Positions 1-64,000 of a stretch of 64,000 nucleotides of DNA are shown here, piece after piece. Numbering within the stretch: the stretch's first letter is position 1; every line of letters begins with the position of its first letter. The translations under genes and the position numbers were made by a program. Location: assembly GCF_000146165.2 (NCBI RefSeq), contig NC_004347.2, positions 558,001 through 622,000 of the forward strand, written 5' to 3'. The notes below the pieces were generated by a model. It was given only the letters and a program-made list of their open reading frames with translations, was not told the origin of the DNA and ran no database searches. Source of the stretch: Shewanella oneidensis MR-1. Its GTDB lineage: Bacteria; Pseudomonadota; Gammaproteobacteria; Enterobacterales; Shewanellaceae.

Positions 1-1
1 A

Positions 2-319
2 CGGGTGCCACTGGCTAATGCTTCACTCACCGATTGCGTGTTCGAGCTGGAGCGCGCCGTTACTGAAGCGGAAGTGAATGCGCTACTAAAAACCGCCGCC
101 GAGGGCGAGCTTAAGGGCATTTTAGGCTATGAAGAGCGGCCGCTAGTGTCGGTGGATTACAAGACCGATCCGCGCTCAAGCATTGTCGATGCGCTATCGA
201 CCATGGTGATTAATGGCACTCAACTTAAACTTTATGTGTGGTACGACAATGAATGGGGATACGCCAATCGCACCGCTGAGCTCGCCCGTTTAGTCGGCCA
301 GCTTGATTTGCCGCGCTAG
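2..319 (+). CDS. glyceraldehyde-3-phosphate dehydrogenase, C-terminal part (ArsJ-linked)
   Basis: This is the C-terminal third of a type I glyceraldehyde-3-phosphate dehydrogenase, cut by the left edge of the window; the reading frame is open from base 2. The block [18 protein letters not shown] is the classic end of the GAPDH catalytic domain, preceded by the [20 protein letters not shown] stretch. The next gene, 9 bp downstream, encodes ArsJ, so this is most likely the arsenate-resistance GAPDH that makes 1-arseno-3-phosphoglycerate for ArsJ to export, rather than the glycolytic enzyme. The pairing is established for ars operons; the assignment here is inference from adjacency. The upstream part of the operon lies outside the window. 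Confidence 0.9.
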
Positions 320-328
320 GAAAGCTCA

Positions 329-1591
329 ATGTCTGCCGCCAAGCCCTTTGAACAACTGATGCAATTGCCCGCTGCCGTGCGGCAATATTTGCTGATCACC
401 TTCAATTACTGGAGTTTTACCTTAACCGATGGTGCGCTACGGATGTTGGTGGTGCTGCATTTTCATCAGCTTGGTTACAGTCCGCTGGCGATCGCTATGC
501 TGTTTCTGTTCTATGAGATTTTTGGCGTAGTGACTAATCTGCTTGGCGGCTATCTCGGTGCGCGTTTAGGGCTGAATCGCACCATGAACATGGGCCTTGG
601 GATGCAAGTGTTTGCCTTAGCCATGTTGTTAGTGCCGGCGGCGAGTTTACCCTTATGGCTCGCAGGTGTGCCTTGGGTCATGGCGGCGCAGGCTTTATCT
701 GGAGTTGCTAAAGATCTCAATAAGATGAGTGCCAAAAGCGCGATAAAACTGTTAGTGCCTAAGGGGGAGCAGGGCAAGCTTTACCAGTGGGTTGCCTTAT
801 TAACAGGTTCTAAAAATGCCCTTAAGGGGGCGGGATTTTTCCTCGGCGGTATGTTGCTCGCCTTATTCGGATTTGAGTTAGCGATTGCCATGATGGCGAG
901 CTTGCTCGGGCTAGTATGGTTACTCAGTGTGGTGATGCTGAAGAAGGATTTAGGTAAAGCCAAGAATCAACCCAAATTTACGGAGATTTTCTCTAAAAGT
1001 CGCAGTGTGAATATTCTCTCAGCGGCACGATTATTCCTATTTGCCGCTAGAGATGCGTGGTTTGTGGTAGCGCTGCCTGTGTATCTTGCTAGCAAATTTG
1101 CTTGGGACCATTGGGCGGTGGGGGGCTTTTTGGCTTTGTGGGTTATCGGCTATGGCATAGTACAAACTCTCGCGCCTAAGATCACAGGTAATCAACACCA
1201 AGGTTTAGGAGTCGGTGCTGCACCCGATGGCTGCAGCGCGTTAATTTGGGCGAGTATCTTGGCCTTTGTCCCCGCGCTGATTGCCTGTGCGATGCAGTTC
1301 AGTTTTTATCCTGAGGCGAGTTTGTTGTTGGGCTTAATGCTGTTTGGCGTGCTGTTTGCGGTGAACTCGTCGCTGCACAGTTATTTGATAGTGAGTTACG
1401 CCAGTGAAGATGCGGTATCGCTGGATGTGGGGTTCTATTACATGGCCAATGCTATGGGGCGTTTAGTCGGCACAGTGCTTTCTGGCTTAGTGTATCAAGC
1501 CTATGGTTTAGCGGCCTGTTTGTGGATTTCGAGCATTTTTATCGGCATCACAGCGGTGATTTCGATTAAATTACCTCGGCAAGTCGCGTGA
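329..1591 (+). CDS. arsJ: ArsJ, organoarsenical efflux MFS permease
   Basis: A 420-residue polytopic membrane protein of the major facilitator type, with about 11-12 hydrophobic segments. The opening (LLITFNYWSFTLTDGALRML) and the SGVAKDLNKMSAKSAIK segment are recognised as typical of ArsJ. ArsJ exports 1-arseno-3-phosphoglycerate, the unstable product made by the partner GAPDH from arsenate, so the pair gives arsenate resistance without reduction to arsenite. The ATG follows AGGAAAG by a few bases and lies 9 bp after the GAPDH stop, so the two genes are probably co-transcribed. A glycolytic-intermediate exporter of unknown specificity is the only serious alternative. Confidence 0.9.
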   Translation: MSAAKPFEQLMQLPAAVRQYLLITFNYWSFTLTDGALRMLVVLHFHQLGYSPLAIAMLFLFYEIFGVVTNLLGGYLGARLGLNRTMNMGLGMQVFALAMLLVPAASLPLWLAGVPWVMAAQALSGVAKDLNKMSAKSAIKLLVPKGEQGKLYQWVALLTGSKNALKGAGFFLGGMLLALFGFELAIAMMASLLGLVWLLSVVMLKKDLGKAKNQPKFTEIFSKSRSVNILSAARLFLFAARDAWFVVALPVYLASKFAWDHWAVGGFLALWVIGYGIVQTLAPKITGNQHQGLGVGAAPDGCSALIWASILAFVPALIACAMQFSFYPEASLLLGLMLFGVLFAVNSSLHSYLIVSYASEDAVSLDVGFYYMANAMGRLVGTVLSGLVYQAYGLAACLWISSIFIGITAVISIKLPRQVA

Positions 1592-1622
1592 TAAGGATTA
1601 ATGCAAATGCGGGCTAATTCAA

Positions 1623-2501
1623 ATGTGGCCTAAGGCTTTAATATATCGCTACAAGAGGCTAAGGTTACCGCTGGGATTAAGGTGCCTAGGGCGCAATATG
1701 GGTCTTAGTCTAAGTTTATTGCTTGGCATTGCCTTTCCGCTTTTTGCCGCACAAACGCAGCCCACGTTGATTCAGGCATTAAATCCCGCCGCAGATTGGA
1801 AAGACTCAGCCTATATTACCCAAGCATTTAGCGAAATAGCCCTTAAAAATGAATACGATAAAGATAAACACCGCGTGCGTAAGTGGCATATTCCTGTGCG
1901 AGTGTTTATTGAACATCAAGTGGGCGACAAGGCGCTGCATACTCAATTAGTGCAGATGCACTTGGCGCACTTAGCCGAGATTACGGGTCACGATATTCAA
2001 TTGGTGGATGTATTATCAGAGGCAAATCTGCACTTAGTGTTTACCCGGCAATCCCTGTGGGTCGATGACATCATGCGCTTAATGGGGCCAAATGCGGCGA
2101 AGAATGTCCACGGCTCAGTGTGTATGGCCAAGTTTGCCCTTAACGCTAACAGTGAAATCGATCGGGCTTGGGTGATTATTCCCGTTGATCAGGCAAAAAT
2201 GCACGGTAAGTTAGTGGCTTGTGTGGTGGAGGAGATCACCCAAGTGCTCGGGCTGCCCAATGATTCTGAAAAAGTATTCCCCTCCATTTTTAACGATAAA
2301 ACTCCCCAGGATTTACTCACAGGGCTCGATTATATTTTGCTGAAATTGCTCTACAGTACTGAAATTAAAGCCGGTATGACGACAACAGAAGTACAGCCCA
2401 TCATTCAAAAACAACTCATAAAATGGCAGCGTGATGGCACGCTGATTTATGCTGACAAAACCGTGCGCCAAGGTCAGCTATATGGGCTACTTGGCTATTG
2501 A
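1623..2501 (+). CDS. DUF2927 family secreted protein
   Basis: A protein of up to 292 residues with the DUF2927 signature: a late segment reading CVVEEITQVLGLPND, preceded by a conserved cysteine (SVCMAKF). Functions in this family are not established. A hydrophobic stretch ending in FPLFAAQT around residues 27-45 looks like a signal peptide, so the mature protein is probably periplasmic. The start is uncertain: the ATG at 1623 has a poor ribosome site but gives a basic n-region, while the ATG at 1698 follows an AGGG at good spacing. It starts 31 bp after arsJ on the same strand and may be read through from it, though no arsenic role is implied by the sequence. Confidence 0.75.
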   Translation: MWPKALIYRYKRLRLPLGLRCLGRNMGLSLSLLLGIAFPLFAAQTQPTLIQALNPAADWKDSAYITQAFSEIALKNEYDKDKHRVRKWHIPVRVFIEHQVGDKALHTQLVQMHLAHLAEITGHDIQLVDVLSEANLHLVFTRQSLWVDDIMRLMGPNAAKNVHGSVCMAKFALNANSEIDRAWVIIPVDQAKMHGKLVACVVEEITQVLGLPNDSEKVFPSIFNDKTPQDLLTGLDYILLKLLYSTEIKAGMTTTEVQPIIQKQLIKWQRDGTLIYADKTVRQGQLYGLLGY

Positions 2502-2510
2502 TCCCGATGG

Positions 2511-2600
2511 TTTTTCATCTAAAGTGAGTTTTACTCATTGTTTACTAATTATTCCTTTTTCTTTTAGGAATAAGGGCATAGTCTATCTTTAGATGAAAAA
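2511..2600 (+). promoter_or_regulatory. structured leader, apparent three-way junction
   Basis: A perfect 14-bp inverted repeat (TTTTTCATCTAAAG at 2511-2524 with its complement at 2587-2600) encloses two smaller hairpins, TGAGT/ACTCA at 2525-2537 and ATTCCT/AGGAAT at 2551-2571. The right arm ends 19 bp before the ATG of the metallo-beta-lactamase gene and just before its GGAGG ribosome site. It could be an RNA leader, an end-of-transcript structure for the DUF2927 gene, or a DNA cruciform. Seen directly in sequence; role unknown. Confidence 0.5.
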
Positions 2601-2618
2601 ATAGGCTGGAGGCAGATT

Positions 2619-4061
2619 ATGCAAATGACATTGCAGTTTTTAGGTGCAGCTCGGGAAGTCACTGGTTCTTGTCATTTAGTCACAGTGGCGGGGAAGCACC
2701 TGTTGCTCGATTGCGGCTTAATCCAAGGTGGTAAGGCGGATGAATTACGTAATCACGAACCTTTCGTCTTTGATCCGCAAACCATTGTCGCCGTTGTGCT
2801 AAGCCATGCCCATATCGACCATTCAGGGCGTTTACCGCTCTTGGTCAAAGCGGGTTTTGATGGACCCATCTATACCCATAAAGCCACTGCAGAGCTGTGT
2901 GCCATCATGCTGAAAGATGCGGCCATGCTGCAGGTGCGCGATACCGAAAGGACCAATAAAAAGCGCGCTAAACATGATCTTGCCCCCCTAGAGCCACTTT
3001 TCACCGTTGAAGATGCCGAACAGGCCATCAGCCAGTTTGTTTCGCTGGAATATGGCCAAGTAACTCGGGTTATCCCCCATGTGGATATTTGCCTCTCAGA
3101 TGCGGGGCATATTTTAGGCTCTGCCTTAGTCGAGCTGTGGTTAGGCGAAGGTAAGTCCCAGAAGAAAATCGTTTTCAGTGGTGATCTTGGCCGGGCGGGC
3201 ATGCCCATTTTGCAAAATCCTACCTTAGTGGATACGGCGGATTTAGTGTTAATGGAAAGCACCTACGGCAACCGTTTTCACCGCAGTTGGACCGATACCC
3301 TTGCCGAGTTAAAGGACATTTTTGCTAAGACAGTCAACGAGAGCCAAGGTAATATCTTGCTACCGGCTTTCTCGGTTGGGCGGGCACAGGAACTTTTATA
3401 TCTATTTCATTTATATGCTAAAGAATGGGATCTTGGTCGCTGGAAAATCTGTCTAGATAGCCCTATGGCGATTGAGGCAACCCGTGTCTATGTTAATAAT
3501 TATCCGTTAATGGATGAGGACTTTAAGCGCTTTACCCGCCAGCATCCGGGGCAACACCCATTACTGTCGAATGTGGAGTTTATTCAAACCACGGAAGAAT
3601 CTATCGCCCTCAACGAGGTGCATAAAGGGTTGATTATTATTGCTGGTAGCGGCATGTGTAACGGCGGTCGTATTCGCAGCCACCTCGAACATAATCTGTG
3701 GCGATCTGAATGTGATGTGATTATCTGTGGTTTCCAAGCACTCGGCACGCCCGGCCGCGCCTTAGTTGATGGTGCCAAGGAGCTTACTATCCATGGCAAT
3801 AGCGTCAACGTTGCTGCTAAGTTGCATACTGTGGGGGGCTTATCTGCCCATGCGGACCAGGCAGAGTTGTTACGTTGGTATCGCCATTTTGAAGAGCAGC
3901 CCCCTTTGGTGCTGGTTCATGGGGAGCCCGAAGCCCAGCAGGGATTAGTGGCGGTCATGAATCAAGATCCTAAAACTAAACCTAAAGCGCTCGCCATCGC
4001 CACCCGTGGCGACATGTTGGATTTAACCGCTTTACCCAAACTGGTATGGGTGACGGCTTAA
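2619..4061 (+). CDS. beta-CASP metallo-beta-lactamase RNase-like protein
   Basis: A 480-residue MBL-fold protein of the RNA-specificity (beta-CASP, YsgA/CPSF73-like) group. The zinc motif HAHIDH is at residues 63-68, further ligands are in the SDAGHILGS and FSGDLG segments, and the beta-CASP part contains LPAFSVGRAQELLYL, IIIAGSGMCNGGR and a final GLSAHADQAELLRW. Family members are endo- or exoribonucleases in the cytoplasm. The strong GGAGG ribosome site 8 bases upstream fixes the ATG at 2619. It lies behind a structured leader, which would suit autoregulation by an RNase, but this is speculation. The gene ends just before a hairpin shared with the opposite-strand neighbour. Confidence 0.85.
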   Translation: MQMTLQFLGAAREVTGSCHLVTVAGKHLLLDCGLIQGGKADELRNHEPFVFDPQTIVAVVLSHAHIDHSGRLPLLVKAGFDGPIYTHKATAELCAIMLKDAAMLQVRDTERTNKKRAKHDLAPLEPLFTVEDAEQAISQFVSLEYGQVTRVIPHVDICLSDAGHILGSALVELWLGEGKSQKKIVFSGDLGRAGMPILQNPTLVDTADLVLMESTYGNRFHRSWTDTLAELKDIFAKTVNESQGNILLPAFSVGRAQELLYLFHLYAKEWDLGRWKICLDSPMAIEATRVYVNNYPLMDEDFKRFTRQHPGQHPLLSNVEFIQTTEESIALNEVHKGLIIIAGSGMCNGGRIRSHLEHNLWRSECDVIICGFQALGTPGRALVDGAKELTIHGNSVNVAAKLHTVGGLSAHADQAELLRWYRHFEEQPPLVLVHGEPEAQQGLVAVMNQDPKTKPKALAIATRGDMLDLTALPKLVWVTA

Positions 4062-4067
4062 GCGCTC

Positions 4068-4093
4068 GCCCACAGCCTAAAGGGGCTGTGGGC
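4068..4093. terminator. hairpin between convergent genes
   Basis: A 10-bp perfect stem GCCCACAGCC/GGCTGTGGGC with a 6-base loop sits between the convergent MBL gene and the QEGLA gene. There is no clear T-run on either side, so termination strength is uncertain. Confidence 0.55.
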
Positions 4094-4104
4094 AAATTGC
4101 AGGG

Positions 4105-5460
4105 TTAGTCAGAGTTATTATCAAATTCAGTATCGTCTAGTAACTCGAGACTCGGGTCGATACTGGGCACATCTTTAAATAAGCGGGTGAAGTGGCGTTG
4201 CACCCCTTTCAAATCAATACCTGCGAGTCCTGAGGCGAAACCAAACCAAGCATATAGGCCACTAAAGTTGTCGAACATAGGCGGTAAATACTTAGGTGGC
4301 GTGAGTATTCCTTCTTGGCAGGCTTGATAGAGAACGGGAATATCCTCAATGGCGAGTTTGCCTAAAAACAACATGGGGATCAGCTCGGGTAAGCCCGATG
4401 TAATAGCACTGCGGATAAAGTTGATATTTTCGACATAACCTCGAACATAAGAAATATCTTTGGTAAAAAAGCTGCCGCCTTCGACCATGCCACCGCGAAA
4501 TACCCTTTGGGTTACTCGATAACTATCTTTGGCGCTCAGGTTTAACTCTCTAAAATAATTAAAAACTTCGATAAAATCGGCGCCATTTTCTGCCATATCT
4601 ACAGCCGCAACACGATCGCTAATGCGGCGGGCTCGGCCAGGGTTTGAGCTCAGAGTGAGCATTTCGAGTAAGACGGCAAGGCCTTCTTGTGTTGCTGCTA
4701 CGCGGGGAGAACCAACACTGAGCCAAGTGGCATGGGGCTGAGCTCGGCCATTCAGGGTGGTACCGACATGCACCCATCCTTCATGGACTTCGTACACATT
4801 AAGATCAGACTCGCTGAACATCGCTTTGCTGTTGAGTTTAACCGTATCACCGCCCACCGCGGCATCGGATACAATACCGTCACTCAAACGCACCCGCATA
4901 TCATCACTATGGAAGTATTTTTCGAGTCGCTGGCTGAGCACATTCACAGCTTCTGGGGCGCTAATGATTTTAGGGTGATGCTTATTCATATGCCGAGCAG
5001 CAGGCAGCGAAAAAATATAACTAAGCCTATCGCCCAGTTGCCGCAGGGTGTGGCGATCACCGTGTAACCTGTGGCTAGCGCTGCCATAGAGTTCTTGGCT
5101 AAGTTTACCAAAAGTTGGGGTTCCCCTATGACCCAGCATATCGACAACAAGACGATATTGGTCAACGTTGGCGACTAACAGCTTACCCAACTTGTCTTTT
5201 TTGCCCAAACGGCGGTGGATATCATTCTTAAGAGAAAGTAATTCGGCTTGTGTTTTTGCCGGATCGAAGGGTAAGGCAATGTTTTGATAAAAGTCTTGTT
5301 TAATTGCAGGGAGAACAGTGCCTTTACTGGAAAGAAAACGCTCTTCCATTTCCCGTGGCCATTTGATGGCATCCAAAATCTTAATCGGGGTTTGAATGCG
5401 GATCAGCTCATCGGAAAAGCGGCGTAAATCTTCTTGGTATTGGGCTAACGACTCTGACAT
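4105..5460 (-). CDS. QEGLA-motif (DUF1704) metallopeptidase-like protein
   Basis: A 451-residue protein of the flavohemoglobin expression-modulating QEGLA family (DUF1704). The motif HEGWVH at residues 226-231 and QEGLA at 258-262 are both present and resemble a zinc peptidase centre; eukaryotic relatives of this fold are tyrosine carboxypeptidases acting on tubulin. There is no signal peptide, so it should be cytoplasmic. The bacterial substrate is not known to me. Many family members sit next to an ATP-grasp or glutamate-cysteine ligase-like gene, but none is adjacent here. The gene stands alone, with 516 bp of gene-free sequence upstream. Confidence 0.8.
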   Translation of the reverse strand: MSESLAQYQEDLRRFSDELIRIQTPIKILDAIKWPREMEERFLSSKGTVLPAIKQDFYQNIALPFDPAKTQAELLSLKNDIHRRLGKKDKLGKLLVANVDQYRLVVDMLGHRGTPTFGKLSQELYGSASHRLHGDRHTLRQLGDRLSYIFSLPAARHMNKHHPKIISAPEAVNVLSQRLEKYFHSDDMRVRLSDGIVSDAAVGGDTVKLNSKAMFSESDLNVYEVHEGWVHVGTTLNGRAQPHATWLSVGSPRVAATQEGLAVLLEMLTLSSNPGRARRISDRVAAVDMAENGADFIEVFNYFRELNLSAKDSYRVTQRVFRGGMVEGGSFFTKDISYVRGYVENINFIRSAITSGLPELIPMLFLGKLAIEDIPVLYQACQEGILTPPKYLPPMFDNFSGLYAWFGFASGLAGIDLKGVQRHFTRLFKDVPSIDPSLELLDDTEFDNNSD

Positions 5461-5976
5461 TCCCGAAATCCTATTGCTACTTGGGCGATAAAAATTAGTT
5501 TAATCATAGCCGTAAAGCGATTGTATTTATAGGTTTCTTCCTTTAACAATGTAATATTGCCGATTAAACCCCTTCTCCGCTATCGATTAAATGAATTATT
5601 TTGGTGTGTACGGGTTAATTTGGCGCGAGAAAAGTGTAGGTTTACACTGTAACTCACTGTTAAATATTGATTTATTACAATGACTTAAATGCTGCTTTGC
5701 TTATCTTGGTTATTCTATGAAGTTTGTGGGAGGAAGTGATGCCAGCAATGCGCTATTTGAGCGTGATAGATCACTATCATGAATAGAATGTCACAGTGCT
5801 TAAGCTGATGGAGTCGAGTTTAACGATTACGGATAAAAGTTCAGACGTTTAAAAGTGGTAAAAGTAGGTTTGAAAATCACAGTCAATTGTCTCACCCAGC
5901 CCAAATGAGCTGGGTGAAGGTTTTAGTTAACTGCGGTGAGTCTTAAACGACTTCACACCTTATGGGAACGGTAAGC
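5461..5976. other. intergenic region, no gene seen
   Basis: About 516 bp, AT-rich, lie between two minus-strand genes and should hold the promoter of the QEGLA gene. Apart from the hairpin at 5892-5917, I see an AGTGT/ACACT dyad near 5634 and a GTGAT/ATCAC dyad near 5763. A 15-codon ORF with a good GGGAGGA ribosome site begins at 5739, too short to call. No RNA family was recognised. Confidence 0.5.
5892..5917. terminator. hairpin terminator downstream of the small PA3496-like gene
   Basis: The 9-bp stem TCACCCAGC/GCTGGGTGA has an 8-base loop. It lies about 60 bp beyond the stop codon of the minus-strand gene at 5977-6153. Tails are weak on both strands. Confidence 0.5.
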
Positions 5977-6153
5977 TTAGAATAAGTCGTCATCTCCTAA
6001 TGCACGTCGTAATTCGGCGCGTTCGAGGTAATCTTCCAAGCGTTTCTTTATCTCACGCTTATGTTGCATTGCCTCTGCCGCTTTGCTGTTTCTGGGGGTG
6101 GTCATCGCCTCAATTTCAGTATCGTTGGGCACGACTTCAGTAATATGAGCCAT
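5977..6153 (-). CDS. PA3496-family small protein
   Basis: A 58-residue ORF beginning MAHITEVVPNDTEIEAM and ending in EDYLERAELRRALGDDDLF. The basic helix followed by an EDYLE-x(3)-LR-x-ALGDD tail matches what I remember of the PA3496 family, annotated elsewhere as putative envelope integrity proteins. There is no signal peptide or membrane segment. The sequence GAGGAATTCGTT lies just upstream of the ATG and supplies a plausible ribosome site. It is easy to miss because it is below usual length cut-offs. Family identity is from memory of the C-terminal motif; function is unestablished. Confidence 0.65.
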   Translation of the reverse strand: MAHITEVVPNDTEIEAMTTPRNSKAAEAMQHKREIKKRLEDYLERAELRRALGDDDLF

Positions 6154-6464
6154 AACGAATTCCTCATGTTGTTCCTAACGCCTTTCTATCTAAAAAGAGT
6201 GTGGCAGAAAAGCAAAAAATTTTTTGTATAAACGCAAAATTTTCTTCCCATGCGGCAATATGCGACTCCTATGGTATCGCCCGATTAACGAGGGGACTCG
6301 AGGCTACTTCAGCTTTTGCTGAATTTTGTGATTTAGCGCATAACGCTTTCTTTTTGTGTTTAAGTTAACTCTTGCTTAAATAGTCGGATAAACTTGAATT
6401 TGCCCAAAAATCGAACAACACTTGGGTGAGACAACACAAATGTAACTGTGCTAGGGAAGCCAAT
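6154..6464. other. divergent intergenic region
   Basis: About 311 bp separate the small minus-strand gene from the histidine-kinase operon and should contain both promoters. A TTCAGC/GCTGAA hairpin followed by TTTT lies at 6308-6327, oriented toward the kinase operon. No gene or known RNA was recognised. Confidence 0.5.
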
Positions 6465-8618
6465 ATGGACACGGATCGTTTTCCCGAATCTTTCGGCCCT
6501 CCAAAAAGTTTTTTTATCAGTGTGGTTCGTTCAAGTTGGCTAATGTTAGTTGCTGCGCTCACATTTATGGGCATTTCTTGGTTTGTTCTTCAAGAATATC
6601 TTCGGGAACGGGGCGAAGAACGATTTAACAACAATGTTCAGGAGTTGTCTGAGGCCGTTAGCCGCAGAATGACAGCTTATGAGCAGGTTTTACGTGGTGG
6701 GGTGGGGCTCTTTTTATCTTCTCGCGGCGTGACTCGAAGTGAATGGCAAACTTATGTCGCTAATGCGCGGTTATCTGATTATTACCCGGGAATTCAAGGC
6801 TTAGGTTTTGCTGAGCTTGTTACGCCTGCCACCTTGGATGAGTTTACGCAGCAAGTCCAACAGGAGGGGTTTAGTGATTTTCGTATCACCCCTATAGGAG
6901 ATAGAGAGCTTTATTGTGTCATCAAATACTTAGAACCATTTGACTGGCGAAATCAGCGGGCATTTGGTTTTGATATGTGCTCCGAAGCGACTCGTCGTTC
7001 CGCTATTTTAAAAGCCATTACTTCGGGATTGCCCAAGGTCTCAGGCAAAGTCACATTGGTGCAGGAAACGCCCGAGAATACTCAGGCTGGCGTGTTAATG
7101 TACGTCCCTTTATATCGTGGTCAGCCCATGACTGAAGTAGAACGCATGCAACAGGCGATAGGCGTTGTTTATGCGCTTTTTAGAATGAATGACCTAATGC
7201 AAGGCATTATGGGAAAGCGTTTTTCCGGTATTAAACTGGCCATTTATGATGGTTCAGAGGCAAATCGTACCCATCTCATGTTTAGCTCAGATCCAAAACT
7301 CCCTTCTTCTAAGGATGTTTTTTATCAATCGCAATTAGAAACCATGGAAGGGCAAGTTTGGCGAATCGATGTTTCTTCCGAATCACGGTTTATTTCGAGA
7401 GCTGAACAAACGCGGAGTGTTTGGCTGCAAGTGATTGGTTGTGCCTTTATTCTTGCCTTATTTTACGCCGTTATCAGTATGGCTCGTAATCGATATCAAG
7501 AGTCGATGTTGACGGCCGAATTGATTGCCAATGAAAAACGCTTTCGTCTAATCATTGAGGCATCTCCCAGCGCGCTATTTATGGTGGATAAAACTGGAGT
7601 GATTACCTTGGTCAATACCCAGGGGGAGCGTCTTTTTGGTTATACAAGGGAAGAGTTACTGGGGCGCTCAATTAATATGTTGTTACCTGAAACGCTCAGG
7701 GAAATTCATCAACAACATCTTTCTCATTATTTGGTTCATCCCATCGCGAAGAATATGTCGATGCGTGATGATCTCCTCGGCTGCTGTAAAGATGGCACAC
7801 CTTTAGCGGTTGAAGTCGGATTAACGCCTGTCCACTTTAGTAATGGGATCTATATTTTAACGACGATCAACAATATCTCTGAACGTAAACGGATTGAAGC
7901 GCAGCGTATAGAGCATATGGCTGAGTTGGAGCGCATTAATCAAGAGCTAGATAGATTTGCTTATATTGCCTCCCATGATTTGAAGTCTCCTCTAAGGGGG
8001 ATTGAGCAGTTAACCACTTGGTTAAGTGAGGATCTTGTCGATAACACTAATGAAAACGTTCAAAAATACTTAGGACTCATTCAAAACCGTATTCAGAGAA
8101 TGGTGCGATTACTCGACGGTTTGCTGACATTTTCCCGTATTGGGCGAGTTGATAATGAAATGGTTGAAGTCGACAGCCGACAACTTGTTGAAGATATGTT
8201 TGCTTTGGTGGCTCCACCGCAAGGATTTGAATTAGTACTCGAAGGTGATTTTCCGCATTTTAAAACCGTTAAAACCTTACTAGAGCTGGTGGTTCGGAAT
8301 TTAATCAGCAATGCGATTAAACACCATGATAGAGGTTTTGGCGTGCTAAAGGTGTTATGTGAAACTAAAAATACCTATTACTGGTTTAGTGTTGTTGATG
8401 ACGGTCCCGGCATTTCCAGTGAGTTTCAGCTAAAAGTGTTCGAAATGTTTCAAACGCTAAGACCACGAGATGAGGTGGAAGGAAGTGGGTTAGGGCTATC
8501 GCTTGTTAAAAAGACGGTTGATAGTCTTGGCGGCAAAATTCAACTCGAATCAGTGGGCCGAGGTTGTTGTTTTAGGTTTAGCTGGCCTATTCACATAGTC
8601 AACAAGGAGGGGATATGA
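6465..8618 (+). CDS. CHASE-PAS sensor histidine kinase
   Basis: A membrane histidine kinase of about 717 residues. One hydrophobic segment near residues 23-42 and a second near 319-339 flank a periplasmic CHASE sensor domain. A PAS domain follows (about 362-477), then HisKA with the phosphoacceptor in ASHDLKSPLRG (a phytochrome-like H-box) and an HATPase with the N-box NAIKHHD, DDGPGI and GSGLGLSLVKK. The ATG at 6465 is chosen because AGGGA lies 7 bases upstream; an in-frame GTG at 6426 adds 13 residues without support. It overlaps the next gene by 4 bp and starts a kinase, receiver, GGDEF-EAL operon. CHASE ligand unknown. Confidence 0.88.
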   Translation: MDTDRFPESFGPPKSFFISVVRSSWLMLVAALTFMGISWFVLQEYLRERGEERFNNNVQELSEAVSRRMTAYEQVLRGGVGLFLSSRGVTRSEWQTYVANARLSDYYPGIQGLGFAELVTPATLDEFTQQVQQEGFSDFRITPIGDRELYCVIKYLEPFDWRNQRAFGFDMCSEATRRSAILKAITSGLPKVSGKVTLVQETPENTQAGVLMYVPLYRGQPMTEVERMQQAIGVVYALFRMNDLMQGIMGKRFSGIKLAIYDGSEANRTHLMFSSDPKLPSSKDVFYQSQLETMEGQVWRIDVSSESRFISRAEQTRSVWLQVIGCAFILALFYAVISMARNRYQESMLTAELIANEKRFRLIIEASPSALFMVDKTGVITLVNTQGERLFGYTREELLGRSINMLLPETLREIHQQHLSHYLVHPIAKNMSMRDDLLGCCKDGTPLAVEVGLTPVHFSNGIYILTTINNISERKRIEAQRIEHMAELERINQELDRFAYIASHDLKSPLRGIEQLTTWLSEDLVDNTNENVQKYLGLIQNRIQRMVRLLDGLLTFSRIGRVDNEMVEVDSRQLVEDMFALVAPPQGFELVLEGDFPHFKTVKTLLELVVRNLISNAIKHHDRGFGVLKVLCETKNTYYWFSVVDDGPGISSEFQLKVFEMFQTLRPRDEVEGSGLGLSLVKKTVDSLGGKIQLESVGRGCCFRFSWPIHIVNKEGI

Positions 8619-9049
8619 GCAATAGTAATCACTATAAACCCGTTACCATTCTGTTGGTTGATGACGACGACGTGGATTATATAGCTGTACAGAGGGCGAT
8701 GAAGCGATTGCGGCTGCTAAACCCTTTGGTGCGCGCGCGGGATGGGCTGGAAGCGCTAACAATTCTCACCAATACGGACGCCATAAAAGGCGCTTATTTG
8801 ATCTTGCTTGATCTCAATATGCCGAGAATGAACGGTTTTGAATTTCTTGAGCATATTCGTTCCGATCCCATTTTGTCCTCTTCAGTGGTGTTTATGCTGA
8901 CCACTTCCTGTACTGATGAAGATCGAATGAAAGCCTACAGCCATCATGTCGCTGGCTATATGGTGAAAACGGATATCAAATATGGTTTCCATAATATTTT
9001 TAATATGTTGGAAGGCTACTGGCGCATCGTTGAATTGCCAAGTGTATAG
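8615..9049 (+). CDS. single-domain response regulator (Rcp1-like)
   Basis: A 144-residue stand-alone receiver domain. The acidic cluster VDDDDVD, the phosphoacceptor in ILLDLNMPRMNG, the LTTS threonine/serine and the VKT lysine are all present. It resembles the Rcp/CheY-like receivers that pair with phytochrome-type kinases. The ATG overlaps the stop of the upstream kinase (ATGA), with an AAGGAGGGG ribosome site, so it is translationally coupled and very likely the direct phosphate acceptor. It has no output domain, so it may relay to the next protein or act by protein binding. Confidence 0.9.
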   Translation: MSNSNHYKPVTILLVDDDDVDYIAVQRAMKRLRLLNPLVRARDGLEALTILTNTDAIKGAYLILLDLNMPRMNGFEFLEHIRSDPILSSSVVFMLTTSCTDEDRMKAYSHHVAGYMVKTDIKYGFHNIFNMLEGYWRIVELPSV

Positions 9050-9058
9050 GGTGTGTAT

Positions 9059-10780
9059 ATGGATTTACTACTGATCGATGATGATGAAGTCGATAGAACA
9101 GCTATTATTCGGGCGCTGCGACAATCCAAGCTCGCCTTTAATGTGGTTGAGGCGAATTGTGCTTTTGATGGCTTAAATCTTGCCTTACAGCGTCATTTTG
9201 ATGGGATTTTACTCGACTACCTATTGCCAGATGCCAACGGCTTAGAGGTGCTGATCAAACTTAATTCGATGACTCAGGAACAAACGGTTGTGGTGATGCT
9301 GAGCCGTTATGAAGATGAAAAACTTGCACAGCGTTGTATCGAATTAGGCGCACAGGATTTTTTACTTAAGGATGAAGTTAACTCAAGAATTCTCAGTCGT
9401 TCAATTCGTTACGCTAAACAGCGAGCTTCTATGGCGCTTGCCTTGAGGAATAGTCATGAAAAACTGAAAGAGCTAGCTGAACACGATTCTCTCACCAAAT
9501 TAATGAATCGATATGGTTTTGAGCTGTGCTTAAATCGGGCAATCGCCAGGGTAAAACGCAGTAATGATTTGTTAGCAGTGATCTTGCTCGATCTGGATGA
9601 TTTTAAAGCAATTAATGATACTCTTGGTCACCAGACTGGTGATATTTTGTTAGTGAAGGTCGCATCGAGATTGAGCACAGTGTTGCGGGATGGGGATGTG
9701 ATTGCTCGTTTAGGCGGGGATGAATTTGTGGTGTTAGTGACTGACAATGACTACAAATATTTCCCCATGATAGTGGCTAACCGTCTACTTAAAGCTTTTG
9801 AAGAAGTGTTTTGTCTTGGCGATAACGATGTGATGATCGGCGCTAGCATCGGAGTGGCTTTTTATAATGAAGCGGCCTCAGATAGCTCCGAGTTAATGAA
9901 ATGTGCCGATATTGCGATGTATCGTGCTAAAAAAATGGGACGTAACCAGATCCAGTTTTACTCCGAGGCGCTAGATAAAGAGGTGCGCTATCGCAATCAT
10001 ATTGAATCTAGTTTGAGAATAGCCTTAAGGCTGAATCAGTTTAAGGTTTATTATCAAGTACAAGTTGATGCTCAAACACATCAAATGGTGGGGATGGAGG
10101 CACTGATCCGTTGGTTGCATCCAGAGGATGGCTTGATTTCACCAGACCAATTTCTGCCCATTGCTGAAGAAATAGGGCTGATGGAAGAGATTGGTGATTG
10201 GGTCTTGTTCGAAACCTGTCGTCAGGCCCAGTATTGGCTTAATCAATTAGCGCCAACTGGACATAGTTTCACCATTGCGGTGAATTTATCAGCATCTCAA
10301 ATTGGTCATGTCGACTTATATGAGAAAATTGCCCATGTTCTAAAAGTGACAGGGCTAACACCAGGCGCGCTAGAGTTAGAAATTACCGAAAACTGTTTAA
10401 TTGAAGAGCCCCACGAGCATGCGAAGATCCTCGATAAAATAGCCCAACTTGGAGTGCGATTCGCCTTGGATGATTTTGGTACGGGATTTTCATCTCTTGA
10501 ACACATTAAATTGTTTCCTATCAGTGTGCTAAAAATCGATAAAAGCTTTATCGCTTCCTACGATAAGGATGAAAAGGACACTCGTTTGCTCAGTGCACTG
10601 CTGAACTTTGCCTATGGTTTTAACGTTACCTCCGTTGCCGAAGGGATTGAAACTCTTGAACAAGCAGAGTTTTGCACGGTAAGACATTGTAATCTATTGC
10701 AGGGCTACCTCTTTTCTCGCCCCTTAGAGGCAAGTGAGTTTGAGGCAAAATACATCACGCCGTTACTTTCTAAATTGTGA
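9059..10780 (+). CDS. REC-GGDEF-EAL c-di-GMP protein
   Basis: A 573-residue three-domain protein: an N-terminal receiver with IDDDEVD and the phosphoacceptor in ILLDYLLPDANG, then GGDEF (about 140-300), then EAL. The GGDEF active site is intact, and an RDGD inhibitory I-site lies five residues before it. The EAL domain keeps EALIRW, the NLSASQ asparagine, ITEN, DDFGTG, KIDKSF and AEGIE, so it could both make and degrade c-di-GMP. The gene lies 9 bp after the receiver gene. ATG at 9059 is preferred (AGGGTG upstream); GTG at 9053 is possible. It is the likely output of the kinase operon. Confidence 0.9.
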   Translation: MDLLLIDDDEVDRTAIIRALRQSKLAFNVVEANCAFDGLNLALQRHFDGILLDYLLPDANGLEVLIKLNSMTQEQTVVVMLSRYEDEKLAQRCIELGAQDFLLKDEVNSRILSRSIRYAKQRASMALALRNSHEKLKELAEHDSLTKLMNRYGFELCLNRAIARVKRSNDLLAVILLDLDDFKAINDTLGHQTGDILLVKVASRLSTVLRDGDVIARLGGDEFVVLVTDNDYKYFPMIVANRLLKAFEEVFCLGDNDVMIGASIGVAFYNEAASDSSELMKCADIAMYRAKKMGRNQIQFYSEALDKEVRYRNHIESSLRIALRLNQFKVYYQVQVDAQTHQMVGMEALIRWLHPEDGLISPDQFLPIAEEIGLMEEIGDWVLFETCRQAQYWLNQLAPTGHSFTIAVNLSASQIGHVDLYEKIAHVLKVTGLTPGALELEITENCLIEEPHEHAKILDKIAQLGVRFALDDFGTGFSSLEHIKLFPISVLKIDKSFIASYDKDEKDTRLLSALLNFAYGFNVTSVAEGIETLEQAEFCTVRHCNLLQGYLFSRPLEASEFEAKYITPLLSKL

Positions 10781-10931
10781 AGGTTATCTTACGTTTGGCT
10801 TAGGCTTGGGTTTTCGTCTGGTGAGGAATATTTTCTTGCTTTACACTGAGCAATAGACAACTATCTGCGCCCCTTTCTGATGCAATGTGCTCAGAGAATC
10901 AATTTACTGTGTTTAACTTGGTCATTTAGTA

Positions 10932-11837
10932 ATGAAAATCGGTATTTTATCTCAGTTTCCTGAATTGTATTCCACCCGCCGTTTAGTGGCCGCCTGCGAG
11001 AGTCGTGGTCATGAGGCCGTGGTGATTAATACCTTGAATTGCTACATGAATATTAACTCCATCAAACCTAGCATCCACTATCAAGGGCAAGAATTAACGG
11101 GATTTGATGCGATTATTCCACGCATTCACGCCAGTGTGACTTTTTATGGCTGCGCAGTGGTGCGTCAGTTTGAAATGATGGGCGTATTTGCAGCCAATGA
11201 CTCTATCTCGATTGCGCGCTCACGGGATAAGTTACGGGCGCTGCAATTACTTTCGCGCAAAGGCATTGGTATGCCTATCACTGGATTTGCCAATAAACCT
11301 AATGATATTCCCGATCTGATTAATATGGTGGGTGGGGCCCCTTTAGTGATCAAGTTGCTCGAAGGCACACAGGGGATTGGTGTGGTGTTAGCCGAAACTA
11401 AAACCGCTGCAGAGAGCGTTATTGAAGCCTTTTTAGGACTCAAAGCCAATATTATGCTGCAGGAGTATATTAAGGAATCTAACGGCAGTGATATTCGCTG
11501 TTTTGTGGTGGGCGATAAAGTGGTCGCCTCGATGAAGCGACAAGGTCCTGAGGGCGATTTTCGGTCTAATCTGCACTTAGGTGGCTGCGGTGAAAAAGTG
11601 AAAATCACTCCTAAAGAGCGCAAGATGGCCGTCGCCGCAGTAAAAGCAATGGGATTAGTGGTCGCTGGGGTCGACATTTTACGTTCGAATCGTGGTCCGC
11701 TGATCCTTGAAGTGAACTCGGCCCCCGGAATTGAAGGTATTGAGCAAACTACGGGTATTTCGGTGACTGAACCTATCGTGGAATATATTGAGAAAATGGT
11801 ATTAGCCCAAAAATCGAATCGTCCTGTGATTGCTTAA
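10932..11837 (+). CDS. rimK: RimK, ribosomal protein S6 glutamate ligase
   Basis: A 301-residue ATP-grasp ligase matching RimK along its whole length. It starts [19 protein letters not shown] and carries the [18 protein letters not shown] and [17 protein letters not shown] segments and a metal-binding C-terminal [10 protein letters not shown]. In E. coli the enzyme adds glutamates to the C-terminus of ribosomal protein S6 in the cytoplasm. It is a single gene, 151 bp after the c-di-GMP operon, closed by a strong bidirectional hairpin. The ribosome site is weak. Confidence 0.92.
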
Positions 11838-11840
11838 CCA

Positions 11841-11869
11841 AAACACGCCGCGATTAATGCGGCGTGTTT
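11841..11869. terminator. bidirectional terminator
   Basis: The 11-bp perfect stem AAACACGCCGC/GCGGCGTGTTT has a 7-base loop and A/T-rich flanks on both sides. It lies between the convergent rimK and porin genes. Confidence 0.85.
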
Positions 11870-11883
11870 CTTAGTGCTTTCTT

Positions 11884-12576
11884 TTATAAATCAAAACTAT
11901 AGGAATAGCCTAAAGCGATTTTTGCATCGTCATCGCTCAGATCGGTATCAGACACCATAAAAGAGATGGTTCCCATGCTGGTATCGGCACTGAGTGTCAC
12001 GTTGTAATCGGCGTAGTTATCTTCCGCAAACCAAGCTTCAACCACATCGCCCGTGGAGTAGCCATAGTGGAATGACAGGCTAAGTTTTTCGGTTAAAGGG
12101 AAAGAAGCTGTGGCTGCAAGGTAACTCATATCTTTGTTATCGAATGGTTCTGCCGCGACGTCTTCACCCGCATTGATCACGTGGGAATAACTGAGTTCGA
12201 CCCACTTCCAAGTGATGGTACCGTGGAGTTCACCAAAATCGATACTGCCTTCAGCATCGGGATAAGCATAATAGAGGTAGCCAAAATCATAGCTGAGATC
12301 GTCGGTGATACTGCCACCGTAACCTGCATAGAGGTCTAACTCGTAGCTTGTGTCATTGCCAAAATCGACATTTGATGCCCATGTGCCCGCATAGAATCCT
12401 GAGTCATGACTGTAGTCAATACCGCCTTGGATAGCGACCGCATCATTGGTTTGAGTTACCCCGCGCCATAGATAGTTTGAGGTGCCGCCAATATTGCCAG
12501 ACACCGCCGCAAAGGCGTTATTGGTTAGTAATAATCCCGTTGATAATGCCAAAACACTGTACAGTGATTTTCTCAT
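11884..12576 (-). CDS. TorF-family putative porin
   Basis: A 230-residue outer-membrane beta-barrel candidate. A signal peptide (MRKSLYSVLALSTGLLL, cleavage after AFA) is followed by the family hallmark SNYLWRGVTQTND and alternating aromatic beta-strand segments, ending in YSYSFDL with a terminal hydrophobic residue as expected for outer-membrane insertion. This matches the TorF-like putative porin family (about 220-250 residues). The start at 12576 is chosen because GAGGGG lies 6 bases upstream; longer in-frame extensions lack a signal peptide. Substrate unknown. Confidence 0.8.
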   Translation of the reverse strand: MRKSLYSVLALSTGLLLTNNAFAAVSGNIGGTSNYLWRGVTQTNDAVAIQGGIDYSHDSGFYAGTWASNVDFGNDTSYELDLYAGYGGSITDDLSYDFGYLYYAYPDAEGSIDFGELHGTITWKWVELSYSHVINAGEDVAAEPFDNKDMSYLAATASFPLTEKLSLSFHYGYSTGDVVEAWFAEDNYADYNVTLSADTSMGTISFMVSDTDLSDDDAKIALGYSYSFDL

Positions 12577-12820
12577 ACTCATCCCCTCGATTGACTTATT
12601 TATCGATTCACTCATGCCACTTAAATACAGCGGCATTGGTGCATCATGGTTTTTTCTGATAAGGGATTTGCTAATCACATGCCATTATTTTAATTGCAAT
12701 AAAAACAGTATATTACAAAATAATTGTTAGTATAATGTTTTTAAAATGCTCAGGAATGGAGCAGGTGGCGCACTGCGGCTGTGCAAAAAACGTTCTGGCA
12801 ACTGTAGGGTTTAGCTAAAA

Positions 12821-12846
12821 AAAACGCCTCACATAGGAGGCGTTTT
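12821..12846. terminator. bidirectional terminator of the HU gene
   Basis: The 10-bp perfect stem AAAACGCCTC/GAGGCGTTTT has a 6-base loop and lies just after the HU stop codon, with an A-run on one side giving T-runs on the minus transcript. Confidence 0.85.
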
Positions 12847-12869
12847 CATTACAAAAGTGTTGAGCTGAA

Positions 12870-13142
12870 TTAGTTCACACTGTCACGCAGGGTTTTACCT
12901 GCTTTAAACTTAGGAACCGTCGCTTCAGCAATTTGAATTTCTTTACCCGTTTGCGGGTTACGGCCTGTACGCGCTGCACGAGTCGTTGTTTCAAAAGAGC
13001 CAAATCCGACGATAGAGATTTTGTCACCGTTCTTCATTGATTCAGTAATCGCCGCTTCGAAAGATTTCAATGCACGAGTTGCTTGAGCTTTGGTGATATC
13101 GGCATTTTCTGCAATTTTGGCGATAAGTTCTGTTTTGTTCAT
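12870..13142 (-). CDS. HU-family DNA-binding protein
   Basis: A 90-residue histone-like protein with the full HU signature: [20 protein letters not shown] at the N-terminus, [12 protein letters not shown], and the DNA-bending arm [12 protein letters not shown]. Length and motifs match both HU-alpha and HU-beta, and gene context does not decide which (there is no neighbouring lon or purH). It compacts DNA and assists replication and recombination in the nucleoid. The ATG at 13142 with an AAGAGA ribosome site is the conventional HU start; an in-frame extension to 13241 has no family support. Confidence 0.93.
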
Positions 13143-13288
13143 TTTTATTGTCTCTTCTTTCCGTAGATTGATTAAGTCGGCGAGCCTAACATGCCACAAG
13201 GTTAAGGCGTTGGAAAGCCCTTTGCTGTGGGCTTGTATCATCTAAGTAACAAAATTAAAGGGTATTTGTTCTATTCGTGACTTAGGTT

Positions 13289-14086
13289 TTATTCTTCGAG
13301 CAGTTGATATAAGAGTTGCTTAACCAATTTGGGTTCGAAGGGCTTGTCGCATAGGGCATTCACCCCAGCTTGAGATACATTGCTTAAATGTGCATCGTTA
13401 GCCTCAGACGAGACCATTAAAATTGGCACATGTGATTGCTGGCTTTCACTACGGATAAATTGCGTTAATGCCAGTCCATCAACGCTGGGCATATTGTAAT
13501 CGGTGATAATTAAATCAAACATATTATGACGCATTAACTCAATGGCTTGCGCACCATCTTCAGCTTCGGTAATTAGTTTTATCCCCAAATTACCAATCGT
13601 TCGTTTGATCACATTGCGTGCCATGCGGCTGTCATCAACCACAAGTACTCGTACATCGTGCACATCGAAGTGGCTTAAGTCGAGCTCATCGTGACTGAGT
13701 AAATCGATAGTTGCATTGAGCGCTTTGCCTAAATGCTCGGCATTAAAGGGTTTTGGCAGGATAGCAACCACCCCCGATTGACGGAAACTCTCCAATTGCT
13801 CGCGGCGACATTCACTCGAGACCAGCATAAATTGAATATCTTTATACTCGCTTTTACTGCGTAGGTAGCTTAAAAATTCCGTCGCGGTACCATCCTCAAA
13901 GTGCATTGCGCTGGCGATGAGATCCGGTTTGTGTCGAGCAATGAGCCCCTTGGCTTCTGCAATATTGGCAGCATGTTCGATGCTAACAATGCCTTCTTGC
14001 TGTAAGCATTTGATGATAATTCGGCGCTGGGTTTCCGATGGTTCAACAATAAGCATCGATAATTCGCTAGGCGATAAATGAGTCAT
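13289..14086 (-). CDS. tandem-receiver protein, first receiver degenerate
   Basis: A 265-residue protein made of two CheY-like receivers and nothing else. The second (about residues 137-263) is canonical, with VVDDSRM, phosphoacceptor in IITDYNMPSVDG, MVSSE and DKPF. The first has IVEPSE in place of the acidic pair, and its acceptor region reads DLIASAMHFEDG, so the phosphorylatable aspartate is missing, although the serine and lysine positions are kept. It is therefore a pseudo-receiver joined to a working receiver. No kinase gene is adjacent. GTG at 14092 would add two residues. Confidence 0.85.
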   Translation of the reverse strand: MTHLSPSELSMLIVEPSETQRRIIIKCLQQEGIVSIEHAANIAEAKGLIARHKPDLIASAMHFEDGTATEFLSYLRSKSEYKDIQFMLVSSECRREQLESFRQSGVVAILPKPFNAEHLGKALNATIDLLSHDELDLSHFDVHDVRVLVVDDSRMARNVIKRTIGNLGIKLITEAEDGAQAIELMRHNMFDLIITDYNMPSVDGLALTQFIRSESQQSHVPILMVSSEANDAHLSNVSQAGVNALCDKPFEPKLVKQLLYQLLEE

Positions 14087-14159
14087 AGTCACAAGCTATA
14101 TGGTCTTTTTAGAAAGGTGTTAACTTAGGCGAGAAATAACGTCTTCGCAATCAATACAC

Positions 14160-14543
14160 TCAAGCTTTTATTTTTGCGGTTAAATAATCATGGGTTACCC
14201 GTGAAAACGCGATCCAATACTGCACTAATAGCAGGGCAATGATGGATAACACCAGCGGTAACATGGGAATGTTATGGCCTTCGATCACCACTTTAACGTC
14301 TTGGGGTGTAATCTGGTAGGCAATAATGGCGGTAATACCCAGTGCAGATAGGCCTAAGGTTTGTAATCCAAGGTAAATTTTGAGCACTAAGCTTGACCAA
14401 GGCGCTTGGGTCAGTATGCCAACCAGCACGGGTAACACACCTAAGGTGAACAAATCGAAGGAGGCCGTTGCGACTGCGCGTAACAGGGCGACAATGGCAA
14501 ACAGTGTATAAAGGGCTATCAATAGGATAAGGCGTTTCGGCAT
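14160..14543 (-). CDS. small polytopic inner-membrane protein, unknown
   Basis: A hydrophobic protein of 127 residues (ATG at 14543) or 139 (TTG at 14579) with about four predicted membrane helices, ending in a short basic tail. I do not recognise the family. Neither start has a convincing ribosome site. The gene lies 74 bp upstream, in transcription order, of the tandem-receiver gene and could share a transcript with it. Confidence 0.65.
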   Translation of the reverse strand: MPKRLILLIALYTLFAIVALLRAVATASFDLFTLGVLPVLVGILTQAPWSSLVLKIYLGLQTLGLSALGITAIIAYQITPQDVKVVIEGHNIPMLPLVLSIIALLLVQYWIAFSRVTHDYLTAKIKA

Positions 14544-14668
14544 AGAGTTGGGGTTGTTGGCTAATATGAAGTGGAGCAAGTGTAGGAAAAGCCCCGAACT
14601 GAGTCCAGCATAACCGTATTATCATGTAGAATACGCCTTTGCTTGGGCATTCAATATTAGGTTAAGTG

Positions 14669-15178
14669 ATGACAGAAGTAGAATTTTGGGGCTTAGTGAC
14701 CCGCAGTGAACCCGCGCAATCCCAGGAGTCTTTGGCTGAGGCATTAAAGCAAAAGTTGAGCAAACTGACTGATGAAGAGTTAAAAGCCTTCGATAAACTC
14801 TTTGGCCAACAGATGCGCCGCAGCTATTTATGGTCTGTGTGGGGCGCGGCTTATATCATTACAGGCTGTGATTCTGATTATGCCTTTGCTGAATTTCGCG
14901 CTTTTCTTATTTCACTAGGGCAAGCACGTTACGAGGCAGTGATTGCTAACCCTGACACGTTAGCGCAGTTAACTGCGTGGCCAGAAAAAGATGGCTATGC
15001 CTATCCTTTTATTGAAGATTACGATCTTATCGCAGGACAATTGTACGAAGATAGAACGGGTAAAGAGCTACCTTTTATGCCCTCTGGTAAAGCGACCCCT
15101 GTTGGGAAAAAATTTAGCACTAAACCCAAAGACTTAAGAAATCAATATCCTGAGCTTAGTGCACGTTTTCCGTTTTAA
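14669..15178 (+). CDS. DUF4240 family protein
   Basis: A 169-residue soluble protein that begins MTEVEFWGLVTRSE and has the DUF4240 core: acidic helices followed by LWSVWGAAYIITGCDSD and a FRAFLISLGQARYEAVIANP segment. Members of this family are cytoplasmic and of unknown function, sometimes linked by gene context to polymorphic-toxin immunity, but nothing toxin-like is visible here. The ATG at 14669 is preferred to the overlapping GTG at 14666. The gene is transcribed divergently from the small membrane-protein gene. Confidence 0.75.
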   Translation: MTEVEFWGLVTRSEPAQSQESLAEALKQKLSKLTDEELKAFDKLFGQQMRRSYLWSVWGAAYIITGCDSDYAFAEFRAFLISLGQARYEAVIANPDTLAQLTAWPEKDGYAYPFIEDYDLIAGQLYEDRTGKELPFMPSGKATPVGKKFSTKPKDLRNQYPELSARFPF

Positions 15179-15184
15179 TCTGCA

Positions 15185-15499
15185 CTAAGAGCGCAAACAA
15201 GCATTCCTGCTAATATCGAATGTCATGCCGTATTTGGGGCAAGTTTGGCGCATAAGTTGATGCTCTTCTTGCGCTAATTGGCGGGTAAACTCTTGATCGA
15301 GTTGCTCCGTCAGACGTTGCTCTGCAACTTGGTGTGACTGGGCAAGCTTATCAAAGTGTGATTTTACCACGCGTTGCTGTTCTGCTGTGGGTGTCGCAGC
15401 ATGGCTGGGGACGCTGATGACTGTGCCTAAGGTGAGCAATGTTAATAAGGCGAATTTCGTCATTGCAGTATGGGGTATATGTGCAGTTTTTAGGTTCAT
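15185..15499 (-). CDS. small secreted protein, unknown
   Basis: A 104-residue protein with an N-terminal hydrophobic stretch and a signal cleavage site around SHA-A (residue 34), giving a mature helical, glutamine- and glutamate-rich periplasmic protein of about 70 residues with two cysteines near the C-terminus (QTCPKYG and NACLR) that could form a disulfide. The ATG at 15499 has GGAG 7 bases upstream. I do not recognise the family. It ends 6 bp from the convergent DUF4240 gene, with no terminator hairpin visible. Confidence 0.65.
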   Translation of the reverse strand: MNLKTAHIPHTAMTKFALLTLLTLGTVISVPSHAATPTAEQQRVVKSHFDKLAQSHQVAEQRLTEQLDQEFTRQLAQEEHQLMRQTCPKYGMTFDISRNACLRS

Positions 15500-15650
15500 A
15501 GATAAACTCCAAATTTAAATTACCGTAACTTGGTAGGTCTTTAAATCCTCGTTTGGCTTTAAATCGTGCATCCATGACAAACAAAACCAAAGGTATTGCT
15601 TAGAAATTAAGCATACCGGAGAAATCTTGAACATTTGCTGAACCGCAGAG

Positions 15651-15959
15651 TTATTGCTCGTTACGCATCTCTTGGCATTGAAATCCCTGTTTACGGGAGT
15701 CGAAACCACATTTTAGCCCACATTCCCAAGGCACGTTATCGTAGAAAGACGATTGCTCTTTGGCAAAGTCTCGACAGGCTTCATAGCTATCAAAATTATC
15801 TGTTTTCTTATACTTACCAGAGTCATAACCATGGGTATAAATAAAGGATGACCAGGTTTCTGGGCGCGTGTCTTTCTCCCCTGAAGAGATGCACCAAATC
15901 GCGCTGGCAAAGCAAGAAAGCAGGATTAACACAAATACAGGTACAACGGGGAATTTCAT
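15651..15959 (-). CDS. small membrane-anchored cysteine-containing protein, unknown
   Basis: A 102-residue protein with a single N-terminal hydrophobic segment (residues 4-23) and a polar remainder containing four cysteines at about 62, 80, 84 and 95, consistent with a periplasmic domain held by disulfides or a metal. The ATG at 15959 is chosen; an in-frame TTG at 16007 would add 16 residues. Family not recognised. It lies about 150 bp upstream of the other small secreted protein on the same strand. Confidence 0.55.
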   Translation of the reverse strand: MKFPVVPVFVLILLSCFASAIWCISSGEKDTRPETWSSFIYTHGYDSGKYKKTDNFDSYEACRDFAKEQSSFYDNVPWECGLKCGFDSRKQGFQCQEMRNEQ

Positions 15960-16227
15960 TTTTGCTTCGTGGTCATAAAGGTGTGTGCGAAGGATAATAC
16001 TTTTCAACGTAATATGCGCGTTAAAAAGTCACAAAATAATAACTTTATCCCAAATAGAGTATTGGATACAAAAAGATACGAGTACGCCTGAAATTTTTTA
16101 TTATATTTACTAATCTATACAAGAGTTTGCTAATTATATGCTGTTTATGGGTTATTTGTATTAAGCTTGAGTTCAGGTTAGATTTTGTACGGTATAACGC
16201 AGAAACAATTAGGCCGAGGAGGCAAAT

Positions 16228-16752
16228 ATGAAAGTCCAGTTCCTATTACTCGCCAGTGTGTTGAGTTGCAGTGCAGTGTGGGCCGCCGACGAGGCGAAAA
16301 CCGACCCTGTGACTGAAGACGGGGTGGTGAAGATTGTTTGGCAAAATCCAAAAGATTTCCGTGATATTAAATCCTCGGGCGAAATTCAGTCCCGTTATGA
16401 ACAACGTTTATTCGATACCTTAACCACGAATATTAATAAAGAAGCAGCAAAAGTATTAAAACCAAACCAAAAGTTGGAAATGATGGTCACTGATGTCGAC
16501 CTAGCGGGTGATATGCGTCCAACATTTGGGGCAACAGCTGATGATTTACGGGTGGTAAAAGATCTTTATCCACCACGTATGAGTTTTAGTTATCAAGTGC
16601 TTGAAAATGATAAAGTGATTATTGCTGGGGATGAAAAACTCGCTGACATGGGCTTTATGTCAGGCATTCAATCCGTAAATGAAAAGCCATTTATGTACGA
16701 AACAAAAATGCTGAGCGATTGGTTGAAAAAGACTGTCGCGCCTAAGCTATAA
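16228..16752 (+). CDS. DUF3016 family periplasmic protein
   Basis: A 174-residue secreted protein. It has a signal peptide (MKVQFLLLASVLSCSAVWA) followed by the DUF3016 core: VKIVWQNPKDFRDI, a helix ending RYEQRLFDTLT, and the YPPRMSFSYQ and MLSDWLKKTVA segments. The family is widespread in Shewanella and relatives and has no known function. A strong GAGGAGG ribosome site fixes the start. It is a single gene, convergent with the EAL-GGDEF gene, with only 8 bp between their stops. Confidence 0.82.
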   Translation: MKVQFLLLASVLSCSAVWAADEAKTDPVTEDGVVKIVWQNPKDFRDIKSSGEIQSRYEQRLFDTLTTNINKEAAKVLKPNQKLEMMVTDVDLAGDMRPTFGATADDLRVVKDLYPPRMSFSYQVLENDKVIIAGDEKLADMGFMSGIQSVNEKPFMYETKMLSDWLKKTVAPKL

Positions 16753-16760
16753 AAGCGAAT

Positions 16761-18515
16761 CTAAGCACTCAATGCTTGGGGACTGATGTCCCTCTCTTCT
16801 AACAGGTAAAATCCGTTACTCGCGGATTTTGCCTGTTTTTTTGCCCTTGCACTTAAGGTAGACAAACTATGCTCATTACAGTTGAAGGTATGTGCTGGAG
16901 TGAGCACGCCGACACTTAGGCTGATCAATTTGTGATAACAAGCTTGTCCTTGCCTGTCGTCTGCGAGCATTTCTTGGGCTTGCCAATGCTCTGCACTATA
17001 GAAGAGCGGTTTATTGGCTTCAAACTCTGTCAATATATGTTGGCAACGATCAATGAGTCGCTCACAGGTACTGATCACGACAAAGTCATCGCCACCCACA
17101 TGGCCGATAAAACAATTGTCGGTTTTGTATTTCACTAACAGATCCGCGACTTCGCAGATCACTTCGTCACCACGGCAGAAACCATAGATATCGTTGTAGG
17201 GTTTAAAGTGACACAGGTCAAAATAGGCCAAATAGAAGGGTTTTTGCTGGGTTCTGAGACGCTTAAGTTCTTCTTGGATCGGTACATTACCAGGTAAATC
17301 GGTTAAGGGATTGGCATGCCTTGCCATTTTGATCCTGTGCTCGGTGATCCGCTGTAACAAATCCTTAGTGTGGCCAATCCCGAGTAATTTCCCCCTGCGA
17401 AGGATGATAAATTGCTGAGCGACCGTATTGGCACTTTCTGATGTTAATAATTGGCTCACAATGGAGAGTGGCTCGTTAGCTTCAATCTGCAGCACTTGGG
17501 GATCCATCACTTCACTCACCGCATGATTTTCATGTAGCGCCCGACCATAGGGAGTACTGAAGAGTTCGAGCAGAGTCGCTCGGCTAATGATCCCTAATGG
17601 GAGCTGGTCTTGCACCACAACCACGGCCTGTAAGGCTGGCTGGGAGCTAAAAGTATCGCTTAAGTGTTTAAGTTTGAGTGTGGGGACAACCGTGATGGCG
17701 CTGGTACAGAGGCTTTCGGCGGATTCACTGTATCTGGGCTGAATTTGAGTATTGTTAGGGACTAAGGTCGCTTTCATGGCGCGACTCGGTTGTGCCTCGG
17801 GGCGACCAAGCAAATAACCTTGGCAATAAACGATTCCTAGTTGTTTAAGTACGGCAAGTTCTTCTTGGGTTTCAATCCCTTCGGCAATCACTTTACAGGT
17901 AAGGCTTTGACACAGTTCGACAATCGAGCGGACAAATTCTTGTTTTACTGGGGTTGAATCGATTTGATGGATAAAGTGCCGGTCGATTTTTACATAGTCA
18001 GGGGATAACTCTGACCAAAGCCTTAAACCCGAATAACCAGCACCCAAGTCATCAATGGCTGTCATAAACCCTTGGCTACGATAGTGATTCAGGCAAGACT
18101 TGAGTAAATCAATATCATCGGCTGGATATTGCTCCGATAACTCAATTACCACCTGTGAGGGAGAAATGCCGAGCTGTTGTAACAGCTGCAGTGTCATTCC
18201 TTTAGGATGGGTCGGATCGAGCAGGGCTTTAGGGGAAATATTGATAAACAATCGCCCTTGAAACTGGCGTAGCTTAAATTGTTCCAGTGAAATACGGCGG
18301 CACAGGGTTTCAAGTTCACTCAGCTTGCCGTGATGTTCAGCGGTTTTAAATAAAGGAACCGGTGAATAGAGCGGGCTATGTTCTGGCCCACGACTGAGTG
18401 CCTCAAACCCGTGGATCTTATGTTCCAATATATTGAAAATGGGCTGAAAAAGCGGGCTGATTGCCCCCTTTATGATTATCTTATCAAGCTCTTTTGCCAG
18501 ATCTAAACTCGTCAT
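16761..18515 (-). CDS. EAL-CBS-GGDEF c-di-GMP protein
   Basis: About 584 residues without a signal peptide: an N-terminal EAL domain, a central pair of CBS repeats, then a GGDEF domain. The EAL domain keeps GFEALSRG, NISPKA, ELSEQ, AIDDLGAG, VKIDRHF, IAEGIET and QGYLLGRP, so it should hydrolyse c-di-GMP. The GGDEF signature reads GGDDF, a departure that often marks a regulatory rather than a synthetic domain. CBS repeats usually bind adenosine nucleotides, so the activity may respond to energy state. ATG at 18515 is preferred over GTG at 18530, because the GGGGG run upstream then has suitable spacing. Confidence 0.88.
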   Translation of the reverse strand: MTSLDLAKELDKIIIKGAISPLFQPIFNILEHKIHGFEALSRGPEHSPLYSPVPLFKTAEHHGKLSELETLCRRISLEQFKLRQFQGRLFINISPKALLDPTHPKGMTLQLLQQLGISPSQVVIELSEQYPADDIDLLKSCLNHYRSQGFMTAIDDLGAGYSGLRLWSELSPDYVKIDRHFIHQIDSTPVKQEFVRSIVELCQSLTCKVIAEGIETQEELAVLKQLGIVYCQGYLLGRPEAQPSRAMKATLVPNNTQIQPRYSESAESLCTSAITVVPTLKLKHLSDTFSSQPALQAVVVVQDQLPLGIISRATLLELFSTPYGRALHENHAVSEVMDPQVLQIEANEPLSIVSQLLTSESANTVAQQFIILRRGKLLGIGHTKDLLQRITEHRIKMARHANPLTDLPGNVPIQEELKRLRTQQKPFYLAYFDLCHFKPYNDIYGFCRGDEVICEVADLLVKYKTDNCFIGHVGGDDFVVISTCERLIDRCQHILTEFEANKPLFYSAEHWQAQEMLADDRQGQACYHKLISLSVGVLTPAHTFNCNEHSLSTLSARAKKQAKSASNGFYLLEERDISPQALSA

Positions 18516-18617
18516 TACTTCAGCCCCCACGACAATGTTTGCGGAGTCTATGACTTAGAAATGACAAAATGATGACAATTTTATTGGCTAAAAATTTGCC
18601 CTGCGGAAAATAAGGGG

Positions 18618-18648
18618 AAACGCTGAACTAAATGATATTTCAGCGTTT
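18618..18648. terminator. hairpin after the PriC-like gene
   Basis: The stem AAACGCTGAA/TTCAGCGTTT (10 bp, 11-base loop) lies just beyond the stop of the gene at 18655-18963 and upstream of the EAL-CBS-GGDEF gene. Confidence 0.6.
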
Positions 18649-18654
18649 ATTGAA

Positions 18655-18963
18655 TTAGCTCTGCTTTTTAAAGGCGTGCAGTGTTTGCAGCAGCGTCGCC
18701 AGTTGGCGCACTAAGGTTTCGAGTGCCACCGGATCAAGGCGAGTGTGTTGCTGCAGCTTAGTTAGGTCATCCACCAGTTCTTGCACATAGGGCAAAAAGC
18801 GATTGCTTGAAACCACAAATCCTTGCTCGGCGGTGAAGATATGAGTGAATTTCCCATGGCCAGCTTTTTTCAATTCATCTAACTTAGCGTCAGCATCGAT
18901 GGCTTGGCGATAGGCGATTTGAAGATTTTCTTTCAGTTGCTCTATAACCTTTGTCTGTGGCAT
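18655..18963 (-). CDS. short PriC-like helical protein
   Basis: A 102-residue, all-helical, soluble protein. The stretch around FVVSSNRFLPYVQELVDDL and the following helices resemble the N-terminal half of primosomal protein PriC in pattern (leucine-rich helix, then a run that ends in a second amphipathic helix), but it is much shorter than E. coli PriC (about 175 residues) and lacks the basic C-terminal domain. I regard PriC relatedness as possible, not shown. It is divergent from the TraB/GumN gene, with 48 bp between start codons. Confidence 0.55.
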   Translation of the reverse strand: MPQTKVIEQLKENLQIAYRQAIDADAKLDELKKAGHGKFTHIFTAEQGFVVSSNRFLPYVQELVDDLTKLQQHTRLDPVALETLVRQLATLLQTLHAFKKQS

Positions 18964-19011
18964 AACAGCGTCTCATTGCAAAATTTGCAGGAATTATAAG
19001 GGGCAAAGGAT

Positions 19012-19908
19012 ATGGCAACAAGTCGATGGCGACTATTACTGGCACTCTTAAGTGTCACTTTGTTTGCAAGTGGGACAACTTTAGCTGCACCTTCGGATAA
19101 ACCGCCGTTTTATCGCGTGCAATGGCAGGGTAAATCCGCTTATCTGCTGGGCTCTATCCATATTGGTCGTGCCGATTTTTATCCTATGCCCGCGCAAGTC
19201 GAAGCGGCGTTTACCAAATCCAAAGGGCTTGTCGTTGAAATCGATATGAATAAAGTCGATAGTCGTGCCTTACTGCAAAAATACGGCGGGGCAAATTCAG
19301 CACAGGGACTTGATTGGCAAAGTAGAGATAAACAAACGGTGGCGACAATGAGCCAATATTGTGAGGGTAAAGCGAGTTTATGCCAGTCGATTCAAGCCTT
19401 TGCACCTTGGTTGCAGGCCGCTCAATTTAATCTATTACGCTACAATGGTTTAGGTTTTAGCACTGACTATGGTGTCGATATGCAGCTGCTTAGCCGCGGG
19501 GGGAAACCTGTTTATGAGTTAGAGACGGCCGAGTCGCAGTTTCAATTGCTCGCTTCCTTCGACAGTCAAATCCAGTGGGCTATGGTGCGCGAAGCCATTG
19601 ATGCATCGGATGCTGAATTACTCTCACTGGTTGATGCGTGGCGCTCTGGTAATGAAACCGTGTTAGATACCTTGATGCAAGAGCAACTTGGTGGCGATGG
19701 TAATACCCTGATGCTGGATAAAATTCTCTGGCAGCGTAATAAAGTGATGGCAGAGGGCATGATAAAGCTTATGGGGTCAGAAACTGCTAGCGAGCCTTTA
19801 TTTGTGGTGGTGGGTGCAGGCCATGTGGTTGGCGATAAGAGTGTGGTGCAACTTCTCAAGCAGCAGGGCGCGACTGTGACCGCTTGTTGGCAGACGCGCT
19901 GTGACTGA
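19012..19908 (+). CDS. TraB/GumN family protein
   Basis: A 298-residue secreted protein. A signal peptide (cleavage near LAAPS, residue 26) is followed by the TraB/GumN hallmark LLGSIHIG near residue 45, a VVEIDMN segment and a C-terminal VVGAGHVVGDKSVV block that carries the second conserved histidine motif. Members of this family are proposed metalloproteases related to TIKI. The mature protein is probably periplasmic; no substrate is known. The ATG has AAAGGA just upstream. It stands alone and is convergent with cmoM across a bidirectional terminator. Confidence 0.85.
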   Translation: MATSRWRLLLALLSVTLFASGTTLAAPSDKPPFYRVQWQGKSAYLLGSIHIGRADFYPMPAQVEAAFTKSKGLVVEIDMNKVDSRALLQKYGGANSAQGLDWQSRDKQTVATMSQYCEGKASLCQSIQAFAPWLQAAQFNLLRYNGLGFSTDYGVDMQLLSRGGKPVYELETAESQFQLLASFDSQIQWAMVREAIDASDAELLSLVDAWRSGNETVLDTLMQEQLGGDGNTLMLDKILWQRNKVMAEGMIKLMGSETASEPLFVVVGAGHVVGDKSVVQLLKQQGATVTACWQTRCD

Positions 19909-20007
19909 ATTGAAGGGCTAGTTTCAAGATTTAGGTCCAGCTGATTATTTTAATAATATAATTATTTCAATTAATTAATTTTAGTTTGGCTGGGCGAGTT
20001 TAAATTT

Positions 20008-20031
20008 AAAGGACGCGCTAGAGCGTCCTTT
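20008..20031. terminator. bidirectional terminator
   Basis: The perfect 9-bp stem AAAGGACGC/GCGTCCTTT lies between the convergent TraB/GumN and cmoM genes. Confidence 0.8.
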
Positions 20032-20052
20032 ATTGTTTGTCTAAAAACGAAT

Positions 20053-20835
20053 TTATTCAGAGTGTGTTGCTGTACTTTGCCCCAGAAAATGCACATAACG
20101 GCCGAGTGAAATATAGGGTTCGCGTTGGGAATATTCGAGTTCCATACTGAGCAGTTTTTGATAGTCAAAATCCGCCGCTTGCTGTTTCTTCAAGTAATCG
20201 TGGATCACCCGTACACCTGATTCTTTCAGCAAAGCCATTTGCCACTGGGCAAACCATAGCTTAACCTCATGAATATACAGAGGATGTGTAGGTGTCAGTC
20301 GCACTTTCTTCTTCACTTTGAGATCGGCGGCAACATAGTCGAAATTGCCTGACACTAAGGCATGGAACCGCATCGCTTCTTTATTGTAAAACATCAGCGA
20401 AAACAGCCCATTGGGTTTTAGCATTGTCAGTAAGCCTTCCATCGTGGTTTTGGCATCGGCTAGCCATTCAACCACGGCATGGCAGAGGATGAGATCGAAC
20501 ATGCCGTGCTCAGTAATCGATAGGGCTTGGATCGGCGCATGGACTAAGCGAATTGCCAATGGCGTATCGCTGGCATCGATTTGCTCTTTTGCTTGGGCGA
20601 GCATCTCGGCAGAAATATCGCAGAGTACGACCTCATGACCAAGACGTGCTAGCTTTTGGCTGAAGTAACCAAAACCGCCGCCAGCATCTAAAATCCGTAG
20701 CTTTTTATCGCCAAACTGTGCCAATGCGGGAGCGAGATCGCGCCAGAGCACGGCGGCACGGATTTCACCTTTAGGGGTGCCATAAATGTTCTTCGCAAAT
20801 TTTTGCGCGAGTTTATCGAAATTTTTATCTTGCAC
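20053..20835 (-). CDS. cmoM: CmoM, tRNA 5-carboxymethoxyuridine methyltransferase
   Basis: A 260-residue class I SAM-dependent methyltransferase. The SAM-binding motif ILDAGGGFGYFS is at about residues 48-59, LCDIS follows, and the characteristic FYNKEAMRFH and HPLYIHEVKLWF segments place it in the CmoM (formerly SmtA) group. CmoM methylates cmo5U34 of certain tRNAs to give the methyl ester and so tunes wobble decoding. It starts at GTG 20835 (VQDKNFDKLAQKF) with a weak ribosome site; no alternative start is close. Single gene. Confidence 0.88.
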   Translation of the reverse strand: MQDKNFDKLAQKFAKNIYGTPKGEIRAAVLWRDLAPALAQFGDKKLRILDAGGGFGYFSQKLARLGHEVVLCDISAEMLAQAKEQIDASDTPLAIRLVHAPIQALSITEHGMFDLILCHAVVEWLADAKTTMEGLLTMLKPNGLFSLMFYNKEAMRFHALVSGNFDYVAADLKVKKKVRLTPTHPLYIHEVKLWFAQWQMALLKESGVRVIHDYLKKQQAADFDYQKLLSMELEYSQREPYISLGRYVHFLGQSTATHSE

Positions 20836-21229
20836 GGGCTAACTAAGTTAAAGACTGGGGGCAATAGTGTGGCACAGGCGTCATCTTTTTGCACTTTTCG
20901 CGTGTAAGCCATCATAGTCGCCGCCGATGATTTTTTAAGATATTGATTTTTAAGGATGTCATAGAGCCTGCATTACATGGGGATATCCAGAACTCAATTC
21001 ACTGAGGTATAATCCCCCCGTTTTCAATAAACCTGACTCTTTAGTTGTCCATTCGGAGAGTCAGCATCAGCCCTTTTAAGACACAGTTTTGCCTGTTTTA
21101 CACTCGTGATTTTTTGATTTTCAAGATGTTATACATCTGTACGGGGTATTTCTGGTTATCCGTGCATAGGGATAGTTAATTAAAAGGTACTCAGACTTGA
21201 ATAATGCATATTGTGTTGAATTGAACGCG
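20836..21229. other. divergent intergenic region
   Basis: Just under 400 bp separate cmoM from the MaoC-like gene. A good -10 hexamer TATAAT is present at about 21008-21013, oriented toward the MaoC gene, without a strong -35. No gene or RNA family was recognised. Confidence 0.5.
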
Positions 21230-22060
21230 ATGCCGTCGCTGTTTTCTCTTTATCGCAAGATTTTCTTTGGTCGTAAACCTGGTTGGGATCAGCAGCCTCT
21301 GCCATATATTAAAGTGACAGCGCCCAATGTGAGAGTGTCCGAGGCAAAGATCAGCCAATACGCTCAAGTCTGTGGCTTTGATTTCGACGGTAAATTGTTA
21401 CCGCCAACTTACCTGTATGTGATGGCGTTTCGCTTACATGCGGTGATTTTTACCCACGATGGTATTACTTTCCCACTGCTTGGAATGATCCATTTAAAGA
21501 ACCGGATTCAAGTCTATCGTCCTGCGGCGGTGGATGAAGTGTTTGCCCTCGAATGTGCGTTAACCACCAGCCGTGAAACTGACTCAGGTTTAGAGTTTGA
21601 ATTTGTTTCTAAAGCCTTTGTGGGTGAAGAGCTAGTGTGGGAGTCGCTCTCAACTTATTTGTATCGTATCGAAACCGCAGGGCGCCGTGTGCGTCCCCCT
21701 AAAGCGCTCGATATGGCGTGGGATTCACCGCAATCTTGGGAATTGGGAGAGGATTTAGGCCGTCGTTATGCTAAAGCATCTGGTGACTATAACCTGATCC
21801 ACTTGCATCCTATGTTGTCGAAACGCTTCGGCTTTGACCGTGTGCTTGCCCATGGCATGTGGTCCAAAGCGCGCTGCTTAGCAGAATTAATGCCAGAAAT
21901 TGGTGAGCGCCCATTTGTGGTTGATGTGGCCTTTAAGTTGCCGCTGCTAATGCCTGCAGAAGTGGGATTCGGTTATGAAAAAACCGAAGATAAATGGGTG
22001 TTTGAGCTTAGAGACAGCAAAGGTCGCAGACCGCATCTTAGCGGTGAAGTGCAGCTTTAA
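21230..22060 (+). CDS. MaoC-like hot-dog dehydratase
   Basis: A double hot-dog protein of 276 residues from ATG 21230, or 287 from TTG 21197; the TTG has the better ribosome site (AAGGT), so the start is unresolved. The C-terminal half holds the MaoC hydratase-2 motif with YAKASGDYNLIHLHPML and the FGFDRVLAHGMW follow-up. Members hydrate 2-enoyl-CoA thioesters. The N-terminal half looks like a degenerate second hot-dog. It is not in an operon with other lipid genes; a strong hairpin closes it. Confidence 0.8.
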   Translation: MPSLFSLYRKIFFGRKPGWDQQPLPYIKVTAPNVRVSEAKISQYAQVCGFDFDGKLLPPTYLYVMAFRLHAVIFTHDGITFPLLGMIHLKNRIQVYRPAAVDEVFALECALTTSRETDSGLEFEFVSKAFVGEELVWESLSTYLYRIETAGRRVRPPKALDMAWDSPQSWELGEDLGRRYAKASGDYNLIHLHPMLSKRFGFDRVLAHGMWSKARCLAELMPEIGERPFVVDVAFKLPLLMPAEVGFGYEKTEDKWVFELRDSKGRRPHLSGEVQL

Positions 22061-22072
22061 ACTTTGATGACA

Positions 22073-22099
22073 AATAACGGCGCCTAAGGCGCCGTTATT
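22073..22099. terminator. strong hairpin terminator
   Basis: The perfect 12-bp stem AATAACGGCGCC/GGCGCCGTTATT has a 3-base loop (TAA) and is followed by GTTTG. It lies directly after the MaoC-like gene. Confidence 0.85.
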
Positions 22100-22495
22100 G
22101 TTTGTGGGCTTTAGATTTAGCTTTAAGATTTGCAGTGTCCTGTGCGAAAAAATATCAAACTATTGAAGTTTATCTTGTCGATTAGTTAAGCCACATTTGC
22201 CTAAAGTTTGTTGAAAGCGTTTAAAAAGCAAAAGGGCAATGCTGTTTCTCTTTAAGGAATCTGTATTCTTTTTAGAAGATGCCCTTGACCGATTTATTTG
22301 ACGCAGATTAAGGAACCGCTCATTAACCTTTTTGATGGGTATATATCTTAGAGCGAATCACCTAATATCCGCCATATTCAATCAGTCATCGCTGATACTA
22401 ATCGTTTTCGTGTACCTGTTCCGTATACTCATTTCGTAAATCAACATTTGTATACCAAAGTTCGTAAGCCAAAGAACCCGAGGGAGATATTACCC
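22100..22495. other. leader region of fhs with a structured element
   Basis: About 400 bp without a gene precede fhs. A long interrupted hairpin spans 22232-22286: outer arms AAGGGCA/TGCCCTT, middle TTCT/AGAA (22246-22249 with 22274-22277), and inner AAGGAAT/ATTCTTT with a CTGT loop. It has no T-tail. I looked for and did not find the conserved core of the ZTP riboswitch. It may be a leader RNA or a small RNA. Confidence 0.45.
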
Positions 22496-24208
22496 ATGCT
22501 AACCGATATGGAGATTTCGCGCCGCGCGCATCTAAAAGATATCGCACAACTTGGTGCCGAGTTTGGGTTGTTGCCCGAAGAGATGCAGCTATTTGGCAAT
22601 ACCAAGGCGAAGGTGGATCTGCAAGTACAGCAGCGCTTAGCCGGGCAACCAAAGGGCAAATTGATTATTGTTACCGCTGTTACGCCAACGCCTCACGGTG
22701 AAGGTAAAACCGTGACGACCATTGGTTTAACGCAATCACTCAAGGCGCTCGGCAATAAAGTGTGTGCCTGTATTCGCCAACCCAGTATGGGGCCAGTATT
22801 TGGGGTAAAAGGTGGGGCTGCTGGTGGCGGTTATGCCCAAGTTGTGCCTATGCAGGAGCTGAATCTGCATCTAACGGGTGATATTCATGCTGTGAGTAGC
22901 GCTCATAATCTTGGGGCTGCGGCGATTGCTTCTCGGCTTTACCATGAAATGCGTTTAGGCAAGGCTGAATTTGAGCGTCAATCTGGCTTAAGCTACTTAG
23001 ATATCGATCCAAAGGGCATTCGCTGGCACCGGGTAGTTGATCATAACGATCGTTGTTTACGGGAGATTGAGGTGGGACTGGGGGAAAACAACGGCCCTGC
23101 TTATACCTCAGGGTTTGATATTACCGCCGCTTCTGAGTTAATGGCCATTTTGGCGCTAAGCCGTAATTTGACTGATATGCGCGTACGTATTGGCAAGCTA
23201 GTGTTAGCCCTTAATCGACAGGGAGAGGCCGTTAGCGCCGACGAACTCGGTGTAGCTGGAGCCATGACAGCGATTATGGCGGATGCGGTAAAACCTACGT
23301 TGATGCAAACCTTAAACGGTGCGCCTTGTCTTATTCATGCGGGACCCTTTGCGAATATCGCCCATGGTAACTCGTCGGTTATTGCCGATGATATCGCCTT
23401 AAAACTGGCCGATTTTGTGGTGACCGAAGGTGGGTTCGGCTCCGATATGGGCTTTGAAAAGTTCTGCAATATCAAAGCGCGGCAGTCGGGGTTAATTCCG
23501 AGTGCCGCAGTATTAGTGACCACATTAAAGGCGCTTAAGGCCAATAGCGGTTTAGCGTCGGATACGGATATTAATGCGCCTGACCAAGCACGTCTTGAAG
23601 CCGGTTTTGCCAATTTAAATTGGCATATCAATAATGTGGTCCAATATGGTCTTCCTGTTGTTGTTGCTATCAATCGTTTTGCCAGCGATACGGACGCCGA
23701 GCTCAACTGGTTAATGGAAGCCGTGCGTGGTACTGCGGCATTTGGCTGCGAACTCAGCGAAGCTTTTAGCCAAGGTGAAGATGGGGCGATGGCTTTGGCA
23801 CAAACCGTAATTCGCGCTTGTGAACAACCAAGTGAGTTTAGGTTGCTGTATCCCGATAATATGGAGTTGGAAGCTAAATTATCGACCTTAGCAGAATTAG
23901 GTTATGGCGCAGCCGGTATAAATTTATCCGCTGTGGCAAAACAGCAATTACAGGAGCTGAGTGCGCTCGGTTATGCGCATTTGCCCGTGTGTATGGCAAA
24001 GACCCCTTTATCGATCAGTCACGACCCCCAGCTTAAAGGTGTCCCTCAAGGTTTTATCGTGCCAGTGCGTGAATTAGTGTTAAATGCGGGCGCTGGATTT
24101 ATCACGGCACTTGTGGGCAATGTGATGACAATGCCAGGGCTTGGATTAACCCCAGGCTATTTAAAAATAGATATCGATGTCGATGGTGAGATTATTGGAC
24201 TCGGTTAA
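22496..24208 (+). CDS. fhs: formate-tetrahydrofolate ligase
   Basis: A 570-residue enzyme, of about the usual length for this family. It joins formate to tetrahydrofolate with ATP to give 10-formyl-THF in one-carbon metabolism. The nucleotide-binding loop [10 protein letters not shown] is near residues 63-72, followed by [36 protein letters not shown] and a C-terminal [13 protein letters not shown] at 22496 is fixed by GGGAGA 9 bases upstream. Not all gammaproteobacteria have fhs; here it sits alone behind a long, structured leader and ends in a good hairpin. Confidence 0.93.
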
Positions 24209-24232
24209 CTTGATAGTTCATTGAACAATGAC

Positions 24233-24261
24233 AAAAGGCGCAATCTTGGATTACGCCTTTT
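24233..24261. terminator. bidirectional terminator
   Basis: The hairpin AAAAGGCG-c-AAT/ATT-a-CGCCTTTT with a 5-base loop is followed by T-rich sequence. It lies between fhs and the convergent mscS pseudogene. Confidence 0.8.
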
Positions 24262-24280
24262 GGTTTAGGTAAGCTTAGCG

Positions 24281-25933
24281 CTATTTGCTTGTTTGATAAA
24301 TATGCACATCGCGCTGCGGGAAGGGAATGCTGATACCTTCGGCATCGAAGCGCATTTTTACCTCGCGGGTGATATCCCAATATACATCCCAGTAGTCTTC
24401 AGGTTTCGCCCAAGGACGAACGATAAAGTCGACCGAGGAGTCTCCTAACACGTGCAACTTAATGAGTGGAGCTGGCACTTTTTGCACTTTAGGGTGCGCC
24501 TCAACAATTGATGTCAGTACGGCTTCGGCCTGCTCAATATTATCGCCATAGCCGATACTAAACGTCATATCGACTCGGCGTTGATGCTCAGCGGTAATAT
24601 TGTTAATGGTGTCGCCCCAAATTTTATTGTTTGGAATGATAAGTCATTGATTATCTAGTGTTTTAATGGTTGTAGAGACTAGGCTCATATGGCTAACGCG
24701 CCCCGACACGCCCGCTGCATTAATCAAATCGCCGACATCGTAGGGGCGATAGATTAAAATCATCATGCCTGAAGCAAAGTTGGAAAGGGTGTCTTGCAGG
24801 GCAAAACCGATGATCACACCGGCAATACCAAAACCTGCCAGCAGGGGGCCTAGTTCGATACCAAGCTGGGATAAAGCAATCAGCAAACCGATAGTAAATA
24901 CAGCCTTACCCGAGAGTGATGTAAAAAAGTCTTGCAGTAACTTACTGAAATTTAACTTAGAATTGCTAACTGTATTACTCACTATCTTTTTCACCAGTTT
25001 GCCCACAAGGCTAGCGACAAATAGGATCAGACAGAAGATAAATAATTTAAAGACTAAGGTAGGCCCGTGGTTAATGGCTTGATCTTTAGCAGTATTTAGC
25101 CATTGCTTGATTAAGCTCGATGCCACATCAACGCTTAACACATCCTGCGTAATATCACCGGAGATGCTAAACAAAGTCTTTTTCAGCATGGCGGTGTTTT
25201 GCCCTAGTGCATCAAGTAGTTCGATATCTATGCTGAGGCTAAGGCTATTTTGCGCCAAACGGTCTTTTAGTTGTATCACACGACTGGTTTGCGCTGAGGT
25301 AGCATCTTTCCCTGCATTGGTGGCGTCATTCACCGCATTTTGTAATTGTTGCTGGGTATAAGTGACAAAGCTATCAAAGTTATCTGCACGGCTAAGCAGG
25401 ATTTGGGTGAGCTGTGCTTTTTCTGCCGTCACATCTTGGCCAAGCTGACTCAGCCAGTCTAGGGTCTCAAGTCGTTGCTTGTAATTATTGTCTTTGTCGA
25501 GTTCACGCTTTGAGATCTCAAGTAAGGTAGCCTCATCATCCGGTGTACCGAGTTTCTGGGATAATTTGCTGACGATATCATTAAAGTAGTCGTTAATTTT
25601 CTGATTAAAAAGCAATTGCTCTTGAACGAGGGGTAATATTAAGGCTTTGTCGTAACTGTCATCGTCTAAAAGTGTTTTAATCTTATTACGTAACTGTAAG
25701 GACTTATTTTGAATGCGATATTCAGCAATCGTGCGCAATTCACCTTGGTAGTGAGCTAAGCGCGCAATATCTTCTTTAATGGCAGTTTGTAGCGTCGTTA
25801 ATTCAGCTTCAGTATCGTTTGAAACCGAAGTGGTTTGAGTGGTCGTGACGGGGACTGGATCTGCAGCGAATACTTTGGCATTTATCAGCAGGGGAAAGCT
25901 TAGGGCGAGTAGTAATATCAGTGAGCGGCGCAT
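24281..25933 (-). pseudogene. MscS-family channel gene interrupted by TGA
   Basis: A small-conductance mechanosensitive channel homologue with a signal peptide, a long periplasmic helical region (about 20-270), membrane helices, and the MscS core with the pore-lining helix and the GLLAGFGIAGVIIGFALQDTLSNF block. Translation stops at a TGA (24644-24646) after VSTTIKTLDNQ; the same frame continues LIIPNNKIWGDTINNI through the remaining cytoplasmic domain to 24281. Homologues carry arginine at this position (NQRLIIPNN), so one C-to-T change of CGA explains the stop. The truncated product would lack most of the cytoplasmic domain. Start ATG at 25933 has GAAGG upstream. Sequencing error is the alternative. 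Confidence 0.85.
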
Positions 25934-26154
25934 AGGCGTTACCTTCAATTAAAAGAGGTAGGTATATGATAGAAGCCGAGCTAAACCCTGTAAAATATCA
26001 ATAGTATAATAACCCATTTAAGTTTAAAGTTTGTGTGCTAGTTTGCAGCTCTAGACCATAGACTCAGGTTTTTAAACCGCAGGGCTAATTAGTTCGACTG
26101 AATGAGATTTGGATCTGATAGACTTAGCGCCCCATCGTTAGGAATGTACTTTAA

Positions 26155-26484
26155 ATGCTGTGCTCCCATTGCCACCAGTCGATTAAAATTGCTGAAATTA
26201 CCCAACAACGCGGAAAAGGTTTTCACGCGCAAGTGCAATGTCCCCATTGTTTTGCTTGGCTGGGTCACAGTCCTAAATTATTGAAGTTAAAATTATTTGG
26301 CTTTTATGCGAGTGTGCTAACTGGGCTATACAGTTATTTCGATGCCTCAACGCGACATTTTTTGATCCCAGTGATGATCTTTTGCGTGATCTTGTTACTG
26401 GTAAGCCATTTTATGGATCAGCTACAGACGATTGAAGCGCCAGAGAAGGTGGATGATAGCGATCAAAGGCAAAAGTATCGCTAA
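26155..26484 (+). CDS. zinc-ribbon membrane protein, unknown
   Basis: A 109-residue protein with an N-terminal zinc-ribbon made of CSHC (residues 3-6) and CPHC (about 29-32), followed by two membrane helices and a charged C-terminal tail. GGAATG lies upstream of the ATG. I do not recognise the family. It is monocistronic, ending at a long inverted repeat shared with the opposite-strand neighbour. Confidence 0.65.
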   Translation: MLCSHCHQSIKIAEITQQRGKGFHAQVQCPHCFAWLGHSPKLLKLKLFGFYASVLTGLYSYFDASTRHFLIPVMIFCVILLLVSHFMDQLQTIEAPEKVDDSDQRQKYR

Positions 26485-26494
26485 TGGAAAGAGG

Positions 26495-26569
26495 TTGTAA
26501 AACATGTCGAGCCACATTGGTTTGAACCTTGGTGATTTTAACCATTCTAGGCTCAACATGGTTTTACAA
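26495..26569. repeat. long imperfect inverted repeat between convergent genes
   Basis: The left arm TTGTAAAACATGTCGAGCC (26495-26513) and the right arm (26550-26569) pair with one bulge and a G-U. The 36-base interval contains a further TGGTT/AACCA pairing. It may act as a bidirectional transcription end; the arms are longer than in a usual terminator. Confidence 0.6.
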
Positions 26570-26578
26570 GGGCTTGTG

Positions 26579-26704
26579 TTATTGAATGACCTGCTCTTGG
26601 CTTTCTAATGAGTGCTCAACGTAATAAATACCGCCCAAAACTACTGCGCCGAAAATTACTATCCCTAAGATTAATCCAAAGTTTTCACGAAAGAATGCTA
26701 GCAT
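26579..26704 (-). CDS. 41-residue single-span membrane protein
   Basis: A short ORF that reads MLAFFRENFGLILGIVIFGA, continues through one hydrophobic helix and ends in a polar SLESQEQVIQ tail. AAGG lies 8 bases before the ATG, which supports translation at 26704; an upstream in-frame start at 26764 would add 20 residues. Small inner-membrane proteins of this kind often associate with larger complexes, but no partner is evident. Family not recognised. Confidence 0.55.
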   Translation of the reverse strand: MLAFFRENFGLILGIVIFGAVVLGGIYYVEHSLESQEQVIQ

Positions 26705-26852
26705 TTTGGTTGCCTTTTGCTGGATTGAATAGATTAAATATTTGGCTTGAATAACACTGTGCACATCATAGTTTTACTGACTTAAGCTAATCTTAAATAA
26801 CTCATTTTGTGAATGTAGAGCATACATTTAAAGGTATATCTGTCCGAGGAGT

Positions 26853-26906
26853 GTTGCAATGGTAAATATCTTGTAACGCCTTGCTAAGGCATTACCTTAT
26901 TGCAAC
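26853..26906. promoter_or_regulatory. dyad upstream of the zinc operon, possible operator
   Basis: A 23-bp palindrome GTAACGCCTTGCTAAGGCATTAC (arms of 10 with one mismatch, centre GCT) lies at 26873-26895, about 65 bp before the first gene. It is flanked by GTTGCAAT (26853) and ATTGCAAC (26899). It could be a repressor operator (Zur is the obvious guess for a zinc operon, though the sequence is not a textbook Zur box) or a hairpin. Confidence 0.4.
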
Positions 26907-26959
26907 TTACTAGTGGACTGGCTTAAACTTGTGCCACTTTCAACGCTGGGGACGACTGA

Positions 26960-27250
26960 GTGAGACTGCATAGTCACATAAGACGCACAATTTCGATATG
27001 GCTTGCAGCTGTATTGGTATTGCTGTCTCTTGCTGCCTCAGTCCATAGTGTGACTCACCTTGATGATGGGGCAAAGACGCACTGTACTCTCTGTTTCCAT
27101 CAGCACCAGCTTAATAAAATTCTGTTAACTCATCCGCTTGCGCTGAACTTAGCGATACAGCGGTTCGATGTTTGCGACTTTTTCTTACCTGTAATTTTGG
27201 TAAAACACGTTAGTGTTTACCTTAGCCGCGCTCCACCTGCACAACTCTAA
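26960..27250 (+). CDS. small zinc-uptake-associated protein (putative zinc chaperone)
   Basis: A 96-residue protein with one N-terminal hydrophobic segment (about residues 11-28) and a metal-binding-looking segment HCTLCFHQHQL at about residues 41-51. Start GTG 26960 follows a GGGGACGA ribosome-like run. Such proteins occur at the head of zinc ABC operons in this group and are annotated as zinc chaperones; the function is inferred only from context and the Cys/His cluster. The next gene follows after 80 bp on the same strand. Confidence 0.6.
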   Translation: MRLHSHIRRTISIWLAAVLVLLSLAASVHSVTHLDDGAKTHCTLCFHQHQLNKILLTHPLALNLAIQRFDVCDFFLPVILVKHVSVYLSRAPPAQL

Positions 27251-27330
27251 GTCAACTTTTACATTTTAACCTATTGTATTTCTTGGTGAATTAACTTTTC
27301 ATCGAGAGTTAGTTGTATTTTGGAGATATC

Positions 27331-28512
27331 ATGACTGTTTTTAACAACCGAATTTCTTTGGTGGCTTTGGCTTGTGCATTTGCTTCACCGACCTTGTTTG
27401 CGGCCGATTCAAGTATAACCAACCCGACGATCAGCGCAGTGCTTAATGGCTATTATCAAACGGCTGAACGTCCATTGGCTGAGACAGCTGAAGGGTTTGG
27501 CTTAGGTGAAACTGAACTCGCCATGAGCGCCAATATTGACGACATGTTTTACGGCAAATTAACCGCAGTGGTTGAGATGCATGATGGCGAAACTGAGCTT
27601 AATCTTGAAGAAGCATTTATCCAAACCATGGCGATGCCAGCGGGTTTCTCTATCCGTGGAGGGCGCTTTTTATCTGACATTGGTTATTTAAATAACCAAC
27701 ATTTACACACGGATTCGTTTACCGATCGCCCAATTGCTTACAGAGCGTTTTTCGGTGGCCACTATTTTGATGACGGTGTGCGCTTAAACTTTGTGGCTCC
27801 GACGGATTTGTATTGGACCATTGGTGCGGAAGCCTTTAAGGGCGATAGTATGCGTGCCGCTGATGAACACGGTGAGCGTGAGTTTAAAAACGTGGGGGTG
27901 TACACCTTATATTCAAAAATTGGTGGCGATATTGGTGATAATAGCTCGTGGCAGGCGGGATTAAGTTACTTACGTAACGAAAACGGCCAAGTAACTGCCC
28001 ATGAAGAAGGTGATGAGCACGCTCACGAAGTTGTCGAGGAAGGCCATGATCACAGCCACGCAGCATCCTATACAGGTAAAAATACCTATGGTGCTGATTT
28101 TGTTTATAAATGGGCGCCTAATGGCAACTATAAATACCAAAATCTCACCTTGACTGGTGAGTACTACCGCGTGACAGACTTTGTGCCTGCGGATTTACAT
28201 CCTGAGGATGCGCCGAGCAAGGATTATCACCAAGGTTGGTATCTGAGCAGCGTATATCAATTTACGCCTAGTTGGTCTGCTGGCTTGCGTTACGGTGAGG
28301 TTGATACCCAAGAGCTCCATGGTGAGCATTTCCATGGACAGAAGTTAAAGGAATCTGAAGTGAGTCTGGCGTGGCATTCAAGTCATTTCTCTTCGGTTCG
28401 TTTCCAGTACACCAATCAGAAGGGTACTAACTTCGATGGAATCGAAGACGACAATGTTTTCACTATTCAATACATTATGTCTCTGGGGGCTCACGGTGCG
28501 CATCAATTCTAA
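27331..28512 (+). CDS. His-rich outer-membrane beta-barrel of the zinc operon
   Basis: A 393-residue protein with a signal peptide (cleavage after LFA, about residue 24) and beta-strand-rich sequence ending in a terminal phenylalanine, as expected for an outer-membrane barrel. Around residues 225-246 lies an insertion rich in histidine and acidic residues (HAHEVV and HDHSH), a likely metal-binding extracellular loop. With its neighbours this suggests a porin that captures or admits zinc. ATG at 27331 has GGAG 8 bases upstream. Its 3' end overlaps the substrate-binding-protein gene by 17 bp, so they are coupled. Confidence 0.75.
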   Translation: MTVFNNRISLVALACAFASPTLFAADSSITNPTISAVLNGYYQTAERPLAETAEGFGLGETELAMSANIDDMFYGKLTAVVEMHDGETELNLEEAFIQTMAMPAGFSIRGGRFLSDIGYLNNQHLHTDSFTDRPIAYRAFFGGHYFDDGVRLNFVAPTDLYWTIGAEAFKGDSMRAADEHGEREFKNVGVYTLYSKIGGDIGDNSSWQAGLSYLRNENGQVTAHEEGDEHAHEVVEEGHDHSHAASYTGKNTYGADFVYKWAPNGNYKYQNLTLTGEYYRVTDFVPADLHPEDAPSKDYHQGWYLSSVYQFTPSWSAGLRYGEVDTQELHGEHFHGQKLKESEVSLAWHSSHFSSVRFQYTNQKGTNFDGIEDDNVFTIQYIMSLGAHGAHQF

Positions 28513-29404
28513 TGTTGTAAAAGTGGCCGCCGCGGCCCTATCGTTTGCTTGTTCAGGCTTTGCTCACGCTGAGCTAAATGTGTTTGCCTGCGAACCTGAA
28601 TATGCTGCATTGGCAAAAGAGTTGGCACCTAACGCCAGCATTTATTCAGCCACCACGGCCTTACAAGATCCGCATCAAGTGCAGGCCCGTCCGAGCTTGA
28701 TCGCCAAAATGCGTCAAGCGGATCTGGTGGTGTGTGCGGGGGCCGATTTAGAAATCGGCTGGTTGCCTATGTTACAGATGAAGTCCGCTAACGCTAAGGT
28801 ACATTCGACCGAGCAAGGCTTGTTTTTTGCCGCCGAGCAAATCGATACCTTAGACAAATTGGCTAGTGTGGATCGCAGTATGGGTGATGTGCATGCTAAG
28901 GGAAATCCACACATTCATTTCGATCCTAATCGGGTGTTAACAGTGGCCAAAGCCTTAACTGCTAAGATGAGCCAATTGGAACCGAGTGAAGCTGCGAATT
29001 ATCAAAAGTCGTTAGCGGACTTCAGTTCTCGTTGGCAAGCAGCTATCCCCCGTTGGGAAGAACAAGCCAAGCCGTTAAAAGGTAAAAAAGTGATCGCCTA
29101 TCACACCAGTTTTAGATACCTATTTAACTGGTTGGGTATAGAACAAGTGGCTGATCTTGAACCTAAACCTGGTTTAGCACCCACCAGTGGCCATTTAGCG
29201 AGTTTGCTAAGCCGCGCCGAACAAGGTGATATTTTTGCTGTAGTGGTGGCTTCTTATCAGGATGAACGTGGTGCTAAGTGGTTGGGTGAAAAGGCGAATC
29301 TTCCCGTCGTGATGTTACCTATGTCTGTCGGTGGAAATGATAATAGTCAAGATCTCTTTAGCCTCTATGACAGTGCGATTTCCCTCTTAAATGGGGTGAA
29401 ATAG
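28496..29404 (+). CDS. ZnuA-like metal ABC transporter substrate-binding protein
   Basis: A cluster 9 (zinc/manganese) periplasmic solute-binding protein of about 302 residues. Likely ligands are the histidines in ALQDPHQVQ, NPHIHFDPN and AYHTSFRYLF and the acidic residue in SYQDERGA, consistent with zinc. A signal peptide runs to FAHAE. I choose GTG at 28496 because GGGGGC lies 6 bases upstream and the N-region then begins VRINSN; a longer in-frame start at 28436 lies inside the previous gene. The permease gene follows 4 bp later. Confidence 0.85.
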   Translation: MRINSNVVKVAAAALSFACSGFAHAELNVFACEPEYAALAKELAPNASIYSATTALQDPHQVQARPSLIAKMRQADLVVCAGADLEIGWLPMLQMKSANAKVHSTEQGLFFAAEQIDTLDKLASVDRSMGDVHAKGNPHIHFDPNRVLTVAKALTAKMSQLEPSEAANYQKSLADFSSRWQAAIPRWEEQAKPLKGKKVIAYHTSFRYLFNWLGIEQVADLEPKPGLAPTSGHLASLLSRAEQGDIFAVVVASYQDERGAKWLGEKANLPVVMLPMSVGGNDNSQDLFSLYDSAISLLNGVK

Positions 29405-29408
29405 TCCT

Positions 29409-30188
29409 ATGTTTGATCTGGAACTGATGTCGATCCTGCTGCCTGCGCTGGCAGCGGGGATTTTGGTGTTATCTACGCATATTGTACTAGGTAAACAAGT
29501 GCTTAAGCGTGGGATCATCTTTATCGACTTAGCGATTGCTCAGGTGGCGGCATTGGGAGCCATTGTGGCGCATATGGATCACAGATTAGAAGAGATGCCA
29601 TTTTCTCATGTGTTGATGCCTGCCTTATTTGCCCTTGCAGGAGCCGGATTTATCGCTTGGTTATCTAAGCGAATGGCGGGTGAGTTAGAAGCCATGATAG
29701 GCTGCTTTTACGTGCTATCGGCCGTGGCTGCCATGTTATTGTTGGCAAACGATCCCCATGGTGCCGAGTTGCTAAAGCAATTGATGTCAGGTCAGATCCT
29801 TTGGGTTAGCTGGTCACAATTAGTGTTACCCACAGTGGTGTATGTTCTGGTGCTAGCGGTGATTTTTGTGCGACCACAGATATTAAATGGTGCGGGATTC
29901 TATCTCCTGTTTGCCCTCGTTATCACCTTGTCAGTTGAGTTGGTGGGCGTCTATTTAGTGTTTAGTACATTGATTCTGCCGGCACTTGCCCTGAACAAGT
30001 ACCAAGGTAAAAACGGCTTGTTTTACGCTTATCTTGTAGGCTTGATGGGTTACTTGCTTGGACTGGTATTATCGGCAACCATGGATTTGCCTAGTGGAGC
30101 GGCGATTGTCGCGACATTAGCCATCAGTGCGCTGGTATTCCGTTTAGGCTTAAGTAAAGCGGCAAGGGTAAGCCATACCCAAAGCTAA
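29409..30188 (+). CDS. ZnuB-like metal ABC transporter permease
   Basis: A 259-residue polytopic membrane protein of the ABC-3 permease family, with about eight helices and the family's FIDLAIAQVAALG region near residues 37-49 and an ELVGVYLVFSTLILPALAL segment late in the protein. It should form the channel for zinc moved in by the substrate-binding protein encoded just upstream. No ATPase gene follows: the next gene is plsC after a strong terminator. The ATP-hydrolysing partner must therefore be encoded elsewhere, or the system is incomplete. Confidence 0.87.
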   Translation: MFDLELMSILLPALAAGILVLSTHIVLGKQVLKRGIIFIDLAIAQVAALGAIVAHMDHRLEEMPFSHVLMPALFALAGAGFIAWLSKRMAGELEAMIGCFYVLSAVAAMLLLANDPHGAELLKQLMSGQILWVSWSQLVLPTVVYVLVLAVIFVRPQILNGAGFYLLFALVITLSVELVGVYLVFSTLILPALALNKYQGKNGLFYAYLVGLMGYLLGLVLSATMDLPSGAAIVATLAISALVFRLGLSKAARVSHTQS

Positions 30189-30225
30189 GTCTTTAGCACA
30201 GGTTTTATGCTTAGATATTGATTTT

Positions 30226-30269
30226 AAAGCCCATCGATACGCTTGATTGCGAGAGTATCGATGGGCTTT
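30226..30269 (+). terminator. terminator of the zinc operon
   Basis: The perfect 15-bp stem AAAGCCCATCGATAC/GTATCGATGGGCTTT with a 14-base loop is followed by TGTTTGG. Confidence 0.85.
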
Positions 30270-30370
30270 TGTTTGGATTGTTAGCAACTCAGCTTACAGA
30301 TGTAAACAATATATTGAGTCCCTAAGGATGGGTGGCTATACTGTCGCCACTTTCACCCTTGGAGTATGTC

Positions 30371-31114
30371 GTGCTATTAATTGTCAGATCTGTGTTGTTG
30401 GCGGTGTCATTGTTACTTGCATTTATTTTTGGTGGTCTGGTGTGCCTATTACGACCTCGTCACCGTGACAATGTACATATGTTCGCCAAGATCTTTTCAT
30501 CCGCAGCCCCGATTTTAGGGCTTAAAGTTATAGTTCGTCGGCCTAAAGAGGTGCAGGATGGCCCCTACATTTTCCTAGGCAATCATCAAAATAACTTCGA
30601 TCTGTTCACTCATACTAAAGCAGTACCTAAAGGCACTGTCAGTTTAGGGAAAAAGAGCTTAGTGTGGATCCCCTTATTTGGCCAGATCTATTGGTTATCG
30701 GGCAATATTCTTATCGATAGAAAAAATCGCAATAGTGCTTTTGATACCATGGCGAAAACGGCGGAAAAAATTAAGCAGAATCGTCTCTCCGTGTGGATTT
30801 TCCCTGAGGGCACGCGTTCACGGGGGCGTGGGTTGTTACCCTTCAAAGCGGGTGCTTTTCACACCGCGATTGCCGCAGGCGTGCCAGTCGTACCAGTGCT
30901 GACTTCGTGCCAAAGCCATATCAATTTGAACCGCTGGGATAATGGGGTAGTGATTATCGAGATGATGGCACCGATCCCGACTGAAGGTTTAGATAAAGCT
31001 GATGCGAAAGCCTTTTCGGCACAGGTGCACGAGATTATGTCTGCAAAATTTAACGAGATAAATCGCGAAGCGGCAACATTAATGGGTAAAACTATCCCGG
31101 CTGATGACGTATAA
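30371..31114 (+). CDS. plsC: 1-acyl-sn-glycerol-3-phosphate acyltransferase
   Basis: A 247-residue membrane-bound acyltransferase that makes phosphatidic acid. The catalytic HX4D motif is in GNHQNNFD, the substrate motif in FPEGTRSRG, and a late VPVVPVL completes the PlsC pattern. One hydrophobic helix at the N-terminus anchors it. GTG at 30371 is chosen because GGAG lies 7 bases upstream; an in-frame start at 30332 adds 13 residues without a ribosome site. The rraB gene begins 43 bp downstream on the same strand. Confidence 0.88.
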
Positions 31115-31157
31115 TAACGCCAATTTGAGCCAGTTTTATCTTAACGGAGACACATCC

Positions 31158-31562
31158 ATGTCTATTGAAAGTCAGTTAAAAGCCCAATTCGCCGAGAATC
31201 GCGACATAGTGCAAGCCCTGCTCGACGATGGCTCAGAGCCTGATGCTGAATACACCATTGAACACCATTTTTCATCGAGCAATTTTGAGCGCTTAGAGAA
31301 GGCAGCGGTTGATGCATTCAAACTTGGATTTGAAGTCAATGATGCCGAAGAAATGGAATTGGAAGATGGTTCGGTGATTTTCTGTTTCGACGCGATTGCT
31401 TACCACAAATTAGAAGTTCCATTATTGGATAAAGCCACCGAGCAGTTATTGCAACTCGCTGCCAAGCAAAAAGTGGATTACGACGGCTGGGGAACCTACT
31501 TTGTTGGTGATGAAATCGACGATGAAGAAGACGACGAACAAGACGACGGCTTCCCACATTAA
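31158..31562 (+). CDS. rraB: RraB, regulator of RNase E activity
   Basis: A 134-residue acidic cytoplasmic protein. The blocks [31 protein letters not shown] and DYDGWGTYF closely follow E. coli RraB, and the C-terminal tail is strongly acidic as in that protein. RraB binds the C-terminal scaffold of RNase E and alters degradosome composition and mRNA decay. GGAGA 8 bases upstream fixes the ATG at 31158. It follows plsC closely and ends in a strong bidirectional terminator. Confidence 0.9.
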
Positions 31563-31583
31563 TGCGTTGTCATTGATTCGAAT

Positions 31584-31620
31584 AAAGCAAAAAGCCCATC
31601 ATTGATGGGCTTTTTGCTTT
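31584..31620. terminator. bidirectional terminator
   Basis: A perfect 17-bp stem (31584-31600 with 31604-31620) with a 3-base loop and A/T ends. It lies between rraB and the convergent diguanylate cyclase gene and overlaps the latter's stop codon. Confidence 0.9.
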
Positions 31621-32593
31621 ATTCTGCAGAGGTTGGTGCGCAATGCAGGACGGTACAGTTTCGACCCTTTTGTTTCGCCTCGTACAGAGCTTTGTCTGAG
31701 CAGGAAATCCAGCTTGAGCTACTGCTGATATGTTTGCCTAGTTCACATACACCAAGGCTGACGGTCACTTTTATCTTTAGTCCCTCGTAAACTACGGTTG
31801 AACTTGCAATTTTTTCCCGTAAACGTTCGGTAAAGTTTAAGGCATCTGCGCCGCAGGTACTGGGCATGACTACTGCAAACTCTTCACCGCCATAACGACC
31901 TGCGCAGTCTGTTTCCCGTAACGAATGGCTCAAGATATGAGCGATATGCTGGATCACCTTATCACCTGCGAGGTGCCCGTAGGTGTCATTGATATTTTTG
32001 AAATGATCGATATCGATCATCACCAAGCTCGCGATCCCAGAATAGCGGGCATAGAGATCATACTCATGCTCCAAGCATTGTTGCCAATGGCGACGATTAT
32101 GCAGTTGCGTTAAGCCATCGGTCTGGCTGAGGCGTTCTAACTGCTCGTTGGCGGCCTTGAGCTGCAACTTATTTACCGCGATATCAGTGACATCATAAAC
32201 AATCACACTGATATGGGTGATTTTACCGGTTAATGAGGCCAGTGGTAACAAGGTCACGTTTTGGTACATAAAATCGGCGCGCCCAGTGATAGGGCGGTAG
32301 TTTTTAAACTGAAAAACGTAAGGTCTTTGTTCCCAGCTAATGAAAGCTCGATTTTTAAGCATAAAAACCGATTCCATTTTTTGTTTTAACCAAGTGGCAG
32401 GCAAATCAGGGAAGCGGCTAAACAGGTTTTGACCTTTAATGGAATTGGGCGAGACGCCGCTATGGTTTTCCATAAAGCCGTTCCACAGTTGGATATTATA
32501 ATCGCGATCTAATACCACGAGACCCACTTCTATGGTTTGTACCATATCGATAAGCCAATGGAGTTCGTTCATTGCGCTTTGATCGTTTGACAT
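31619..32593 (-). CDS. PAS-GGDEF diguanylate cyclase
   Basis: A 324-residue cytoplasmic protein: an N-terminal PAS domain (about residues 10-135, LDRDYNIQLWNGFMENHSG) and a GGDEF domain with an intact RYGGEEF site. The inhibitory I-site RETD lies five residues before it, so product inhibition is likely. It should synthesise c-di-GMP in response to a PAS ligand. It follows the REC-CheC gene by 18 bp and is very probably co-transcribed with it. Confidence 0.9.
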   Translation of the reverse strand: MSNDQSAMNELHWLIDMVQTIEVGLVVLDRDYNIQLWNGFMENHSGVSPNSIKGQNLFSRFPDLPATWLKQKMESVFMLKNRAFISWEQRPYVFQFKNYRPITGRADFMYQNVTLLPLASLTGKITHISVIVYDVTDIAVNKLQLKAANEQLERLSQTDGLTQLHNRRHWQQCLEHEYDLYARYSGIASLVMIDIDHFKNINDTYGHLAGDKVIQHIAHILSHSLRETDCAGRYGGEEFAVVMPSTCGADALNFTERLREKIASSTVVYEGLKIKVTVSLGVCELGKHISSSSSWISCSDKALYEAKQKGRNCTVLHCAPTSAE

Positions 32594-32611
32594 AAGGTAA
32601 AGTCCAACTGA

Positions 32612-33607
32612 TTAATCGAGTAAATAACCGAGTTTATAGCTCAGTGTCGGAATAGAGTCTTCGGTAAATAACAATAATAAATCGCATTGAATATTATGAT
32701 TTTCAATACGATAGTTTATTTCCATGGCTAATGTTCTGTGCCATTTTTCCGAATTATCATGGATAAGATCATTCACTGTGCAGTGACGGCCTAACACCAC
32801 AGGATGGGCTTGGCTGAATTTCATATCGAGTTGCTCTGATATCCCATTCAGGAATGCACCGATTAATACGTTTCCGGTGTCTATCAGTACTTCAATCTCG
32901 GTTTGCTTATCCTCTGGATTTGCAACGCCCATGAGTTTAGCCATATCTTGGAAGCTTGAGTCATGGAATAGTAAGAGCGCTTCTCCCGCAACGCCAGCAC
33001 CAATAAACCCTTGGCAAAGTGCTGAAACTGTTGAGCTTTCCTCAGTTGCTTTCAGTGCCATTGTCAGCTCGCTGACCTCTAGCACATTGACATTTGGGAT
33101 AGGCAAGAGGACGAATACATCGAGTAATTTGGCGAGCAAATCGGCAGCACGTCCCATGGCAACGTTGGCGATCTCTTGGCAGGCATCACGCATATCGACT
33201 TTGATCATAGGTGTGTCTTCAACCTGATCTTTCTGCGTTAGGGTGAGAATGCCGTACTCTTGGAGGATATTACTGATGGCGTCAGCACTGACGGGTTTTT
33301 GGATAAAGTCCAATGCACCCAATGCTTTAACTCGTTCGTGAGCTTTTATCTGTATATCACCCGACACTACAATGATAAGGGCGGGGAGATCGTTTTGTTG
33401 AACGGTTTGTAGTACTTCATAACCATCCATTACGGGCATGTTGAGATCGAGGAAGACCACTTCGCCTTTACCAGCGCGAATGGCATCTAATCCTTCGGCA
33501 CCATTGGTCGCGTAGGTTATCTCAACATCCCATTCTTTGGGGAGGGTGCGAGCCATTTGTTTGCGCGCCATGGCGGAATCGTCACAGATGAGTACAGAGA
33601 TTGTCAT
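32612..33607 (-). CDS. REC-CheC-like response regulator
   Basis: A 331-residue protein: a receiver with CDDSAMAR, phosphoacceptor in VFLDLNMPVMDG, VVSGD and the QKPV lysine, then a CheC/CheX-like phosphatase domain. The CheC-type pairs of acidic-x(2)-N motifs are recognisable in DACQEIANVAMGRA and VLIDTGNVLIGAFLNG. CheC-like proteins dephosphorylate CheY-type receivers, so this protein could tune its own or another receiver. It heads an operon with a diguanylate cyclase, which suggests a link from chemotaxis-type signalling to c-di-GMP. No kinase is adjacent. Confidence 0.85.
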   Translation of the reverse strand: MTISVLICDDSAMARKQMARTLPKEWDVEITYATNGAEGLDAIRAGKGEVVFLDLNMPVMDGYEVLQTVQQNDLPALIIVVSGDIQIKAHERVKALGALDFIQKPVSADAISNILQEYGILTLTQKDQVEDTPMIKVDMRDACQEIANVAMGRAADLLAKLLDVFVLLPIPNVNVLEVSELTMALKATEESSTVSALCQGFIGAGVAGEALLLFHDSSFQDMAKLMGVANPEDKQTEIEVLIDTGNVLIGAFLNGISEQLDMKFSQAHPVVLGRHCTVNDLIHDNSEKWHRTLAMEINYRIENHNIQCDLLLLFTEDSIPTLSYKLGYLLD

Positions 33608-34079
33608 GCTGACTACTGATCCTTATTTGCCCATTTATTGAAGATAACACTAATTCTGAATGTTTGAATGACGAATTAGGAGCTTCGGGCAAGTTTGATT
33701 TATATCATCTAAATGTAACTTATAGATTTTATTAGCTAATTTAATTATCTTTCCGTTAAATTCTAAGGGCTGAATGCGATTAAAATCTTGGATAGCTAAG
33801 TCAATTTTATTATTTATCGCAAAAAATACGTCGATCTTGCGAATATCTATATGCTTAATCCATCAAAAGATGCCTACAGTATCGATCCTCTATCATGCAC
33901 AGATATACATGCTGTAGGTAAGCGGAGTTGCCAGAGATGCATTTTGTTCAAAATAGATGCTGATATGGGTGTTATCAGCATCCCGAATTAATTCTAACAG
34001 CTTCATAAATCGGCATTTGTTAGAGTTTAGATTGCAGCCTAACATAATCACACACTAATACTTAACGACGGCTGACAAT

Positions 34080-34099
34080 ATTTTGACTCAAGTCAAAAT
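34080..34099. promoter_or_regulatory. 20-bp palindrome, unidentified operator
   Basis: ATTTTGACT-CA-AGTCAAAAT, with perfect 9-bp arms, lies about 80 bp upstream of the crotonase ATG. The core TTGAC-N4-GTCAA is spaced like an FNR/CRP-superfamily site but differs from both consensus half-sites. The regulator is unknown. Confidence 0.45.
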
Positions 34100-34150
34100 T
34101 TGTTCTCATGTTACATGCTTTGGTCAATCATTCCAAATATGTTAACATTT

Positions 34151-34168
34151 AATCTGGACTGACCAGTA
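34151..34168. promoter_or_regulatory. FadR-like operator
   Basis: The sequence AATCTGGACTGACCAGTA agrees closely with the E. coli FadR site pattern (CTGG-N-x-GACCAG). It ends 12 bp before the ATG of a crotonase-family gene, so FadR bound here would repress it in the absence of long-chain acyl-CoA. Match judged by eye. Confidence 0.6.
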
Positions 34169-34180
34169 ACGGGATATTTC

Positions 34181-34987
34181 ATGGGTGAGCGTTGTGTGCA
34201 AGTCACGGTTGAGAATGGCATCGCAAATGTCGTGCTTAATCGTCCAGAAAAGTTCAATGCAATTAATTATTTGATGTTTAGTGAGCTTGATAAAGCCATC
34301 AAAAGGATTAAATCAGATCCGCGTATTCGTCTGGTTATTTTATCTGGTGCTGGAGGTCACTTTAGTTCTGGCTTGGATGTCAAAAGCGTGATGTCGGCTC
34401 CTATGCAGGCAGTTAAATTGCTGTTTAAAGGGCTACCGGGTAATGCCAATTTAGCTCAAAGGGTGTCTATTGGGTGGCAGCGTTTACCTGTGCCTGTCAT
34501 TGCGGTATTGGAAGGTTGTTGTTATGGCGGTGGAATGCAAATCGCCTTAGGCGCGGATTTTAGGATTGCCTGTCCTAACAGTAAGCTATCCATTATGGAG
34601 GCCAAATGGGGGCTTGTGCCGGATATGGCAGGCTTAGTGGCATTGCGGCAAATTATGCCAAAGGATCAAGCGATGTTATTGAGTCTGACGGCAAAAGTGC
34701 TCTCAGGCGAAGAGGCTAAAGCCTTAGGATTAGTCACTCAGTTAAGTGATAACCCAATGTTAAGCGCGCAGCAATTGGCGGAAGAACTCCTCAATACCTC
34801 CCCAGATGCCGCAGCGGCAATTAAGTTGAGTATTAACCGTAGTTGGACTGCATCGGTCCGTTCGTTGCTTTGCCGCGAGTCATGGAGCCAAGTGAGATTG
34901 CTACTAGGTAAAAATCGCACGATTGCAGCAGTTCGCCAGCTAAAAGATCCTACTAAACCTTACAAGGATCGCCAGTCTGGCTGGTAA
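34181..34987 (+). CDS. crotonase / enoyl-CoA hydratase family protein
   Basis: A 268-residue crotonase-fold enzyme. The oxyanion-hole segments are SGAGGHFSSGLDVKSVM and GCCYGGGMQIALGADFRIA. At the position of the catalytic pair the sequence reads EAKWGLVPDMAG: the first glutamate is present and the second position is aspartate, as in dienoyl-CoA isomerase-like members. It could act as an isomerase or hydratase in unsaturated fatty-acid breakdown. An overlapping FadR-like operator supports a beta-oxidation role. Exact substrate uncertain. Confidence 0.85.
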   Translation: MGERCVQVTVENGIANVVLNRPEKFNAINYLMFSELDKAIKRIKSDPRIRLVILSGAGGHFSSGLDVKSVMSAPMQAVKLLFKGLPGNANLAQRVSIGWQRLPVPVIAVLEGCCYGGGMQIALGADFRIACPNSKLSIMEAKWGLVPDMAGLVALRQIMPKDQAMLLSLTAKVLSGEEAKALGLVTQLSDNPMLSAQQLAEELLNTSPDAAAAIKLSINRSWTASVRSLLCRESWSQVRLLLGKNRTIAAVRQLKDPTKPYKDRQSGW

Positions 34988-35122
34988 CTTGGCTGGTAAC
35001 TTGGCTGATGCACTTGCTAGAAAACCATGGCACAGACTTCCTTAATGCAGAGGTTGTATTGATGTGTCGAGATTGGATGTTGCTCTAGCAAGCTTTCTCG
35101 CGAAGGCATGAGTACTAAAACC

Positions 35123-36052
35123 TCAATGTGCGCCGCTCATTCGGGCGGCGAATCCTCTAATGGCCGTTAAACAATTCTGCCAAGCGCTCTCGTTATCCAG
35201 ATTCAATACCAGCGTTGTTTGCCGATAATTTGGTGTCTCTAAGGTTACGGCCAGCGTTTTACGTTGTGCAGCTGTTTCTAACGAGGCAGGGTGACCATCG
35301 GGTGATTGAATATCGAGTATCGGCATGGTGAGTTTAGCGAGCTTCTCGGCAATGGCTTGATTGCGCGTTTCGTCTTCACTGTAGGGATTGATGACGATCA
35401 ATACATCCGGATCGGCAATTTTCTTTTGGCTTAATAGGCTTATCAATAATCCAGCACTTTGATCGGCGGTGATCAGCACTCGTTTGCCGGGAAAGTCTGC
35501 CCCTACGCTGTCGAGCTGTGACATGCTTTTAACGAGAAAGTCTTCTTGTTCAATGAGATGCTTATTACTGTCTTCAGGCTTTACCTTTTGGCTAGGTTTA
35601 TTGGAAGGACTGGTTAGCTGTGCTGACCCAGCGGTAGTCACTTCGGTCGCAGGGGTGGCAAAATTGGGTGCTGGCGGTTCTGTCGGCGGGGTGAGGCTTA
35701 AACTTGCCCAACCTGCGGCATTAATATTACGTCTGACAAAGGCCATTAATCCGGGGGCATCGGCGGTGCCATTGGTGGCGGGTAAGATAATGGCTGCACC
35801 GAGTTTTTTTCGGCCTTCCCATGAGCGGACTAGGAGTTCCAGCGGCTGGTTATCAATGGTGATTTGTTTGATCTCATTGGCGGGTAAATAGTTACTGGTG
35901 CGTTTGGGTTGTATAGGCGCGCTCGCCTGCGAGTCTGCAGGTGTGGGTTGGGGGCTTGTTTCTGGCGCTTGGGTGCTGGGATCGGCAGCCCATAAGGTCA
36001 GGCTGGCTAGGGCAAACACGAGACTCAATACCGAAGGGATTAGACGCGCCAT
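35123..36052 (-). CDS. DUF3530 alpha/beta-hydrolase-like secreted protein
   Basis: A secreted protein of 309 residues. A signal peptide (MARLIPSVLSLVFALASL, cleavage after LWA) leads into a proline-, serine- and glutamine-rich linker and the DUF3530 domain, which contains GAAIILPATNGTADAPG, a VLITADQSAG nucleophile-elbow-like segment and VLIVINPY. The domain looks like a diverged alpha/beta hydrolase; the elbow GxSxG is not standard, so enzymatic activity is uncertain. ATG at 36052 is preferred over GTG at 36067 on signal-peptide grounds. It shares a strong terminator region with rapA upstream. Confidence 0.75.
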   Translation of the reverse strand: MARLIPSVLSLVFALASLTLWAADPSTQAPETSPQPTPADSQASAPIQPKRTSNYLPANEIKQITIDNQPLELLVRSWEGRKKLGAAIILPATNGTADAPGLMAFVRRNINAAGWASLSLTPPTEPPAPNFATPATEVTTAGSAQLTSPSNKPSQKVKPEDSNKHLIEQEDFLVKSMSQLDSVGADFPGKRVLITADQSAGLLISLLSQKKIADPDVLIVINPYSEDETRNQAIAEKLAKLTMPILDIQSPDGHPASLETAAQRKTLAVTLETPNYRQTTLVLNLDNESAWQNCLTAIRGFAARMSGAH

Positions 36053-36199
36053 AGAATTGATAACCACCTGTGTAGTCTTATAAATTCAATTGGCTAGAGT
36101 ATAACCTGAAGCGGGCTGGCTGAAGCAATATTTGCGTGCCGTCGTTACTGCCATTGCGTACTGATGCGCGCCTAAAAACGGTGCTGAATCGACAAATAA

Positions 36200-36227
36200 A
36201 AACGCCCAGTGATTTTACTGGGCGTTT
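36200..36227. terminator. terminator downstream of rapA
   Basis: The perfect 11-bp stem AAACGCCCAGT/ACTGGGCGTTT has a 6-base loop GATTTT. It lies just past the rapA stop codon on the minus strand. Confidence 0.85.
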
Positions 36228-36280
36228 GAATTGTTAGCTTAACCGAGTCTGATGTTGTTCAGTCTTAACTCCATCAAGGA

Positions 36281-39187
36281 TTACACATGGCTCACCAGCA
36301 CCATACGAATCGCATCAAGCTGCAACTGACTCGCATCGAGGTAAGTGGTTAGCTCTTGCATTTGGTTACGCAGGTATTCTAACTCTTCCTCACGAATATT
36401 GGGGTTGACCGCCTTGAGAGACTCTAAACGTTCGAGTTCGCCTGTAAGCTGGCTGGTCATTTTCTCGCGCGCTTGAGCCACTAACTCATTGACGGCCACT
36501 TGGGCATACTCTTCGCCTTTAGCAAATAACGGATGCAGAATTGGCTGTGATGCGGTGACTAACTTGCTACCAATATGGCGGTTTACTGCGCTTAACTGTT
36601 TGTCAAAGCTGGTGTAATCGACTTTAGCTGAGAGGTCGTTGCCATTTTTATCCAGCAGAATGCGGATAGGCGTAGGCGGTAGATAGCGATATAACTGGCT
36701 CGATTTAGGCGCAGAGGCATCCGCCATATAAATCAGTTCTAAAAACAGGGTGCCCGCAGGTAATGCCTTGTTTTTTAATATCGCAACACTTGTGGTACCA
36801 GTATCTGAGCCTGTGATCAAATCGAGCCCGGTTTGCACCAGAGGATGCTCTTGGGTGATCAGGGCGATATCATCACGGGAGAGTGCGGTATCACGGTCAA
36901 AAGTTACGGTCACGCCATCCTCATGCAGGCCAGGATAAGTCGGGAACATCATATGTTCGCTTGGGCGCAGAATGATAGAGTTTTCACCTTTATCTTCTTG
37001 ATCAACACCGATAATGTCCCACAAACGGATCACTGAACCAATCAGCTTAGTGTCCTGATCGCTTTGGGCCAAACGCTCGACAATTGCTTTGGCTTTATCG
37101 CCGCCATGGGAGTTGATTTCTAGCAGTTTATCGCGGCCTTGTTCCATGGCGTGTTTCAGTTCTTTATAGCGGCTTTGGGTGTGATTGAGCAGATTGGTTA
37201 GCTCATCTTCATCACCGCCCACAAGGACATTTAACAATTCTTCGGCAAATTCACTGAAAAGTATATGGCCGCCAGGGCAGGTCAGCTCAAAGGCATTTAG
37301 ACCTTGGTGATACCATTGGAGTAAACGTTCCTGCGCGGTATCTTGAAGATAAGGCAAGTGAATTTGGATATCGTTCTTCTGCCCAATACGGTCTAAACGG
37401 CCGATACGTTGCTCTAATAAATCTGGGTTTAATGGCAGATCGAACAGCACTAAGTGGCTAGCGAATTGGAAGTTGCGACCTTCGGAGCCGATTTCAGAAC
37501 AGATTAATGCCTGAGCGCCGCCTTCTTCTTGAGCAAAGTAAGCGCCTGCTTTATCGCGCTCGATAATCGACATGCCTTCGTGGAATACGGTCGCTTGAAT
37601 GCCTTCGCGGGTGCGCAGGGCTTCTTCTAAGCTCAAGGCGGTATCGGCGCCACTGGCGATGATCAGCACTTTTTTGCTGCGGTGCGATTTTAAGAATTCG
37701 ATTAACCAATCCACGCGGGGGTCGAATTTCCACCAACTGGCGCTGTTATCTTCAAATTCTTGATAGAGCTTTTCAGGGCTTAAGGCTTGTGCCGCTTTCG
37801 CTTCTAAGCTTTTACGGCCGCCCATCATGTCGTTTACACGGGCCGCCGTGAGGTATTGCTCTGGCATGGCGTGGGGATAGGCATTGAAAATACGTTTCGG
37901 AAAACCTTTTACCGAGGCGCGGCTGTTACGGTAAAGCACGCGGCCAGTGCCGTGGCGATCGAGCAGCTCTTGCAGCAATTCGCTGCGCGCCGCTTGTTGC
38001 AACTCACTGTCGATCCCTTCGGCTTGAATTAACCGAATGCTCGGTGCTATGTCTTTTTCACTGAGTAATTCGGTTAAGCTGTTGATAGCATAATCGGATA
38101 ATTTGCTTTCGCCCGCTAAAGCTTCGGCGGCAATGGCGACGTCTTTGTAGCTATTTTCTTCGGCAAGGAAGGCGTCGTAGTCATAGAAACGATCCGGGTC
38201 GAGCAGGCGCAAGCGCGCAAAATGACTCTCGTGACCGAGTTGATCCGGTGTTGCGGTCAGTAATAATACGCCCGGTACGACTTCGCTTAAGGCTTCCACT
38301 ACTTGGTAGGCGCGGCTTGGGGCTTCTTCGGTCCACTCTAAATGGTGCGCTTCATCAACTACTAACAGATCCCAATCGGCATCAAGCGCTTGGTCGAGGC
38401 GTTTCTTTTTACGCAGTAATTCGAGTGAACAAATCACTAACTGTTCGGTATAGAAAGGGTTGTCGTGGTCAGCAAAGGCTTCAACGCAACGGTCTTCATC
38501 AAACACGGAGAAGCGCAGGTTAAAGCGGCGCAGCATCTCTACTAACCACTGATGGCGCAGGGTATCCGGCACAATAATCAATACCCGCTCGGCACGGCAT
38601 GTCAGCAGTTGTTGGTGGATAATCAGACCCGCTTCGATGGTTTTACCTAAACCCACTTCGTCGGCTAGCAACACCCGCGGCGCATAACGGCGACCCACTT
38701 CATGGGCGATCCACATTTGATGGGGAATAAGGCCAACGCGTGGTCCTTGTAAACCCAGTAAATCCGAGGTGGCCAGTTGATGACGCAGTAACTGGCATTG
38801 ATAACGAATACCAAAGCGGTCTAGGCGGTCAATTTGCCCAGCGAACAGGCGATCTTGCGGTTTGTTAAAACGAATATTGTGGTTTAACAGGGTCTCGCGC
38901 AGGCTGACTTTTTCGCCTGTCTCGCTGTGGATGCCGTGGTAGACGACTAGGTCGTCTTTTTCGGTGAGTTCTTCTACCGAGAGGCTCCAGCCTTCGTGGC
39001 TTTCAACCGTATCGCCTGGGTTGTATATGACGCGAGTCAGCGGGGCTTCGTTGCGAGAGAACATACGGTTCTCACCAGTCGCCGGGAATAACACTGTGAC
39101 CATACGGCCTTCAACTTGTACGACTGTTCCTAAACCAAGCTCTGACTCGGTATCACTTATCCAACGTTGTCCTAAGGCAAACGGCAT
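36281..39187 (-). CDS. rapA: RapA (HepA), RNA polymerase-associated ATPase
   Basis: A 968-residue Swi2/Snf2 protein, the same length as E. coli RapA. It starts [20 protein letters not shown], has Walker A DEVGLGKT near residues 176-183, VVDEAHH near 279, [13 protein letters not shown] and helicase motif VI-like [12 protein letters not shown]. RapA binds RNA polymerase and recycles it from stalled post-termination complexes. It is a single gene ended by a hairpin and transcribed divergently from the phoH homologue. No lesions were seen. Confidence 0.95.
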
Positions 39188-39575
39188 CTTAAATTCTCAT
39201 CTCTGGCGGACTCTAACAAAGGGCGCGTATGTTATATCAATACTAGGGATATTTGAATCGCCCTCTCACCCGTTAGAGCCTAATTCTCCGCACAGAAGAT
39301 TACAAATTGAACAGTGAAGAAAATTCTCTGTTACCGCTCGAGGTTTTGTCATGCTTCTGTCATATCGAGGGGCTTACACTGCTTTTGAGTCTCTGACTAT
39401 TTGGTTGGCATTCAGTCAGAATGATGCCAATATTAGTGTAAGCCGCTTGCCATCTTTGTTAAGTAGAGGCTTGAACTTGAAGATCATTCTTCATCTAACG
39501 CCAATCAGCGAAGGAGCCATAATCACGACTGGAAACGAGAAGTAGCATAAAATAATCGAGCACTCTGGAGGCGCC
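39188..39575. promoter_or_regulatory. divergent intergenic region with a structured element
   Basis: About 388 bp separate rapA and phoH. At 39371-39444 the arms GGCTTACACT and AGTGTAAGCC (perfect, 10 bp) enclose a small hairpin AGTC-TCT-GACT (39388-39398) and a stronger one TTGGCATTC/GAATgATGCCAA (39405-39430), giving an apparent three-way junction about 130 bp before the phoH ATG. A 64-codon frame runs across it but has no other coding sign. Confidence 0.5.
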
Positions 39576-40970
39576 ATGGAACAAGACGACAGAAAGTTGT
39601 TTGTACTGGATACCAATGTGTTACTACATGAACCTTTGGCGATCTATTCGTTTAAAGAGCACGATGTAGTCATTCCGATGACTGTGCTAGAAGAGCTAGA
39701 CCAGATTAAAGATCGAAAAAGTGATGTAAGTCGCGATGCGAGAGTCGCTATTCGGGCATTGGAAGATACCCTTGGCGGTGATACTACACCGGAACAAATT
39801 ATTAATGGTGTCCCTTTGCCAAGTCGAGAAGGGCATGCCGATGCGATAGGCTCCCTTTCTATCTTCCCTGATCATCTTGTCGATTTTACCCTAGGCGCCC
39901 TGCCGGGGGATGGCAACGATAACCGCATTATCAATACCGCACTGCATCTACAAAACCTTCACCATCCGCGTACCGTAGTATTAGTCACTAAAGATATTAA
40001 TATGCGCCTTAAGGCTAAAGGTGCGGGTATTCAATTGGTTGAGGATTATCGAACCGACCAGTTGATCGACGATATTCGTTTCCTCAGTAAGGGGTTTTAC
40101 CAATTTCAGGGTAACTTTTGGGAGCATTTAAACAAGGTGTCCACCGAGCGCCACGGTCGGCATACTATTCATGAAGTGCCATTGAAAGATTTAGACAACG
40201 AACCCTTCTATATTAACCAGTATCTTATTGATACCGAATCTGATTTTTGTGGTCGCGTTACTGAACGCAGCGATACTCATCTGCATATTTTAGATTTGGG
40301 GCGCGAGCGGTTAAAAAACCTCGAAGCGTGGGGCGTTAAACCTAAAAATGTTTACCAAGGCATGGCGCTGCAAGCCTTGCTCGATCCCGATATCGATCTG
40401 GTGATCTTAACGGGGCCTGCAGGTTGCGGTAAAACCTTACTCGCTATGGCGGCAGCACTTGAACTCGTTGTGGAGCGAAACCGTTACGATAAGGTGATTG
40501 TGACCCGTAATACGCCAGAAATTGCTGAATCAATAGGTTTTTTACCCGGCACCGAAGAAGAAAAGATGATGCCTTGGCTGGCGGCAATCACAGATACTTT
40601 AGAAGTGCTACACAAGAACGATGTGAATCCTACTGGTAGCTTGAACTACATTATGGATAAGGCGAATATCCAATTTAAGTCGATCAACTTCATGCGCGGC
40701 CGCTCGATCCAAAACTCCATCGTATTATTAGATGAATGTCAAAACCTTACGGCATCGCAGATCAAAACCATGATCACTCGGATGGGGGAAGGCACAAAAT
40801 TGATTTGTTGCGGTAACTTAGCGCAAATCGATTCGAATTATCTCACCGCAGTGACCTCGGGGTTAACCTATATCGTTGAGCGATTTAAAGACTTCGAAGG
40901 CAGCGCAAACCTGTATCTGAATGGCGTTGTTCGTTCACGCTTGGCCGAATACGCCGAAGAACATCTCTAG
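39576..40970 (+). CDS. PIN-PhoH family ATPase
   Basis: A 464-residue two-domain protein. An N-terminal PIN ribonuclease-like domain (LDTNVLLHE, with acidic residues in EELDQIKDRKSD) is joined to a PhoH ATPase with Walker A GPAGCGKTLL near residue 282 and Walker B VLLDECQN near residue 385. PhoH2-type proteins combine these domains and can unwind and cleave RNA; a cytoplasmic RNA-processing role is therefore inferred. GGAGG precedes the ATG. It is monocistronic and sits behind a structured upstream element. E. coli PhoH itself lacks the PIN domain, so no symbol is given. Confidence 0.88.
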   Translation: MEQDDRKLFVLDTNVLLHEPLAIYSFKEHDVVIPMTVLEELDQIKDRKSDVSRDARVAIRALEDTLGGDTTPEQIINGVPLPSREGHADAIGSLSIFPDHLVDFTLGALPGDGNDNRIINTALHLQNLHHPRTVVLVTKDINMRLKAKGAGIQLVEDYRTDQLIDDIRFLSKGFYQFQGNFWEHLNKVSTERHGRHTIHEVPLKDLDNEPFYINQYLIDTESDFCGRVTERSDTHLHILDLGRERLKNLEAWGVKPKNVYQGMALQALLDPDIDLVILTGPAGCGKTLLAMAAALELVVERNRYDKVIVTRNTPEIAESIGFLPGTEEEKMMPWLAAITDTLEVLHKNDVNPTGSLNYIMDKANIQFKSINFMRGRSIQNSIVLLDECQNLTASQIKTMITRMGEGTKLICCGNLAQIDSNYLTAVTSGLTYIVERFKDFEGSANLYLNGVVRSRLAEYAEEHL

Positions 40971-41039
40971 TGATGAGGGCATGCTGACCTTTCGAGATGA
41001 TATGTTGTTCGTTCTGGCGCCATTAACTCTATTGTTACA

Positions 41040-41063
41040 AAAGGTCTCACTTGTGGGGCCTTT
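41040..41063 (+). terminator. terminator of the phoH homologue
   Basis: The stem AAAGGTCTCAC/GTGGGGCCTTT (imperfect, with two weak positions) is followed by ATTTTT, about 70 bp after the stop codon. Confidence 0.6.
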
Positions 41064-41238
41064 ATTTTTACGCATTTCTATGATTTTTCAAGCAACTAAT
41101 CATAGACTTTGACAACCGTCGTACGGCAATTATTTGATGTGACACGGTGTTTCTTCCTGCTAGTATATGACCCACGTATGAATCCCGTAACTTTTGCCAT
41201 CGATGGCTAAAATCAGGCGCTGCAATCAAGGGTAGTGG

Positions 41239-41325
41239 ATGAAATCGACTGAGCCGGATCTCCAGCTAAAATCGCCGATCCAAAAGAATTATAACCGTGC
41301 CGTTTTTATACCTACATCGGCGTGA
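41239..41325 (+). other. displaced N-terminus of the hybrid kinase (frameshift)
   Basis: An ATG at 41239 with AAGGG 9 bases upstream opens a frame reading MKSTEPDLQLKSPIQKNYNR and stops at TGA 41323. Removing one base of register at the five-T run 41303-41307 would join it to VFYTYIGVIIMSLLTAWMFF, a complete first membrane helix, in the frame of the kinase. This looks like the true start of the kinase gene, separated by a one-base loss. Confidence 0.7.
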
Positions 41326-44300
41326 TTATCATGTCGTTGCTGACGGCGTGGATGTTTTTTGACCGCCAGAAGACCCAGCAGATGGAGCAGCGCGAAGAGC
41401 AGGTCGAGCGCCACGTATTGCAGATCGACTTATTACTGGAGTCGAGCATCCGCGCAGTGAAGAGTTTGCGGGACGTCGCTGTGGATCACCTGCGTTTAGG
41501 TGAGCTAGTGCGTAAGGAGCGTTTACCGCAGTACGGCAAATTTAACGAAAGTGGTCAGTACTTTACCTTAGAGCCTAACTACGCCAAGGGTGGCAAGCCG
41601 TTCACTAATATGGGGCGGATCACGGGTGCGGGTTCCCTCGATGGTCGCAGCGATAAGTTTTATCAAGAACTTGAAATGCTGTTCGAACTATCACTGTCCT
41701 TCCCTGTCGCCAAAGAAGCCGCACCCAAAGCCTCGGCCATTTATTATTTGTCACGCCAGCGAATGATGTCCTATTTTCCTTGGACCAATGACGATGAGCG
41801 CTTTAGGGATGAATTGCTCAACAAAAAACAATTCCAATACGCCACGCCGGCAATGAATCCGCAACGCAGCGTGTTTTGGAGCGAAGCCTACGTCGACTCA
41901 ACGGGTAAGGGATTACTGACGACCTTAGGGGTACCCGTTTATCTTGACGATGAGTTTATGGGCTCGATTAACCTTGATATGACCTTGGCCTCGCTGGCGC
42001 GGCAAATTCGGGTGTATTTTAAAATGCCGGGGACGGTGATCCTGCTCGATCAACAGAATAATATTTTGTCCCACAGTGATTTCGATGGCTCCGATATCAA
42101 TCGGGTTTACCATATCAGCCAGCGCATTCCCTCAGAGCTGCATTCTCTGCCCGAGTCTGAATTATTCGACGCCCACGAAGGGATTATTCGCAACGGTTAC
42201 TATATCCACTCGGTCGCACTGCATAATGCGCCTTGGCGCTTGTTGTATCTGCAAAATGAGGACGATCTGTTCCAAGATTCGGTCGAAAAACTGCAGCTGA
42301 CTTTTATCTTGGTGGTTATTGCCCTGTCGGTACTGGTGACCATAGTGCACTGGCAAACGCGTCGCTCCTTCGTTAGCCCCGCCTCTCGTTTGTTATCGCA
42401 CTTAGAAGGCTGCTCCCAAGAGCCACGTAAACCGCCGGAAAAAATTACCCCAGGTTGGGAGCCTTGGTTCCTACTGGTGAGCCGAATTTTTGAGGAAAAC
42501 AAGCAATATACTCATCATCTGGCCGAGCAGAATAAGCGACTTGATAAACTGGTGGCGCGCCGCACCGAGCGGCTAAAAGATGCCACCGAGCGCCGCGAGC
42601 GTGAATATGCGCTATTGCGATCTCTGCTTGACTCCATTCCTGAGGCCATTGTCTTTAAAGATAAAGAAGGGAATTACCTCGGTTGTAACAAGGCTGCTGA
42701 GCGGATGCTGGGTTACACCGAAAGTGAAATGATCGGTCTTTCGTCGGAGGATTTAACCTCGCCAGAGATGGGCATTCGTATTCGCGCCGAAGATGCGCAG
42801 ATTTTAAAAGATCGCACGCCGCTACGTTATCAAGAGAAGGTCGAATTAGCGGGTAAGCCCGTGCTGCTCGATACCCTTAAATTGCCTTTTTACAACCGCC
42901 GTGGCGAGTTGCAAGGTCTGATTGCCGTGTGGCGTGATGTGACACGAGAGTACGAGTCCGCAGAGCAGTTACGCCTTTCAGAAGAGCGTTACCACTTAGC
43001 TATGGATGCGGTAGAAGACGGTCTATGGGATTGGTATCTGGATTCGGAGCATATTATTTGCAACCCGTCCTATTATTCGATGTTGGGTTATAAACCCAAT
43101 GAGTTTCCTGCATTAGTGTCGGCGATCGACCAACTCACTCACCCTGACGATAGAATTCGGGTCGAAGAGTACCGTAATCAGTATCTTGAAAACCCAGTCG
43201 ATGCTTACGAAATCGAGTTCCGAATCTTGGGCAAAAACAGCAGTTATCATTGGGTGCTTTCCCGTGGCCGGGTGGTGGAGTTTACCACCGATGGTCAGCC
43301 TAAGCGTATGGTTGGTACCCATAAGGATATTACCCGCCATAAGAGTAACGAAGTGGCGCTCTTGGAGGCGAAACAGGACGCAGAATTGGCGAACCTGTAC
43401 AAGAGTGAATTCTTGGCGAATATGAGCCATGAAATCCGTACGCCGATGAACGCCATTATCGGTATGTTGCAGTTAGCACAGCGCACTTCATTGACGGCGC
43501 AGCAAAAAGATTATCTCGAGAAAGCCGGTTTTTCGGCGCAGTCATTGCTGCGAATTATTAACGATATTCTCGACTTCTCTAAGATTGAGGCCGGTAAATT
43601 GGAGCTGGAACGCGTGCCGTTCCCGCTGGATAAGGTGCTCGATCATGCCCTCGATCTCAACGCGCTCAAGGCGCAGGAGCAAGGTGTTGAATTATTGCTG
43701 TATGCGCCTGTAACTGCGGGATTAATTCTTAAGGGCGACCCGCTGCGTCTAGGACAAGTGCTGATCAATTTGTTGTCGAATGCAGTTAAGTTTACTCAAT
43801 CCGGTGAGATTGAATTGGGCTGCGAAGATGTGGGCGAGCGAGATCATCGGATTACTTTAAAATTCTGGGTGCGCGATACCGGCATCGGGATCAGTAAAGA
43901 TCAGCAGGAAAAGTTATTCGATGCCTTTGCCCAAGCCGATGGCTCAACTACCCGTAAATACGGCGGTACGGGATTAGGTTTATCGATCAGTAAGCATTTG
44001 GTCTCCATGATGGGTGGCAAGATGCAAGTGCAGAGTGAGTTAGGTGTGGGAAGTACCTTTAGCTTTACCATTAGCTTCGAAATAGCTGAAGAAGCGAAAA
44101 TCGAGCCTTTGGTTGTGCCTGAAAAACTCAATAACTTACGTACCCTGGTGGTGGATGATAACCCGACGGCACTGCAAATATATTCGGCACTAATGCGCGA
44201 CTTCCACTTTGAGGTGGATACCGCTGCGAGCGGTGCTGAGGCACTGTACAAGTTGTCGCGGGATCCAATCGATTTATTATTACTCGATTGGATGATGCCA

Positions 44301-44948
44301 GAGATGGATGGTAGTGATGTGATCAGTGCCATCGATACTATGGTGGCCGAAGGTCGGATCGCGAAACGGCCGATCATTATTATGATGACAGCCTATGCGG
44401 CAGAGCCTTTGCTGCATGAAGTGGATAGCGCCAACGTATTTGCCGTATTACAAAAACCCTTTAAGGCTTCGAGCCTGTTCGATGAGATTATTGCTGCCTT
44501 TGCCGACGAACCAAGGCTCAATGTCGTACAGCCTATCGCTGAAGTGGCGGTAGAAGAAGGTGAGCACACAGGCTTAGTGCTCTTGGTGGAAGATAACTTT
44601 ATTAACCAGCAAGTGGCGACTGAACTGTTAAAGAGTGCGGGCTACGAAGTGGTCGTGGCGGGGAATGGTCAAATTGCCCTCGATATTGTCGACTCGCGGC
44701 CTTTCGATGCGGTATTAATGGATATTCAGATGCCAGTGATGGACGGCTTAACCGCGGCGCGTGCACTGCGTGAACGTTATAGCGCCGATGTCTTGCCGAT
44801 TATCGCCATGACGGCCCATGCGATGTCAGGTGATCGGGAAAAGAGTCTCGCCGCTGGGATGAATGCTCATATTACTAAGCCGATAGTGTTAACAGAGCTA
44901 TTTGAAACCTTAACTCATTGGATTAAACACAAGCATAATCACCGTTAA
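41322..44948 (+). CDS. hybrid sensor histidine kinase (Cache-PAS-PAS-HK-REC-REC)
   Basis: About 1208 residues in the intact frame. In order: a periplasmic Cache-like sensor (about 25-310) between a shortened first hydrophobic segment and a second one near 327-345; two PAS domains (about 425-545 and 550-670); HisKA with HEIRTPMN near 703; HATPase with NAVKFT and DTGIGI; then two receivers, each with its aspartate (LLLLDWMMP near 987, VLMDIQMP near 1132). No HPt domain follows, so a separate phosphotransfer protein is expected. The frame's own possible starts (GTG 41322, ATG 41331) lack ribosome sites; a properly spaced ATG at 41239 lies in another frame, indicating an N-terminal frameshift. 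Confidence 0.85.
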   Translation: MIIMSLLTAWMFFDRQKTQQMEQREEQVERHVLQIDLLLESSIRAVKSLRDVAVDHLRLGELVRKERLPQYGKFNESGQYFTLEPNYAKGGKPFTNMGRITGAGSLDGRSDKFYQELEMLFELSLSFPVAKEAAPKASAIYYLSRQRMMSYFPWTNDDERFRDELLNKKQFQYATPAMNPQRSVFWSEAYVDSTGKGLLTTLGVPVYLDDEFMGSINLDMTLASLARQIRVYFKMPGTVILLDQQNNILSHSDFDGSDINRVYHISQRIPSELHSLPESELFDAHEGIIRNGYYIHSVALHNAPWRLLYLQNEDDLFQDSVEKLQLTFILVVIALSVLVTIVHWQTRRSFVSPASRLLSHLEGCSQEPRKPPEKITPGWEPWFLLVSRIFEENKQYTHHLAEQNKRLDKLVARRTERLKDATERREREYALLRSLLDSIPEAIVFKDKEGNYLGCNKAAERMLGYTESEMIGLSSEDLTSPEMGIRIRAEDAQILKDRTPLRYQEKVELAGKPVLLDTLKLPFYNRRGELQGLIAVWRDVTREYESAEQLRLSEERYHLAMDAVEDGLWDWYLDSEHIICNPSYYSMLGYKPNEFPALVSAIDQLTHPDDRIRVEEYRNQYLENPVDAYEIEFRILGKNSSYHWVLSRGRVVEFTTDGQPKRMVGTHKDITRHKSNEVALLEAKQDAELANLYKSEFLANMSHEIRTPMNAIIGMLQLAQRTSLTAQQKDYLEKAGFSAQSLLRIINDILDFSKIEAGKLELERVPFPLDKVLDHALDLNALKAQEQGVELLLYAPVTAGLILKGDPLRLGQVLINLLSNAVKFTQSGEIELGCEDVGERDHRITLKFWVRDTGIGISKDQQEKLFDAFAQADGSTTRKYGGTGLGLSISKHLVSMMGGKMQVQSELGVGSTFSFTISFEIAEEAKIEPLVVPEKLNNLRTLVVDDNPTALQIYSALMRDFHFEVDTAASGAEALYKLSRDPIDLLLLDWMMPEMDGSDVISAIDTMVAEGRIAKRPIIIMMTAYAAEPLLHEVDSANVFAVLQKPFKASSLFDEIIAAFADEPRLNVVQPIAEVAVEEGEHTGLVLLVEDNFINQQVATELLKSAGYEVVVAGNGQIALDIVDSRPFDAVLMDIQMPVMDGLTAARALRERYSADVLPIIAMTAHAMSGDREKSLAAGMNAHITKPIVLTELFETLTHWIKHKHNHR

Positions 44949-45077
44949 TTGTTCGCCCGGGGCCAATGATGACCCCGCGTGGTCATGTTTTAGATGAACA
45001 CGTATACCCAACAATCTTAAGATGCTGAAACTTGTGCCTTAATGTTGCCTGGGTATATCGCCATTTCAGGAGGAAAG

Positions 45078-47480
45078 ATGAAACCCCACAGTCTAGCACT
45101 CGCTATCCTGCTCTTAGGTTTGCCCACCCTTAGCGTTGCCGCTACTCTGCCGAGCACTCAAATAGTTAAACAGAGCCAAGTGGCAAAGGGATTTTTTAAT
45201 TTTTACTATGAGCCGAGCGAAGGCGAGTTATACCTTGAGGTGAGCCGACTGAATCAGCCCTTTTTATTGGTGACAAGCTTGCCTGAAGGTGTGGGTTCTA
45301 ACGATATCGGCTTAGATCGCGGGCAATTAGGTCAAACCCGCATGGTGCAATTTGAGCGCCAAGGCCCTTATATCCAGCTTAAGCAATTGAATACTCAGTA
45401 TCGTGCTAATACCCAAGATGCCGCTGAAAAACGGGCTGTAGAGGAGGCCTTTGCCGATTCGGTATTGTGGCAGGGCAAATTGCTTGAAGGTAAGCCTGAT
45501 ATGGTGGCGATCAGCGAGCTGGTGCTTAATGATTTACACGGTGTCTCAAACGTGTTGCAACAAACAGGGCAGGGTAATTATCGCCTTGATTTCACGCGTT
45601 CAGCCATCTTACCCGCTGGGGTGAAATCCTTTGAAAAAAACAGTGATGTGGATGTTCAGCTTACCTTTAAAGGCGATGTCGCGGGTGAGCAAGTCGCTAA
45701 GGTGACGCCTGACGGTACATTCATGTCGGTGCGGATGCGTTATTCTTTTGTCGAGCTGCCAGAGGATGGGTATCAACCTCGTGCTTATCATCCTATGAGC
45801 GGCTATCTATCCGATGAGTACCGCGACTATGCAACGGATTTTTCTGAGCCTCTAGTACAGCGGTTTATTTTGCGCCATCGTCTACAAAAGGTGAACCCAG
45901 GCCCAGCCCCCAGTGAAGTGGTTAAACCTATCATCTATTACCTCGACCCTGGTGTACCTGAACCCATTCGCTCGGCGTTGCTTGATGGAGCGCGCTGGTG
46001 GGAAAGTGCTTTTACCCAAGCTGGATTTATCAATGGCTTTAAGGTGGAATTGTTACCGCAGGATGCTGATCCTCAGGATATCCGTTACAACATGATCCAG
46101 TGGGTACATCGCGCGACGCGGGGCTGGTCCTATGGTGCAGCACTCACCGATCCGCGTACTGGCGAAATAATTAAGGGTCAAGTCACCTTAGGGAGCTTGC
46201 GGGTGCGCCAAGATTATTTGATTGCCAAAGGACTCACTGCAGGGTGGAAGGATAGAGCTGCCGCAGAGAAGGCGGCTAATGAGCTGGCTTTAGCACGTAT
46301 CCGTCAACTCGCCGCCCACGAGGTGGGCCATACCTTAGGGTTAGATCATAACTTTGCCGCCTCGAGCAATCAGGATGCTTCGGTGATGGATTATCCCCAT
46401 CCTAAGATCCAACTTAAAGATAAAGATATTGATATTTCAGCACCTTATACTGTGGGTGTCGGCCCTTGGGATAATTTTACCATCGCCTTTGGTTATAGCG
46501 ATGAAGGTGACGTGACGGCTCAGCAGGCACTGCAAAATCAATTGCTGGCCGAAGTCGCGCGCAAGGGGCTACGTTACATTGGCGAAACCGACTCGCGTCA
46601 AAAGGATGCTAGCCATGCCTATGCGAGTTTGTGGGACAGTGGTGACGATCCTATCGCACAATTGGTTGAACTCAATAAAATTCGCCTTAAGGCCATCGAA
46701 GGCTTTAGCAGAACAGCCTTGTTGCCACGTGAGCCGCTCGGGGAATTGGCCGATGCTTTTGTGCCTATCTACTTACTCAACCGTTATCAAATTGAGGCCG
46801 TTGCCAAATTTATTGGTGGTACTGACTATAACTATCAGTCTGCCGGTGACGGAAGTCGCTGGAGCTACATCGCGCCGCCATTACAATTGTCGGGACTCAA
46901 TGCCCTATTAAGCACCTTAGATGCGGCCAGCTTAACGGTTCCTTCAGCATTATTGGAGACTTTAGTGCCTAAGGCGGGTAATTATCAGTTAACTCGGGAG
47001 TCCTTTGAGTCGGGGCTGGGCGTGGTCAACGATCCCCTCGGTATGGCAGAAGTGTCAGCTCGCCATACCATAAGTTTACTGTTGATGCCAAAACGCTTAA
47101 ATCGTGTGAGTCAAGCGTCGATGGTTGATAACGAGCAATTGTCGGTCGAGACGTTACTGAATAAGTTGTTTGCCGCGACGCTGTATCAGGAAGATAAGCT
47201 TGGTTTGGTCGAAGGTGTGTGGATGCGCGTTAATGCCGTGGTGATTGATGAACTGTTGTCGACCTACCATGATCCGCAGACTTCGGCGGAGGTGAAGGCA
47301 GCGATCTTAGAACGTGCTCAATTTGTGCTAAAGCAGTTCAAAGCCAAAGCCAACCGCGCTAATGCTAAAGTGGCTGCGCACTATAATTGGTTGGAGCAGG
47401 GACTCACTGCGGGACTCTTGGATGCCAATAAAAAGCTTATTCCTAAGCCCTTAAGCTTACCGCCAGGCTCGCCAATCTAG
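45078..47480 (+). CDS. DUF5117-type secreted zinc metalloprotease
   Basis: An 800-residue secreted protein with an N-terminal signal peptide (MKPHSLALAILLLGLPTLSV). An N-terminal DUF5117/DUF5118-type region is followed by a metzincin-like zinc site HEVGHTLGLDH near residues 414-424 and a long C-terminal region. Such proteins are predicted peptidases of the gluzincin/metzincin superfamily with unknown substrates, common in gamma-proteobacteria and Bacteroidetes. AGGAGGAAAG fixes the ATG at 45078. It is single and convergent with the protein-kinase gene across a shared hairpin. Confidence 0.85.
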   Translation: MKPHSLALAILLLGLPTLSVAATLPSTQIVKQSQVAKGFFNFYYEPSEGELYLEVSRLNQPFLLVTSLPEGVGSNDIGLDRGQLGQTRMVQFERQGPYIQLKQLNTQYRANTQDAAEKRAVEEAFADSVLWQGKLLEGKPDMVAISELVLNDLHGVSNVLQQTGQGNYRLDFTRSAILPAGVKSFEKNSDVDVQLTFKGDVAGEQVAKVTPDGTFMSVRMRYSFVELPEDGYQPRAYHPMSGYLSDEYRDYATDFSEPLVQRFILRHRLQKVNPGPAPSEVVKPIIYYLDPGVPEPIRSALLDGARWWESAFTQAGFINGFKVELLPQDADPQDIRYNMIQWVHRATRGWSYGAALTDPRTGEIIKGQVTLGSLRVRQDYLIAKGLTAGWKDRAAAEKAANELALARIRQLAAHEVGHTLGLDHNFAASSNQDASVMDYPHPKIQLKDKDIDISAPYTVGVGPWDNFTIAFGYSDEGDVTAQQALQNQLLAEVARKGLRYIGETDSRQKDASHAYASLWDSGDDPIAQLVELNKIRLKAIEGFSRTALLPREPLGELADAFVPIYLLNRYQIEAVAKFIGGTDYNYQSAGDGSRWSYIAPPLQLSGLNALLSTLDAASLTVPSALLETLVPKAGNYQLTRESFESGLGVVNDPLGMAEVSARHTISLLLMPKRLNRVSQASMVDNEQLSVETLLNKLFAATLYQEDKLGLVEGVWMRVNAVVIDELLSTYHDPQTSAEVKAAILERAQFVLKQFKAKANRANAKVAAHYNWLEQGLTAGLLDANKKLIPKPLSLPPGSPI

Positions 47481-47503
47481 TCTTCGCTTTGAATAAACAC
47501 AAC

Positions 47504-47537
47504 AATAGGCGCTACCCAGTAGGGTTAAGCGCCTATT
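47504..47537. terminator. shared hairpin between convergent genes
   Basis: The stem AATAGGCGCT-ACCC/GGGT-ta-AGCGCCTATT with an AGTA loop is followed by TCTTT. It overlaps the end of the protein-kinase gene. Confidence 0.8.
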
Positions 47538-49333
47538 TCTTTGGGATTTTTAGGGTAAAAATACTCAGGCTTACGTTCAATATGGGTAAAGCGGCGGGTA
47601 TTTTTATAGGGCAGTTTCATAAAGCCTGAAACGCCGTGACCTTGAATTTTGCCAACATAATGCAGAATGCGGTCAAGGCTGGCACGAAATGCCGCCTGTT
47701 TACGCGGATTGAGCAACTTTAAATAGCTATGGATTTTTAAGTGGTTCGGCAGGGCTTCAAAAATAATGCAACCCGTATGGTGGATTTGGTTAATGCGCGC
47801 CAATTCCTCCATGATTTCACTCGGCAATTCAAGGTTTTCATCCGGATCTTTGCCGTCTTCGAAGTAAGAATGTAGCCGCGATTTATCTTCGAGGGTCGGC
47901 ACATCGCCCACTTCGAAGGGCAGTTGTAAATCAGCACTAGCGACAAAAGGTTTGTTGGTGTTTTCGCGCTCGATATGCAGCGTGTCTCTAGCGTTAAAAA
48001 AACAGGCCTTAAAGACGCCGATTCGTTTAATTCCCCGTGCTAGGGTCACCATATTATTGACGGCAATGATAAGGGCGCTTTTTTGTTTGGCGTCGTAAAC
48101 GGCAAGATTGGAATCAATAAACACGCCGGTTTCTTGCCAATGGATCGCAAGCCCTCCAACTATGGGGTATTGACCGAGGCGACCTACGGCGGCGATAAAG
48201 CCTTTTTCGGTATCGCCCATTCCCGCTAAAAAATTGCGGTAGTACTTTTCCAGTTGAATATCGTCCATCTTGGCGATGGGATCTTGGGCATTATGTTCTT
48301 TTAAGAATGATTTTCGTGAACTGTAACTGACTGTTTCGACATCTTTTTCACGGGATTGGACCCAGACAGGAATGTCCCCCATCAGCTCAGCTTTTGGCAA
48401 TTCAGGTAAGTGCAATCTATGGCTATGGCGCATGCTTTTTAAGAAATAATCCCCCGCCAGATTGCGTTGCACTGCATCGCTACTGAGCATTCCCTCTAGG
48501 GTTCGAGCTAATTCCATCGGTAAGCCGATGCTGGTGGGCGGGATCACCTGCGCGCCGAAACGACTCGCTTGCCCTGAGGCTAAGGCATACAAGGTCGCAG
48601 CTACGCCTTGTTCATCAAAGCGTGGGCTTGAGAGTGCGCCGTTTAATTGTTCTTCTCCGATAAAATACACATCTCCCATGCGGGCGTTGGTATGCTGTTG
48701 ATCGCTCGACATCAGCGTCATGACATTATCTTCAACGGCCTTATTGTGCTCATTGCGTTGTGCAAACACGGCGGAGCCCCAGTCGATTAAGGATAAATGT
48801 TGGCTTTCAATATCATAAACAAGATTAGAGGGTTTAATATCGCCATGAACCAAGGGTTTACCTGTACGCAAATAGTAGAGAATATCGGCTAACTGGCGGG
48901 CGATGCTCATTACCATCGCGGGGGGCAAGGCGCCCAAGCGGCGGCAAAGTTGCTCCAGATCTTCACCTTTAGCACGCTCCATTACCAAGATCCCTTGTTT
49001 ACCGACTCGTTCAAATTTGATCGCCCCAGGGATATTGGGATGCTTGAGTAAGGAGAGCATAAAGGCTTCTTCTTCTAAGCGATCTTGAATGTGTTGCGGT
49101 AGATTAATTCTTGAAAATTTAAAAACATGGGCTTCATCGGCTTGGTTTATGCCCGCAAACACAAAGCCGTATGCGCCTTTACCAATAAATTCAATCTCTC
49201 GGTAGCCCAACTTACTTAACTGTTGTTTACATAAGCGGATCCACGCCTTGTGCTTACGGGCATCGTTAGCTTTGAGCAAGTAAATCGATTGCTCTTCGGA
49301 AATGTAAAAATGTTGTAATTGGGGTGTTTGCAA
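47525..49333 (-). CDS. Hanks-type serine/threonine protein kinase
   Basis: A 602-residue cytoplasmic protein. The kinase domain has the glycine loop GKGAYGFVFAG (51-61), the lysine in VFKFSR (72), the catalytic loop HGDIKPSN (163-170; HGD instead of HRD, aspartate kept) and DWG (184-186) replacing DFG. Residues from about 330 to the end form an unidentified domain without membrane segments. The start is TTG at 49333, supported by AAGGAG 8 bases upstream. No phosphatase or FHA gene is adjacent; its neighbour is a secreted zinc protease, convergent. Substrate unknown. Confidence 0.85.
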   Translation of the reverse strand: MQTPQLQHFYISEEQSIYLLKANDARKHKAWIRLCKQQLSKLGYREIEFIGKGAYGFVFAGINQADEAHVFKFSRINLPQHIQDRLEEEAFMLSLLKHPNIPGAIKFERVGKQGILVMERAKGEDLEQLCRRLGALPPAMVMSIARQLADILYYLRTGKPLVHGDIKPSNLVYDIESQHLSLIDWGSAVFAQRNEHNKAVEDNVMTLMSSDQQHTNARMGDVYFIGEEQLNGALSSPRFDEQGVAATLYALASGQASRFGAQVIPPTSIGLPMELARTLEGMLSSDAVQRNLAGDYFLKSMRHSHRLHLPELPKAELMGDIPVWVQSREKDVETVSYSSRKSFLKEHNAQDPIAKMDDIQLEKYYRNFLAGMGDTEKGFIAAVGRLGQYPIVGGLAIHWQETGVFIDSNLAVYDAKQKSALIIAVNNMVTLARGIKRIGVFKACFFNARDTLHIERENTNKPFVASADLQLPFEVGDVPTLEDKSRLHSYFEDGKDPDENLELPSEIMEELARINQIHHTGCIIFEALPNHLKIHSYLKLLNPRKQAAFRASLDRILHYVGKIQGHGVSGFMKLPYKNTRRFTHIERKPEYFYPKNPKEIGA

Positions 49334-49573
49334 TGCGAGGCTCCTTGTTTGGGTTATTTAAACAGTAAGCGGGTCTGTTAAGCAAATCGGAGCGGTGATT
49401 TATTTTATGGGGATAAAATGCGCGATGTTTGCGGCTTACCTATCCCATCATTTCGTCGCTGACTTTGATTTATATCAAGTTAAATCGTATCGAGTCTAGG
49501 TAATCTTAAGCACATTGGATTGGGATATATTTTGTTAAATTTCCCGTGGACAAAGTGGATTTAAGGATGGCAT

Positions 49574-49912
49574 ATGCCCGCCCCAGATAAGGCTTTATTG
49601 ATCGAGCTATTAGAGTTTCCGCGTAAGCGAATTTTGCAGTCAATGGAAGTAACTCATTGTCCTCACGCGGTATTTTTTAATGATAGTGATGAACAGTGCC
49701 TCACTTGCCACCAAGGTATGGAATGTATCTGGATGAACCAGAATGATGAGCTGGTGGCAGTTGAACAAAAATCCGTACCCGAACTAAAGCAGCAATTGCT
49801 GATAGCCGTCGACTTTATTGATTCTTCACTCAGCCCACATCACCTCTCCCGTCGCCAATGCCAATGTGACAACTGTGCTTGGCTACGCCGGGTGCAAGAA
49901 GCATTGTCTTAA
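49574..49912 (+). CDS. cysteine-rich small protein, unknown
   Basis: A 112-residue cytoplasmic protein with eight cysteines in a regular pattern (one in THCPH, then CLTCH, MECIW, and CQCDNC near the C-terminus), suggesting metal or Fe-S binding. CLTCH has the CXXCH form of a c-type heme site, but there is no signal peptide, so a heme role is unlikely. The start follows an AAGGATGG ribosome-like run. Family not recognised; it lies about 100 bp upstream of tpm on the same strand. Confidence 0.65.
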   Translation: MPAPDKALLIELLEFPRKRILQSMEVTHCPHAVFFNDSDEQCLTCHQGMECIWMNQNDELVAVEQKSVPELKQQLLIAVDFIDSSLSPHHLSRRQCQCDNCAWLRRVQEALS

Positions 49913-50019
49913 TCATTAACTGTTTCCATCGCTATGATTAACTTGCTGTATTTGAGATTTTGCATCCACTCGTAAATGCCATTAGAGTAAGGATAACTTT
50001 AGCCTTTTGAGATATACCT

Positions 50020-50676
50020 ATGGAACCTGGTTTTTGGCACGAGAAGTGGCAGCAACAACAGATTGGTTTTCATCAACAAGACGTTAATCCCTTCCTCGTC
50101 ACGTATTGGCATCAATTGGCGCTTCCCGCTGATGCCAAGATCTTTGTGCCCTTGTGTGGTAAGTCTTTAGATATGTGCTTTTTAGCTGAGCAGGGGCATC
50201 AAGTGATTGGTTGCGAGTTGAATGAACTCGCCGTGCAGCAATTTTTTAGCGATAACCAACTACCGATGCAGCAAAGTGCAGAGGGTGAGCACCAGCATTA
50301 CCAGACTGAGCAGATAAGTTTATATCAAGGGGATATCTTCACGTTACCCCAGTCGATTACCGCTGAGGTGAGTGGTTTTTATGACCGCGCCGCCTTGATT
50401 GCTTGGCCCGAAAGCATGCGGGCGCAGTATGCAAAACAGTTGGCGTATTTATTACCGCAGGGCAGTGTAGGCTTGTTAGTGACACTCGATTACCCACAGG
50501 AGGTCTTAAGTGGTCCTCCTTTTGCGGTGTCACCTACTTGGGTTGAGACGCATTTAAGTGAAGATTTTGAAATCCAACCCTTGGCTTGCCAAGATGTATT
50601 GGCTGATAACCCGAGGTTTGTAAAAAAAGCAGTTCCTTGGCTGAATGAGGCTGTGTATTTATTAAAACGGCGATAA
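50020..50676 (+). CDS. tpm: thiopurine S-methyltransferase
   Basis: A 218-residue class I SAM methyltransferase that matches bacterial TPMT along its length: [19 protein letters not shown] at the N-terminus, [24 protein letters not shown] and [10 protein letters not shown]. Bacterial TPMTs methylate thiopurines and are linked to tellurite and selenium volatilisation in some species. Cytoplasmic. Ribosome site weak. Single gene or read with the preceding cysteine-rich gene. Confidence 0.92.
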
Positions 50677-50899
50677 ACAAGGCCGAATAACAGTATCAAA
50701 AAGCTGAGTGTTAGCGTTACATCCCATTGAACTCAAAGTGTTTATGATATTTGGGTGGCGTGGGATGTGTCATTAAGGAGTCATGTATTTGTCGTAAGAT
50801 AGGCCTTGGGGTTGTTGCGGCAAAACCTTAACGCTGTAAATGCATGTGAACCATGCACATTGGTTGGAGTAAAAGTTAACAAGGAGCTGGGGCGAGACG

Positions 50900-51091
50900 T
50901 TAAGCGACTTCGTAGTATTTAGGTTCAATTTCCAGTTGATTCTGGATGATTTGTACAGCCATTCTCGCGCATTTACCGCATTGATCGGCAACGCCTAAAC
51001 GCTTTTTAACGTCAGCAAGACTCGTGTCGCCTTGGCTTACCGCGTTTTTGATTTGCGTATCTGTGATGGCGTGACAAAGGCAAACATACAT
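50900..51091 (-). CDS. bfd: bacterioferritin-associated ferredoxin
   Basis: A 63-residue [2Fe-2S] protein with the four ligands of Bfd: C4 and C6 in VCLCHAIT, C38 and C41 in CGKCARMA. Bfd docks on bacterioferritin and supplies electrons for iron release. GGAGT 9 bases upstream fixes the ATG at 51091. A short hairpin (51102-51117) covers this ribosome site. Bfd genes are usually Fur-regulated; I saw only a weak Fur-like match upstream. No bacterioferritin gene is adjacent. Confidence 0.9.
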   Translation of the reverse strand: MYVCLCHAITDTQIKNAVSQGDTSLADVKKRLGVADQCGKCARMAVQIIQNQLEIEPKYYEVA

Positions 51092-51101
51092 TTTTGAGAA
51101 C

Positions 51102-51117
51102 TCCAACATAAGTTGGA
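51102..51117 (-). promoter_or_regulatory. hairpin over the bfd ribosome site
   Basis: TCCAAC/GTTGGA with a 4-base loop places the GGAG of the bfd ribosome site inside a 6-bp stem, which would restrict initiation if it forms in the mRNA. Confidence 0.4.
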
Positions 51118-51178
51118 CTAATTCTAAATGAAAACGCTTATCAAATGCAATATTGTTGGTGGTCTAGTTTTGCCAATT

Positions 51179-51261
51179 ATCCGTTTTGTTACACTCAGCA
51201 TGTATTTTGAGCTAAGCTCAAAATACATGCTGCAGGGAAAAGAGTTTAAACCAAAACGGAT
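51179..51261. repeat. nested inverted repeat
   Basis: A perfect 18-bp inverted repeat (51196-51213 with 51215-51232, one-base centre) lies inside a second one, ATCCGTTTTG (51179-51188) with CAAAACGGAT (51252-51261). There is no T-run, so it is not an ordinary terminator. It sits about 75 bp before an Aer-like receptor gene. Confidence 0.6.
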
Positions 51262-51335
51262 GACTGAGTTTGTATCAGGGAGGGATAGCTCATGGATGAC
51301 TGAATCATAAATTCATAATCGTTCCAAGGGTTATC

Positions 51336-52910
51336 ATGAGAAAAAAACTGCCAGTAACACAACGTGAATATGACTATCCAGCAGACTGGATTTTACTGTC
51401 CACCACTGACACCCAAAGTCATATTACCTACGCCAATCAATCCTTTTGCATGGTTGCGGGATATACGCTCAATGACATGTTGGGGCAAACCCACAATATG
51501 GTGCGCCATCCTTATATGCCTCCCCAAGCTTTTGAAGACCTTTGGAAAACCATCCGTAAAGGTGAGCCTTGGAAAGGCATAGTTAAAAACCGCTGCGCCA
51601 ATGGCGACCATTATTGGGTTGATGCCTATGTCTCACCCATTATGATTAATGGTCAGGTGGCGGAGTTTCAATCGGTGCGCACGAAACCCAGTCGCGAACA
51701 AATCCAACGAGCAGACTCGGCCTATGCTGAGTTAAATAAAAGCGGCCATGTTAACGCATTGAAACGAATCTTGGATATGCCAACTAAGCTGGCGCTTTTG
51801 GGATTAGTTGCTTTGTTGCCCATGCTGTATTTGGCGCTGCAAATGGGGGCTATGGGATTTGTGGCTCTTGCCATCAGCGTCTTAGTGCTTTTTATTGGCG
51901 GTAATTTGATTTTAGGTCGGTATCGGGCTTTAGTCGCTAAGGCGAAGAAAATCTACGATAACCCTTTAATGGCATATATCTACACTGGACAATCAGACGA
52001 TCTTGGCGCGATAGAGCTAGCGTTGCAAATGCAAAACTCAGAGTTAAAGTCTGTGTTAGGTCGTGCCCGTGATTCCTGCGATAAAGTGACTCAAGAAGCT
52101 AAAGTGTCAGCGGCAAAAGGCGAAGAAATCCAAAGTACGAGTCAGTCTCAACTTGCAGAGATAGAACAAGTTGCGACGGCAATGCAGCAAATGACGGCGA
52201 CTCTTGTTGATATGTCATCTAACTGTGCCGATGCTGCGAGCGCTTCGCAGATGGCGTCGGAGCAAACAATCAACGGCGATAAAACCGTGGTAAGTACCAT
52301 TCATTCTATTCAGACCATGGCGCAACAGTTGCACGCAACATCGAAAGTGATCACCGAATTAGAAGGGCATAGCAAAGATATCGGCAGAGTACTGGATGTG
52401 ATCCAAGGCATTGCCGAGCAAACAAACTTATTGGCGTTGAACGCCGCTATTGAAGCGGCGCGTGCGGGGGAGCTGGGACGAGGTTTTGCTGTGGTTGCTG
52501 ATGAGGTGCGGGCGTTAGCGAAACGTACCCATGATGCTACCAAGGAAATCCACAGTATGATTAATCTATTGCAGTTGGGTACGAATAAAGCTGTGCGTAG
52601 TATGCATGAAGGGGTTGAAGCCGCCTCTGAGTGCATCACAACGGCAGATTTAGCCGGCGCTGCACTGCGTACCATACGCGAGGCCATCGCGACCATTACC
52701 GATATGAATCACCATATTGCCAGTGCGGTGGAGGAACAATCCAGTGTTGCTAACGAGATGAATCGCAGTGTGGTGAATGTGTCGCAATTTACCCATTCTA
52801 GCCACCAACTCGGTTGTGAGATGGTCGGCCTTAATGACGAAGTGATTAGCGAAATGGATTCCCACACTGTGTTGGTCGGACAGTTTTTAAAACGCAGTTT
52901 TAAAGTTTAG
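51336..52910 (+). CDS. Aer-like PAS methyl-accepting chemotaxis protein
   Basis: A 524-residue chemoreceptor built like E. coli Aer. An N-terminal PAS domain (residues 10-120, with [30 protein letters not shown]) is likely to bind FAD; two close hydrophobic segments (about 149-190) anchor it in the inner membrane without a periplasmic domain; and a cytoplasmic signalling domain carries the conserved hairpin [20 protein letters not shown]. It would sense redox or oxygen via the PAS domain and signal through CheA and CheW. Single gene ended by a strong hairpin; a nested inverted repeat precedes it. Confidence 0.9.
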
Positions 52911-52937
52911 TATCGTCGTTATCTAAGAGTTTGAATC

Positions 52938-52966
52938 AAAAGGCAATCAATCTTTGATTGCCTTTT
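52938..52966. terminator. bidirectional terminator
   Basis: The perfect 13-bp stem AAAAGGCAATCAA/TTGATTGCCTTTT with a TCT loop is followed by CTTTT. It lies between the Aer-like gene and the convergent dehydrogenase gene. Confidence 0.9.
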
Positions 52967-52994
52967 CTTTTCTGCCTGAGGGACAGAGCCTCGA

Positions 52995-53930
52995 TTAATA
53001 GCCCTGAGTAAAATCCACCTGATTTTGTAGCGGCTTTGCCGCGATATAGCGACGATAGTTATCGCAAAAGATGCTGACAATTTGCTCTGGATGGCTTGGT
53101 GCCGAGATGTGGGGCGTGATGATGGCGTTGGTTCTTTCCCAAATCGGATGAGTTGCAGGGAGCGGTTCCTGCATGAACACGTCAAGAATTGCCTGCTGCG
53201 CAGGATGGGCAATCAGCTGGGCGTTGAGGGCATCGAGATCGAGTGCATCACCGCGGCCAACATTCATCAAAATAGCATCGGCTTTGAGCTTAGCGAGCAT
53301 TGACTCATTCAGTAACTGGCGCGTTTCTGGTGTGCTTGGCAGTAAGTTAGTGACGACATCACTTTGGCCTAAGGCTTGGGCTAATTGCGACAGCGGTAAA
53401 ATCACATCAAAGCCTTCGACCTCTCGGGCGCTGCGGTTTACTCCAGTGACATGCATGCCAAAATGTTTAGCCGTCTTGGTAACATGTTGTGCGATGGAAC
53501 CCGTCCCTAAGATCAAAAGCCGCATTCCTTGTAGACTGGTATGGCGCATTGCACCTTGCACTTGCCAATATTTTTGCTGTTGTTGCTGCTGGTAAAAATG
53601 ATGCCCTCGCACATGGGCGAGCAGATAACCAAACAGATACTCACTCATTAAGGGGCCGAAAATCCCTTTGATGTTGGTGAGTTGATAATCTTTCCTCGCC
53701 CTTGGCCCCATGAGGGCGTCTATGCCGGCAAAACTCGATTGCAGCCATTGCAGTTGCTTTGCATGGGGCAATAGTGGCGCGGCAAGTTTTGGCTCGGCAA
53801 GCCAGATATTGGCTTGACTAATATTGGCGGGGTTATCATCAAGCAACTCAAGCCCTGGCAGCTGCTGCGCTTCAATGAGTTGGCGATACTGCTCATTTAC
53901 CTTCGTCAGTAAGAGTAACTTGTGCCCCAT
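52995..53930 (-). CDS. D-2-hydroxyacid dehydrogenase (GhrA-like)
   Basis: A 311-residue NAD(P)-dependent dehydrogenase. The Rossmann motif reads LGTGSIAQHVTKTAKHFGM, the substrate-arginine segment NVGRGDALD, the glutamate MQEPLP and the catalytic histidine TPHISAPS. Members reduce glyoxylate or hydroxypyruvate or oxidise 2-hydroxyacids; the substrate cannot be told from sequence. The ATG follows GGGAG. Single gene. Confidence 0.87.
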   Translation of the reverse strand: MGHKLLLLTKVNEQYRQLIEAQQLPGLELLDDNPANISQANIWLAEPKLAAPLLPHAKQLQWLQSSFAGIDALMGPRARKDYQLTNIKGIFGPLMSEYLFGYLLAHVRGHHFYQQQQQQKYWQVQGAMRHTSLQGMRLLILGTGSIAQHVTKTAKHFGMHVTGVNRSAREVEGFDVILPLSQLAQALGQSDVVTNLLPSTPETRQLLNESMLAKLKADAILMNVGRGDALDLDALNAQLIAHPAQQAILDVFMQEPLPATHPIWERTNAIITPHISAPSHPEQIVSIFCDNYRRYIAAKPLQNQVDFTQGY

Positions 53931-54019
53931 GGCGTCTCCCTTTATGCTTGGTTGTCGTTATTTTTCAATATGCTGCTATCGTTTTGGGATTTTTGCAGCG
54001 CTATTTAGGTTGAGTCATT

Positions 54020-54355
54020 ATGTTTGATGAGTTAGTCGCCATTATTAGCCATTTAGGCAATATGCTGCGCCCTTGGGCTTTCGACATCGCTACGGCCATG
54101 GTGGTGTGTTTGATTTTAGTGTTTTCAGCCGATGTGAATCGCATCATCAGGCGGCATTTAGTTGGCCACTCGTTTGTGCTACGAACCTTGGTTTTTATTA
54201 TTGTTAATGCCTTTGGATATGGCCTATTGATCGTTAAAGTTACGCCTTGGGTGGCAAGGCAAATCGTCGCCATGCCATCCCATTGGATGTTTTTGCTGAT
54301 AGTGAGCATGTTTATTTTTATTGGCTATTGGGCGCAGCGAAATAGCCAAGCCTAG
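54020..54355 (+). CDS. DUF3392 family membrane protein
   Basis: A 111-residue inner-membrane protein with three or so hydrophobic helices and the DUF3392 pattern MFDELVAIISHLGNMLRPW, FSADVNRIIRR and FIGYWAQRN. The family is confined mainly to Alteromonadales and Vibrionales and has no known function. It is convergent with the glycerophosphodiesterase gene. Confidence 0.8.
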   Translation: MFDELVAIISHLGNMLRPWAFDIATAMVVCLILVFSADVNRIIRRHLVGHSFVLRTLVFIIVNAFGYGLLIVKVTPWVARQIVAMPSHWMFLLIVSMFIFIGYWAQRNSQA

Positions 54356-54382
54356 GCCTAAGCCGTTAACCGTGCAATCCGG

Positions 54383-55105
54383 TTATTCGAAATAACCGCG
54401 ATAATCCGTAGTGGTCGGTTGTAATAGTGCTTGCATCGCACGGTCGGGGTAGTTGCTAAAGATGCCATCAACGCCAAGCTGCTTAAGTGCGTGAATATCA
54501 TCGCTGTGATCGACGGTGTAAACATAAACCTTAGCGCCTCTTCGGTGGGCATCATCTACTAGCACTTTGCTAATAAAACTCACATCTAGATGCAGAGAAT
54601 ATGCGTTTAGCTCGCTCACGACCGCTGCGCCATCGAGGGGAATACTGGCGAGCAAAGGTGCCACTAATGCCTGTGGCAGAGCCTGTTTGACTTGCTGTAA
54701 ATAAGGGTGATTGAAGGAGGAAATCAGTAATTGCTCAGCACTGAATCCCAGCTCTGCAATGGCTTTGGGGTAAAGTTTGAATAGTGGCGCTACCGTATTA
54801 ATCCCCTTAAGTTCAATGTTTACCGTGGCGCGGCCAGCAACAAGCTCAAGCACTTGCCAAAGCGTGGAGATGGATTCGCCTTTGACGGTGACATTGGCAA
54901 GATAGTCTTGGCTGACTAAATGGATTATTCCTGTGCCTGAGCTTTTACTGTCGAGTCTACGGTCATGAAATACCACTAGCTCACCTTCGACATTATGCAC
55001 ATCCAGCTCAATGGCTTTGGCGCCTAATTCAATCGCTTTGGCCATGGCGGCTAAGGTATTTTCGGCCACATAACCGCTGGCACCGCGGTGAGCAAAAATA
55101 AGCAT
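54383..55105 (-). CDS. glycerophosphodiester phosphodiesterase
   Basis: A 240-residue cytoplasmic phosphodiesterase (UgpQ type): HRGASG at residues 6-11, E15 in AENT, ELD at 33-35 and VFHDRRLD near 45. It hydrolyses glycerophosphodiesters to sn-glycerol 3-phosphate and an alcohol. No signal peptide. It follows mscM by 15 bp and is probably co-transcribed with it. A short palindrome CGGTTATT/AATAACCG spans its stop codon. Confidence 0.9.
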   Translation of the reverse strand: MLIFAHRGASGYVAENTLAAMAKAIELGAKAIELDVHNVEGELVVFHDRRLDSKSSGTGIIHLVSQDYLANVTVKGESISTLWQVLELVAGRATVNIELKGINTVAPLFKLYPKAIAELGFSAEQLLISSFNHPYLQQVKQALPQALVAPLLASIPLDGAAVVSELNAYSLHLDVSFISKVLVDDAHRRGAKVYVYTVDHSDDIHALKQLGVDGIFSNYPDRAMQALLQPTTTDYRGYFE

Positions 55106-55120
55106 CTGTTTATCGTCCTA

Positions 55121-58100
55121 TTAACTGCGGATTATGCCGACCTGATCGCGATTCTGGCCATTTTTAAGATGGATTTCCATTTGCGGATAGGCAAGTTCTA
55201 AATTGTTTTCTTTAAGCTTACGAGTAATACGTTTATGTAAGTCGTGGCGAAGCGGCCAACGTGCTGACATATCTTTGGCGTAGGCGCGAACTTCATAGTC
55301 TTGGGTATGTTTACCAAAGCCTGCAAACCACACTTCAGGCTCAGGATTAGCTAGCGCATCCTCGCATTCTTGTACCGCTTGATAGAGCGTCGCCTCGACT
55401 TTGGCGGGATCTGAATCACGGGCGACTGACACATGGACTATCACCCGAGTGATAGGGTCTGACAGTGACCAGTTAATTAACTGTTCAGTAATAAAGGCCT
55501 TGTTTGGAATGATAATTTCCTTTCTATCCCAGTCGATAATCGTGGTGGCGCGGATCTGGATTTTACTGACAGTCCCCGTGAGATCGCGAATGGTGACGGT
55601 GTCGCCAATACGCACAGGTTTCTCGAACAGAATAATCAGACCCGAAATAAAGTTGGCAAAAATCTCCTGCAAACCAAAACCGAGACCCAGTGACAGCGCG
55701 GCAATCAACCATTGCAGTTTTGACCATTCCATCCCAAGGTTCGAAAAGCCAATCAATAGACCTAAAAACACCACCAAATAACGGCTTACGGTCGTGATGG
55801 CAAAGCCAGTGCCGGGTGTCAGGTCGAGTCTTTGCAAGATCATCAGCTCAAGCAAACCGGGTAAATTGGTGGCGATCATCAGCGAAAAGCCAACGATGAT
55901 TAAGCCAAATAACAGCGATTTCATCGTAATCGGAAGCTGCTGCTCAACCCCATTGATGCTGGTATTGGTGGTCCAGAGGGTAATGCCATCAAGGAAGGAA
56001 AACAGCGCCGTATGGGTTTGCGTCCACAGGCCAATCAAACTGGCTAAAAAAGCTAACAGCAGTAAAGAGCGGACTAACCCGAGGGATTGACTCGAAATAG
56101 TTTCGAGATCGACCACTGGCTCTTCGTAGGTGTCTAGGCCATCGTTTGAGGCATGGTGTGTTTCGCCTTTTTCCCGCTGGGCTAAACGCTCTGCCCGTTT
56201 CGCTTTCGCCCGATCGAAGGCAATACGGCGGCGTTCAATCAACATCCACCGCTTAATTAATTGATAGAGAAGTAAAAAACTTAACCCCAATACAATAGAT
56301 AACTGTAGTTGCAGCAACATTTGGAAGGCGGTGAAGTAGTAGCCTCTAAACGCTAGCACCGCGCTCAGTAATGGTACTGAAATCAGTAAGGCCCAAAGCA
56401 TTTTTTGGATTAATCGCTTGTTCTTGCCGTCTTTTTTAGTGTCGGTATTTTGCCGGCTCAGGAGCAAAACATCCTTGTATAACAAGAATAAAATGACGCA
56501 AAAACAGATAAATGCACCGCGGCCAATGCTGTTACGGATAAGGGATGCATCGAGGATTTCAGTAAATCCCATAATGCCAAGTAAGGGGCTCGCGACAAAG
56601 ACAAAGTGTTTTAGTCTCAATTGACCCGCTTGGATAAGTTTTGAGGGGCGCTTGAAGTGGCCGACCAAGACGCCTTTATCGAGGGCAAGAATAAAAATTA
56701 AGCGATACAATAGGTAAACTAATCCTATTGCTAAAATTCCCATGCCAACGGCCTGCACAAAGTTACGGTCAGATTGATAGAATATCCATCCAGCCGCCAC
56801 TATCGGTAAAGGTTTGATTAAGGCGTAACCTAAGCTTAAGGCTAAGGATTTGAAGGTATAGATAAATTTATCCTGAGTTACATTTCCCACATAAGTGGCA
56901 TAGTGACCAAGTAACCGATTGAATTTAGGTTTAATTAAATCTTGGATCACTAAACAAAGCACCAACAGAATGATCCACCATGACCAATAGTCGTTTTGCT
57001 CTTGCCAAGCTTTGCCAAGTTGCCCCCACTGTGCCTCTTGGATAAGCCACAGGGCGCTGCGTTGGACGTCGGTTAGCCAAAGTTTGTTAATGCTCGCGGC
57101 ATTAGGTACCCAAAAAAGATGCTCATTAAGCGTATTTTTTAGCGTGAGATGTTGTTGGCTAAGCTGCTGATAATTAACTTTGAGTTTGCCTAGTTCACTC
57201 AGATATTGGTCATAACTTTGCATTAACTGTGTGAGCAATGCCTGTTGTGAGCGCAGTAGCTTAATTTGCCCCTCGCTGTAGCGATTGGTCTGCTCGAGTT
57301 CTTGTTCGTTGAGCGCTTGCTGTTGCTCTAGGTGATATCTATCTAGACGTGCATCAGCGATCAGGGTCTGCAGTTTTTCATGGTTTGGTGGTTTGGGCAG
57401 CGATTGCAACATTTGCAAGAAACGTTCACCAAAGGCGGAGTTCATTTTGACCCAAGTGATTTGCTCTTGGATATTGGCCAACTGCTTAGCTTGGGATTGA
57501 TATTGCAGTTCAGCCTGTTCCTGTTGCTCAACCACATTATTGATTTGCAAGGTTAAGGTTTGGAGTTTTTGGCCATAGATCTGATTGGTGTCGGCGATAT
57601 TGCGCGTAACTGGGTCGACGACTTTTGCAGTATCGACGAGATTTTTGGCCAAGGTTGCATCGGTTTGTCGCTGGCGCTGCTTATTTATCACCTTATTGAT
57701 GGTTTCAATAAAGGCTTCCTGTTGGCTCAGTTGTTGGCGCACCAGTTGTAACTGTAGTTGTGTGAGTTCGATGCGCTTTTGGCTGCTGGCGAGTTCAGCC
57801 TCATGGGTGGCAAGGCTTTGTTCGAAAAAAATCCGCTGCGTTTGCTGCAATTCACCCGTTGGGGTGTCGATAGGCGCCAATTCCGTTTTCTTATTTTGCA
57901 GCACATTTTGCCTAGCGTTGGCAATGACGGAGGGCAGCAGGTTATGGCGCTGCAATAGCTCGTTGACTTGGTTACCAAGGGCGGTCTCGCTCTCTTTTAA
58001 CTCAGACAAGCGCAAATAAGCCATTGAGGCTTGCTGGTTAAGATCTGTGCCTTTATCCAGTTTAAGTTGGACTGCTGCCTCTTTGAGTCCTTGATTAATG

Positions 58101-58324
58101 ACCTTTTTATTTTTTTCAAAATCAAGTTGAGCCTGCTGAAAGCTACTCGCATTCGCCGCCAGCCTATCAATGTTGTTTTTAAGTTCAGTAATTTGATCGT
58201 CAATGCTGATATTTTGTTGTTGATTTTGGTTGTTTAAACCAAGGCGCTTATCCAACTGCAAGGGCGAATTGGCATGGAGAGAAAAAGAGAAAAAAGCAAT
58301 AACGAACAATAAAATACGTGGCAT
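55121..58324 (-). CDS. mscM: MscM/MscK-type large mechanosensitive channel
   Basis: A protein of about 1067 residues, close in length to E. coli YjeP (MscM) and MscK. A signal peptide (MPRILLFVIAFFSFSLHA) leads to a long coiled-coil periplasmic region (to about 450), then some ten membrane helices, then a C-terminal MscS core with SLGLGFGLQEIFANFISGLIIL-type pore helix and a KPVRIGDTVTIRDLTGTV beta domain. It lies upstream-adjacent to psd as in E. coli, supporting the name MscM. The start is uncertain (GTG 58357 or ATG 58324; neither has a strong ribosome site). It would release solutes on osmotic downshock. Confidence 0.8.
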   Translation of the reverse strand: MPRILLFVIAFFSFSLHANSPLQLDKRLGLNNQNQQQNISIDDQITELKNNIDRLAANASSFQQAQLDFEKNKKVINQGLKEAAVQLKLDKGTDLNQQASMAYLRLSELKESETALGNQVNELLQRHNLLPSVIANARQNVLQNKKTELAPIDTPTGELQQTQRIFFEQSLATHEAELASSQKRIELTQLQLQLVRQQLSQQEAFIETINKVINKQRQRQTDATLAKNLVDTAKVVDPVTRNIADTNQIYGQKLQTLTLQINNVVEQQEQAELQYQSQAKQLANIQEQITWVKMNSAFGERFLQMLQSLPKPPNHEKLQTLIADARLDRYHLEQQQALNEQELEQTNRYSEGQIKLLRSQQALLTQLMQSYDQYLSELGKLKVNYQQLSQQHLTLKNTLNEHLFWVPNAASINKLWLTDVQRSALWLIQEAQWGQLGKAWQEQNDYWSWWIILLVLCLVIQDLIKPKFNRLLGHYATYVGNVTQDKFIYTFKSLALSLGYALIKPLPIVAAGWIFYQSDRNFVQAVGMGILAIGLVYLLYRLIFILALDKGVLVGHFKRPSKLIQAGQLRLKHFVFVASPLLGIMGFTEILDASLIRNSIGRGAFICFCVILFLLYKDVLLLSRQNTDTKKDGKNKRLIQKMLWALLISVPLLSAVLAFRGYYFTAFQMLLQLQLSIVLGLSFLLLYQLIKRWMLIERRRIAFDRAKAKRAERLAQREKGETHHASNDGLDTYEEPVVDLETISSQSLGLVRSLLLLAFLASLIGLWTQTHTALFSFLDGITLWTTNTSINGVEQQLPITMKSLLFGLIIVGFSLMIATNLPGLLELMILQRLDLTPGTGFAITTVSRYLVVFLGLLIGFSNLGMEWSKLQWLIAALSLGLGFGLQEIFANFISGLIILFEKPVRIGDTVTIRDLTGTVSKIQIRATTIIDWDRKEIIIPNKAFITEQLINWSLSDPITRVIVHVSVARDSDPAKVEATLYQAVQECEDALANPEPEVWFAGFGKHTQDYEVRAYAKDMSARWPLRHDLHKRITRKLKENNLELAYPQMEIHLKNGQNRDQVGIIRS

Positions 58325-58392
58325 ATAGGCAAAAGCAATTAGGGGCGAAAGACGCACTCATCTTAGCCAACTTGGGCCAAGATTGGTATGTT

Positions 58393-59290
58393 TTAAACGT
58401 TCTTTTTTCGCCGTTGGGATTGGTGGGATTGATGGGTTTCAAAGATGGCGGTCGCGACGATGATGCTTCCGCCTATCAAGGTGTTTACATTAAGTGCTTC
58501 ACCTAAAATCAGTAAAGCTAGCATGGCTCCATAGAATGGCTGGAGACAGGAGACTAATCCAACGGTTTTGGCACTTAATTGCCTTAGGGCTGAGGTAAAT
58601 AATGCATGGGGGGCGGCGGTAAACACCACCCCGAGCAACAGGATTAATCCCCAGGTTTCGCGGGAGATAGTGTGTAACTCAGTTTGATGCCAAGGCATAA
58701 GAAATACCGCCGCCACTAAGGTTTGGTAAAACATGGCGTGTGGGCCGCTATATTGCGAAAAATAGCGTTTTTGCAGCAGGTTGCGAGCGGTAAATAACAT
58801 CGCCGATAGGATACCGATTGCAATGCCTAAGGTGGTGTCGTTACCTAGATTGGCTTCCAGGGATCAATAGCACTACGCCTATCAGTACCAAGATACCGCT
58901 GATAATATCCATTAGCTTGATTTTATTGCCCGTTAATAACGGCTCGGCAATTACTGTCATGACGGGATAAGTAAAAAAGGCGATCATACCGATGGCAACC
59001 GAGGAGAGTTGCATTGCGGCAAAATACGTGACCCAATGCAAACTGACGATGACACCTAAACCGATAGCGACTAAGTAATCTTTTTTGCTCCCAAGACTTA
59101 AGTATTTACCACGAAGTTTGACCAGCAGAGTCAGTACAAATGCGGCAACCACACATCTGAGGAATGTGATATCGAGTGCGCTTAAGGGAATTAACTTTGA
59201 GAACAAGGCCGTGCCACCAAACATCAGCACAGCCAGGTGTAATTCGAGTAATCCCGAGGGTTTAGCAGTTTGGCTCAAATTAACCGTCAA
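58393..59290 (-). pseudogene. EamA/DMT transporter gene with a frameshift
   Basis: The N-terminal half (59290-58841; LAVLMFGGTALFSKLIPLSA) and the C-terminal half (58800-58393; LSAKTVGLVSCLQPFYGAML) of a ten-helix EamA drug/metabolite transporter are in different frames. Translation runs VVLLIPGSQSR then stops; deleting one C (plus strand) at 58857-58858 restores LIPEANLGNDTTLGIAIGIL and joins the halves. A one-base insertion is the simplest reading. It starts (TTG) 5 bp after psd, so it was an operon member. Whether the lesion is real or a sequence error cannot be decided here. Confidence 0.85.
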
Positions 59291-59295
59291 AACGC

Positions 59296-60174
59296 TTAGT
59301 CAGCAGATGGCAGGTCTTTGATATTGGCAAAGGCTTGACCCATTCGCGTCACGGCTTCAGGTTCAACACTTTCAGCAAAGGTATCGATAGCCTCTTTTGC
59401 AAACAGCATCACAACGGTACTGCCAAGTTTAAAGCGGCCCATTTCTTCACCTTTATTTAAAGTGATGGCATCTGGCCCGACTGTTGGATAGTCCCAAGTG
59501 AATACTTGCTTACCCGTTGGCGGCGTCACAGTACCTGCCCAAACGGTTTCTATACTGGCTACTATGGTTGCACCGACTAATACCATTGCTAGCGGGCCTC
59601 GGTCGGTTTCAAAAATGGCGACGACACGTTCGTTGCGAGCAAACAGACCTGGAACATGGCGCGCGGTTAACGGATTAACCGAAAACAACTCGCCCGGCAC
59701 ATAGGTCATCTTAGATAGGGTGCCTTTAATCGGCATATGGATGCGGTGATAATCCTTAGGAGCCAGATAAATCGTCGCAAAATCACCCCCTTCGAAACGT
59801 TTGGCATCTTCAGCTTGATCGCCAAGCAGGGTGAGTGAAGAGTAGTGATGGCCTTTAGCTTGGAAAATGCGGCCATCCTTGATGGGGCCTAGCTGGCTCA
59901 CTGCGCCATCAACCGGATGGACCATGATATTGGCCGCGCTATTGATGGGGCGAATACCTGGCTTAAGTGCGCGGGTGAAGAAATCATTGAAACTTTTATA
60001 GGCTTCAGGTTCGCTTTGAGCCGCTTCACTCATATCAATTTTATATTGCTTGATAAACCATTTAATCGCGGCAGTCGTTAATGCGCCAGCTTCAGACGCG
60101 GCAAGTTTACCGACTAAGCGAGATAACAGGTGCTTTGGCAGCATGTACTGCAACGCAATTTTCACTTTATCCAA
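59296..60174 (-). CDS. psd: phosphatidylserine decarboxylase proenzyme
   Basis: A 292-residue proenzyme. The self-cleavage site KLGST lies at residues 249-253, so cleavage before S252 gives the pyruvoyl alpha-subunit. Other conserved blocks are [12 protein letters not shown] and DYHRIHMP. It makes phosphatidylethanolamine at the inner membrane. The start is TTG at 60174, with AAGGAA 7 bases upstream. It lies 72 bp after rsgA, matching the E. coli order orn | rsgA-psd-mscM. Confidence 0.94.
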
Positions 60175-60246
60175 TTTATGTTCCTTTCCGTTTGCGGCTC
60201 AACTTAGGTTGAGACTTATTTTATGTTAATTTATTCGCCGTTCCGC

Positions 60247-61311
60247 TTATTCATCGCTTTGGGCGCGGAATTGCCGAGCGTGACGCTGCTCATCAAGGCT
60301 TGCAATAATACGGTGATAGTTATTAAAGCGATCTTCGCTGATTTTACCCGCATCGACAGCAGCCTTTAAGGCGCAGCCAGGATCGTCTCCGTGTTTGCAG
60401 TCGCGGAATTTACAGCCACCTAAAAAGTCGCGAAATTCAATAAAACACCAACCAACACGCTGCGCAGGCAAATGCCAAAGGGCAAATTCGCGCACACCGG
60501 GGGAATCAATTAAATCACCGCCACTAGGTAAATGCAGTAATTTAGCGGTAGTGGTAGTGTGTTGCCCAAGCCCAGAGTTGTCGGAGACATCGCCCACCAG
60601 TAGCTCGGCTTCTGGCAGTAAGGCGTTTACCAGTGAAGACTTACCCACACCTGACTGACCCGCAAACACACTCACTTTATCCTTGAGCAGTGCTTTGATG
60701 GTTTCTAGACCTTCGCCTAATTTACTGCTGACCTTATACACCGGATAGCCAATATCTTGATAACGCTTTAAGGCTTCCTCTATGGCTGGCGCTTCTTCAG
60801 GCGTCAGCAGATCGATTTTATTCAAAATAATAATCGGCGGAATATCGGTGTCTTCGGCTGCCACTAAGTAGCGGTCAATAATTTGAGTGGTAAAGCTAGG
60901 TAACACCGACGACACAATCAAAATTTGGTCGATATTCGAAGCGATAATTTTCACGCCATCATATAAATCGGGGCGTGAGAGTGAAGAGTGTCTTGGATGT
61001 ACTGCTTCCACAATGCCTGCTATGCCACTATTGGCTTGGCTTTCAATGGCTAAGCGTACAATCACTTTATCGCCAGTGACTAAACTGGTAATCGTGCGGC
61101 GAATATTACAGCGCACAATGTGGCCGTCTTCAGTTTCAATATCGGCATGTTGGCCAAAGCGAGATATGACAGTACCGCTCTGTTCTGGGCCGAGTGAGCT
61201 ATCCTGTAACTCAGGCGTATTTTTATCACCACTGTCACGATTGAGGCGTTTCTCGTGATTGGCGCGCATACGGCGTAATTGGCCTTGGCTTAGGGGTTTC
61301 TTTTTACTCAC
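60247..61311 (-). CDS. rsgA: RsgA, small-subunit biogenesis GTPase
   Basis: A 354-residue circularly permuted GTPase. The order of motifs is G4 (ILNKIDLL), G1 (GQSGVGKSSLVNALL), G3 (DSPGVREF), then a zinc-binding CX(n)CX(n)H region CKFRDCKHGDDPGC near the C-terminus. RsgA matures the 30S subunit and responds to GTP and (p)ppGpp. It starts at GTG 61311. The gene is divergent from orn. The upstream hairpin AGCCT/AGGCT plus a T-run near 61384-61399 (minus strand) is noted but probably weak. Confidence 0.95.
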   Translation of the reverse strand: MSKKKPLSQGQLRRMRANHEKRLNRDSGDKNTPELQDSSLGPEQSGTVISRFGQHADIETEDGHIVRCNIRRTITSLVTGDKVIVRLAIESQANSGIAGIVEAVHPRHSSLSRPDLYDGVKIIASNIDQILIVSSVLPSFTTQIIDRYLVAAEDTDIPPIIILNKIDLLTPEEAPAIEEALKRYQDIGYPVYKVSSKLGEGLETIKALLKDKVSVFAGQSGVGKSSLVNALLPEAELLVGDVSDNSGLGQHTTTTAKLLHLPSGGDLIDSPGVREFALWHLPAQRVGWCFIEFRDFLGGCKFRDCKHGDDPGCALKAAVDAGKISEDRFNNYHRIIASLDEQRHARQFRAQSDE

Positions 61312-61423
61312 TGGTTTGTCTTCGTCAATTAGGTGATATTTTGTGTTTGAAAAAAGCAGTATGATACACGCTCTTGAATAAAAAAGCCTGAATTTAGGCT
61401 AACTGACACGATAAGGCGCAATT

Positions 61424-61969
61424 ATGGCGGCAGACGCAAATAATCTCATTTGGATCGATCTTGAAATGACTGGGTTAGAACCCGATGTGGATAGAGTCAT
61501 TGAAATTGCTACCTTAGTAACGGACCAAGAACTCAATATTATCGGTCAGGGACCTGTGATTGCGATTCACCAATCGGATGAAGTATTAGCGGCTATGGAT
61601 GATTGGAACCAAAAACACCATGGTGAATCGGGACTGATTGAGAGAGTCCGCGCCAGCCAAGTGAACGAAGCAGAGGCTGTTGCTCAAACTATTGCTTTCT
61701 TAGCGCAATACGTACCTAAGGGCGTCTCACCAATGTGCGGTAACAGCGTGGGCCAAGACCGTCGCTTTTTAAACCGCTACATGCGCGAGCTGGAGGATTA
61801 CTTCCATTACCGCAACCTCGACGTAAGCACGGTTAAAGAGTTAGTGAAGCGTTGGAGCCCTGAAACCATGGCGGGTTTCAAAAAGCAAAACACTCACCAA
61901 GCTTTGCAAGATATCCAAGAGTCGATAGCAGAATTGCAGTATTACCGTAGCAAAGTATTTAAAATTTGA
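61424..61969 (+). CDS. orn: oligoribonuclease
   Basis: A 181-residue DEDDh exoribonuclease with [11 protein letters not shown] near residue 11, [23 protein letters not shown] and the late [13 protein letters not shown] histidine-aspartate pair. It degrades two- to five-base RNA pieces and is essential in many gammaproteobacteria; it also degrades pGpG, the product of EAL phosphodiesterases, which links it to the c-di-GMP genes in this window. AAGGCGC precedes the ATG. Confidence 0.95.
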
Positions 61970-61999
61970 CCGATCAGCAGATAAATCTGCAAGAAGGGG

Positions 62000-62027
62000 T
62001 TGCAGCCGCATAAATTTTTCATATAAT
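62000..62027 (+). promoter_or_regulatory. promoter of the tRNA-Gly operon
   Basis: TTGCAG (62000-62005) and TATAAT (62022-62027) are 16 bp apart. A GC-rich stretch GCGGCC follows the -10 box, the discriminator typical of stringently controlled stable-RNA promoters. It lies about 140 bp before the first tRNA. Confidence 0.65.
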
Positions 62028-62078
62028 GCGGCCTCAACTTTTTGATGCGGACATGATTGTCTAGTCAAATAAGTGAAG

Positions 62079-62152
62079 CCTACACTCGCTCAGTTGATAA
62101 AGGTGAAAAACGATACCTTTGTGAATGTTGAAGCGGATGTGGCAGCAATACT
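62079..62152 (+). other. tRNA-like element A (degenerate)
   Basis: Resembles elements B-D from CTCAGTTGATAAAGG through GATACCTTTG and GTTGAA to ATGTGGCAGC. The first bases are diverged from the tRNA 5' end. It precedes the first tRNA-Gly. Boundaries approximate. Confidence 0.5.
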
Positions 62153-62169
62153 CTAAGTTGAAAAGAAAA

Positions 62170-62245
62170 GCGACATTAGCTCAGTTGGTAGAGCGATACC
62201 TTGCCAAGGTATAGGTCATCGGTTCGAACCCGATATGTCGCTCCA
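62170..62245 (+). tRNA. tRNA-Gly (GCC)
   Basis: 76 bases with encoded CCA. Acceptor stem GCGACAT/ATGTCGC, discriminator T, D-arm GCTC...GAGC, anticodon stem ATACC/GGTAT with GCC anticodon, TpsiC loop GGTTCGAACC. First of four identical copies. Confidence 0.97.
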
Positions 62246-62289
62246 AATACAAATTTTAGTGATTTACCAAGTCATTAAATACAAAATAT

Positions 62290-62361
62290 GCGACATTAGC
62301 TCAGTTGATAAAGGTTGATAGACGATACCTTTGTTAATGTTGAAGGCGATTGTAGCAGCGA
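62290..62361 (+). other. tRNA-like element B
   Basis: Begins GCGACATTAGCTCAGTTGAT, identical to the tRNA-Gly 5' end except for the last bases, then diverges: AAAGGTTGATAGACGATACC then TTTGTTAATGTTGAAGG. It has no anticodon arm, T-arm or CCA. The preceding spacer (62246-62289) is repeated before element C. Confidence 0.65.
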
Positions 62362-62369
62362 TACAAAAG

Positions 62370-62445
62370 GCGACATTAGCTCAGTTGGTAGAGCGATACC
62401 TTGCCAAGGTATAGGTCATCGGTTCGAACCCGATATGTCGCTCCA
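62370..62445 (+). tRNA. tRNA-Gly (GCC)
   Basis: Identical in sequence to the copy at 62170-62245, 200 bp downstream of it. Confidence 0.97.
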
Positions 62446-62488
62446 AATAGAAATTTAGTGATTTACCAAGTCATTAAATACAAAATAT

Positions 62489-62560
62489 GCGACATTAGCT
62501 CAGTTGATAAAGGTTGATAGACGATACCTTTGTGGATGTTGAAGACGAATGTGACAGCAC
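62489..62560 (+). other. tRNA-like element C
   Basis: Nearly identical to element B up to GATACCTTTGT, then TGGATGTTGAAGACGAATGT and GACAGCAC. The tail ATGTGAC can partly pair with the 5' GCGACAT. Confidence 0.65.
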
Positions 62561-62567
62561 TAATTAT

Positions 62568-62643
62568 GCGACATTAGCTCAGTTGGTAGAGCGATACCTT
62601 GCCAAGGTATAGGTCATCGGTTCGAACCCGATATGTCGCTCCA
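62568..62643 (+). tRNA. tRNA-Gly (GCC)
   Basis: Third identical copy, 198 bp after the second. Confidence 0.97.
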
Positions 62644-62675
62644 ATTTTAGACAGTTACAGTCTTTAAATGTAAGT

Positions 62676-62749
62676 GCGACATTAGCTCAGTTGACACAAG
62701 GTGGATAGACGATACCTTTGTGAACGTTGAAAGCGGATGTGACAGCACT
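62676..62749 (+). other. tRNA-like element D
   Basis: Starts GCGACATTAGCTCAGTTGAC, then an ACAAGGTGGATAGACGATAC variant of the core and GTTGAAAGCGGATGTGACAG. Its tail CTCTAAGTTG is shared with that of element A. Confidence 0.65.
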
Positions 62750-62769
62750 ACTCTAAGTTGTAAAGAAAG

Positions 62770-62845
62770 GCGACATTAGCTCAGTTGGTAGAGCGATACC
62801 TTGCCAAGGTATAGGTCATCGGTTCGAACCCGATATGTCGCTCCA
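62770..62845 (+). tRNA. tRNA-Gly (GCC)
   Basis: Fourth identical copy, 202 bp after the third. Confidence 0.97.
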
Positions 62846-63377
62846 ATTCCCTGAATTTCCATTATCAAACTCCTCAATTTAAGACGATTTTAATTGCACT
62901 ATGATGTAGCAATGCATTTATTTTCCAAACTATAGGTCATGGGTTTGAAGCTCTCTTGATTAGAGCCACGTCGCTCCAATTTTTTCTCTAAATCCTTTCA
63001 TAAATATAAACAATCCACATATTGTTGAAAATGTAGTGCTTTCGTTGCCTCGAATTACATTTATCTTCAGGTTAACGCCTTATCGCTCATTGAGAATAAG
63101 TTCAGTTTTTAGCAACTGTTTTAATCCCTTATGGACGACAGTGTCGGATAAGCTGCAACCAGAATTTTTCATTTTCGGTATTTTTGCATTTTATGGAAAA
63201 CAAAACACCGAGCTTAATGCGTGATCTGGGCTTTGCTTCTTTAAGATTTTCTAAATTAGATGGCACCATGAAGGGCAAATTATGATCTTGCTCAATTATT
63301 CGCAATGTTTTTGCTTACATAATGAATCCAGACAAAAAATAGCGCCAAGTTGTTGGCTTAACATTGGAGTGCATTAT
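62846..63377. other. gene-poor region after the tRNA array
   Basis: About 530 bp, AT-rich. It holds the tRNA 3'-half remnant at 62925-62979, a T6 run at 62980-62985 that may end the tRNA transcript, and otherwise nothing recognised. The 62-codon frame at 63036-63224 shows no ribosome site or family. Confidence 0.5.
62925..62979 (+). pseudogene. tRNA-Gly 3'-half remnant
   Basis: CCAAACTATAGGTCATGGGT matches the anticodon-to-T-arm part of the tRNA-Gly genes, and CGTCGCTCCAA the 3' end; about 12 extra bases containing a GCTCT/AGAGC hairpin lie between. The 5' half is absent. Confidence 0.6.
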
Positions 63378-63833
63378 ATGCGTATTCAACAATTACGTGA
63401 TTTACTTGAGTATGTGGCGAACTGCCGCTTAGATATGGCGCAACTCTATGGCCGACTAAACAATCAGGCCGACTCCGCCCGTGTGAAGATGATGTTGGAG
63501 TATTTTGAATCTCATCAAAAACATGTCGCTGAAAAATTGCGTGATTATATGGATGAGGCACCCGTAAGAGTATTAGATACTTGGTATAAAGACTTTGTAT
63601 TTGAAGATTTTACTAAGCGTTGTCAAGATACTATGTTGCCAGCGAACATGAATGAAGATGATGTGTTGAATCTACACCTCGACTTAGAAAACCGCTTGAT
63701 TGGGTTACTGGAAAAAACCGTTAATTCAACCACCGCAGAAGATGCACGCACAGCTTTAGAGGGGTTAATTCGCGTTGAGAAAATCCAGCAGCAACGTTTA
63801 GTGCACAGCACCATTCGGATGGATGATATCTAA
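63378..63833 (+). CDS. helical protein, possibly ferritin-like, unknown
   Basis: A 151-residue soluble protein that appears almost wholly helical, with long amphipathic helices. FESHQKH near residue 38 (an ExxH-like pair), DLENRL near 107 and RVEKIQQQR near 136 sit in positions compatible with a four-helix bundle metal site, but this is only suggestive. GGAG 9 bases upstream fixes the ATG at 63378. I do not recognise the family. It stands alone beside the IS end. Confidence 0.65.
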   Translation: MRIQQLRDLLEYVANCRLDMAQLYGRLNNQADSARVKMMLEYFESHQKHVAEKLRDYMDEAPVRVLDTWYKDFVFEDFTKRCQDTMLPANMNEDDVLNLHLDLENRLIGLLEKTVNSTTAEDARTALEGLIRVEKIQQQRLVHSTIRMDDI

Positions 63834-63860
63834 TTTATCGATAGTTTATTTGCCTTAGGA

Positions 63861-64000
63861 GGGCGTTCAAAATTCTGTGTCAGGCTAATTTTTAAATTTC
63901 TAGCACGCTATCTAAACGTCCTTCAAAATAAATCGCTAACTGAGATAAACAAAGGCTCCAATTGTGGATTGGCATAGTCCATTTATCTGAGGCGTTTAAT
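63861..64000 (-). mobile_element. IS256-family insertion sequence, one end
   Basis: The end of an insertion sequence enters from the right edge. The probable terminal repeat begins at GGGCGTTCAAAATTCTGTGT (63861), containing the AATTCTGTGTCA block typical of IS256-type ends, and the transposase stop lies 31 bp inside it. The other end and the target duplication are outside or cannot be identified. Confidence 0.75.
63892..64000 (-). CDS. IS256-family transposase, C-terminal end
   Basis: The last 35 residues of a transposase, open to the window edge. [20 protein letters not shown] matches the conserved C-terminus of IS256-type transposases (KWTMPI-x-NW), followed by [11 protein letters not shown] and a stop. 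The catalytic DDE residues lie outside the window. It is the 3' end of the gene in the insertion sequence described at 63861. Confidence 0.8.

Follow-up and report, generated by a model that had tools for sequence, protein, structure and literature searches.

Downstream of orn, the oligoribonuclease gene of Shewanella oneidensis MR-1 (61424-61969; NCBIfam equivalog), lie four tRNA-Gly(GCC) genes, each preceded by an element that opens like a tRNA and then departs from it. The question raised by this locus is whether such elements are relics of tandem duplication, free to decay, or are maintained as RNA. It was addressed here in the window (the whole stretch of DNA analysed, 64,000 nt, whose numbering is used in Table 1) and in the corresponding loci of related genomes.

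An earlier sequence-only reading had described the four tRNA genes as identical and as starting 200, 198 and 202 bp apart; ARAGORN calls, identical Rfam tRNA alignments and repeat analysis all agree with this. It had also placed an element of 70-75 bases before each tRNA. The elements, hereafter called cassettes, are present, and each extends right to the start of its tRNA-Gly, which makes them 91, 80, 79 and 94 nt long. The heads of cassettes B, C and D are exactly GCGACATTAGCTCAGTTG, the tRNA 5' end they had been said to carry, and the head of cassette A has 4 mismatches in 18 positions. After the head, all four cassettes continue with an arm (ATAAAGGT; ACACAAGGT in D), the block CGATACCTT, a second arm and a tail. 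The core that had been read as shared among the elements and foreign to tRNA needs correction on both counts: GTTGAA occurs in all four cassettes, GACGATACCTTTGT in B, C and D only and ATGTGACAGC in C and D only; and the core is in part tRNA, CGATACCTT being the anticodon-stem 5' strand of tRNA-Gly, although the arms around it are indeed not tRNA. When GACATTAGCTCAGTTG was searched with up to three mismatches, its 8 occurrences in the window all fell at the array, against 0.52 expected in the window, which excludes a chance origin of these matches.

Table 1. Features of the tRNA-Gly array, in window coordinates
Feature	Position	Strand	Description or basis
Promoter-like TTGCAG-16-TATAAT then GCGGCC	62000..62027	+	Upstream of cassette A; putative promoter
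Cassette A, 91 nt	62079..62169	+	Degenerate tRNA-like head, arms, tail
Cassette A arm ATAAAGGT	62097-62104		
Cassette A arm ACCTTTGT	62115-62122		
tRNA-Gly(GCC) 1	62170..62245	+	ARAGORN, Rfam
Cassette B, 80 nt	62290..62369	+	Exact tRNA-Gly nt 1-18, arms, CGATACCTT block, tail
tRNA-Gly(GCC) 2	62370..62445	+	ARAGORN, Rfam
Cassette C, 79 nt	62489..62567	+	Layout as cassette B
tRNA-Gly(GCC) 3	62568..62643	+	ARAGORN, Rfam
Cassette D, 94 nt	62676..62769	+	Layout as cassette B
tRNA-Gly(GCC) 4	62770..62845	+	ARAGORN, Rfam
3' remnant of long tRNA-Gly-derived pseudo-tRNA (TTTCCAAACTATAGGTCATGGGTTTGAA...GTCGCTCCA)	62922..62978	+	Repeat families of window

The promoter-like sequence before cassette A recurs in related loci; a consensus scan gives no call at 62000-62027, where the first hexamer matches at just three of six positions, and we infer from its sequence that transcription may start there.

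Distribution and turnover of the cassettes

Orn was found in 128 of 129 Shewanella genomes, and the stretch downstream of it in 120 of them, together with the window, gave 121 loci (26 of which were shorter than 2,500 nt, where the contig ended); the eight genomes outside this set comprise seven with Orn and one with no Orn match. Under criteria of up to 5 mismatches in the 5' block and a length of 55-100 nt, on both of which the figures for block conservation are conditional, 183 short cassettes of 67-94 nt were found at 87 of the 121 loci, and the other 34 carried none. Counting only loci of 2,500 nt or more (95), 69 have a cassette and 26 do not. A BLAST search with cassette C matched 87 of the 129 genomes. 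The layout is a tRNA 5' end of about 18 nt, a replaced D-arm, the anticodon-stem 5' strand, a second arm and an A-rich tail which abuts the next tRNA or cassette (tRNA-Gly in 154 cases, another cassette in 29), and the head is exactly GCGACATTAGCTCAGTTG in 125 of the 183. Lineages tend to have a characteristic unit length, and they differ in arm sequence. A second kind of tRNA-Gly site (Gly-Cys-Leu) gave matches in several species, e.g. at L021, L026, L029 and L033; the Gly-Cys-Leu site of MR-1 itself gave none.

Tandem duplication had been proposed as the null explanation. Recent duplication does contribute: in the window, cassettes B and C lie inside 108-nt repeats that are 94% identical, and cassettes A and D share a 116-nt piece, tRNA included, that is 97% identical. 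A very recent duplication in this strain alone fails as the whole explanation, given the signs of a maintained RNA structure (below) and the spread of the cassettes through the genus, at 87 of the 121 orn loci. Elsewhere, exact units run in tandems of two or three (three 80-nt units at L073, 198-nt units at L085). Gain and loss of cassettes look quick among close relatives, because MR-1 and eight genomes whose Orn is at least 97% identical to its own have 4, 0, 2, 1, 2, 0, 3, 1 and 1 cassettes, respectively. Such presence and absence, as read from the sequences, argues against an essential function.

These observations suggest how the cassettes may have arisen. They would be descended from 5' halves of tRNAs, truncated close to the anticodon and with a changed D-arm, and their gain and loss would result from slippage or unequal crossing-over where the tRNA 5' end is repeated. 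Because a shared head would ease both processes, the position of the cassettes, their tandem units and their quick turnover could all be understood in this way. The simplest reading goes no further: tandem pseudo-tRNAs would be duplicated and truncated neutrally, their blocks kept uniform by recombination and their hairpins made by template switching, with no selection involved. The recent duplications in the window and the exact-unit runs at L073 and L085 speak for it, as do the long pseudo-tRNAs at the same loci, mosaics that look like decaying relics. What speaks against it comes from the pairing of the arms, considered below, and we regard this neutral reading as unlikely.

Long pseudo-tRNA-Gly elements of about 88-137 nt were observed at the remnant in the window (62922-62978), of which fuller relatives are present at related loci, and at L124, L069, L161 and other loci. 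They are mosaics of tRNA blocks, with differing inserts in the D, anticodon, variable and T regions. A 3' end could be recognised at 88 nt or beyond in 164 of 206 candidates, and 115 of the 164 lie downstream of the last tRNA-Gly of their locus; at L124, six stand in tandem at a spacing of about 150 bp. Complementary inserts, such as would make them structured RNAs, were seen by eye in several, and this was not significant for the set: after thinning to 32, all of which were tested, the strand preference did not reach significance (20 of 32, p = 0.077).

Outside the genus, short cassettes precede tRNA-Gly at four of the 20 orn loci taken from further genera and families; at two of the 20 no tRNA was found. 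The four carry a different sequence (GCTCAGTGTGG...GCRACCT); three belong to genus g2 of the same family and one to family f9. A pattern for this type matched 12 of the 394 genomes of the order, of which 11 belong to g2 (three), f9 g13 (seven) and f9 g50 (one); the twelfth, G078, has no cassette and looks like a chance match. Restricting the search to elements bounded by a following tRNA or cassette within 130 nt, we found cassettes of 76-92 nt, and short forms of 53 nt, at both kinds of tRNA-Gly locus and always before tRNA-Gly(GCC) or another cassette. In many of them the tRNA-like head folds against the tail (e.g. CACUA with UAGUG); a preference for the transcribed strand is absent in these genera (7 of 12, p = 0.27). 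As a separate observation, long pseudo-tRNA-Gly elements of two different families (L247 in G150, L254 in G171) have the insert end GAAGATCGGGAACCTCGT in common.

Cassettes also occur before tRNA-Pro. In MR-1, a 94-nt cassette (L231:127-220; G000:C1:1879926-1880019) abuts tRNA-Pro(UGG), and its head equals nt 1-29 of tRNA-Pro with one mismatch. Since the query includes the tRNA start, all 127 genomes searched match it; at least 23 of the 127, MR-1 included, have listed matches that run past the tRNA start. In all, 23 unique cassettes were collected at 16 loci, and in G076, G084, G038, G103 and G013 the next feature is another cassette. In oneidensis-like cassettes, a separate complement has been added for each tRNA-derived block.

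Other tRNA loci of MR-1 provided further observations. The tRNA-Lys (L218) and tRNA-fMet (L222) clusters contain pseudo-tRNAs of full or partial length whose loops carry inserts, and two inserts at L222, GTTTATAAAAAGAAA and CTCTTTATAAAC, look complementary. An array of eight tRNAs (Ala, Glu) at L219 (G000:C1:3258200-3260000) has near-identical spacers between several Glu genes, with no evident tRNA-like head. At L230 (G000:C1:1949800-1951500), two tRNA-Ser(UGA) genes are followed by nine copies (six, then three) of a repeat of about 90 bp, each consisting of a hairpin and T-run, terminator-like, and a piece resembling a tRNA 3' end, and thus similar to the rtT repeats discussed below.

Folding and pairing of the cassette arms

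Folded singly, the cassettes of the window give a mixed picture. Cassette A reaches -24.1 kcal/mol (z -3.31), and B, C and D taken by themselves are close to their shuffles (z -1.97, -0.73 and -0.72). These values bear on the possibility that cuts at the flanking tRNAs free a stable RNA of 70-120 nt, acting in trans or as a decoy for tRNA enzymes. Lying between tRNAs, the cassettes would presumably be cut from one transcript, and some have a strong predicted structure, for example cassette A and the tRNA-Pro cassette of MR-1 (-31.6 kcal/mol, z -3.97, computed on 95 nt). However, B, C and D fold weakly, the arm sequences vary between lineages, and the short cassettes have neither a T-arm nor a 3' acceptor strand and thus offer RNase P or a synthetase few points of contact. 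On its sequence features, a small RNA of this kind appears very unlikely.

Compared across Shewanella, the arms behave otherwise than expected of free decay. Across 18 cluster representatives (a single one covers 115 of the 165 elements), native arms had -7.89 kcal/mol against -5.73 in chimeras, a difference in which none of 20,000 permutations reached the native value; for the arm duplex alone, 3 of 20,000 did. Pairing was then counted at pairs 3-6 of 93 unique GG:CC-anchored stems, one cassette with no recognisable anticodon block being excluded from the pairing tests. There were 113 Watson-Crick and 88 GU pairs, against 87 and 77 with permuted partners. None of 5,000 permutations reached the observed sum of the two, in a test from which relatedness is not fully removed; GU pairs alone were only marginally in excess (276 of 5,000). 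Individual cases can be followed: a cassette of L124 has CTAGAAGT/ACTTCTAG where its relatives have CTAAAGGT/ACCTTTAG, that is, two double compensatory changes, and among tRNA-Pro cassettes the pair GUCCG:CGGAC has become GUCUG:CAGAC in L293. In cassette A of the window and one cassette of L124, the match to tRNA is partly gone and the hairpin is retained.

The transcribed strand folds better than its complement in 34 of 35 cassettes, thinned from 166 unique ones (z -2.34 against -0.52, p = 2e-7), and in 19 of 23 tRNA-Pro cassettes. Because all cassettes share tRNA blocks, the comparison was repeated with these blocks fixed and only the arms shuffled, using 29 cassettes thinned from the 152 next to a complete tRNA. 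On the transcribed strand, native arms folded better than shuffled ones in 28 of 29 (-17.20 against -11.69, p = 1e-8); on the opposite strand the effect was weak (-9.88 against -8.63; 18 of 29, p = 0.016), and the difference between the strands was itself significant (p = 2e-6). The tail also complements the head, i.e. the 5' block, better than shuffled tails do (23 of 29, p = 6e-5).

Both features of a structured RNA under selection, pairs changing in step and a strand preference, are thus found in Shewanella with tests that are not phylogeny-aware. Since the arms surpass their shuffles far more on the transcribed than on the opposite strand, the predicted folds point to selection on cassette structure at the RNA level. 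The same two results weigh against the neutral reading: template switching takes place on DNA and should show no strand preference, yet the transcribed strand is far more structured, and the in-step pairing over the 93 stems would have to arise with no selection, a point softened by the relatedness remaining in that test. The arms, as far as these folding models tell, are not in free decay. The suggestion of the sequence-only reading that the core is more than decay is therefore borne out in part, by fold, strand and pairing tests across Shewanella. As one check it had named a covariation test in other Shewanella genomes; there, by tests other than R-scape, the arm pairing does change in step.

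Relation to the host tRNA

The tRNA-derived blocks follow the tRNA of their own genome. With the anticodon block recognised at up to two mismatches, 179 of the 183 cassettes could be compared with their host. Where the tRNA-Gly has GTACC (four genomes, perhaps one clade), GT is found in 16 of 16 cassettes; where it has AAACC (one genome), AA in 6 of 6; and where it has ATACC, AT is kept in 156 of 157. Two loci have a tRNA with GCGGCATT; of these only L125 has a cassette, in which GCGGCATT is found as well; at the GCGATATT locus there is a match in one of two. There are exceptions, such as L119, where the host has GCGACATT and its cassettes have GCGGTATT. Agreement between the anticodon-strand block and the host tRNA extends to loop bases that play no part in the cassette hairpin. 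Uniform heads can result from recombination with the tRNA, which accounts less readily for a 9-nt anticodon block set between unrelated arms.

We also asked what a cassette would do to its neighbour. For the 29 thinned cassettes, each folded with its own next tRNA, the predicted probability of the acceptor stem was 0.97 for the tRNA alone, 0.146 behind shuffled arms and 0.398 behind native arms. It was higher with native than with shuffled arms in 22 of 29 (p = 9e-5), and cassette:tRNA pairs were fewer in 25 of 29. The corresponding comparison for tRNA-Pro cassettes is weak (0.154 against 0.065, n = 18, no statistical test applied). It should be borne in mind that ViennaRNA models neither the tertiary contacts of a tRNA nor the order in which the transcript is made, and that each of these would shift the balance towards the cloverleaf. 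In these models, an open cassette would capture the 3' half of the neighbouring tRNA, and native arms reduce the capture.

The explanation we tentatively prefer, and which we hold to be nearly evenly balanced between right and wrong, is that the cassettes are repeats of tRNA halves that spread at the tRNA 5' end, insulate themselves and are kept folded shut by selection. They would be transcribed together with the tRNAs; the added arms would fold the transcribed copy shut, which probably keeps it from pairing with the 3' half of the tRNA next to it, and cassettes that open, and would therefore misfold the precursor, would be removed by selection. The predicted insulation is incomplete: the mean stays at 0.398, and 7 of the 29 are not better than their own shuffle mean. 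The main fact that pure insulation leaves over is the host-matched anticodon block.

This block would be better explained by a regulatory switch, in which the tRNA-like strands are kept on purpose and gate the maturation of tRNA-Gly between two folds, one with a closed cassette and a cloverleaf, the other open, with the cassette head taking the tRNA 3' half. Predicted stabilities are similar for the two folds, as the average acceptor probability indicates, the block follows the host tRNA in nearly every cassette, and cassettes occur at both kinds of tRNA-Gly locus. But with 0 to 4 cassettes in close relatives and none at 34 of 121 loci, any control would be dispensable, no sensed signal is apparent, and the balance of the two folds was computed by a program that ignores tertiary structure and co-transcriptional order. 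We consider a switch distinctly unlikely; if it were true, it would represent an undescribed layer of control over tRNA supply. Under the preferred explanation, insulation by folding, the spacers of tRNA arrays, usually read as inert, here carry half-tRNAs that are predicted to spoil the tRNA fold unless closed, and their closure seems to be under selection. The cassettes thus offer, in a laboratory model, a direct way of testing how cells prevent mispairing between near-identical RNA strands of one transcript.

Comparison with known systems

Several identities could be set aside. As tRNA (RF00005), the cassettes of the window gave no ARAGORN or Rfam match up to E 5, only the four tRNA-Gly being found, and in Rfam searches of window 61000-64000, of eight loci and of four loci only tRNA reaches the gathering score. 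A mobile element (MITE- or REP-like) or phage origin is not supported, since matches past the tRNA start in the same genome occur at the array locus only; cassette C has no match in phage or plasmid collections, and all 10 hits on viral contigs, as well as the 21 non-Shewanella among 49 hits on genome contigs, have no tRNA nearby and look like chance. A permuted tRNA, suggested by the order AAGGT-GATACCTT, is supported by about 5 nt only.

T-box leaders are leader RNAs related to one tRNA species. The cassettes share this relation, the downstream gene being in their case the tRNA itself; no T-box or other Rfam leader reaches the gathering score in the stretches searched. YrlA, a bacterial Y RNA with a tRNA-like part, resembles them as a small RNA similar to tRNA; no match to it was found on the cassettes in the loci searched, where hits below threshold (25.5-36.6 bits, against a gathering score of 69) fall on genuine tRNA genes. 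No description of the cassettes was recognised in the open-access literature searched, which is weak evidence of their absence from print; the passages available from PMC5955497 and PMC5471319 do not describe such elements.

The tandem tRNA pseudogenes of bacteria are, like the cassettes, multi-copy kin of the neighbouring tRNA with no complete cloverleaf. Unlike them, the short cassettes have a common layout and maintained arm pairing, and the long pseudo-tRNAs fit plain pseudogenes better than the short cassettes do. It is possible, if doubtful, that the cassettes form an undescribed class of cis-acting RNA, that is, tRNA-headed hairpins with a host-matched copy of the 5' half, acting as folding gates on the following tRNA, which is tRNA-Gly in two families (at least four genera) and, within Shewanella, also tRNA-Pro.

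Closest among known systems are the tRNA-operon repeats of the rtT type. The rtT repeats of E. coli tyrT are, like the cassettes, tRNA-derived repeats beside a tRNA in its transcription unit; a cassette, too, carries part of a tRNA and adjoins a tRNA in the same orientation. Repeats of the rtT type carry the tRNA 3' end and yield a stable RNA. The short cassettes, in contrast, lack the 3' acceptor strand; they carry the 5' end and the anticodon strand, precede the tRNA, and have arms that pair in step.
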